28,486 bases of DNA from a virus, in IMG/VR virus record IMGVR_UViG_3300028298_000024, positions 1 through 28,486 of that record. The stretch is one strand, 5' to 3'. A model generated the notes under the pieces. That model ran no database searches. It saw only the letters and a list, made by a program, of their open reading frames with translations, and was not told where the DNA came from. The stretch's first letter is position 1. Each line of letters starts with the position of its first letter. A program made the translations under genes and the position numbers. This document shows, in pieces, positions 1 through 28,486 of the stretch.

Positions 1-1
1 C

Positions 2-292
2 GGGACAATGGACTGTTACGCTAAGATTGACGGTAAACTTACCCTTTTAGATTTTAAGACAGGCAAGGGGATTTACGACGAGTATTTTGTCCAGGTTGCC
101 GGAGGATACCTGATACTTCTTGAGGAAAACAAGTATGAAGTTAAAGAAATCCAAATCTTAAATATCCCAAGAGCAGAAGACGAGGCATTCCAGATACAAC
201 CTCTGCCTCGTATTAAGTGGGGGATTTGTAATAGAATATTCTTGAACTGCCTTGACAATTACCGGTTAAAAAAACAATTAAAGGAGGAGTAA
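2..292 (+). CDS. PD-(D/E)XK (RecB/Cas4-like) nuclease, 3' fragment
   Basis: This is the C-terminal 96 codons of a gene that enters from the left edge; the frame is open back to base 2, so the ATG at 8 is internal. The segment holds the core of the RecB-like nuclease fold: the aspartate in GTMDCYAKIDG, then the strand LLDFKTGK giving the D-x-K pair, then IYDEYFVQVAGGYLILLEE, matching the Q-x3-Y helix of this superfamily. In phages such exonucleases sit beside recombinases and single-strand-binding proteins and resect DNA ends for recombination; the zinc-ribbon gene that follows by one base fits such a block. The missing N-terminus would show whether it is a Cas4-type iron-sulfur enzyme or a plain exonuclease. 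The family call is firm, the role is inferred. Confidence 0.8.
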   Translation, partial: GTMDCYAKIDGKLTLLDFKTGKGIYDEYFVQVAGGYLILLEENKYEVKEIQILNIPRAEDEAFQIQPLPRIKWGICNRIFLNCLDNYRLKKQLKEE

Positions 293-293
293 A

Positions 294-662
294 ATGCTTT
301 GTCCAGTTTGTAACGGAGAGATGTTTGATAATACAACAAACAAAAAGAACCCTAGGGGGCCGGACTACAAATGTAAAGACAAAAACTGTAAATACGAGTT
401 AGACAAGGATTCGGGGATGTATAAACCTTCTGAATACGGAACAGGAGTTTGGTTGCCGAAAACTAGACCTGCCACACAGACACAACCGCAAGTTAAACCT
501 GTAGCAGCAAGCAAGCCAGTTGATAACATTATGAAAGAAAAATCTATGTTGATGGCTTATGCTAAAGACTTGGTAGTTGCTCAAATAAACAATGGGACTT
601 TTGCAGGAACACCTGCGGAGGCGGTTATCGCCATTTATAAGAAACTTTTAGCTGAACTATAA
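294..662 (+). CDS. Zinc-ribbon protein of the recombination block
   Basis: A 122-residue protein begins one base after the nuclease stop behind a strong AGGAGG site, so the two are co-translated. The N-terminus carries a zinc-ribbon pattern, C3-x2-C6 and C27-x4-C32, with the run TNKKNPRGPDYKC between the pairs. A proline/threonine/glutamine-rich linker (about residues 55-75) leads to a helical C-terminal half (about 78-122). Zinc ribbons tethered by a flexible linker commonly bind nucleic acid or tether a partner protein. Its place directly behind a RecB-like nuclease suggests a recombination or repair accessory role, but that is context only; I do not recognise a named family. Confidence 0.7.
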   Translation: MLCPVCNGEMFDNTTNKKNPRGPDYKCKDKNCKYELDKDSGMYKPSEYGTGVWLPKTRPATQTQPQVKPVAASKPVDNIMKEKSMLMAYAKDLVVAQINNGTFAGTPAEAVIAIYKKLLAEL

Positions 663-670
663 GGAGATAT

Positions 671-934
671 ATGGATAATCTTGATAATCTAAGCAGTGCG
701 GAAATCTCAAACCTGATTGACACTAAAGAAAAAGACCTTGCTCAAGCTCTTAAAGACTACTACATCATTGAACAGGAAAAGTTAATCTTGCAGAGAGAAA
801 TCTTAATTAAGCAAACTGTAAAGAAAGACTTGGAAATTGCATTGAGTAAAGCCGGACACTCCCTAAAACAAATCGGGATTGAGTTAAAATTATTACGGAG
901 CAAGTTCTGGTCAGTTCGTAATAGCGGGACATAG
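671..934 (+). CDS. Coiled-coil hypothetical protein
   Basis: An 87-residue, highly charged protein with an AAGGAG site just before the ATG. Residues 10-65 are predicted by eye to be one long amphipathic helix (EKDLAQALKDYYIIEQEKL, then ILIKQTVKKDLEIALSKAG), so a dimeric coiled coil is likely. No catalytic motif or cysteines are present. The spacing (8 bases after the previous stop) places it in the same operon as the nuclease and zinc-ribbon genes. Function unknown. Confidence 0.6.
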   Translation: MDNLDNLSSAEISNLIDTKEKDLAQALKDYYIIEQEKLILQREILIKQTVKKDLEIALSKAGHSLKQIGIELKLLRSKFWSVRNSGT

Positions 935-983
935 TAGGCTAAATATGCCCCTATTTTGCCATTTAAGGGGGCAAGGAGGCAAG

Positions 984-1301
984 ATGTCAGTAAAACACAG
1001 GGTATTGACCTTGTTACGCAGTAAAGCGTGGATTTCAGTAGAGGATTTTGAAAAAGAATTTCCTCCAAAAACAGAAGGGCATATGTCTTGGGGGCAGAGA
1101 AAAAGAGAATTGACTTCAGAAGGTTACAATATCATCAAGCGCAGGAAAGCCGGATGTCCAAATACCTGGGAATATTCATTGATTACTGAACCCGAACCCT
1201 CACGCTCAGAGCAAGAGGAAATTATCGCAGAACATAATTTGCACGCAGAAGAAAAGATAAATTATAAAATGGTGGGGCAACAGGTTAGTTTTATTATCTA
1301 A
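984..1301 (+). CDS. Small winged-helix-like DNA-binding protein
   Basis: The frame is open from 945, but the ATG at 984 is preceded by AAGGAGG with good spacing, so a 105-residue product is chosen. Residues 1-65 read like a winged helix-turn-helix: helix KHRVLTLLRSK, short strand AWISVEDFEKEF, recognition helix SWGQRKRELTSEGY, and a basic wing IIKRRKAG followed by TWEYSL. Small phage proteins of this form sense context or bind DNA. The C-terminal third (PEPSRSEQEEIIAEHN) is acidic and probably disordered. It precedes the hypermodification-like trio and could control it, which is speculation. Confidence 0.6.
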   Translation: MSVKHRVLTLLRSKAWISVEDFEKEFPPKTEGHMSWGQRKRELTSEGYNIIKRRKAGCPNTWEYSLITEPEPSRSEQEEIIAEHNLHAEEKINYKMVGQQVSFII

Positions 1302-1310
1302 TGATAGAAA

Positions 1311-1523
1311 ATGCAAACCATTAAACGCTCTTGGGCTGAAAGTTGGACAAATATCTTAATCGGATTCTCTATTAATTCTATTGCTAACTTTATGATATTA
1401 CCTCTTTTTGGTTTTACTTCTTTAACTTGGCAAAAGAATATTTATTTGGGAATTATTTACACAGGTATTTCGCTTTTGCGTTCATTTTGCATTAGGAGAA
1501 TGTTTAATCGGGGGGATAAATGA
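1311..1523 (+). CDS. DUF7220-like small phage membrane protein
   Basis: A 70-residue protein with two predicted membrane segments (about residues 12-34 and 43-60). The pattern SWAESWTNILIGFSINSIAN, then LPLFGF, then GIIYTGISLLRSFCIRRMFN matches my memory of the DUF7220 family, a common small phage protein of unknown function with a conserved N-terminal helix, an LPLFG turn and an RS-x3-RR-x-FN end. Its stop overlaps the start of the next gene by ATGA, so it is translationally coupled to the methylase fusion. There is no clear ribosome site before the ATG. Role unknown. Confidence 0.72.
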   Translation: MQTIKRSWAESWTNILIGFSINSIANFMILPLFGFTSLTWQKNIYLGIIYTGISLLRSFCIRRMFNRGDK

Positions 1524-2941
1524 GTAAATTAAAGAAAATTGTTAATCATATGTTTAAACAGGAAGAATTTTTTAAAAGAAATATTGAATTTATTAAGGTT
1601 GATTCAGTTATTGGTTCAGGTTATGAAAATGATGTTGCGAAATTAGCTATAGAAGATGAGGTTGCTTATAGAGCCGCCAGGAAAAATATGCAGATACATT
1701 CAGCAATTATATTAAAAATTGACGGTAAATTCTCTGGATTTTTTACATTTCAAGTAAATCACGAAGTAGGGGAATTTTGTCTTTTGCAATCTGCAATGTC
1801 TTTAGACAAGAAAGATAAAGAGATTTATAGTCAAATGGTAGTCAAGATTATTGAACAAAACACTTTTGGTTATCCTATGATAATGACCGTTAGCACAAAA
1901 CACGATTTAGAGTGTCCAAAAGTTTTTGAGAAAATAGGGTTTAAAACATATTTGAATTTAAGTGGATATGAATATATGGTTTATGGAACATTAGACCAGG
2001 TAAGAATGAAAAGATTAGCTCACGCAACAATGACAAATGCTTGGACAACAACAAGAGCAGATTGGTTAAAGATGAAGAAGGAATGGAATGAAAAAATAGA
2101 AAATGCGGGGATTAAATATAAAGTTAAAAATCCAAAATTTGCCTCAAGAGATGGTTGTTGGCAAGGTTCAAGTGGTATGTCTAATGTTGTGTTATCTACA
2201 CAAACAGTCGAAAATGGAGAAATAAAAAATGAAAAAGGGCGTTCTTTCAATGGTAATGCTTCTGTTCTTGACCCTGTTGCTTGTGAAGTTATTGTTAGAT
2301 TTTTTATGCCAACGCAAGGGAAAAGAATTTATAATCCGTTTGGGGGAGGAGTTCAATTTGGTTTTGTTTCCGGAAGTTATGGTTATGAATACATAGCCAG
2401 TGAAATAAGGAAAAATCAATGCGATGCCAATAATACTATATGTCAAGACTTCAAAAACTGCAAATGGATTAAAAGTGATAGTTCAAAGTATAACCCAAAA
2501 GGAAAGTTTGATTTAATATTTTGTTGTCCACCGTATTATAAGGTTGAGGAATATCTTGATTATGATGGTAAACCACCAGAGGGAGAATTAAATTCAATTC
2601 CGACATATGAACAATTTAGAGATACTTTATTTATGGGTTATAAAAAAGGAATAGAGATATTAAATGATAATTGTTTTTTTGTTGTAATGACAGGTGATAG
2701 TAGAAATAAATATGGTGCTTATTATGGATGTGAGGCCGAACACGAACTATTCTTTAGAAATCAGGGTCTTCATATTTATAATAAGATTGTTTATTTAGAG
2801 TGTGAATTTACTCGTCTTGCACAAGCAAAAGTTACTTTAAATTATAGAAAATTTCCCAAAAGAGAACAGAAAATTTTAGTTTTTTATAAGGGGGATATTG
2901 AAAAAATCGGTGAACTTTATCCAAAAATTGGGAGATTATAA
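1520..2941 (+). CDS. GNAT-like domain fused to a ParB-associated-type DNA methylase
   Basis: A 473-residue two-domain protein. Residues about 20-155 look like a GNAT acyltransferase fold: strand SAIILKIDGKFSGFFTF, helix KEIYSQMVVKIIEQN, strand PMIMTVS and the terminal helix PKVFEKIGFKTY. Residues 205-470 are a Rossmann methylase like those carried by phage ParB-methylase proteins: SVLDPVACEVIVRFF (249-262), SAM-binding motif NPFGGG (272-277), acidic turn SEIRKNQ (294-300) and catalytic motif IV DLIFCCPPYY (331-340), then VVMTGDSRNK. The order of SAM motif before CPPY and the target chemistry suggest an amino-methylating DNA enzyme. The usual ParB domain is absent and a GNAT-like domain sits in its place. 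Phage Mu Mom, which hypermodifies adenine, is also a GNAT fold, so a second modification step is possible; this is inference. It overlaps both neighbours (ATGA and TAATG), and the gene is clearly more AT-rich than its surroundings. Confidence 0.8.
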   Translation: MSKLKKIVNHMFKQEEFFKRNIEFIKVDSVIGSGYENDVAKLAIEDEVAYRAARKNMQIHSAIILKIDGKFSGFFTFQVNHEVGEFCLLQSAMSLDKKDKEIYSQMVVKIIEQNTFGYPMIMTVSTKHDLECPKVFEKIGFKTYLNLSGYEYMVYGTLDQVRMKRLAHATMTNAWTTTRADWLKMKKEWNEKIENAGIKYKVKNPKFASRDGCWQGSSGMSNVVLSTQTVENGEIKNEKGRSFNGNASVLDPVACEVIVRFFMPTQGKRIYNPFGGGVQFGFVSGSYGYEYIASEIRKNQCDANNTICQDFKNCKWIKSDSSKYNPKGKFDLIFCCPPYYKVEEYLDYDGKPPEGELNSIPTYEQFRDTLFMGYKKGIEILNDNCFFVVMTGDSRNKYGAYYGCEAEHELFFRNQGLHIYNKIVYLECEFTRLAQAKVTLNYRKFPKREQKILVFYKGDIEKIGELYPKIGRL

Positions 2942-3741
2942 TGAAGAAATACAAGGGAATAATAACACTTAATAAAAATAATAGGGGTTGTTATATCCTT
3001 GATACAGTAAAAGGTTGTAGCGGTGGAAGAACATATAACAATAGGGGTTGTTATGGTGATTGTTATGCTAAAAAAATAGCAGATAGATATGGATTTGATT
3101 TCTTAGATACCAGAAAAAGAGAATTTAATAATAAAAGCGACCAATTATATTTCTTTGGATTTAGTGATTTAACACATACCAATAATATTATCCATCAAAT
3201 AAAAGATATAGAAATGCCTTTTGTTAGGATTGGCGAAATGGGCGACCCTTCAGAAAGTTGGGAACACACTCTTGAAATATGCACCGCAATTTCAAAGACT
3301 AATAAACCAATAGTCATTGTTACAAAACATTGGAAAAAAATACCTGATAAATTGCTAAAAATAGTTGAGGAATTGAGGTTGTGTATAAATACATCAGTAT
3401 CGGCTCTTGACGAAAATGATGAATTGCGTTATAGACTTAATCAGTTTAATCGACTTAAAAGTGTATGTAATTCAGTTCTTAGGATAGTTTCGTGTGATTT
3501 TAATAAAAATAACGAAGATGGATTTAATTTATCAAAAATACAAAATGAACTATTTAAATATGATAAACATATTGATACTATATTTAGACCCAGCAAAGAT
3601 AATCCGTTTGTTTTAAGTGGAGTTATAAAAACTGAAAAGGTTAAATTCTTAAATTCTTTAGTATTAGTAAGTGTTTTTAATAAAAATACATATTTTGGTA
3701 AATGCAATAATTGTCCTGATATGTGTGGTATCAAAAAATAA
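2941..3741 (+). CDS. Radical-SAM-like protein with atypical cysteine spacing
   Basis: A 266-residue protein starting on the last base of the methylase stop (TAATG). It has two cysteine groups: C26 with the pair C37-x3-C41 in RGCYGDCYAKKIADRYG, and a C-terminal C255-x2-C258-x3-C262 in CNNCPDMCG. The GCY..CYAKK start, the strand FVRIGEMGDPSESWEHT and the later VIVTKHWKKIP strand resemble the phage GP88/DUF5131-type radical-SAM-like proteins, which use CYA-type clusters instead of the textbook C-x3-C-x2-C. NTSVSALDE and LRIVSCDFN are further barrel-like strands. A 15-base repeat (2980-2994 and 3040-3054, exactly 60 bases apart) encodes NNRGCY twice. Physical coupling to the GNAT-methylase suggests the two act on the same DNA base, for example by adding a carbon group or rearranging an adduct. 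Family call moderate; function inferred. Confidence 0.65.
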   Translation: MKKYKGIITLNKNNRGCYILDTVKGCSGGRTYNNRGCYGDCYAKKIADRYGFDFLDTRKREFNNKSDQLYFFGFSDLTHTNNIIHQIKDIEMPFVRIGEMGDPSESWEHTLEICTAISKTNKPIVIVTKHWKKIPDKLLKIVEELRLCINTSVSALDENDELRYRLNQFNRLKSVCNSVLRIVSCDFNKNNEDGFNLSKIQNELFKYDKHIDTIFRPSKDNPFVLSGVIKTEKVKFLNSLVLVSVFNKNTYFGKCNNCPDMCGIKK

Positions 3742-3746
3742 ATCCC

Positions 3747-3775
3747 TTGACAAGAATTTTGTGGCGTGGTAATAT
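3747..3775 (+). promoter_or_regulatory. Sigma-70-type promoter before the replication/accessory block
   Basis: A perfect -35 hexamer TTGACA (3747-3752), a 17-base spacer and a -10 TAATAT (3770-3775) lie six bases after the radical-SAM-like gene stop. Transcription would begin near 3782, at the foot of the structured leader. The second promoter of the window (17582) shares the sequence CCCTTGACA, which supports both. It would drive the O-like gene and the long accessory block. Confidence 0.75.
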
Positions 3776-3784
3776 GAGGTAACT

Positions 3785-3915
3785 TGGGAGAGTTAAATAA
3801 TGAGAATAAAAATGTCAAACAAAAAAAAGAAAACCAGCGACCAGAAAAACAGTTGCTGGTATTTTTGTGTCCAGCGGTCTCTCCCAGAGTCAAATGAGGT
3901 ATTCTCAGCCGCTGG
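3785..3915 (+). promoter_or_regulatory. Structured leader with mutually exclusive stems (candidate attenuator)
   Basis: Directly after the predicted start site the RNA can form several stems: (a) 3833-3841 with 3852-3860, nine pairs including one wobble, followed by ATTTTTG, like a weak terminator; (b) CCAGCGG 3871-3877 with CCGCTGG 3909-3915; (c) TGGGAGAG 3785-3792 with CTCTCCCA 3879-3886. Stem c ends inside the loop of stem b, which gives a pseudoknot or a competition. CCAGC 3834-3838 can also pair with 3911-3915, and GCTGG 3855-3859 with 3871-3875, so stems a and b can be exchanged. A ribosome site AAGGAG (3928-3933) follows. Such exchangeable stems are typical of attenuators; the ligand or trigger, if any, is unknown. 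Confidence 0.5.
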
Positions 3916-3938
3916 ATGCTTTATTTTAAGGAGTAATA

Positions 3939-4250
3939 ATGGCTAATCCACAATGTGAAAATGGGCATACAAGAATAGCCAATGAACTATTGGAAGCATT
4001 AGCTTATAAGATAAATAACTCAACTTGGTTAAAAATAATGATTTATCTCATAAGGATAACTTATGGTTTCCACCGACTTGAGGTAGAAACCAACTACCAA
4101 GCTATTGCTACCAAGACCGGATTTACTAAAGATACCATACGGCACGCCTTAGAAGATATGCACAGGTTGTTATTTATCAAAATTCGGGTGGTGAGCAAAG
4201 AACGCATTTGTGTAAGTATTATAAAAGACTATGATTTATGGAAAATTTAA
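3939..4250 (+). CDS. Replication protein O N-terminal-like, origin-binding domain
   Basis: A 103-residue protein opening with NPQCENGHTRIANELLEALA, which matches the start of the phage replication protein O N-terminal family (lambda O and relatives). The rest is a winged helix: helix STWLKIMIYLIRITYGF, helix NYQAIATKTGF, recognition helix TKDTIRHALEDMHR and wing IKIRVVSKERICVSII. In lambda this domain binds iterons inside the O gene and the missing C-terminal part recruits the P helicase loader. Here only the DNA-binding part is present. The protein may work with a separate partner, or be a regulator derived from O. The cluster of CTTTAAAG repeats right after the stop is a plausible target. 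Start supported by AAGGAG. Confidence 0.8.
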   Translation: MANPQCENGHTRIANELLEALAYKINNSTWLKIMIYLIRITYGFHRLEVETNYQAIATKTGFTKDTIRHALEDMHRLLFIKIRVVSKERICVSIIKDYDLWKI

Positions 4251-4255
4251 CACTC

Positions 4256-4373
4256 CTTTAAAGGACTTTAAATGGCTTTAAAAGGCTTAAAGATATCTTT
4301 AAAGATATTCTTAAAGAAAATTAAAGATAAATATCTTTAAAGAAAGCCAGATTTATCAATCTGGTTCTTAAAG
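4256..4373 (+). repeat. CTTTAAAG repeat cluster, candidate replication origin
   Basis: Nine copies of CTTTAAAG or close variants lie in 118 bases, at 4256, 4266, 4276, 4286, 4297, 4310, 4320, 4335 and 4367. They include the perfect 16-base palindrome ATATCTTTAAAGATAT (4293-4308). The tract is very AT-rich, carries no gene and directly follows an O-like DNA-binding gene, the arrangement expected of phage iterons. It could instead be an operator array for that protein. No DnaA box was recognised. Confidence 0.5.
4347..4364 (+). terminator. Hairpin at the end of the repeat cluster
   Basis: CCAGATT (4347-4353) pairs perfectly with AATCTGG (4358-4364) across the four-base loop TATC. The downstream tail is only TTCTT before an A-rich run, so termination on the + strand would be weak; the stem could also mark the boundary of the repeat cluster or act on single-stranded DNA. 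Confidence 0.4.
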
Positions 4374-4390
4374 AAAAAAGGCGGTTTATA

Positions 4391-4744
4391 ATGAAAAAAT
4401 ATCTTATAAATAACGATAGGTGGGAAACCGTAAAGGGGCGTGATGTAAAACCAAGGACTTGGGTGGATTATCCTTGTGTTTATGCTTTTTATCTTAACGA
4501 AGAACTTGTTTATATTGGGCATACAAATAACTTTTATTTTAGATTTAATTTACATCGTATTCATAAAGAAGGGAATTTTTGGGTTACAAGGTGGGGGAAG
4601 TTTGTGGATTTTTATATCAAAATTAAATATCCAGTTGAATATGGCAAAGAGGCAATGATTGAAAAAAGATTGATAGATAGGTTAAAACCTAAATACAATA
4701 TAAGAATTTGTAAAAGAACTAAATACATATCACATATTTTTTAA
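4391..4744 (+). CDS. GIY-YIG nuclease domain protein
   Basis: A 117-residue single-domain protein. The motifs of the GIY-YIG fold are in order: VYAFY (30-34, in place of GIY), YIG (41-43), the arginine of NNFYFRFNLH (R51), the acidic helix GKEAMIEKRLIDRLKP (E87/E91) and the asparagine of KYNI (N103). The fold cuts one strand at a time and occurs in homing endonucleases, UvrC and many phage proteins. No extra DNA-binding domain is attached, and the gene does not interrupt a recognisable gene, so it could be a free-standing homing nuclease or a DNA-processing enzyme. The upstream ribosome site is weak. The gene is AT-rich like the methylase region. Confidence 0.78.
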   Translation: MKKYLINNDRWETVKGRDVKPRTWVDYPCVYAFYLNEELVYIGHTNNFYFRFNLHRIHKEGNFWVTRWGKFVDFYIKIKYPVEYGKEAMIEKRLIDRLKPKYNIRICKRTKYISHIF

Positions 4745-5004
4745 TGACTAAGTTTGAGTTTAAAGAGAGGATCAGGAAGGCAAAATGGGCAACAGAGAAG
4801 GTATCCGGCAAGAAATTGACCAAACAAGGCTTGAGGGATGTCCAAAAAATGGTTATGGAGATAAACCATATAAAGACCTTGGGCGCAGAGCCAAAAGAAG
4901 TTTACCGTGTGCCTTCAAAAGCTGAATGGCAAGCAAGTCAGAAAAAGCCGGAAGATAAAAAGTTAAAGGTAGATTTAAGCAAACTTGTAGGAAAGAAATT
5001 CTAA
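4744..5004 (+). CDS. Basic hypothetical protein
   Basis: An 86-residue lysine-rich protein whose ATG overlaps the stop of the GIY-YIG gene (TAATG), so it is probably translated by reinitiation. It is mostly helical (KFEFKERIRKAKWATEKVSG, LRDVQKMVMEINHIKTLG) with a charged C-terminal tail PEDKKLKVDLSKLVGKKF. High positive charge suggests nucleic-acid or protein binding. No family recognised. Confidence 0.6.
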   Translation: MTKFEFKERIRKAKWATEKVSGKKLTKQGLRDVQKMVMEINHIKTLGAEPKEVYRVPSKAEWQASQKKPEDKKLKVDLSKLVGKKF

Positions 5005-5032
5005 CCCCATAGGGGGGAATGGAGGATGAGGG

Positions 5033-5284
5033 GTGAGTCAATACAATAAAGAATTAGGTATATTTACTTTTAGCGGTGAAGAAGAAGATGTTGCTTTTAG
5101 ATTTATGTGGACTTGTCTTATGGATTTGTCTTGGCGAGGAAAGATAGAAACTATCTGGAGAATAATAATTAGAAAACCCCCAAAACGGTATTTTACTGAT
5201 TGGGATACTGAACACGCAGATAATTGTCCATCGCTTAAAGGACAACCTGTATGCACTTGTGAACATTTAAGGAGATTCAGTTGA
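5033..5284 (+). CDS. Small hypothetical protein with C-terminal Cys/His cluster
   Basis: GTG start at 5033 behind GGAGG/GGGG; the nearby ATG at 5025 opens a frame that stops after seven codons. The 83-residue product ends with HADNCPSLKGQPVCTCEHLRRF, whose cysteines and histidines could hold one zinc ion. The central part is aromatic and basic (WRIIIRKPPKRYFTDWD). Its end overlaps the TTG of the next gene. Function unknown. Confidence 0.55.
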   Translation: MSQYNKELGIFTFSGEEEDVAFRFMWTCLMDLSWRGKIETIWRIIIRKPPKRYFTDWDTEHADNCPSLKGQPVCTCEHLRRFS

Positions 5285-5511
5285 GTAAGAATTTAGAATT
5301 TAAAGAGATCCGGCGAAATAGATTTGGACGCAGATGGGCTATAAAACAGAATGGCAAAATAATTCATCAAGGTTATAACTTTGTTTTTGGGAGAGAATTA
5401 TTTGAGAAATTAAAGACAGAAGATGTTGGCTTGTGGCGTAAAATGGATAAAGCGTGCCCGAAAGGGTATGATGCAGGTTCAAGTCCTGCCAAGCCACTAA
5501 GGAGATTATGA
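5281..5511 (+). CDS. Hypothetical protein whose 3' end contains a tRNA-like sequence
   Basis: TTG start at 5281 (AAGGAG eight bases upstream), overlapping the previous stop. The first 48 residues look like an ordinary small protein (FGRRWAIKQNGKIIHQGYNF). The last third, from about residue 49, is translated from the tRNA-like element at 5427-5497, and its tail reads DAGSSPAKPLRRL, the signature left when a T-arm is read as protein. Either the protein truly uses this sequence, or an element inserted into and replaced its original end. Real coding up to the element is likely; the exact C-terminus is uncertain. Confidence 0.5.
   Translation: MSKNLEFKEIRRNRFGRRWAIKQNGKIIHQGYNFVFGRELFEKLKTEDVGLWRKMDKACPKGYDAGSSPAKPLRRL
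5427..5497 (+). ncRNA. tRNA-like structure lacking an anticodon loop
   Basis: A complete tRNA outline is present. Acceptor stem TGGCTTG (5427-5433) pairs perfectly with CAAGCCA (5490-5496). T8 and purine 9 follow; a D-arm (5436-5439 with 5450-5453, one mismatch) holds A14 and the GG pair; a perfect five-pair T-arm GCAGG/CCTGC encloses loop TTCAAGT (5478-5484). Where the anticodon arm should be there is a six-pair stem (5454-5459 with 5464-5469, two wobbles) capped by the tetraloop GAAA. No seven-base anticodon loop can be drawn, so it cannot decode. No CCA is encoded. It may be a processing signal for RNase P/RNase Z, a decayed tRNA or an attachment-site relic. Confidence 0.6.
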
Positions 5512-5512
5512 A

Positions 5513-5926
5513 ATGAGATATTTAACACTTAAAGAGTTTAATAAAAGAGTGGAAGCAATACTCAAAATAGAAGCTATGATTGGGTCAACCGTGCAAGATG
5601 AAATTAGATGGAAAGTTAATGAGATAATGAAATTAACTCGCATTCCAGTAGATATATCCTATAAACAAAAGGATAACCCTACATCAGATTATGATTATTG
5701 GGATGACTACAAAAATTGGCTTGAACAACTAAAGGCGGGAGATAAACACAAAGACTTATCGTTAAAAACACAAACTTTTACAGAAGATGATTTCTTAAAA
5801 GAAGTATCACAGAAGGAAAAAATTGCAGATATTATAGACAAATGGGGGTCAAGCAGGATAATGACTCGCACCGCTCGGATGCTAATAGCAGAAAAAATTA
5901 TTCAGTATTTGGAGGAGGAGGGATGA
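5513..5926 (+). CDS. Hypothetical acidic helical protein
   Basis: A 137-residue protein with AAGGAG ahead of the ATG; a nearer ATG at 5510 stops at once. It appears mostly helical (LKEFNKRVEAILKIEAMIG; TEDDFLKEVSQKEKIADIID), with an aromatic-acid patch DYDYWDDYKNWLEQL near residues 60-74. The C-terminal part TARMLIAEKIIQYLEEE resembles the end of the gene at 6342 (HAIMQYLEKR), a small shared motif in this block. No named family recognised. It overlaps the next gene by ATGA. Confidence 0.62.
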   Translation: MRYLTLKEFNKRVEAILKIEAMIGSTVQDEIRWKVNEIMKLTRIPVDISYKQKDNPTSDYDYWDDYKNWLEQLKAGDKHKDLSLKTQTFTEDDFLKEVSQKEKIADIIDKWGSSRIMTRTARMLIAEKIIQYLEEEG

Positions 5927-6339
5927 TAACTAAGCTGGCAGTAAAATGGTTATGTAGGCAATTGAAAAAAGATAAGGAACTTTGGTATGCCTATCAGTCA
6001 AATATAGCTATGACTATATCGGATAATATGAATAGGTATAGAAAAAGTAAAAGAGACCCTGCGATGGATAAAGAATATCCATTATGCCCAAGATGTGGAA
6101 CTCCAACTGTTGCGGGTGCTCATATGACAAGTAATGATAAAAGAAGTTTATACTGTGTAAACGGAAACTGTAATTACGATGTAGCATTTAATTCTTTAAC
6201 AACACCCGTATTGCTCAATGCGGATGGGGGGATTAAAGACGCATCGCCAGACCCTTTAAATAAAGATTATTTACCAACACAACACGAATTTTGCAATATA
6301 TGTGCTAATGACTTTTTAAAATTATTAACAAGGAGTTAA
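5923..6339 (+). CDS. Zinc-ribbon hypothetical protein
   Basis: The frame is open from 5842 but the ATG at 5923 follows GGAGGAGGAGGG and overlaps the preceding stop (ATGA), so that start is chosen (138 residues). A zinc-ribbon is visible: CPRCGTPTVAG, then SLYCVNGNCNYD, giving C-x2-C and C-x4-C; a further C-x2-C lies in FCNICANDF near the C-terminus. The N-terminal 40 residues are a basic helix (LAVKWLCRQLKKDKELW). Probably a nucleic-acid or metal-binding accessory protein; role unknown. Confidence 0.65.
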   Translation: MITKLAVKWLCRQLKKDKELWYAYQSNIAMTISDNMNRYRKSKRDPAMDKEYPLCPRCGTPTVAGAHMTSNDKRSLYCVNGNCNYDVAFNSLTTPVLLNADGGIKDASPDPLNKDYLPTQHEFCNICANDFLKLLTRS

Positions 6340-6341
6340 AA

Positions 6342-6611
6342 ATGAAAAAATGGTGCCATAAAATAAACCTTACGGCGGTTAATTTGGAGCCTGAATTAAA
6401 TGCTTTTTCTGAACAGGGATGGGAAATTTATAGGGTATTTAGATGTCTCCACGATAATTATGAAATTATAGCATTTAACGAATACGATAAAAAATTCAAC
6501 GAAGAAGAAATAAAAGAAGTATTATATATGTTTCAGTCGGAAGATTTAATGACTCATAGCGGAACAGCTAAGGTAGCTCACGCCATAATGCAGTATTTAG
6601 AAAAGAGGTAA
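6342..6611 (+). CDS. DUF4177-like hypothetical protein
   Basis: An 89-residue protein. The first half (WCHKINLTAVNLEPELNAFSEQGWEIYRVF) fits the DUF4177 pattern in which a beta strand is followed by a helix ending in QGWE and a second strand; these small alpha/beta proteins are frequent in phages and firmicutes and have no known role. The second half (FNEEEIKEVLYMF, VAHAIMQYLEKR) is helical. It starts three bases after the previous stop with an AAGGAG site. Confidence 0.6.
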   Translation: MKKWCHKINLTAVNLEPELNAFSEQGWEIYRVFRCLHDNYEIIAFNEYDKKFNEEEIKEVLYMFQSEDLMTHSGTAKVAHAIMQYLEKR

Positions 6612-6615
6612 AATA

Positions 6616-6819
6616 ATGCTCTCTCTTAAAACCGAACTCTCTTGTTTAGTCCAAGAATTCTACTCCGGCTCTACAGAGGACTGGTGCAAGGAGAGATTTA
6701 ATAAATCAGTATCCGAATTGACCGAGGATGAATTAGGCGAGGCTCTTTTTATGGCAAAGGATGAAGCAGAGAGGAAGAGGAAGGAATATAACCAATTAAC
6801 GGAGGTGTCAAATGTGTAA
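6616..6819 (+). CDS. Small acidic helical protein
   Basis: A 67-residue protein rich in glutamate (LTEDELGEALFMAKDEAERKRKEYN), starting five bases after the previous stop. One long charged helix is evident and no motif. It overlaps the next gene by eight bases, so translation is coupled. Function unknown. Confidence 0.58.
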   Translation: MLSLKTELSCLVQEFYSGSTEDWCKERFNKSVSELTEDELGEALFMAKDEAERKRKEYNQLTEVSNV

Positions 6820-7546
6820 ATTTTTTAGTCTATGCTCGCAAGGTGATGGCAAGCCATTATATTTTAATGCTGAAATTCGCCAGAAGATTTTAGATAAAAC
6901 CCTAAACTATGAATTAGATTCTCATACTTCAATCGCTGATTATTATGGGCATAAAGCAGAAAAAGAAGATTTACTTAATAAATATGAATACAATGTCTGG
7001 ACAAAATATTTAGAGATTGACCATTTAGGGGCAAAAGATGATTCCAAACAGATAAAAGATTTTTGTGATAAATTGGATTTTAAGACTGTTGTCCCTAATT
7101 TAATAATCAAACCAGTTATAAATCCATTAAAAGATATTCAGACTCTAAAAATTACCAAAGCAGATATTAAATTATTAAAAGAGTGGGATTCGGTCGGGGC
7201 TTCGGTCTGGGCTTCGGTCTGGGCTTCGGTCGGGGCTTCGGTCTGGGATTCGGTCGGGGATTCGGTCTGGGCTTCGGTCAGGGATTCGGTCAGGGATTCG
7301 GTCGGGGCTTCGGTCTGGGCTTCGGTCGGGGCTTCGGTCTGGGATTCGGTCTGTAATTCGGTCAGGGCTTCGGTCTGGGCTTATATAGCAACTTTTGTAA
7401 AAGCAGAATATAAATATAATCTAAAACCTGCCCAGAAACTTTGGGAACGAGGATTAGTCGCAAGTTTTGATGGGACTTCGTGGCGTTTGCATGGAAAAGA
7501 CGGAAGAGAATTATACAAAATTACACAAGAGGAATTAAAGAAATGA
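6812..7546 (+). CDS. Phage protein with 16 tandem x-[AD]-S-V tetrapeptide repeats
   Basis: A 244-residue protein in three parts. Residues 1-124 are a globular head (MCKFFSLCSQGDGKPLYF, then LDSHTSIADYYG and NLIIKPVINPL) of a type I have seen in other phage proteins without known function. Residues 125-188 are 16 uninterrupted four-residue repeats with W, G, R (once C) at position 1, A or D (once N) at position 2, then S-V. Residues 189-244 form a second small domain (LKPAQKLWERGLVASFDGTSWRLHG). A valine every fourth residue suggests a regular solenoid or extended fibre-like stack, which is inference. Start supported by GGAGG at 6801-6805. The repeat is much richer in GC than the rest of the window. 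Confidence 0.68.
   Translation: MCKFFSLCSQGDGKPLYFNAEIRQKILDKTLNYELDSHTSIADYYGHKAEKEDLLNKYEYNVWTKYLEIDHLGAKDDSKQIKDFCDKLDFKTVVPNLIIKPVINPLKDIQTLKITKADIKLLKEWDSVGASVWASVWASVGASVWDSVGDSVWASVRDSVRDSVGASVWASVGASVWDSVCNSVRASVWAYIATFVKAEYKYNLKPAQKLWERGLVASFDGTSWRLHGKDGRELYKITQEELKK
7184..7375 (+). repeat. 12-base tandem repeat, 16 copies
   Basis: Sixteen copies of a 12-base unit of form NGG-GMT-TCG-GTC (one copy TGT-AAT). Serine is always TCG and valine always GTC. Essentially all differences fall in the first base of codon 1 (T/G/A) and the second base of codon 2 (A/C), so every change alters the protein. The tract is far higher in GC than its surroundings. Confidence 0.95.
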
Positions 7547-7570
7547 CCCCCACAGAGAGGAGCAGGGATA

Positions 7571-7897
7571 ATGCCACATCTTGAAAAAGATATTCAGTTG
7601 CAAATTCTTAAATACTTGCGAGCCATAGGAGCATACGCAGGAAAGACAAAGACAATGGGGGTCAAGCGTGGCAGGGCATTTTGTTTTGACCCTTATGTAT
7701 TTAAGGGCTTCTCTGATATAGTCGCTTTTTATAAAGATAAAATATATTTTATTGAAGTGAAATCAGAAAAGGGCAGGCAATTTTATGAACAGATATTATT
7801 TCAGAAGTTTGTAGAGAATGCCGGATTAACTTATATTTTGGCAAGAGATATTGATGATGTAATAAAAGTTTTACCTAACCCCCAGGAGGAAAGATGA
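7571..7897 (+). CDS. VRR-NUC domain nuclease
   Basis: A 108-residue stand-alone nuclease domain of the PD-(D/E)XK superfamily. The pattern of the VRR-NUC family is clear: helix LEKDIQLQILKYLRAIG, the substrate loop, then GFSDIVAFYKDKIYFIEVKSEKGRQ giving catalytic D49, E62 and K64, then helix YEQILFQKFVENAG and the terminal strand TYILAR. Phage versions occur in replication/recombination modules and act on branched or free-ended DNA. Its ATG follows an AGAGGAG site, and its stop overlaps the next start (ATGA). Confidence 0.85.
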   Translation: MPHLEKDIQLQILKYLRAIGAYAGKTKTMGVKRGRAFCFDPYVFKGFSDIVAFYKDKIYFIEVKSEKGRQFYEQILFQKFVENAGLTYILARDIDDVIKVLPNPQEER

Positions 7898-8145
7898 TAA
7901 CTCCGATAGAAAATATATTGATAGAGTTAAAACACGATGCTGAAGTTGGAGAAAATCCTGATGTATTAAAAGCCCTCTCCGCCATCAAATCAGAATTGCG
8001 GAAGGCAGGACCAAAGGATAAGCCAAGACTTACCGATATTAAAAAAATGAAAAAATATAAAGACTTAGTTGTAGAAATGGATTGGAAGCATTTTGGTTTT
8101 AATCTTAGTAACCAATTATGGCTTGAGGCGATAGAGAAGATTTAG
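7894..8145 (+). CDS. Hypothetical basic helical protein
   Basis: An 83-residue protein coupled to the VRR-NUC gene by ATGA. It looks like a bundle of helices (IENILIELKHDAE; DVLKALSAIKSELRK; TDIKKMKKYKDLVVEMD). A role alongside the nuclease is possible from coupling alone; no motif was found. Confidence 0.58.
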   Translation: MITPIENILIELKHDAEVGENPDVLKALSAIKSELRKAGPKDKPRLTDIKKMKKYKDLVVEMDWKHFGFNLSNQLWLEAIEKI

Positions 8146-8157
8146 AAAGGAGTAGAA

Positions 8158-8262
8158 ATGAATTTAACCTTAGGGGCATTAGAGTTTATCTTACGAATTG
8201 TGATAGAAATTATGATTTTAATTTTTTGCGTAGGATATGGCTTTGCAATACTTTTTAGCTAA
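8158..8262 (+). CDS. 34-residue single-span membrane protein
   Basis: ATG at 8158 preceded by AAAGGAG. The product is almost all hydrophobic (LRIVIEIMILIFCVGYGFAILF), one transmembrane helix with a tiny N-terminal tail. It is followed at once by a second gene of the same size and type. Small holin-like or membrane-modulating phage proteins look like this, but so do many unrelated ones. Confidence 0.5.
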   Translation: MNLTLGALEFILRIVIEIMILIFCVGYGFAILFS

Positions 8263-8279
8263 ATGAAAGGAGGAGAGAG

Positions 8280-8384
8280 ATGAAATGGGATACTTTTATA
8301 GGTAGATTAGAAGATTTATTCATAATACTTTGTTTTATGGCATTGTTAATAGTGGTTTTTAAAATAATTTTTGTTAAGTTTTAA
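8280..8384 (+). CDS. 34-residue single-span membrane protein
   Basis: ATG at 8280 directly behind AGGAGAGAG. The product has a short amphipathic start (MKWDTFIGRLEDLF) and one hydrophobic span (IILCFMALLIVVFKIIF). Same length as the gene before it, without clear sequence identity. Function unknown. Confidence 0.5.
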   Translation: MKWDTFIGRLEDLFIILCFMALLIVVFKIIFVKF

Positions 8385-8402
8385 CCCAAAAGGAGTCCCA
8401 AT

Positions 8403-9032
8403 ATGGAAAATATAAGAGAGAAGGTAGCAGAGATAATAAGTTTATCTGAGCATACTGGAGAACATATAAAACCTTGTAGTGATTGCCGTAAGTTAGCAGA
8501 CCAAGTCCTCGCCCTCTGTTTATCGCAGGATGAGATAGAGAAGATAATACACGATACTGGATTTATATTCGCCAAGGAAAGAGAGAAAGATTTAGCCCAA
8601 GTTCTCTCCTCTCACCTTATTCCGCGAGGGGTGGATGCAGAGAAGAAATGTATTTGTGAACCTTATGATAATTTTTTCGTAAGAGTTAATGCTAATTGTC
8701 CTATTCACGGAAAATTAGCCCATTTCCCTGCCCAGCCGGAACAGAAGTCTATTTGTGATACTTGTAAATTTCCTTGTGCTGCTACTCACAGAAGGGCTAA
8801 TTGCTCTATGTATGAACCCAAGCCCATACCGGAACAGAAATATTGTGAGTGTAAAGAAATAGATAAACTTGTAGGAGGTAGATGTTTGATATGCGGATTA
8901 TTTCCCAAGCCCGCAAATGAGGAAATTTCGCCTTTAATATTCAAAAATAATGGTATCCCTTTTGAAAATCAAATACAGGAAAAGATAGAAGAAATCCGAG
9001 TAGCCGTCAACAAACTAACTAAAGGGGGGTGA
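8403..9032 (+). CDS. Cysteine-rich hypothetical protein, probably multi-zinc
   Basis: A 209-residue protein with AAGGAG upstream. Several Cys/His groups occur in order: HIKPCSDCRKLADQV, CICEPYDNFFVRVNANCPIHGK, CDTCKFPCAATHRRANCSMYE and YCECKEIDKLVGGRCLICG. They would make two to four zinc knuckles linked by proline-rich stretches (AHFPAQPEQK, EPKPIPEQKY). The repeated PIPEQK/AQPEQK linker before each cluster suggests modular growth. Phage proteins of this build are common and uncharacterised; nucleic-acid or protein binding is likely. Confidence 0.62.
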   Translation: MENIREKVAEIISLSEHTGEHIKPCSDCRKLADQVLALCLSQDEIEKIIHDTGFIFAKEREKDLAQVLSSHLIPRGVDAEKKCICEPYDNFFVRVNANCPIHGKLAHFPAQPEQKSICDTCKFPCAATHRRANCSMYEPKPIPEQKYCECKEIDKLVGGRCLICGLFPKPANEEISPLIFKNNGIPFENQIQEKIEEIRVAVNKLTKGG

Positions 9033-9036
9033 AGGG

Positions 9037-9249
9037 ATGAATACAGATAGTGGAAACATCTATAAAGATTTATCGAGTTTATTTGAGGGCGAAAAAGAAA
9101 AAGGAATTGTAGTTAATAAAAATAATCTTATAAGGTTTGGTCTTGGCGATACAATGGAATGGAGAGGTGCTAAATTTGAGATTACAGAAATTAAACCTTA
9201 TCCAGAAAACATATTAGTTCTGCATAGTTTAGAGAAAGGCATTTACTAA
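9037..9249 (+). CDS. Small beta-rich hypothetical protein
   Basis: A 70-residue protein starting four bases after the previous stop, with GGGG/GAAGG ahead of the ATG. The second half (LGDTMEWRGAKFEITEIKPYP, ILVLHSLEKG) alternates strands as in small barrel folds. No family recognised. Confidence 0.55.
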   Translation: MNTDSGNIYKDLSSLFEGEKEKGIVVNKNNLIRFGLGDTMEWRGAKFEITEIKPYPENILVLHSLEKGIY

Positions 9250-9324
9250 CTAACCTCTCCCTAACAGGGAAGAAAGGATGTGGGAAGATGTTTAAGGAAA
9301 AAGATTGGAACAGAAATAAAGAAA

Positions 9325-9417
9325 ATGGAAAAGAATAAATATTATTTTGTTTTAAGTAAACGATACAAAGGCAGAGGGCGACCAAAAAAAAGTGATTGGA
9401 CAAGAGTAAGATACTAA
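9325..9417 (+). CDS. Possible 30-residue AT-hook-like peptide
   Basis: ATG at 9325 opens a 30-codon frame containing KGRGRPKKSDW; RGRP-type cores are the AT-hook that binds the minor groove of AT-rich DNA. The upstream ribosome site is poor. The 9250-9324 stretch before it holds only very short frames (9278 and 9288) and the small hairpin CCCTAACAGGG. Treat as possible. Confidence 0.3.
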   Translation: MEKNKYYFVLSKRYKGRGRPKKSDWTRVRY

Positions 9418-9496
9418 AGGACCTCTCCCTGGTGTTCTTATTATGTTTATGGCACAATGATTTATTTTATGAATTAACTAACAAGGAGGTAACAAA

Positions 9497-9622
9497 ATGG
9501 GTGAAAAACTTAGTGAATTGATACAAGAAGTTATTAAAGATTGTAGGAATAAAGAAGTAACACATTATCTTAATTTAGCTTATTTATTGCAGAAACAAGA
9601 AGAAGAGAGTCCTAAGCAGTAA
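9497..9622 (+). CDS. 41-residue helical hypothetical protein
   Basis: ATG at 9497 behind a textbook AAGGAGGT site. The product is a single amphipathic acidic helix (LSELIQEVIKDCRNKEVTHYL, LLQKQEEE). The strong ribosome site argues it is real despite its size. Function unknown. Confidence 0.6.
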   Translation: MGEKLSELIQEVIKDCRNKEVTHYLNLAYLLQKQEEESPKQ

Positions 9623-9631
9623 CACCCTAAT

Positions 9632-9745
9632 CCTGTGAGGGGACTTGTGATATTACTTATAGTAATGCTTAAGCAAGGTTCAACTTCGGATTAAAGCGAG
9701 GTCGGCAAACAGCAGGCGACACGCCTTGCCAAGTCCCCCCGCAGG
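9632..9745 (+). ncRNA. Candidate structured RNA with multi-helix junction
   Basis: A gene-free 140-base gap holds strong complementary segments. The closing helix pairs 9632-9647 with 9730-9745: 15 pairs with one wobble and one A/C mismatch, including GGGGACTTG with CAAGTCCCC. Inside are hairpin 9652-9657/9661-9666 (ATTACT, loop TAT), hairpin 9683-9688/9697-9702 (ACTTCG/CGAGGT) and hairpin 9712-9718/9722-9729 (GCAGGCG with CGCCTTGC, one bulge). This makes a four-way junction. GCAAGG 9673-9678 could instead pair with 9724-9729. A ribosome site follows only 7 bases after the closing helix, so it may be a cis-regulator or an independent RNA. I recognise no known class. Confidence 0.55.
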
Positions 9746-9762
9746 TGAGGAAAGGAGAAGAC

Positions 9763-9960
9763 ATGGGTAGTGCAATTTGTGGTGGCGTAATGAGTTTTTC
9801 TATGATGAAAAAGGGTATGAGAAAATTCGGTGCTTATTTTGGAATGATGTCTTTTGTAATGGCAGATAACCAATATAAAAGGTTTATCGCCTATAAAAAA
9901 CAAGGTAGAGAAAAACAAGCCAAGAAATTATTTGATAGATATGCAATTAGTCAAATTTAA
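9763..9960 (+). CDS. Small basic glycine/methionine-rich protein
   Basis: The frame is open from a GTG at 9745, but AAAGGAG (9751-9757) points to the ATG at 9763, giving 65 residues. It has a mildly hydrophobic first half (ICGGVMSFSMMKKGMRKFGAY) and a basic helical end (YKKQGREKQAKKLFDRY). It would be the gene governed by the structured RNA just upstream if that is a cis element. No family recognised. Confidence 0.58.
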   Translation: MGSAICGGVMSFSMMKKGMRKFGAYFGMMSFVMADNQYKRFIAYKKQGREKQAKKLFDRYAISQI

Positions 9961-9971
9961 GGAGAGCTGAT

Positions 9972-10139
9972 ATGGCTAAATTGAGGAAGAAGAGTTTTGA
10001 AGGTTTTACATTTATAAAAAATCTCATAGATTGTAATATAAACAATTTGAATTTGTATGAAAACCAACCAAGATATGAGAATGGTATACCTGATAGTAGT
10101 TTTGTTAAAGTCCGTATCACAATAGAGGAATTGAAATGA
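9972..10139 (+). CDS. 55-residue hypothetical protein
   Basis: ATG at 9972 with GGAGAG upstream. The product (MAKLRKKSFEGFTFIKNLID, later SSFVKVRITIEELK) looks like a small alpha/beta domain. Its stop overlaps the next start (ATGA). Function unknown. Confidence 0.5.
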   Translation: MAKLRKKSFEGFTFIKNLIDCNINNLNLYENQPRYENGIPDSSFVKVRITIEELK

Positions 10140-10279
10140 AAGAAGTTAAATGGGGCATAGTCGGTGAGGTAAATGCCTTCGGAGATATTAAGATAGAAGA
10201 AAGAGAAAATGGGCGTGTAAAAGTTATTTACGCTAATCCGAATAGAAATATAAAAGATAGTAAAGAGGAGATTAAATAA
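10136..10279 (+). CDS. 47-residue hypothetical protein
   Basis: Starts inside the previous stop (ATGA) and ends in TAATG with the next gene, so it is held by coupling on both sides. Sequence WGIVGEVNAFGDIKIEER then RVKVIYANPNRNIKD looks like a small beta hairpin. No family recognised. Confidence 0.52.
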   Translation: MKEVKWGIVGEVNAFGDIKIEERENGRVKVIYANPNRNIKDSKEEIK

Positions 10280-10590
10280 TGGAAAAACACTGTGTATCAC
10301 TTGAGATTGCCAAGCAGTTAAAAGAGGCAGGGTGGAAGAAAGAAACAGAGTTTTGGTGGGTAGAATGTTCAGATAAAAGTTGGGCTATTAACAACACTTT
10401 TGCCCAGAATTATAAAAACAAATACCCCTCCCCTCTCGCCACAGAGATTTTGGAGGAGTTAACTAATGACCAAATAAGTGAATACACGGAAAAAGCAGAC
10501 AGTATATTAGATTGGGATGATACTGTAAATGTTTTTAGAAGTGCCAACGCCCTCGCCAAGATGTGGCTCTGTCTGAAAAAGAAGGGTTGA
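10279..10590 (+). CDS. Conserved phage hypothetical protein
   Basis: A 103-residue protein that resembles a widespread phage family of unknown function: SLEIAKQLKEAGWKKETEFWW at the start, then a tyrosine-and-proline stretch before LATEILEELTNDQ, and finally ANALAKMWLCLKKKG. Family members occur singly in accessory regions of many phages. It starts on the last base of the previous stop. Confidence 0.68.
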   Translation: MEKHCVSLEIAKQLKEAGWKKETEFWWVECSDKSWAINNTFAQNYKNKYPSPLATEILEELTNDQISEYTEKADSILDWDDTVNVFRSANALAKMWLCLKKKG

Positions 10591-10594
10591 TTAA

Positions 10595-10780
10595 ATGACC
10601 CCTTGCACCTGTAAGCACCCATTACCTAACCAGCACAATACAAGCAAGTGTTTTTGGTGCGATAAAATTCTTCCTCAATTCTGTCCTAAATGGTGGCAGA
10701 GAATAATCTCTCCGGCCTGGGGAATAGTGGTTTGGATAATCTTTGTTACATTTATGATTTTATTTTGTAGCCAATGGTAA
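10595..10780 (+). CDS. Small Cys-rich protein with one membrane span
   Basis: A 61-residue protein with an N-terminal CTCKHPLPNQHNTSKCFWCDK Cys/His patch (likely zinc) and a C-terminal hydrophobic span IVVWIIFVTFMILFC. The arrangement puts a small zinc knuckle on the membrane surface. Function unknown. Confidence 0.55.
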   Translation: MTPCTCKHPLPNQHNTSKCFWCDKILPQFCPKWWQRIISPAWGIVVWIIFVTFMILFCSQW

Positions 10781-10792
10781 AGGAGGAAGGCG

Positions 10793-11143
10793 ATGATGAA
10801 TAAATTGATTTTAGTATTAGTGTTGTTAATGGCAGGATGTTGTAATTTGGAACAGTCAGGACGTTGTTCTGATAAATGTTACAAGGATTTGACACCATAT
10901 ATGAGTGGTGGTGGATATATAGATAAAAATGGAATAGCTTGGCAAACAACAGGAGAGGGAGTTTATGTAAACGGAAAATCTTTTCCGTTTAAAGGTAATG
11001 AAGATTGCTACAAGCCATATTTTTGTAAAGAATGTTCCACGACTGTTTCGTTAAACCCTCCTGCTATAAAAAATAGATGCAAAGGTTGGGAAATGGAATT
11101 AGAAAATTCGAGATTAAAACAGTTAAGACGGGGAAATAAATGA
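10793..11143 (+). CDS. Small cysteine-rich lipoprotein
   Basis: A 116-residue protein with a lipoprotein signal: LILVLVLLMAGC is a good lipobox, with the lipidated cysteine at 16 (ATG at 10793) behind AAAGGAGG. The mature part has about eight more cysteines (GRCSDKCYKD, EDCYKPYFCKECS, NRCKGW), consistent with disulfides outside the cytoplasm. Phage lipoproteins commonly block superinfection or form the outer half of the spanin; the cysteine richness is unlike typical outer spanins. Role undecided. Confidence 0.68.
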   Translation: MMNKLILVLVLLMAGCCNLEQSGRCSDKCYKDLTPYMSGGGYIDKNGIAWQTTGEGVYVNGKSFPFKGNEDCYKPYFCKECSTTVSLNPPAIKNRCKGWEMELENSRLKQLRRGNK

Positions 11144-11316
11144 CCCTCACTACTCTCTGTTCAGTCCTGAAATTTAACTTTGATAAATATACCCTAATCT
11201 GGCTGGCACTCGGCGGCCTGTTTATTCTCATTCTATACTTTGGCTATGGGAGCACTATCAGGCGCAAGATTATTCAGGCGAGGTGGCACAGAAGGAGGTT
11301 AAATGGAAACAAATAA
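11140..11316 (+). CDS. 58-residue single-span membrane protein
   Basis: Starts at the ATGA overlap with the lipoprotein gene. One membrane helix (LIWLALGGLFILILYFGYG) is followed by a strongly basic tail (RRKIIQARWHRRRLNGNK) that would lie in the cytoplasm. It overlaps the next gene by 14 bases. Small proteins of this form include holin-like and membrane-anchor proteins. Confidence 0.58.
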   Translation: MTLTTLCSVLKFNFDKYTLIWLALGGLFILILYFGYGSTIRRKIIQARWHRRRLNGNK

Positions 11317-11551
11317 AACTCTATGGGTATTAGCGTGGATATTTATATTCTGCCTGCTAATGGAAACTCAAATGATTAGAGGATTGTTGGAGAAGCAAGA
11401 GGCAGAGAATAGGGGGGCAATAGATAGTTTACGAAAAGATAGGGATAATTTTATCTCTCTTACAAATGGGGCAATTAAAAGTTTAAGGTTAATTACCGAA
11501 GAACAACAGGGGCAAATAAACCAATTAAAATCTAAAAAATGGCACAGATAA
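11303..11551 (+). CDS. Membrane-anchored coiled-coil protein (inner-spanin-like shape)
   Basis: An 82-residue protein with AGGAGG ahead of the ATG. One N-terminal span (LWVLAWIFIFCLLM) is followed by a charged helical region (residues 28-80, e.g. RGLLEKQEAENRGAIDSLRK) likely to form a coiled coil. This matches the shape of inner-membrane spanins, and a lipoprotein gene lies just upstream, but spanin pairs usually come in the reverse order, and there is no endolysin beside it. Confidence 0.55.
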   Translation: METNKTLWVLAWIFIFCLLMETQMIRGLLEKQEAENRGAIDSLRKDRDNFISLTNGAIKSLRLITEEQQGQINQLKSKKWHR

Positions 11552-11646
11552 ATAAATTATATCTATGCCCTTTGGCAATCATACTTTTAATCTGGACACA
11601 TTTTTTTCCGGATAAGTCGGAATATAAAAGTGAGGACTGGGGATAA
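11539..11646 (+). CDS. 35-residue single-span membrane protein
   Basis: ATG at 11539 overlaps the end of the coiled-coil gene, and the stop overlaps the next ATG (TAATG). Product: a short hydrophobic segment LYLCPLAIILLIWTHFF with a small acidic tail. Tight overlaps on both sides support translation. Function unknown. Confidence 0.5.
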   Translation: MAQINKLYLCPLAIILLIWTHFFPDKSEYKSEDWG

Positions 11647-12272
11647 TGGATAAATTCTACCATCGTTATTGGCAGGACAAGCACATTAAAATTAATCCAT
11701 TTGACCATATCCCACAATGGACAGAAGAAAACTTTAAATATCATATTAAATTTTTTGACGAAACCGTTGAGGGGGTAGTCTTAGATTTTGGTGTAGGCGA
11801 TGGATATTTCTTAGATAAAATTAGAAGTTCCTGCAAAGAAGTTTATGGTATGGATATTTCTAATTTAGCAATCACTAAAGCAATGGTTTTACATCCTCAT
11901 CTTAATTTAGGATTATCGGAGCATTCCTATACCTTCCGTGAGGGATTTTTTGATACTATCTTTTGTCTTGATGTTTTAGAACATATCTTAGATATTGAAA
12001 CTACTTTAGAGGAATTTTACCGGCTATTAAAAGTTGGCGGTTATTTGTGTATCACTACTTCTCAGCTCACAAGGTTAAAACTTTTAATGATTATAATGTC
12101 AGGTATAGATTTATATTTCTACCCTACCTCTCCACATATCCGATATTTTACCAAATGGAATTTAGAGGATATTCTAAAGAGGAAAGGATTTCAAGTGATA
12201 AAATATCAGGCGAATAGAAAGTATTTTGGGATAATCCCACAAGGGCAAATGGTGATTGCGAGGAAGATATGA
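11646..12272 (+). CDS. SAM-dependent methyltransferase (class I), first of a pair
   Basis: A 208-residue Rossmann methyltransferase. SAM-binding motif I VVLDFGVGDG (44-53), the acidic end of strand 2 in VYGMDIS, the strand-4 motif DTIFCLDVLEHI and the post-motif YRLLKVGGYLCITT are all present, fitting the Methyltransf_11/23 group. Such enzymes act on small molecules, sugars or lipids. The N-terminal run YHRYWQDKHIKINPFDHIP resembles IWEQHWQDKPIEEYPDYHS of the gene at 14524, so the two are probably paralogues. It opens the surface-modification-like block together with the B12 radical SAM enzyme. Confidence 0.85.
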   Translation: MDKFYHRYWQDKHIKINPFDHIPQWTEENFKYHIKFFDETVEGVVLDFGVGDGYFLDKIRSSCKEVYGMDISNLAITKAMVLHPHLNLGLSEHSYTFREGFFDTIFCLDVLEHILDIETTLEEFYRLLKVGGYLCITTSQLTRLKLLMIIMSGIDLYFYPTSPHIRYFTKWNLEDILKRKGFQVIKYQANRKYFGIIPQGQMVIARKI

Positions 12273-12418
12273 AGAAAAAAATAAAATGGAAAAGGAAAGG
12301 ATGGAAAAATCCAATATATTTCCCTTATAAAGAATGTGGTTTAAGATTAAAAGATGTTAAAAAAATGTTAAGTGATATAAGTAAAGCCAATGAAAATTTT
12401 ATTAGTTCAACCCTTTAA
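12269..12418 (+). CDS. 49-residue basic hypothetical protein
   Basis: Starts at the ATGA overlap with the methyltransferase and overlaps the first 29 bases of the radical SAM gene in another frame. The start is very basic (MKKKIKWKRKGWKNPIYF), the rest a helix (RLKDVKKMLSDISKANENF). Coupled on both sides, so probably translated, perhaps to set the level of the next gene. Confidence 0.45.
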   Translation: MKKKIKWKRKGWKNPIYFPYKECGLRLKDVKKMLSDISKANENFISSTL

Positions 12419-13724
12419 GGATACTTCTCTCGGCAGGCAATCCTATCCTCCTCTTGGTTTAGGTTACCTCGCATACAATCTTATGCTCTTAGGGGTTAAG
12501 TATTGGAATGTATCTATTTTAGATTGCCTTATTGAGAATAGGACTTATAATGACTTCGCTAAGTCTTTACACTTCTATAAACCTGATGTAGTGGGCATAA
12601 GTGTGTTTTCAATCTCTGTGCCTTATGTAAAGCAAATGGTAAGGATAATTAGATGCTTATACCCCAAATGTAAAATCGTATTAGGCGGGGCGCATATCTC
12701 CGCTCTGCCTGAAAGAGTAATTGACGAGTTCCCGGAAGCAGATTTCTTTATCCGAGGTGAGGGCGAAGTGCCTTTTACTAATTTGTTAAAGTCAGATTTT
12801 AACGCCCCTAAGATTAACGAACCTTACTTCGCCAAGAACATAGAAGATTATGGTTATCCGGCGTGGTTTGAAATTCAACCACAGAGATATTTCAAGTATC
12901 TAAATATCGGCAGGGATAGTGCGCCGGTATTCTTTTCCAGGGGTTGTCCATTCCCTTGTACTTTCTGCGCCGCCAAAGTTACATCAGGACAGAATCTAAG
13001 AAAACGGAGTATGGGGCATATATTTTATGAGTTAGAAAACTTAAAATACTTCCACAAAGTCAGGCGTTTTATAATTGAAGATGAGGGTTTCGGGACTTCT
13101 AAAGATTTCATTATGGAGTTCTGTAATGAAGTATTTAAGCGTAACTTTAAGGCAAAATTTGTAATGGGTGTTGGTATGCGATTAGACATTATAGACAGCG
13201 AATTACTTTGTGCTATGAGGGAAGTAGGTTTTAAGAAAAATATCCCTTTAGGAATTGAGAGTGGTTCACAACGCATTTTAGACTTAATGAGAAAACATAC
13301 CACACTTGATTTAATCAGGGAAAAAGTAAATCTAATGGATAACTATGGCTTTAAGCCTTCTGGCTATTTTATGCTAGGCTATCCTACCGAAACAAAAGAG
13401 GAAATGGAAGAAACTGTTAAATTATCCCTATCCTTGCCCTTACGAGAGGCTGGGTTCACCGCATTTCAGCCTTTACCGGCAACAGAAGCCACGAGATATT
13501 TAATGCTTACAGGTGAACTCCCAAGCGATTTTGATTTTACTACTGGCACACCTAATAAAATTACTTATGCCCCCAAAGGCACGACTTTAGAAGAATTGGA
13601 AGGAATACGGAAAGGAGCAATTTTAAGATTTTGGTTACGCCCTACACACTTTTGGCGGTGTTTTAATTTATTCTCGGTGATTAAATTGATAACGATATTT
13701 TTTAGAAACAATACGAGGAGATAA
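12390..13724 (+). CDS. B12-binding-type radical SAM enzyme
   Basis: A 444-residue protein with the two-domain build of cobalamin-dependent radical SAM enzymes (BchE/hopanoid and P-methylase type). An N-terminal Rossmann domain (about 1-135, with VVGISVFSISVPYV and the IVLGGAH loop near 97-102) is followed by a radical SAM barrel with the canonical cluster C186-x3-C190-x2-C193 in RGCPFPCTFCAAK. FIIEDEGFG, LGIESGSQRILDLM and GYFMLGYPTET are standard barrel motifs. The cobalamin His motif D-x-H-x2-G is not seen (the place reads DCLIENR), so cofactor binding could be base-off or lost. Members do radical methylation or ring formation on lipids and natural products. In a phage it would be auxiliary; with methyltransferases and a glycosyltransferase next to it, a glycan or lipid target is likely. 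Confidence 0.85.
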   Translation: MKILLVQPFKDTSLGRQSYPPLGLGYLAYNLMLLGVKYWNVSILDCLIENRTYNDFAKSLHFYKPDVVGISVFSISVPYVKQMVRIIRCLYPKCKIVLGGAHISALPERVIDEFPEADFFIRGEGEVPFTNLLKSDFNAPKINEPYFAKNIEDYGYPAWFEIQPQRYFKYLNIGRDSAPVFFSRGCPFPCTFCAAKVTSGQNLRKRSMGHIFYELENLKYFHKVRRFIIEDEGFGTSKDFIMEFCNEVFKRNFKAKFVMGVGMRLDIIDSELLCAMREVGFKKNIPLGIESGSQRILDLMRKHTTLDLIREKVNLMDNYGFKPSGYFMLGYPTETKEEMEETVKLSLSLPLREAGFTAFQPLPATEATRYLMLTGELPSDFDFTTGTPNKITYAPKGTTLEELEGIRKGAILRFWLRPTHFWRCFNLFSVIKLITIFFRNNTRR

Positions 13725-13726
13725 AA

Positions 13727-13951
13727 ATGGAATTAACGAATGATAAAGATTGGTGTCCTAATCATACTAAAGAATATATTCTAGGCGGTCTTAAAGGGGG
13801 TGCTATTCCTTATTTGCTTGATACAGTAGACAATTCTGGATTGGTTTGTTATAAATGTCATAAACTATTCACTTGGGAGGAAATTGAAGAGATTGCTGAA
13901 GTAAAAATAGAAATTGGTGAAAATATATTTGGTAACAGAAGAGTTGATTAA
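13727..13951 (+). CDS. Small zinc-type hypothetical protein
   Basis: A 74-residue protein starting just after the radical SAM stop with GAGGAG upstream. It has DWCPNHTKEY and CYKCHKLFTWEEIEE, giving a Cys/His site and a C-x2-C, then an acidic tail. Likely a small zinc-binding protein; role unknown. Confidence 0.58.
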   Translation: MELTNDKDWCPNHTKEYILGGLKGGAIPYLLDTVDNSGLVCYKCHKLFTWEEIEEIAEVKIEIGENIFGNRRVD

Positions 13952-13980
13952 ATTATTCACAATATTTTTCAGGAGGAACT

Positions 13981-14184
13981 ATGGCAGTTAAAGGCGGTGG
14001 TAATCAGTGGCAGAAACCTGGCTTTTCAGTTTTTATGGGAAGCAATACTGAACAGAAATATGACAAATGCCTAAAATGTAGGTTATATAAAAGCCCCAAA
14101 TGTAAGACTTGCAAAAAGTATAATAAATTTGAGGATAGAGGTTGGGTTTTGGTTGACAAGAGGAAATATGACAAAACTTCGTAA
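13981..14184 (+). CDS. Small zinc-knuckle protein
   Basis: A 67-residue protein behind AGGAGG. The core CLKCRLYKSPKCKTCKKYN is a four-cysteine knuckle (C-x2-C and C-x2-C). The glycine-rich start (VKGGGNQWQKPG) and basic residues suggest RNA or DNA contact. It overlaps the next gene by 17 bases. Confidence 0.6.
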   Translation: MAVKGGGNQWQKPGFSVFMGSNTEQKYDKCLKCRLYKSPKCKTCKKYNKFEDRGWVLVDKRKYDKTS

Positions 14185-14527
14185 ATGTGGACTATGTAAG
14201 AAACCTTCAGGAAAATTAGCACAATGCCATATCTTTAAGACATTTATGCGAACTTACGGCAGACCTCCTTCATATTTTTTAAGGTTTCCTGAATTTTGTA
14301 AAGAAATGAATATTCAGCCTGAACGAAAGATAGAGGAAATTTGTGGAACATCTACGGTATATTTGTGTGATGATTGCAAAAGAAAAGAATATACTCGTTG
14401 CGGTAAGAGTTTTAAGCCAAAAATATTAGAAGATGATTATTTTAGACCTCAAAGAAATCCTAATGACCCTACGACTTGGGTTAATTATGAATTTACAAAA
14501 GAAGATGATAAGGAATATGGGTTATGA
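14168..14527 (+). CDS. HNH-like zinc protein (tentative)
   Basis: The ATG at 14168 with GAGG upstream is chosen over upstream starts in the same frame. The 119-residue protein begins RKCGLCKKPSGKLAQCHIFKTFMRTYG, which recalls the start of HNH endonucleases (C-x2-C, then a histidine followed by I/F). A second pair CDDCKRKEYTRCG follows. The classical later H-N-H residues are not obvious, so it may be only a zinc-binding relative. Its stop overlaps the next start. Confidence 0.45.
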   Translation: MTKLRKCGLCKKPSGKLAQCHIFKTFMRTYGRPPSYFLRFPEFCKEMNIQPERKIEEICGTSTVYLCDDCKRKEYTRCGKSFKPKILEDDYFRPQRNPNDPTTWVNYEFTKEDDKEYGL

Positions 14528-15303
14528 ATGACTTAATCTCAATCTGGGAACAACACTGGCAAGATAAACCAATAGAAGAATATCCTGATTACCATAGTCA
14601 TTGGTTTGAGTCGCATAGAAAGATTTTAGACAGGTATTTATTCAAAGGAAATCTTGATGATTTTTGCGGGTTTGATATTGTTAATGCCGGATGCGGATTA
14701 GGTCAATGGGTATTTTATTGTGCAAAGCAAGCCGCAGGTTGGGTTACTCGTAGAAGGATTATAGGTTTGGATATTGCTAAAGATACGATATGCAGATTAA
14801 ATATCTTCATAAGGGAAGAAAGGTTTAATAATCGGAAAATGAGATTTATGGTTGATGATATAAGGGATATTAAAAGCATTAAAGAAAATTCCTGCCATTT
14901 AGTCTTTAGTTTCGGAGTGGTAGAGCATTTCAAAGAGGATAGATTAGCTTTAGAGCAATTTTATAGGATACTCTGTTTTGGCGGTTATGCTATAATAAGT
15001 GTGCCTAATCTTTATACTACTACGACTTTAACAGAACCTATTGCGAGGTTATTCGGTATATGGGGATTGGGGAAGCAGAAACACTATACACGGAAATCAT
15101 TAAGAAAGATAATCCCTGAAGGTTTTGAAATCATAGAAGAAAACATATTGCCTACTGGTGAATTGCTCGGAAGTTTTGCGATAAGAATGCCCTTAATCGG
15201 TAAATGGTTATTGGGAGTTTTACAAAGGATAAGTTTATTTATTGAAAAACGCTCTAAAGTATTCGGCTTTATGAGGTATGTTGTGATTAAAAAAAGGAGT
15301 TAA
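14524..15303 (+). CDS. SAM-dependent methyltransferase (class I), second of a pair
   Basis: A 259-residue methyltransferase. Motif I VNAGCGLG (53-60), acidic residue D83 in IIGLDIAKD, the strand HLVFSFGVVEHF and the segment YRILCFGGYAIISVPN are clear. A C-terminal extension (about 200-259) has a hydrophobic helix (RMPLIGKWLLGVLQRISLF) that could touch the membrane. The N-terminal WQDK motif is shared with the gene at 11646. It directly precedes, by zero bases, the TMTC-like glycosyltransferase, which supports a membrane glycan or lipid substrate. Confidence 0.85.
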   Translation: MNDLISIWEQHWQDKPIEEYPDYHSHWFESHRKILDRYLFKGNLDDFCGFDIVNAGCGLGQWVFYCAKQAAGWVTRRRIIGLDIAKDTICRLNIFIREERFNNRKMRFMVDDIRDIKSIKENSCHLVFSFGVVEHFKEDRLALEQFYRILCFGGYAIISVPNLYTTTTLTEPIARLFGIWGLGKQKHYTRKSLRKIIPEGFEIIEENILPTGELLGSFAIRMPLIGKWLLGVLQRISLFIEKRSKVFGFMRYVVIKKRS

Positions 15304-16680
15304 ATGTATTCTTTATTGATTATTCTATTAGTTTTAGTAGTATTTTTTCCCACCTTAAGAAGCGGTTATGTTATTGATGATGAAGACGTCAAGAATGTCG
15401 CTCGCCACGAACCTAAAAATAAATGGCAGAAGTTTTACTGGCAATTCAAGGGTTATAAATACTTTGATTCACAACCTGAACATTTAATCAATCTTATTTT
15501 ACATCTCATGGTTTGTCTTTTGATTTATTTTGCTTTTGGGCAAGATAAGGTTTCTTTTTTAACAGCTTGCTTATTCGCAGTAAATCCGGCAGGTACACAA
15601 GGCTCAATCTGGCTCTCTGGAAAAGGATATACCCTAACTGCTATTGTAATGCTCTTGGCGTGGTGGCTATGTCCCTTGTTCTATCTTCTAACCCCCTTTG
15701 TGGCTTTAAGCGGAATTTTAGCCCCTTTTTTGTTCTTAAAGACTTCTTGGTGGTGGGTGGGGTTAATTCCTGTTGTGGTTATTTTTATGAAATATTCACC
15801 AACACAAAGCCACGCCTTAAAACACAGGTTAAATGAAACTGCCGGAATAGGGAATAAGATTTCTCCCATAAAGGCAGTCATTGCATTAAAGACCTTGGGT
15901 TACTATTTCTGTCTTGCGTTGTTTCCTATCCGTTTAGGGATTTACCATAAATATTTATACACCTATTCGCTTTCGGAAGCAGATAATAAATACTGGGAAA
16001 AAATAGACAGGTTTTTTTGGATAGGGCTAACAGTATTTTTAGTCTTAATCTATAACTACTTCTTTAACTATAATCAAACTGTCTTCGGTTTATTCTGGTT
16101 CTTTATCTTTATCGCTCCATTCTTAAATCTTATGTCATTGGGTCAGGCAATAGGGGAGCGATATTTATATTTGGCTATGATTGGAGTAATGTATTCATTG
16201 GCAAATATGATTATGTTAATCCCTGATTACTCTATAAGGTTAGTAGTCTTTACTTCAATATTTGTTTACTATCTCACCCGTTTACAATTCCATATCCCTA
16301 CTTATAAGAACATAGAAGCCTGTGTTGAATATAATATGTTAAACTTTCCTGATATGCACGCAGTATGGCTATGGAAAGGACAACTTGACAGGAAGAATGG
16401 TTCTTACTTCACTGCTTTAGAAAACTGGTTCAAGGGCTGGAAGATTAGAAAAGTTGACTTCCGGCTTAATAATAATATCGCTGTAATGCTTACCGAGTTA
16501 GGTTTCTTAAATGACGCAGAAGCATTCTTAAAGAACGCCGAAGAAAACATAATCCCGGAACAAAGGAAAATCGCTATGGAGTATATCACCAAACAACGGG
16601 AGATAATCGCCAATGAAAGGAAAAGATTGAATAACCAGCATATTGCAAACAAGATTATAATGCCAGGAAGGAGAAGTTAG
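15304..16680 (+). CDS. TMTC-like GT-C glycosyltransferase with C-terminal helical repeats
   Basis: A 458-residue multi-pass membrane protein starting directly after the methyltransferase stop. It keeps the outline of the TMTC/PMT type GT-C fold: YVIDDEDV with the paired aspartates 25-26 on the first outside loop, EHLINLILHLMVCLL (59-73), FAVNPAGTQGSIWLSGKGYTL (91-111, the site usually reading HP-x3-E and W-x-S-GR), and LALFPIRLGIYHKYLYTY (204-221), which fits DUF1736. About ten membrane helices lead to a soluble end (about 345-440) of TPR-like helices (AVWLWKGQLDRKNGSYFTALE). Enzymes of this kind move a sugar from a polyprenyl carrier to a protein or glycan. Two conserved polar residues appear changed (see findings). 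Very unusual in a phage. Confidence 0.7.
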   Translation: MYSLLIILLVLVVFFPTLRSGYVIDDEDVKNVARHEPKNKWQKFYWQFKGYKYFDSQPEHLINLILHLMVCLLIYFAFGQDKVSFLTACLFAVNPAGTQGSIWLSGKGYTLTAIVMLLAWWLCPLFYLLTPFVALSGILAPFLFLKTSWWWVGLIPVVVIFMKYSPTQSHALKHRLNETAGIGNKISPIKAVIALKTLGYYFCLALFPIRLGIYHKYLYTYSLSEADNKYWEKIDRFFWIGLTVFLVLIYNYFFNYNQTVFGLFWFFIFIAPFLNLMSLGQAIGERYLYLAMIGVMYSLANMIMLIPDYSIRLVVFTSIFVYYLTRLQFHIPTYKNIEACVEYNMLNFPDMHAVWLWKGQLDRKNGSYFTALENWFKGWKIRKVDFRLNNNIAVMLTELGFLNDAEAFLKNAEENIIPEQRKIAMEYITKQREIIANERKRLNNQHIANKIIMPGRRS

Positions 16681-16941
16681 GTGAGAGCAGAATTTACTAT
16701 ATTAGAAAAAAGCCAACAGGAATGTATAAAGATTATTCGTGATAGTGGAGAAGAAGACCGCTTATGGGAAGCTATTATGGAACATTGTTGTAAAGCATAT
16801 TCTCCAAAACAATTATCTGAAATTTATAAACAGTTATGTATCCAACTTTCAAAGATACCTAAAGATGAAATTCCTTTTTGTTATTTTGAGATGTTTGAAG
16901 AATTTAAGGTGGCATTACAAAACTTAAAAGTAATTATTTAA
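16681..16941 (+). CDS. Acidic helical hypothetical protein
   Basis: GTG start directly after the glycosyltransferase stop, with AAGGAGAAG overlapping the end of that gene. The 86-residue protein is all-helical (RLWEAIMEHCCKAYSPKQLS; EMFEEFKVALQNLKVI). No motif recognised; the reading frame and ribosome site support it. Confidence 0.55.
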   Translation: MRAEFTILEKSQQECIKIIRDSGEEDRLWEAIMEHCCKAYSPKQLSEIYKQLCIQLSKIPKDEIPFCYFEMFEEFKVALQNLKVII

Positions 16942-16964
16942 TCATTACTAAAAAGGAGGATAAA

Positions 16965-17117
16965 ATGCACTATACAAATTTACAGGTTTGGTTAATTTTA
17001 ACAGGGATATTAGTTTACTTGTTTATCTGGGCGGCTTTTACAGCTCTTGTCTGCTCTCAGATATTCTGGTTGAATTTTGAAAGGGTAACGAATAATATAG
17101 AAAGGAATGTAAAATGA
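16965..17117 (+). CDS. 50-residue single-span membrane protein
   Basis: ATG at 16965 behind AAAAGGAGG. One membrane helix (VWLILTGILVYLFIWAAFTA) and a short polar tail. The stop overlaps the next start by ATGA. Function unknown; holin-like by size and shape only. Confidence 0.52.
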   Translation: MHYTNLQVWLILTGILVYLFIWAAFTALVCSQIFWLNFERVTNNIERNVK

Positions 17118-17344
17118 AATGTTCTATGCGAGATATAAAGAATTTCTTGAAGAAGTTTTACAGTCCTAATTCAACAGTAAGGAGAAAAATTGAAATAACT
17201 CCTCATCTTCGCCAGAAAGTAAAAAGATATATCAAGTTTATTAAAATGATATACAATAGAAATTGGCGAGGGTTAAGGTTAAAGAGTGTAAAGAAAGAAC
17301 GGAGATTAAATCGCTTAGAGGAGCAGTTAGCAAATCTATTTTGA
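17114..17344 (+). CDS. Highly basic hypothetical protein
   Basis: A 76-residue protein with many lysines and arginines (KKFYSPNSTVRRKIEITPHL; RGLRLKSVKKERRLNRLEEQ), coupled by ATGA to the membrane gene and by TGATG to the next. Likely nucleic-acid-binding by charge. No family recognised. Confidence 0.55.
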   Translation: MKCSMRDIKNFLKKFYSPNSTVRRKIEITPHLRQKVKRYIKFIKMIYNRNWRGLRLKSVKKERRLNRLEEQLANLF

Positions 17345-17547
17345 TGACTAAACTATTTGTTTTTACTAAAGTAAAAGTAACAATCCCCGCTAAATCATTG
17401 AAGAAAGAATACGAGAAACATAAATATATTTCATTCAAACTTTATAACAAAAATAATAAGAAGCTAAACGAGATTGAAGAAGCTATGAATAAATTAGCCC
17501 ATATTAAGTCGCTGATAGAGAAAATAAATCTGCGCTTTATCCCCTGA
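17344..17547 (+). CDS. Basic hypothetical protein ending the early block
   Basis: The frame extends upstream to 17263, but the ATG at 17344 overlapping the previous TGA (TGATG) is the natural start. The 67-residue product has a beta start (LFVFTKVKVTIPA) and a basic helix (KLNEIEEAMNKLAHIKSLIE). It is the last gene before the late promoter. Confidence 0.5.
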   Translation: MTKLFVFTKVKVTIPAKSLKKEYEKHKYISFKLYNKNNKKLNEIEEAMNKLAHIKSLIEKINLRFIP

Positions 17548-17581
17548 ATTATCCCCCTCCAAACTATTTTCCCCTAAACCC

Positions 17582-17611
17582 TTGACAAATAAACTTTTAT
17601 AGCCATATATT
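17582..17611 (+). promoter_or_regulatory. Sigma-70-type late promoter
   Basis: TTGACA (17582-17587), an 18-base spacer and TATATT (17606-17611), inside an AT-rich stretch. The -35 context CCCTTGACA equals that of the promoter at 3747. Transcription would start near 17618, immediately at the first base of the leader hairpin, and read the packaging and head genes. Confidence 0.78.
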
Positions 17612-17618
17612 ATACATA

Positions 17619-17674
17619 GAGCCGGTAGGGGGACAAACATATTACTTATCCAATAGCTCTTAACTCACCGGCTC
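17619..17674 (+). promoter_or_regulatory. Hairpin leader of the late transcript
   Basis: GAGCCGGT (17619-17626) pairs perfectly with ACCGGCTC (17667-17674) and closes a 40-base loop at what should be the very 5' end of the mRNA. GAGC can also pair with GCTC at 17656-17659. The helix ends nine bases before the first ATG, where no AGGAG-type site exists. It could protect the mRNA end, gate translation or be an effector site. Confidence 0.5.
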
Positions 17675-17683
17675 ACTAAAACT

Positions 17684-17944
17684 ATGTCAAACTTAGCCCC
17701 AATAGCAGATATAAGAGTTAAAACAAAAGTAATAGAAAATGCCTGGAATTATGTCTTTGAGAATTTCCATAAGTTTACTAACGCTAATAAGATAAAAGTT
17801 GTTTTAGCGATAATCACAAAAGATATGCCTTCACAATTAGAACATTCTGGAAAGATAGACTTGACACAACCTATTCTTGTCGCTATACCACCCGAAAGAC
17901 AAACTGAATATGCCAACAGACTCCAAGGAATCCCGACAGGCTGA
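17684..17944 (+). CDS. Protein in the small-terminase position
   Basis: An 86-residue protein, first gene of the late transcript, lying just before and overlapping the large terminase gene, the usual place of the small terminase. It is helical (VIENAWNYVFENFHKFTNAN, KIKVVLAIITKDMPSQLEH), and the short length and helix-turn-helix-like run are compatible with a small terminase or a terminase regulator, without a diagnostic motif. No Shine-Dalgarno-like sequence lies before the ATG; the leader helix ends nine bases upstream instead. Confidence 0.55.
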   Translation: MSNLAPIADIRVKTKVIENAWNYVFENFHKFTNANKIKVVLAIITKDMPSQLEHSGKIDLTQPILVAIPPERQTEYANRLQGIPTG

Positions 17945-19328
17945 TTTTATCCTGACGCCTTTTCAATTTGATTATGTCTATAACAAAGAGAAGTTTCCAG
18001 CTATGGTGTCAAGTTGGGGAACGGGTAAGTCATTATGTTTAATTTTAAGAGCTTTACTTTATGCCCAAGAGATACCCAATAACTTAATCTATATCCTTAG
18101 AAGGGAATGGGTGGACTTAAAAGACTCAACCATTAAAGACTTTGAACTCTATACCGGAATGACAGTAGGCTCAGATAGGAATATCACCTTACCCAATAAA
18201 TCAACCATAATGTTCAGGCATATTGAAGAACTTAATAGAGCCGGCAAGAACTTGCAGAACATTAACCTTGGTGCATACTTTTTTGAACAAGGAGAAGAAT
18301 TACCTACTGACAGGGAATTCTTTATTCTACAAGGCCGTCTAAGGCGCAAGGTAACACCAAGCGATTACTTTAAGCGCTTAGGTTTACCAGAGCATACAGG
18401 CTCTATTGTGGCTAATGTAGCGGGTAATAACTGGATTAAATCATTATGGAAAGACTCACCTGAAGCAAGCCCTCACCGCAAAGACTTCCCGCTTATTGAA
18501 GCAACTACTTTTGATAATGCTAAGAACCTGACTAAAGATTTCTTAGATACCCTTGAAGTCTTAAAAGTCAGAAAGCCGGATATATATAATCGCTTTGTAA
18601 TGAATGACTGGTCAGCAGAGGTAGAGGGTAAGGTCTTTAGAGGCATAGAGAATATAATCGCAGGAGAGTTTATAGAACCTAAAGAAAGCTTTGATTATAT
18701 CTTAGGCGCAGATTTTGCAAGGACACACGACTTTAATGTAGCTACGGTTATAAACCGCCAGACTAAACATATAGACTATGTTGAGAGATGGAACAATACT
18801 TCCTGGAACTTAACTAAAGAACGCTTTGCCGCAATCTCTAAGAAATATAACAATGCCCTCTTAATCCCTGACTCAACTGGAGTAGGGGACCCGGTTGTTG
18901 AAGATTTACAGCGTGCAGGGGTAAGGGTTTATTATGACGATAAGAATAATCCTGGCATTAAATTTAACTCTGTCAATAAAGAGAATATGATTGAGAAATT
19001 ACAAATTGCTATTGAGCAGGGCTTAATCACAATCCCCAGGCACGAAGATTTAATCCAGGAATTAAATGACTTTGAATGTATTATGATGCCTTCAAGGGCG
19101 TATAGATACCAAGCCCCTGTTGGCAAGTTTGATGATTGTGTTATCTCATTAGCTCTGGCGGTATGGGGGTTATTTATCTACTCACCTGAATACGAAGCTC
19201 CTAAACCTGTAACTTCAGCAGAGGAATTCTGTAAGCGGGTTGAGAAAGACAAAGCACATTTTAATTATGTAAACTCTACCGAAGAAGAAACACACGAAGT
19301 TTCGGAAGATGAAGCGAGGATGATATAG
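17910..19328 (+). CDS. terL: Terminase large subunit
   Basis: The ATPase-nuclease motor that packages DNA into the prohead. Numbered from the ATG at 17910 (472 residues): adenine-contact LTPFQFDY (16-23), a divergent Walker A SSWGTGKS (34-41), the YILRRE strand, Walker B INLGAYFFEQGEE (118-130), and coupling motif IVANVAGNNW. The RNase-H-like nuclease follows with ILGADFARTHD (D268), LIPDSTGVGDP (D321) and KFDDCVISLALA (D408/D409). All key acids are present. An in-frame TTG at 17877 is a possible longer start; neither start has a strong ribosome site, and the gene overlaps the preceding one by 35 bases, so translational coupling is likely. Of Terminase_6-like type by pattern. Confidence 0.93.
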   Translation: MPTDSKESRQADFILTPFQFDYVYNKEKFPAMVSSWGTGKSLCLILRALLYAQEIPNNLIYILRREWVDLKDSTIKDFELYTGMTVGSDRNITLPNKSTIMFRHIEELNRAGKNLQNINLGAYFFEQGEELPTDREFFILQGRLRRKVTPSDYFKRLGLPEHTGSIVANVAGNNWIKSLWKDSPEASPHRKDFPLIEATTFDNAKNLTKDFLDTLEVLKVRKPDIYNRFVMNDWSAEVEGKVFRGIENIIAGEFIEPKESFDYILGADFARTHDFNVATVINRQTKHIDYVERWNNTSWNLTKERFAAISKKYNNALLIPDSTGVGDPVVEDLQRAGVRVYYDDKNNPGIKFNSVNKENMIEKLQIAIEQGLITIPRHEDLIQELNDFECIMMPSRAYRYQAPVGKFDDCVISLALAVWGLFIYSPEYEAPKPVTSAEEFCKRVEKDKAHFNYVNSTEEETHEVSEDEARMI

Positions 19329-19337
19329 ATGTTCAAA

Positions 19338-19563
19338 CTTAGGAAGGGCATAAACTCAAGTTGTGGTCAAGCCCTAAGTATAAAAGAGGGGACTGACTGT
19401 CGTGATAAAGCGCCCTATAACCTGACAGCCCTGACCGTGATAATTCTTATCGGCAGATATTGAAAGTATACTCTTTTAGTATAGAATTACCGTAAGAGGT
19501 AGTTTAAACCTTTTTCAAGATGTATCACGGGAAAAAGAGTTTAAGGACGCGCTATACTAAAAG
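19338..19563 (+). ncRNA. Candidate structured RNA between terminase and portal genes
   Basis: The 268-base gap after terL is unusually rich in complementary runs. The 3' domain is clearest: CTTTTAGTATAG (19473-19484) pairs perfectly over 12 bases with CTATACTAAAAG (19552-19563). Inside are a 13-pair hairpin (19504-19516 with 19531-19544, one bulged A) and a small hairpin TACC/GGTA (19488-19501), forming a three-way junction. Upstream, CTTA plus GGGC (19338-19341, 19346-19349) pair with GCCCTAAG (19371-19378), and CTGTC 19397-19401 with GACAG 19424-19428. A 44-codon frame from 19329 lies across the 5' half and looks fortuitous. A promoterless, gene-free structured segment in the middle of a late operon suggests an RNA processed from the transcript, or a packaging-site element. 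No known class recognised. Confidence 0.5.
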
Positions 19564-19596
19564 TAAATAATAAGAAGGTTTAATATAGAGGTGAAA

Positions 19597-19788
19597 ATGT
19601 TCGGAAAATGTAAAGTATGCGAAAGATTAAGAGCAGAGAACGAATACCTCAAAAAGTTGATAGATAATCTTCTATCCTCAAAAGGTATCTCTCCTGTAAC
19701 TATGGAAGAAATCCCATTGGAAGAAACCGAAGAAGATAAAGCTGAAAGGGCAAATGTAGAAAAGGGAGTTATTAAATATGGCGACTAA
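19597..19788 (+). CDS. Small Cys-pair coiled protein
   Basis: ATG at 19597 chosen (AGAGGTG upstream); a GTG two codons earlier is possible. The 63-residue protein begins KCKVCERLRAENEYLKKLID, a C-x2-C followed by a leucine-zipper-like helix, then an acidic tail. Small late-operon proteins with this CxxC-helix start are common between terminase and portal in phages. Function unknown. Confidence 0.6.
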   Translation: MFGKCKVCERLRAENEYLKKLIDNLLSSKGISPVTMEEIPLEETEEDKAERANVEKGVIKYGD

Positions 19789-19800
19789 AAAGGAGGATTG

Positions 19801-20025
19801 ATGGGGGATGCAATAAGTACAGCGGCGAAGAACATATTGGCAAATGATAACTACAATTATGACCAAAAGAAACGAGGAAAAGTTCCAGATAGTGATAAAG
19901 CAAAAAGTGAAAAACAAAGATGGGAAGAAACTTTCGGGCCCAATTGGGCTGAGTGGGATGAAGAAGAATATAAAAGAAAAAAGGCTCAACACGATGCAGA
20001 AATGAAAGCAAAATATGGGGATTAA
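19801..20025 (+). CDS. Small charged late-operon protein
   Basis: ATG at 19801 behind AAGGAGG (a TTG one codon earlier also possible); 74 residues. Polar and highly charged throughout (KKRGKVPDSDKAKSEKQRWE; EWDEEEYKRKKAQHDAE), probably disordered or a simple helix. Function unknown. Confidence 0.55.
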   Translation: MGDAISTAAKNILANDNYNYDQKKRGKVPDSDKAKSEKQRWEETFGPNWAEWDEEEYKRKKAQHDAEMKAKYGD

Positions 20026-20164
20026 CCAGGAAGCGGCAAGGAATATGCTTTTACAAGAACAGGAAATCGCTAAGAGAAATAAAGAAAAGCCAAAAGTAGA
20101 TTATAGGGATTATGATGATTTGGGCGGTCTTCATATTGAGAATCATAGAAAAGGAAGAAAATAA
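20015..20164 (+). CDS. 49-residue charged protein before the portal gene
   Basis: ATG at 20015 overlaps the end of the previous gene by 11 bases, and the stop overlaps the portal ATG (TAATG). The product is a helix (QEAARNMLLQEQEIAKRNKE) with a tail YRDYDDLGGLHIENHRKG. Coupled at both ends, so likely translated. Confidence 0.5.
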   Translation: MGINQEAARNMLLQEQEIAKRNKEKPKVDYRDYDDLGGLHIENHRKGRK

Positions 20165-22071
20165 TGGCTGATAATGAGGAAATTTTAATCCCAGGCGAGG
20201 ACACAACTATCCACGATATACTGGATAAGAAGAAGCAAATCCAGAATGCAAGGAATATCTTTGAACGCCAATGGCTGGTAAACTTAGCTTTTCTTTATGG
20301 CAAGCAACATTTCTTAGCTGAGAGTAAAAAGATTTCTACCGGCTTAGAAGAACGCATACTCTGGGAATTAAAATCAGAAGAGAGAAAGAATAAGACTAAA
20401 CGTTCCTCAAACTATATCCTGCCTTTATATCGTTCTCTCTTAGCTCGGCTCTTGATGATGAAAGCTAATATCACAGTTGAGCCTACCACATCAAGCGAAC
20501 CCGATAAATCATCTGCAAGAGTAGCGCAGGAAGTCTTGGAAGACCATTGGCAGATAGTCAATAAGTCTAATCCGCTTTTGTCTGTTAAAACGGGCGGTAT
20601 GCTTCGTATCTTAGCCAAGCTATTCGCTTCTTTATTGTCTTGTGGTAAGGGTTATCTCTGCCCATTCTTTAATCCTAAGACAATGTCTAAGGCGGTATTA
20701 AATGAAGAAATAATCCCTGGTGAGATAGGCGAGGTAGAAACTAAAATCTATACTCCCTTTGATGTCTTTGAGGACAGGTTAGGGACTTATAAGATAGTCC
20801 AGGAAGTCTTGCCTATTGATGTAGTCAAAGACCAATATGGAGTTGAGGTAACCGCAGATGAAATGTCTACTACTGACCCCGAACAAGAGTTACTTAATAT
20901 CTTAGAGGGTTCAGCTAATTCACCTAAAGTAGAGAACGCTTGTAAAATTTATTCTTATTGGGAGATACCTTCAACTAAATATCCGCAAGGTAGGCATCAG
21001 ATAATCACTAAGTCTAAAGTTATCTTAGATGATGTTATCCCCCCAGAGTATAAAGGGAAGATTCCTCTCTTTGAGTTTGATTATCTTGATTTACTGATGT
21101 CAACCTTCCCCCAAGCAATGATTGAGCAGTTAATCTCACAACAGGAAGATTATAATTATACACTCTCTCGTCTTTACGCTTACAAGAAATGGTTTGCCGG
21201 TAAGTTAAAAGTCCCAAAGAAATGCAAACTTGAAACTAAATATGATGATGAGATAGGGCAGATTATTTATTATGAACCAGGTTTCGGAGAACCTCATTTT
21301 GAAACTCCTCCACCGCCTCCGGCTTTCTTAACTGAGGAATTGATACGAATACGCAAGGATATGGAAGATATATCCGGTGTTCACGATTCCAATATGTCCC
21401 CTGCTCGTATGGCTGGTAAGTCAGGAGTAAGTATTCAGAACTTAAATGAATTAGACAATTCTCAACTTATGCCTATTCTTATGGGGATAGAAGCACAGTT
21501 AGAATTTTATTGTGAAACTGTCTTGGACATTGTAGAAGCTAAATATGCCGAACCTCGCATTTTAGCCATAACAGGGGAGAACTTAGGAGCTGATGTTAAT
21601 ACCTTCTCCGGGCAGAATGTAAAAGGAAATAGAAGGATTAAGATTAGCTTAGGTTCTGCGCTTCCAATGTCTAAATCAGACAGGCAAGCGTTCTTAATGA
21701 TGTTAGCTGATAAAGGCTACATAGACAGGTCAAAGGCATTAGAACTTATGGAATTTGGCGACTTAGCGGGAATATATATCTCGGTTGATGAGAACGCACA
21801 GAAGCAGGAAATAGCTGAAATGCTAAAAGGCATTGAGAGTATTCCTCAGCAGTTAGACTATCATCCCACGCATTTGAAGGTAATTGAGGATTTTCTGAAA
21901 GGTCAGCAGTTTAAGAAACTTCCTCCAGAGTTGCAGAAGATATTTATGAATCATTATTCAATTCATCAAAAATATATGCAGGTAGAAAACCAAGCGACAC
22001 AACAAATGACAGGCGGATACGAAGCACAAGGACAACCGCCACAGGCACAAGCACCACAAGGGGGGATATAA
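20164..22071 (+). CDS. Portal protein
   Basis: A 635-residue protein in the portal position, of the size seen in podophages and related phages. The N-terminal helical part (QNARNIFERQWLVNLAFLYGK, then SSNYILPLYRSLLARLLMMK) and the central stretch around SGVHDSNMSPARMAGKSGVSIQNL (a motif typical of portal proteins with a tunnel-loop helix, LNELDNSQLMPILMGIEAQLEFYCETVLDI) support the call. The C-terminus is a Q/P/G-rich tail (QGQPPQAQAPQGG). Portals form the dodecameric ring through which terminase pumps DNA. Context with terL, scaffold and capsid is strong. Confidence 0.88.
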   Translation: MADNEEILIPGEDTTIHDILDKKKQIQNARNIFERQWLVNLAFLYGKQHFLAESKKISTGLEERILWELKSEERKNKTKRSSNYILPLYRSLLARLLMMKANITVEPTTSSEPDKSSARVAQEVLEDHWQIVNKSNPLLSVKTGGMLRILAKLFASLLSCGKGYLCPFFNPKTMSKAVLNEEIIPGEIGEVETKIYTPFDVFEDRLGTYKIVQEVLPIDVVKDQYGVEVTADEMSTTDPEQELLNILEGSANSPKVENACKIYSYWEIPSTKYPQGRHQIITKSKVILDDVIPPEYKGKIPLFEFDYLDLLMSTFPQAMIEQLISQQEDYNYTLSRLYAYKKWFAGKLKVPKKCKLETKYDDEIGQIIYYEPGFGEPHFETPPPPPAFLTEELIRIRKDMEDISGVHDSNMSPARMAGKSGVSIQNLNELDNSQLMPILMGIEAQLEFYCETVLDIVEAKYAEPRILAITGENLGADVNTFSGQNVKGNRRIKISLGSALPMSKSDRQAFLMMLADKGYIDRSKALELMEFGDLAGIYISVDENAQKQEIAEMLKGIESIPQQLDYHPTHLKVIEDFLKGQQFKKLPPELQKIFMNHYSIHQKYMQVENQATQQMTGGYEAQGQPPQAQAPQGGI

Positions 22072-22346
22072 TGGAAGCTAAAAATATTCGCACAGAAAAA
22101 GGTAATCCTTCGCCATCACAGAACGGACAAGGTTCAACTTATTTAATCCCTCTTGATGATATGCCACAGGGGATAGTAAGCGGAGAAAATGGGGAGTTAA
22201 TCATTGAAGGGCTTTTTACCACAGATGAGCAAGGTTTGATTATTAAGGTTGACAGGATTTCAATGAGAAAACCTCACGATAGAAATGACCCTTTACAGAG
22301 TAAGATTGAGCAAGGGCTTGATATAGAAATTAAATTAAGTAAGTAA
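22071..22346 (+). CDS. Small protein after portal
   Basis: A 91-residue protein coupled to the portal by TAATG. A disordered start (EKGNPSPSQNGQGSTYL) leads to a small beta-rich domain (QGIVSGENGELIIEGLF, QGLIIKVDRISM). No family recognised; position suggests a head-assembly accessory role. Confidence 0.55.
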   Translation: MEAKNIRTEKGNPSPSQNGQGSTYLIPLDDMPQGIVSGENGELIIEGLFTTDEQGLIIKVDRISMRKPHDRNDPLQSKIEQGLDIEIKLSK

Positions 22347-22353
22347 ACCAATA

Positions 22354-22376
22354 CCGACCAATCCTATGGAAGTCGG
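22354..22376 (+). promoter_or_regulatory. Small hairpin before the scaffold gene
   Basis: CCGAC (22354-22358) pairs with GTCGG (22372-22376), loop 13 bases, ending seven bases before the AAGGAG of the scaffold gene. It has no T-run, so it is not a terminator; it could stabilise or tune the scaffold/capsid mRNA. Confidence 0.35.
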
Positions 22377-22393
22377 CAAACAAGGAGATAAAA

Positions 22394-23296
22394 ATGGCAG
22401 TAGAGAATTTAGAACAAGAGTTAGAGAACGAAAATACACCAGCAGTTAAACCAGAGCAAGCTCCTGCAACCACAATGGACAGTAGCACTCAAAAAGTAAC
22501 TCCTGATGACCCTGAGTTTGATTTAGGTCAAGATGATAAGGGGCAACCACTGAAATTCAAGAAATCACAAATCCTTGAGTTTCAAAAAGGGAATATGCTC
22601 CAATCAGATTACACTAAAAAGACTCAGGAATTATCGGCTGAAAAGGAAAACCTTAAGGAAATGTCCAATATCATTGAACATCTTAGGGCTAATCCTACTA
22701 AAGCCCAACGTGTTATAGCCATACTTGATGAGAAAGAACAAGCACAAGAAGCAAAGATTGACGATATTGATGAGGTATTAAAAACCCTGCCTGAAGATGA
22801 CCCTTATGCTAAAACATTAAGGGCATTAAAGGCGCAGAATAACGATTTGTTAAAAACTACCAGAGAACTTTCTGGCAAGTTAGGTCAGTTTGAGCAGAAG
22901 AATCAAGCTATTGAACAACAAGGAGCAGTCAAGCAAGCCGAGGTCGTATTGACTAAAGCACTTGATGATACTTCTAAAGAATTAAAGTTTGATGACGATG
23001 ACGATAAAGCTGACTGGCGTAAAATGGTTTTAACTTATCTTGTCAATAACCCGAAGAAATATAATACCGAAACTGATTTCCTTGCTGATATTCAGGCGGT
23101 TGGTAAAGCAGAGTTTGATAATGTTACCAGACGAAACGAAAGGATAATGGCTAAGTATATTAAATCTAAAGGCGGTAATGCGGCAATCCCTACTCATCCG
23201 GCAGGCGCAGGCGGTAAACCATTAACTAAAAAACCAACAGGGGATAATCTTCAGGATATGCTTGAAGAAGCTCTTGAGGCAGAAAATAAGGAGTAA
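22394..23296 (+). CDS. Scaffolding protein
   Basis: A 300-residue acidic protein directly before the major capsid gene. It has a Q/E/T-rich N-terminus, a long coiled-coil region (about 60-190: QLSAEKENLKEMSNIIEHL-like heptads, ALKAQNNDLLKTTRELSGKL) and a basic, glycine-rich C-terminus (ATHPAGAGGKPLTKKPTGD-like) as needed for contact with the capsid shell. Composition, length and position fit phage scaffolds, which guide prohead assembly and are then expelled. Confidence 0.85.
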   Translation: MAVENLEQELENENTPAVKPEQAPATTMDSSTQKVTPDDPEFDLGQDDKGQPLKFKKSQILEFQKGNMLQSDYTKKTQELSAEKENLKEMSNIIEHLRANPTKAQRVIAILDEKEQAQEAKIDDIDEVLKTLPEDDPYAKTLRALKAQNNDLLKTTRELSGKLGQFEQKNQAIEQQGAVKQAEVVLTKALDDTSKELKFDDDDDKADWRKMVLTYLVNNPKKYNTETDFLADIQAVGKAEFDNVTRRNERIMAKYIKSKGGNAAIPTHPAGAGGKPLTKKPTGDNLQDMLEEALEAENKE

Positions 23297-23298
23297 TT

Positions 23299-24540
23299 AT
23301 GAGTTTGACTATTTCTAATATTAGTGCGGTATTAAAAAAGATAATCATACCCACTATTCAGGAACAACTACCGAAGCAGAATCTTCTCTTTGATAAAGTC
23401 AAGAGAAATTCAGGCGTTACGGTAGCAAATAACACTATCTATATCGCAGCCCGTACTCAAAGGCATAGCGGTATATATAGCGTTGCAGAAAGCACAGAAC
23501 CAAGAAGCGGTAAGTCAGCATATTCTAATCCCTATGATTCAATCAAGTATTCATTCGGGACATTGGAATTAACTGACCAGGCGATTGAAGCAACCTCCGG
23601 CGGAAGCGTTAAAGCTTTAGCTTCTATCTTGCAGACTGAAATCAATGCTTTAAAAGATGACATCATTGCTGATTTCAACAGGCAGATGCACGGAGCAGGT
23701 AGAGGTAAACTTTGCACCATAGGTTCAGCGGCAACTGGTTTGACAGTTTACTTAGGCACAGCAAGCGGTTCATTATCTCCTACGGGAAATGACCCGACTG
23801 AGTATTTAACACCAGGGATGTTTATTCATATCAATACAGGTGCGGCAGTTGAGATTGAAAGCGTTACGCCTTCAGCGACTGTTCCGACTATTACATTAGT
23901 TTCAACCGCAACCAGTGTATTGCATCCTCATGTTTTGAATTTTGTAGTTTGTAAAGAACAAGGCACTACAATCTTAGGCACAACTGGTTCTTCTGTTGAG
24001 ATTATGGGTTTAGCAGGGATAATTGATGATGGCGATAATATTCCTACAATCCATAATATCACTCGTTCAACTAATGCTTGGGCTTGCGCTAATGTTGATG
24101 ACACCGCAGGGACATTGACCGAAGCACAGATGGTTAGTATATTCCTGAAATGCCAGAGATATGGCGGGGCAAAAGCGATACTGATGGGTGAAACATTATA
24201 TTCACGCTTTGGTGCGCTTATGATGGCTCTCAAAAAATCAGCCGATACCAAAGAAGTCTTAACCGGTGGCTGGAAAGGTTTAGACTTTATGGCTGGAACA
24301 CCTGTCATATGCGATTTTGACACCTGGGAAGGTTATGCTCAGTTTGTTGATTTTGACGCTTTGACTATTGCCGAGATGTCAGAACCCTGGAAATGGTTAG
24401 AGGCAGACGCACACGGCGGGATATTGAAGCGTTCGGCTTCAAACAGGACGATATGGGAAGGAACTCTAAAATATTACTGTAATATGATAGGCAAAAAGTT
24501 CAAGTCACAAGGTCGTTTAAGATTAAAAACAGGTAATTAA
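23299..24540 (+). CDS. Major capsid protein
   Basis: A 413-residue protein right after the scaffold gene, with an AAGGAG site. HK97-like folds show this general pattern: an N-terminal arm (LKKIIIPTIQEQLPKQNLLF), the E-loop region with GIYSVAESTEPRSGKSAYS, the long spine helix SVKALASILQTEINALKDDIIAD, an insertion (GTASGSLSPTGNDP) and the A-domain with KAILMGETLYSRFGALMMAL and ending at IGKKFKSQGRLRLK. The extra segment at about 150-230 is rich in T, S and V and likely an inserted surface domain. It will be the most abundant virion protein; the strong terminator follows it directly. Confidence 0.9.
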   Translation: MSLTISNISAVLKKIIIPTIQEQLPKQNLLFDKVKRNSGVTVANNTIYIAARTQRHSGIYSVAESTEPRSGKSAYSNPYDSIKYSFGTLELTDQAIEATSGGSVKALASILQTEINALKDDIIADFNRQMHGAGRGKLCTIGSAATGLTVYLGTASGSLSPTGNDPTEYLTPGMFIHINTGAAVEIESVTPSATVPTITLVSTATSVLHPHVLNFVVCKEQGTTILGTTGSSVEIMGLAGIIDDGDNIPTIHNITRSTNAWACANVDDTAGTLTEAQMVSIFLKCQRYGGAKAILMGETLYSRFGALMMALKKSADTKEVLTGGWKGLDFMAGTPVICDFDTWEGYAQFVDFDALTIAEMSEPWKWLEADAHGGILKRSASNRTIWEGTLKYYCNMIGKKFKSQGRLRLKTGN

Positions 24541-24550
24541 CAACAACGGA

Positions 24551-24583
24551 GGGGAGAGGGCTAATAACCCTTTCCCCTTTATT
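24551..24583 (+). terminator. Strong intrinsic terminator after the capsid gene
   Basis: The ten-base arm 24551-24560 (GGGGAGAGGG) pairs with 24568-24577 (CCCTTTCCCC) with one wobble and a seven-base loop CTAATAA, followed by TTTATT. It lies 11 bases after the capsid stop. It should end most of the late transcript here and lower expression of the completion and tail genes relative to capsid. Confidence 0.88.
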
Positions 24584-24585
24584 AA

Positions 24586-24735
24586 ATGGGATATGCTGAA
24601 AAGTTAAATAATAAAAGTTCCTGGTTTAAGAAAAGAAATCCTGAATTTATAGACAAAACACCCGTCATCATACCTAAAGAAGAAATTAAACCTGGATGGT
24701 TTCAAAAACTAATACTTAAATGGCTAACAAAATAA
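24586..24735 (+). CDS. 49-residue basic protein after the terminator
   Basis: ATG at 24586 opens only three bases after the terminator tail with no ribosome site, and the gene overlaps the next one by 16 bases. Product MGYAEKLNNKSSWFKKRNPE with a basic end PGWFQKLILKWLTK. If real it is translated from read-through RNA and starts weakly; moderately doubtful. Confidence 0.4.
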   Translation: MGYAEKLNNKSSWFKKRNPEFIDKTPVIIPKEEIKPGWFQKLILKWLTK

Positions 24736-24983
24736 ATCCAATGACTCCCGAGCAACATACTCGGCTTGATAATATAGAGAAAGCAGGAGCAGGGAAGAAA
24801 TTTGTCAGGGAAGCAAGGGAATTTAAAGCACAACGCAAGGAATGGGCTGATAAGGAAGTCTATCAGTCCGCTAAAGAGGCGGCTAGTTATTTAATCGGGC
24901 AATCAAGAGGGCGGGTATCAGTTACAATAGACCCTAATGATTGGGAAAGGATTTTTAGGCGTGATAAAAAACATAACGGATAA
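24720..24983 (+). CDS. Basic hypothetical protein of the head-completion region
   Basis: An 87-residue, mostly helical basic protein (TPEQHTRLDNIEKAGAGKKF; REFKAQRKEWADKEVYQSAK), ending RVSVTIDPNDWERIFRRDKK. It overlaps genes on both sides. It could be a small head or neck protein by position; no family recognised. Confidence 0.52.
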   Translation: MANKINPMTPEQHTRLDNIEKAGAGKKFVREAREFKAQRKEWADKEVYQSAKEAASYLIGQSRGRVSVTIDPNDWERIFRRDKKHNG

Positions 24984-25230
24984 ACCTATTACAATAATGT
25001 ATGGTTGCACTCAACGGACTATTGCCCCTAATGAGATTGTAGATGTCAATAAAGAATTTGATTGCCAGATTGAGCAGAGGTTCGCTGATAAGTATGCCGG
25101 TAGTTTAGTCAAATATGTTGAAACTACTGTTACGTTTTCAATTGAAGATAAAACTTTGACAGCTAATATCACTCCTGAAATAAAGATAGAAAAAGTTACC
25201 ATTAAAAAGCCTAAGCATAAAAAGAGGTAA
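24961..25230 (+). CDS. Small beta-rich head-completion-type protein
   Basis: The GTG at 24961 gives a start (M)IKNITDKPITIMYGCTQRTI typical of small virion-region proteins; an in-frame ATG at 24937 would add eight residues. Strands TVTFSIEDKTLTANITPEIK and a basic tail KVTIKKPKHKKR follow. By position it could be a head-completion or decoration protein. Role not shown. Confidence 0.5.
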   Translation: MIKNITDKPITIMYGCTQRTIAPNEIVDVNKEFDCQIEQRFADKYAGSLVKYVETTVTFSIEDKTLTANITPEIKIEKVTIKKPKHKKR

Positions 25231-25233
25231 ATT

Positions 25234-25836
25234 ATGATAATGTCAGATTTAATAACAGAAGTAATTACAGAGGTTGGCGGTGATACCTCCGACACTACCC
25301 TAACCGCCAATATGCTTATATTCGCTAAGGGCGCGCTCCGTAGATTCCCTCTATTCTCAAGGGACAGGTTATTGATAGATACCTCATACGCTACTCTTTC
25401 AGGAAACTACCTTACCGTTCCCACAGGATTTTTAAGGGAAATATCTCTTTACTATCTTAACGACGGAGCAAGGAAATATATTGAGAAATTAACCGAGGGC
25501 GATTTCGGCTCAATAGTCAATACTTCAACATCAGGTAAACCCATATATTACCGTATCGTAGGAAATGTCATTGAGTTTGACAAGACCTATTCCGACTTGG
25601 TGATTTATGTTGAACATTACAAAACGGTAGATGAGGTTACCGCTTCTTCAACCTTCTTCGGTGATAACTCAATGATTGAGGTTGTAAAAGACGGAATCAA
25701 AGCGACTTACTACAGTGATTATATTGAGGATACCGTAAAAGGCGATAAGAAATTCGCACTGTTTAAAGCAGGGCTTGATGAGTTAGAAAGTAAATTTATT
25801 ATGAACGAGCAAGGTGGATACATAGACGAGGCATAG
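25234..25836 (+). CDS. Head-tail adaptor-like protein
   Basis: A 200-residue protein in the position of head-tail adaptors. The first 30 residues (DLITEVITEVGGDTSDTTLTANMLIFAKGALRRFP) and the later STFFGDNSMIEVVKDGIKATYYSDYIEDTVKGDKKF-type helices match the alpha-helical adaptor fold (gp6/T7 gp11 type) that docks on the portal, with strands IDTSYATLSGNYLTVPTGF between. Call rests on build and position. The start has an AGAGGT site; a second ATG lies two codons downstream. Confidence 0.62.
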   Translation: MIMSDLITEVITEVGGDTSDTTLTANMLIFAKGALRRFPLFSRDRLLIDTSYATLSGNYLTVPTGFLREISLYYLNDGARKYIEKLTEGDFGSIVNTSTSGKPIYYRIVGNVIEFDKTYSDLVIYVEHYKTVDEVTASSTFFGDNSMIEVVKDGIKATYYSDYIEDTVKGDKKFALFKAGLDELESKFIMNEQGGYIDEA

Positions 25837-26745
25837 ATGGCAACCTCTTACGCTAATGCGGGAGGCACAGGAAACCGCACATCTTCAATAACAGTAACTA
25901 CCAATATCACTCCAGAAGCAGGGGCGGTTGTAAATTTAATAGATGGTAATAAAACGGCAAATGCCACCTATGCTTTTGCCTTTACTGTTGACGAAGCCAA
26001 CAGATTTATTACTTTTGATTTTGGGGTGAGTGCTTCAAAAATAATAGATGAAATGAGTTGGTTTGGGCAGGATGGGGCTAATAATAATGGCACTTGGAAA
26101 GTATCAGGTTCACAAAATAACTCCGACTGGACAGATTTAGGGAGTTCATTTGTTCTTTACGATGACCCTCCGCCTGTTGTCATTACTTGCACAAATACGA
26201 ATGGTTATCGATATTATAGATTGCTTCAAATCTCTGGAGTAACCTTAAATCAGCGTTTTCAAACAGAACTTGAATTTAAGATTGATGATTGGGTTCCACA
26301 GAACTATACCAAAACCCTTACCGAAACTTTTATCTCGGCAGATACTATTCAGAGAGCTCCTGCAAGGACTTTTGCTGAAATCCTTAAATCAAATGATTCA
26401 ATCCTTAAAGCGGCTACAAAGGTATTTGCTGAAATAATAAAGTCATCCGATACTATCACAAGGGCATTTACAAGGGTATGGACAGAAACTATAATTGCCT
26501 TAGAGGTAGCAAATAAGAATATATCTATATTCTTTGAGGAGATAGCAATAGCATCCGATAACATCGCAAAAGGGTTTACCCGAACATTTACCGATACTAT
26601 AATCTCAAATGATACCTTCTCCCAATTCCTTAAATGGCTTCGTGAAACACATATCGCAGGGATTTGGAATAAAATTTCTCGGACAACTTCTACTTGGGGG
26701 AAAGATACAAAAACTAATTCAACTTGGAATAAGAAATATGGATAA
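25837..26745 (+). CDS. Fibre-like protein with discoidin-like domain and six 18-residue repeats
   Basis: A 302-residue protein starting directly after the adaptor stop. Residues 15-148 resemble a discoidin/F5-8C-type jelly roll (ANRFITFDFGVSASKIIDEM, GTWKVSGSQNNSDWTDLGSS, NTNGYRYYRLLQISG), which often binds sugars. Residues 158-265 form six repeats of exactly 18 residues starting at about 158, 176, 194, 212, 230 and 248, of the form (T/A)R-x-F-(A/T)EI-(I/L)-x-S-(N/S)D-(T/S)I-x-(R/K)A. The end (TTSTWGKDTKTNSTWNKKYG) is a short Thr/Trp repeat. A host-binding tail fibre or spike is the best reading; the repeats suggest a trimeric shaft, which is inference. Confidence 0.7.
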   Translation: MATSYANAGGTGNRTSSITVTTNITPEAGAVVNLIDGNKTANATYAFAFTVDEANRFITFDFGVSASKIIDEMSWFGQDGANNNGTWKVSGSQNNSDWTDLGSSFVLYDDPPPVVITCTNTNGYRYYRLLQISGVTLNQRFQTELEFKIDDWVPQNYTKTLTETFISADTIQRAPARTFAEILKSNDSILKAATKVFAEIIKSSDTITRAFTRVWTETIIALEVANKNISIFFEEIAIASDNIAKGFTRTFTDTIISNDTFSQFLKWLRETHIAGIWNKISRTTSTWGKDTKTNSTWNKKYG

Positions 26746-26890
26746 GATAAAAGAAATAGCAAAGGAAGGAGTAATAATAATTGAAAAAAATGTTGGAGAA
26801 ATCCACTTAATATTAAAAGATAAACACGGGAAATTGAAGGAAAACAGATTAACCACAGACAAAAGGAGAGAGAAATGTTTAACAGAATAA
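26738..26890 (+). CDS. 50-residue protein, truncated relative of the next gene
   Basis: ATG at 26738 overlaps the end of the fibre-like gene by eight bases; the frame closes inside the next gene. Residues GEIHLILKDKHGKLKENRLT parallel GELDLIVRDFQGRLKEHRHI of the following protein, suggesting a duplicated start with the rest lost. It may be a degenerate paralogue or a small tail protein. Confidence 0.5.
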   Translation: MDKIKEIAKEGVIIIEKNVGEIHLILKDKHGKLKENRLTTDKRREKCLTE

Positions 26891-27384
26891 GAGGTTGGTT
26901 TCGTAGCACAGGAAACGGATTTCTTGAAAGACCTAAGATGAACGGCGAATTGGATTTAATCGTAAGGGACTTTCAAGGTAGATTAAAAGAGCATAGGCAT
27001 ATTAAAAATACTATCACAGGTGTAGGTAAAGCTATGATGGCGGCTCTTTTATGCGCTGATTCAGGTGGAACAGGCATAGATTATATCGCCATAGGAACAG
27101 GAACACCTTCTGCAACTGCTTTAGGCGGTGAATGTACCACAGTAGGCGGAGAAAGGCGTGGTGGGGCTGATGTGGCAGGGACTATAGTTACAACTGGCAC
27201 AGCAGGAGATACGGCGCAATTCGTTACTACATTCACCTTCACTGGTTCATTTGCTCTGACAGAAGAAGGATTATTTAATGCTGGGTCGGCAGGGACAATG
27301 CCAGCAAGCCAGACTTTTGCGGCGTTAAATGTGGTATCGGGAGATACGCTCCAGATAAGTCACAAAATCCAATTTACTACATAA
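26875..27384 (+). CDS. Tail/fibre-associated structural protein
   Basis: A 169-residue protein behind AAAGGAG. Residues 21-50 (GELDLIVRDFQGRLKEHRHI, KNTITGVGKAMMAALLC) and YIAIGTGTPSATALGGE are typical of phage virion proteins that carry the D-x2-G-x-LKE start followed by an IAIGTG strand and a glycine/threonine-rich beta domain (FTFTGSFALTEEGLFNAG). These are usually tail or fibre accessory proteins. No disulfide or enzyme motif. It is the last clear structural gene in the window. Confidence 0.65.
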   Translation: MFNRIRGWFRSTGNGFLERPKMNGELDLIVRDFQGRLKEHRHIKNTITGVGKAMMAALLCADSGGTGIDYIAIGTGTPSATALGGECTTVGGERRGGADVAGTIVTTGTAGDTAQFVTTFTFTGSFALTEEGLFNAGSAGTMPASQTFAALNVVSGDTLQISHKIQFTT

Positions 27385-27412
27385 ATAATTTATTAACTTT
27401 TAAGGAGGGGTT

Positions 27413-27853
27413 ATGAAAAAGATTTTAGTTTTAACAGTTTTGTTTTTAGGGTTTTTCAGTTTTGCCTTTGCCGGAGCAGTTACCCTTACCAACTTTGATG
27501 GGACAGGTGAGGGAAGAATAAACAATGGAGCTTTAAGAATATCCGATAAAGCAAAGGTGATAAAAAATGGCAGAGGTTCAACGGTTGTTTATGATTTAGG
27601 AGCTTGTAATGTTTTATCAATAAATATGTATGCTCCGACCTCTGGGGATAATATCGCAGTATTTGATTTAGCCACTCCAAACACATTTGCTTACGGATAT
27701 GCCGCAGCAACAGCAGTCCCTGAATTTGAAATTGCTATATCTGCGAATACAAGCACAGTCCAAATGGATACGAAAGGTGCTCCATTTACAAAGGGTATTT
27801 ATGTTTTGGCTACCGATACTGATGTTCTTTGGAGTGTAGTTTATGACTACTAA
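27413..27853 (+). CDS. Secreted beta-rich protein with signal peptide
   Basis: A 146-residue protein behind AAGGAGGGG. A clear Sec signal, MKKILVLTVLFLGFFSFAFA, is followed by a cut site AFA-G (after residue 20). The mature part is beta-rich with Thr/Asp/Asn loops (VTLTNFDGTGEGRINNGALR; TVVYDLGACNVLSINMYAP). Phage virion proteins normally lack export signals, so this is probably exported by the infected cell, perhaps to the periplasm or surface, and belongs with the membrane gene that overlaps its end. Not recognised further. Confidence 0.68.
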   Translation: MKKILVLTVLFLGFFSFAFAGAVTLTNFDGTGEGRINNGALRISDKAKVIKNGRGSTVVYDLGACNVLSINMYAPTSGDNIAVFDLATPNTFAYGYAAATAVPEFEIAISANTSTVQMDTKGAPFTKGIYVLATDTDVLWSVVYDY

Positions 27854-28486
27854 CTTAGTAACAAAAGTTTTTAAGTTACTTCTTTTATTATCCCCTATCG
27901 TCATAGGTGCGGATATAAATATGGATATGTTTGACCTGATATTTTTCCGCACAGGGATAATTATATTGTTTATGGCTTCGCTAATTGATACGCCAAAAAG
28001 AGTAATGCCTGTATGGGTAAATAAAATTGTATTCGGATTTATGGGGCTTTGTATCTTCAATATCTTTATCCATACCTTCGCCCCTTGTGTAATGTCGGTA
28101 ACTATGAATTTATTTTTATCAATCATAGGAATATATATTACTTATACCTATCTTGATAAAACTGATTTGACAAAGTATATCTTATTAGCAGGGGCGATAA
28201 ATTTAATATTCCTTTTATTCCAGAGGATAGGATTTGACCCTATATTTGACCAGATACCACAAAGTCAACCTTATCTTGCAGGAGCATTTTTAGGTAATGC
28301 TCCGAGATTAGGGACTTACTTCGCTTTGATAATTCCTTTTATGTATGTTCTTTCTTTGCCTCTTGCGATAATAGTAAGTCTTTTAATCGGGCAGTATGTA
28401 ATGTTAATCCCTATCGCTATCTTGCTTTACACAAGGGATAAAAGTAGAGGATGGAAACTTTTAATCGGGGGTTTTAGTTTAGCGTC
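27843..28486 (+). CDS. O-antigen ligase/polymerase-like membrane protein, 5' part
   Basis: ATG at 27843 overlaps the end of the secreted-protein gene by 11 bases and the frame is open to the window end (214 residues shown, gene continues). At least six membrane helices are evident (IVIGADINMDMFDLIFFRTGI...; IVFGFMGLCIFNIFIHTF; LFLSIIGIYITYTYL). The central QPYLAGAFLGNAPRLGTYFA resembles the GxFxNxNxxAxxLA signature that opens the Wzy_C/O-antigen ligase domain. Such proteins polymerise or ligate lipid-linked O-antigen; phage copies change the host coat in serotype conversion. Family call is moderate because the key loop lies past the edge. Confidence 0.62.
   Translation, partial: MTTNLVTKVFKLLLLLSPIVIGADINMDMFDLIFFRTGIIILFMASLIDTPKRVMPVWVNKIVFGFMGLCIFNIFIHTFAPCVMSVTMNLFLSIIGIYITYTYLDKTDLTKYILLAGAINLIFLLFQRIGFDPIFDQIPQSQPYLAGAFLGNAPRLGTYFALIIPFMYVLSLPLAIIVSLLIGQYVMLIPIAILLYTRDKSRGWKLLIGGFSLA

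Follow-up and report, generated by a model that had tools for sequence, protein, structure and literature searches.

We describe a two-gene unit of a tailed phage that probably serves as a DNA-base hypermodification cassette. Its first gene encodes a GNAT fold joined to a methylase domain, its second gene encodes a protein with a radical-SAM-type fold, and the two form an almost inseparable pair in well above 100 contigs of uncultured phages. We base the hypermodification reading on the domain folds, the invariant motifs, the pairing and fusion of the genes, the exchange of one partner, and a genomic context of replication and DNA modification genes. From these lines of evidence we infer DNA as the target, as well as the modified base, the order in which the steps occur, a radical mechanism, acyl transfer, and the biological role.

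The window, by which we mean the whole stretch of DNA analysed, is a 28.5 kb piece of the phage genome, whose genes for terminase, portal, and major head protein lie between 17.9 and 24.5 kb. The two open reading frames of the cassette were found where the first-pass annotation had placed them, with one base common to both (Table 1). A DUF7220 gene lies directly upstream and a phage exonuclease fragment farther upstream, and replication protein O is encoded downstream. The exonuclease fragment and replication protein O thus place the cassette among early replication genes. A second block (positions 11646-16680), unrelated to the cassette, looks like a glycan or lipid modification block. The window also encodes a protein with a tandem run of WASVWASVGASVWDSV units and no Pfam match (6812-7546), and a tRNA-like gene of unclear anticodon that overlaps an open reading frame (5427-5497, ARAGORN).

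Table 1 Positions of the cassette features and of the second gene block in the window
Feature	Position	Strand	Remarks
GNAT-fold and methylase fusion protein, 473 aa	1520-2941	+	Relatives in viral contigs, 80 of 101 retrieved; model pLDDT 81
GNAT-fold domain, residues 20-157	1577-1990	+	Structural similarity to NatC 7rb3
Methylase domain, residues 235-473, ParB-methylase (CPPY) clade	2222-2938	+	PHROGs matches
NPFGGG, SAM-binding motif I, residues 272-277	2333-2350	+	Invariant, 58 relatives
CPPYY, motif IV with Cys replacing D/N/S, residues 336-340	2525-2539	+	Invariant, 58 relatives
Radical-SAM-fold partner (second protein), 266 aa, DUF5131-related	2941-3741	+	Model pLDDT 91.8
C26-x10-C37-x3-C41 in GC...GC...CYA, proposed atypical [4Fe-4S] triad	3016-3063	+	Invariant
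R-x-G-x-x-G-D-P motif where a core strand ends	3226-3249	+	R96, G98, and P103 invariant
C-terminal C255-x2-C258-x3-C262, possible second metal site	3703-3726	+	Invariant
SAM methyltransferases of the second block	11646-12272, 14524-15303		
B12-binding radical SAM protein of the second block	12390-13724		
Multi-span membrane protein of the second block	15304-16680		

Searched as a lone query, the second protein gave no matches in viral contigs and none in 50,697 records of named phages; loci were collected through the GNAT-methylase and then with a profile of the second protein. The GNAT-methylase search yielded 80 viral loci, 79 of which had a radical-SAM partner adjoining or fused. A relative of the second protein occupied this place in 71 of the 80, mostly downstream of the GNAT-methylase and in six loci upstream (L008, L065, L068, and L073-L075). 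Fusions with the partner at the N-terminus of the GNAT-methylase were found in 16 of the 80 viral loci and also in four bacterial contigs, while the unfused genes mostly overlapped by 1 or 4 bases. The reverse search, with the second-protein profile, added 71 new loci, each having the first gene immediately upstream (at least its methylase part was counted where the contig was cut or the frame broken); some loci share contigs between the two search directions, so this count and the 79 of 80 are not independent. The survey of the pair in other phages that the first-pass annotation had proposed therefore finds the two genes together almost always. With the methylase, the GNAT fold, and the radical-SAM fold nearly inseparable and often fused, the simplest reading is that they act together on one substrate.

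Nine of the 80 loci had no relative of the second protein. Eight of them encoded a protein with the canonical C-x3-C-x2-C motif (one frame-broken, L053), and in the ninth (L043) the contig begins 165 bases before the GNAT-methylase gene and no partner lies downstream. Such a canonical protein was found in the slot of the second protein in ten distinct loci, and six of six tested matched Pfam Radical_SAM (best E 9.5e-12). The canonical partner was scattered over a tree of 118 distinct methylases, with nine changes on the best tree, of which at least six were forced by supported branches (quick method). These forced changes make the two kinds appear interchangeable: atypical and canonical radical-SAM partners seem able to stand in for one another, an argument for radical-SAM-like work by the atypical protein. 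The profiles of the two partners are weakly related (hhalign E 5e-4 to 8e-4, probability 25-31%). Elsewhere in phages, a ParB-domain or ParB-methylase protein starts no more than 1.5 kb downstream of the canonical family in 34 of 69 loci.

Residues 228-470 of the first protein fall into phage ParB-methylase families of PHROGs (phrog_12517, E 3.5e-35; phrog_498, E 1.8e-34), and Pfam gave the protein weak methylase matches only. In the AlphaFold model, the methylase fold spans residues 162-458 and is closest to Trm11/TrmN (Z 17-18). Both motifs picked out at first pass, NPFGGG and CPPYY, proved invariant among the relatives. All 10 relatives compared from outside the GNAT family also have CPPY, and 79 of 81 proteins in the wider ParB-methylase clade carry it where [DNS]PPY is usual. 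The N-terminus of comparable phage methylases is ParB; among the families matched by 58 members of the GNAT-methylase group there was no ParB_N, and a GNAT fold lies there instead, in agreement with the earlier suggestion that the ParB domain had been replaced. The phage ParB-domain DNA methylases of phrog_498 (e.g., Listeria B054 gp77 and Enterococcus phiFL3A gp36) have the methylase domain in common with the cassette (~30-35% identity), including an FxGG motif I followed by CPPY, but carry a ParB N-terminus where the cassette has the GNAT fold together with a radical-SAM-fold partner. In Riemerella (L238:5683-7323), the same methylase has a different N-terminal domain, GNAT/FemAB-like by eye, and no adjoining radical-SAM gene; two genes upstream, an 889 aa HNH_4 protein resembling Cas9 is encoded. 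PADLOC returned only a weak MADS methylase match for the fusion protein and no match for either kind of radical-SAM partner.

The GNAT-like N-terminus, previously supposed at about residues 20-155, was not detectable by Pfam and emerged as a confident GNAT fold in structure comparison. In a model built from 58 relatives, its nearest solved fold was NatC (7rb3; Z 15.6, rmsd 2.4, 130 aligned), and further acetyltransferases matched at Z 14.7-15.4. RAARKNMQ-x-HSA and E-x-CLLQS are invariant in this domain. The acyl-CoA site expected by the first-pass annotation did not appear in its canonical form: none of the 58 relatives has the CoA pyrophosphate motif [RQ]xxGx[GA] where it would be expected, with one chance match elsewhere. 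Its comparison with Mom of phage Mu also failed at the level of sequence, where the GNAT profile did not match Mom and hhalign, with a shallow Mom alignment, gave a probability of 0.2%. Given the missing canonical motif and the lack of sequence relation to Mom, acyl transfer by this domain is plausible only through its modelled fold. Mom is a single protein of 241 aa that likewise has a GNAT-superfamily fold, used in phage DNA modification (PMC7824862), but its sequence relation to the cassette domain is undetectable.

The second protein, modelled from an alignment of 50 relatives, has a radical-SAM-type fold. Its nearest solved structure was spore photoproduct lyase (Z 11.8), followed by viperin, SuiB, RlmN, and pyruvate formate-lyase activating enzyme, and radical SAM enzymes or their relatives fill all 50 matches listed (Z 8.2-11.8). 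Foldseek matches were weaker (best E 1e-3, to HydE; best viral match to a phage 'Radical SAM protein', E 6e-4), and sequence searches of the PDB gave no useful match. Spore photoproduct lyase belongs to the radical SAM enzymes and has DNA as its substrate. The second protein resembles it in fold but is only 12% identical to it, has C-x10-C-x3-C and an extra C-terminal C-x2-C-x3-C, and is fused or coupled to a methylase. The fold and the co-occurrence of the genes largely remove the grounds on which the first-pass annotation would have given up its proposal, namely a structure prediction with no acyl-CoA site in the N-terminus and no cluster site in the second protein, or two genes never found together.

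The six cysteines noted in the first pass, C26, C37, C41, C255, C258, and C262, are invariant in the 50-sequence alignment, and both triads are kept in 106 of 108 distinct relatives. The N-terminal spacing across the family is C-x9..25-C-x3-C, whereas the canonical CxxxCxxC occurs within the first 120 residues of one of the 108 proteins. The whole R-x-G-x-x-G-D-P stretch is nearly invariant; by alignment, its counterpart in the canonical partner family is GGMTD. Among 50 family members, Pfam Radical_SAM had no match at E up to 5, and the protein in the window itself had no convincing match to a library family. A radical-SAM-like type akin to GP88 and DUF5131 had been proposed; the radical-SAM-type fold and a distant relationship to DUF5131 hold, but none of the 50 members matches GP88 (PF17338). 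Three of the 50 matched DUF5131 (PF07505) weakly (best E 0.001, below the membership cut-off), and the family profile aligned with that of DUF5131 (hhalign probability 72%, E 3.4e-5) with its three N-terminal cysteines on those of DUF5131. Judged by sequence, the second protein is thus related to DUF5131 and not a member of it. Retrieved DUF5131 members show both the canonical C-x3-C-x2-C and an extended C-x6-C-x2-C spacing, and we read C26-x10-C37-x3-C41 as a predicted expanded cluster triad. DUF5131 and GP88, whose profiles hit the same proteins in two genomes, have the same GC...GC..CYA arrangement as the second protein, which differs from them in its GNAT-methylase partner. A separate 461 aa protein (L253:784-2169) combines a ParB-like N-terminus (by eye) with a C-terminal DUF5131 domain bearing the canonical CxxxCxxC.

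Pfam annotation of 136 distinct cassette neighbours identified DnaB helicase, toprim, YqaJ, NinG, ERF, and HNH proteins, as well as five C5 DNA methylases and two TET-associated (TAGT) glycosyltransferases. A fit of the cassette context to DNA modification is supported by these neighbours. A 698 aa protein at L211:6624-8720 has an N-terminal TET-associated glycosyltransferase domain and a weak radical-SAM match further in. Relatives were rare in bacteria, with only seven when one genome per species was searched (84,980 species). They came from Massilibacteroides, Desulfobacterales, Desulfobacula, Smithella, an unclassified bacterium, and Spirochaetes (mostly labelled MAG), and from Riemerella (methylase alone). 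Several of these groups are anaerobes, which would suit an oxygen-sensitive enzyme. It is possible that these bacterial relatives are mis-binned phage contigs.

The cassette in the window had a G+C content of 29.7%, compared with a window mean of 36.1% (sd 2.5), and was below every other sampled stretch of equal length. The AT-richness reported in the first pass is therefore real, but the recent gain read from it is weakly founded. In 17 relatives, the cassette G+C tracked that of its own contig (27-56%) and was on average 3.5 points below the flanks, so AT-richness alone does not show recent import, and we rejected this argument for it as unsupported.

In the hypermodification that we consider probable, the methylase domain would bind DNA, flip out a base, and alkylate it. 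The radical-SAM-fold partner would then generate a radical with which to functionalise either the alkylated base or the group added to it, and the GNAT-fold domain would complete or cap that group. The finished base would protect the phage DNA from host nucleases. A more specific version, which we put forward tentatively, is that the fused form (in the window, the coupled pair) combines CPPY alkylation, a radical step relying on an atypical cysteine triad, and capping of the GNAT type to yield a base so far unknown from nature. That base would belong to a set of tailored products from a widespread clade of CPPY alkyltransferases, which in other loci works with SAM decarboxylase homologues or PLP enzymes.

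The first step may differ from this scheme. Proteins of the CPPY clade could be alkyltransferases of a SAM-derived group, with partners such as SAM decarboxylase, PLP enzymes, or the GNAT and radical-SAM folds making or tailoring the donor. This is still DNA hypermodification and overlaps our preferred explanation, and as the account of the first step we find it somewhat doubtful. A SAM decarboxylase homologue was encoded in 45 of 80 ParB-CPPY methylase loci (L282-L361), nearly always as the next gene downstream, but these loci had been chosen by similarity to a query with SpeD as its own neighbour. The named phages ZRG1 and P2559S likewise have a SAM decarboxylase homologue with a ParB-CPPY methylase, and in AlanGrant, Mae-JY30, and Pam4 a PLP enzyme lies next door to or inside the methylase gene. 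The Mae-JY30 protein (L274:3786-4496, XAI96327.1) is annotated as 'DNA modification methylase' and matches Pfam PALP (PLP-dependent; E 4.6e-12), and in Pam4 a PALP-like stretch is inserted within the methylase. Together with the near-universal CPPY, these neighbours suggest that what the clade transfers or anchors may be non-methyl groups derived from SAM. A precedent is CmoX, a phage DNA methylase homologue that uses carboxy-SAM (PMC12783734). For the ParB-CPPY methylases with SAM decarboxylase, a DNA modification using decarboxylated SAM or a polyamine is possible; phage SpeD homologues, however, can be ornithine or arginine decarboxylases (PMC10407285). For the cassette itself, SAM decarboxylase was absent from the fetched flanks of GNAT-methylase loci and from 21 cassette-bearing contigs. 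One row of genes (L305:1234-5040) encodes a second radical-SAM-like protein, a canonical SPL-like radical SAM protein, a ParB-CPPY methylase, and a SAM decarboxylase homologue.

The cassette might instead carry out plain DNA methylation, with the GNAT fold inactive and binding DNA or the partner in the place of ParB, and the second protein acting in repair or quality control like spore photoproduct lyase. The lack of the canonical CoA motif, the ParB domain of methylase relatives at the corresponding place, the other N-terminal domain of the Riemerella relative that has no radical-SAM partner, and the rank of spore photoproduct lyase as nearest solved structure all agree with this. Near inseparability from one particular methylase, or fusion to it, would however be surprising in a repair enzyme, and the six cysteines and core motifs of the second protein are all invariant; we therefore judge plain methylation unlikely. 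Modification of tRNA, for example to resist tRNA-cleaving defences of the host, is conceivable because the methylase fold ranks closest to the tRNA m2G methylases Trm11/TrmN and because tRNA modification employs enzymes of both the radical SAM and the GNAT kind, but it is the least probable reading and distinctly unlikely, since the methylase groups by sequence with phage ParB-methylases annotated as DNA methyltransferases, the neighbouring genes are those of DNA replication and DNA modification, and Pfam detected no RNA-binding domain.

Hypermodification by the cassette would resemble, in its enzyme classes, the thymidine hypermodification of phages M6, ViI, and others, in which radical SAM enzymes and acetyltransferases tailor the bases of phage DNA. 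Those pathways start from 5-hydroxymethyluridine, whereas the base-recognising component of the cassette is a methylase. In a literature search of partial coverage, we found no methylase-anchored version with a fixed GNAT and radical-SAM architecture, and no paper linking radical SAM enzymes to DNA hypermodification. Hypermodification of phage DNA both yields new chemistry and confers resistance to host nucleases, and the fused forms of the cassette offer a single protein to express and a single nucleoside to seek. The repeated exchange of atypical and canonical partners in one slot provides a natural test of whether the C-x10-C-x3-C family and its DUF5131 relatives are real radical SAM enzymes.
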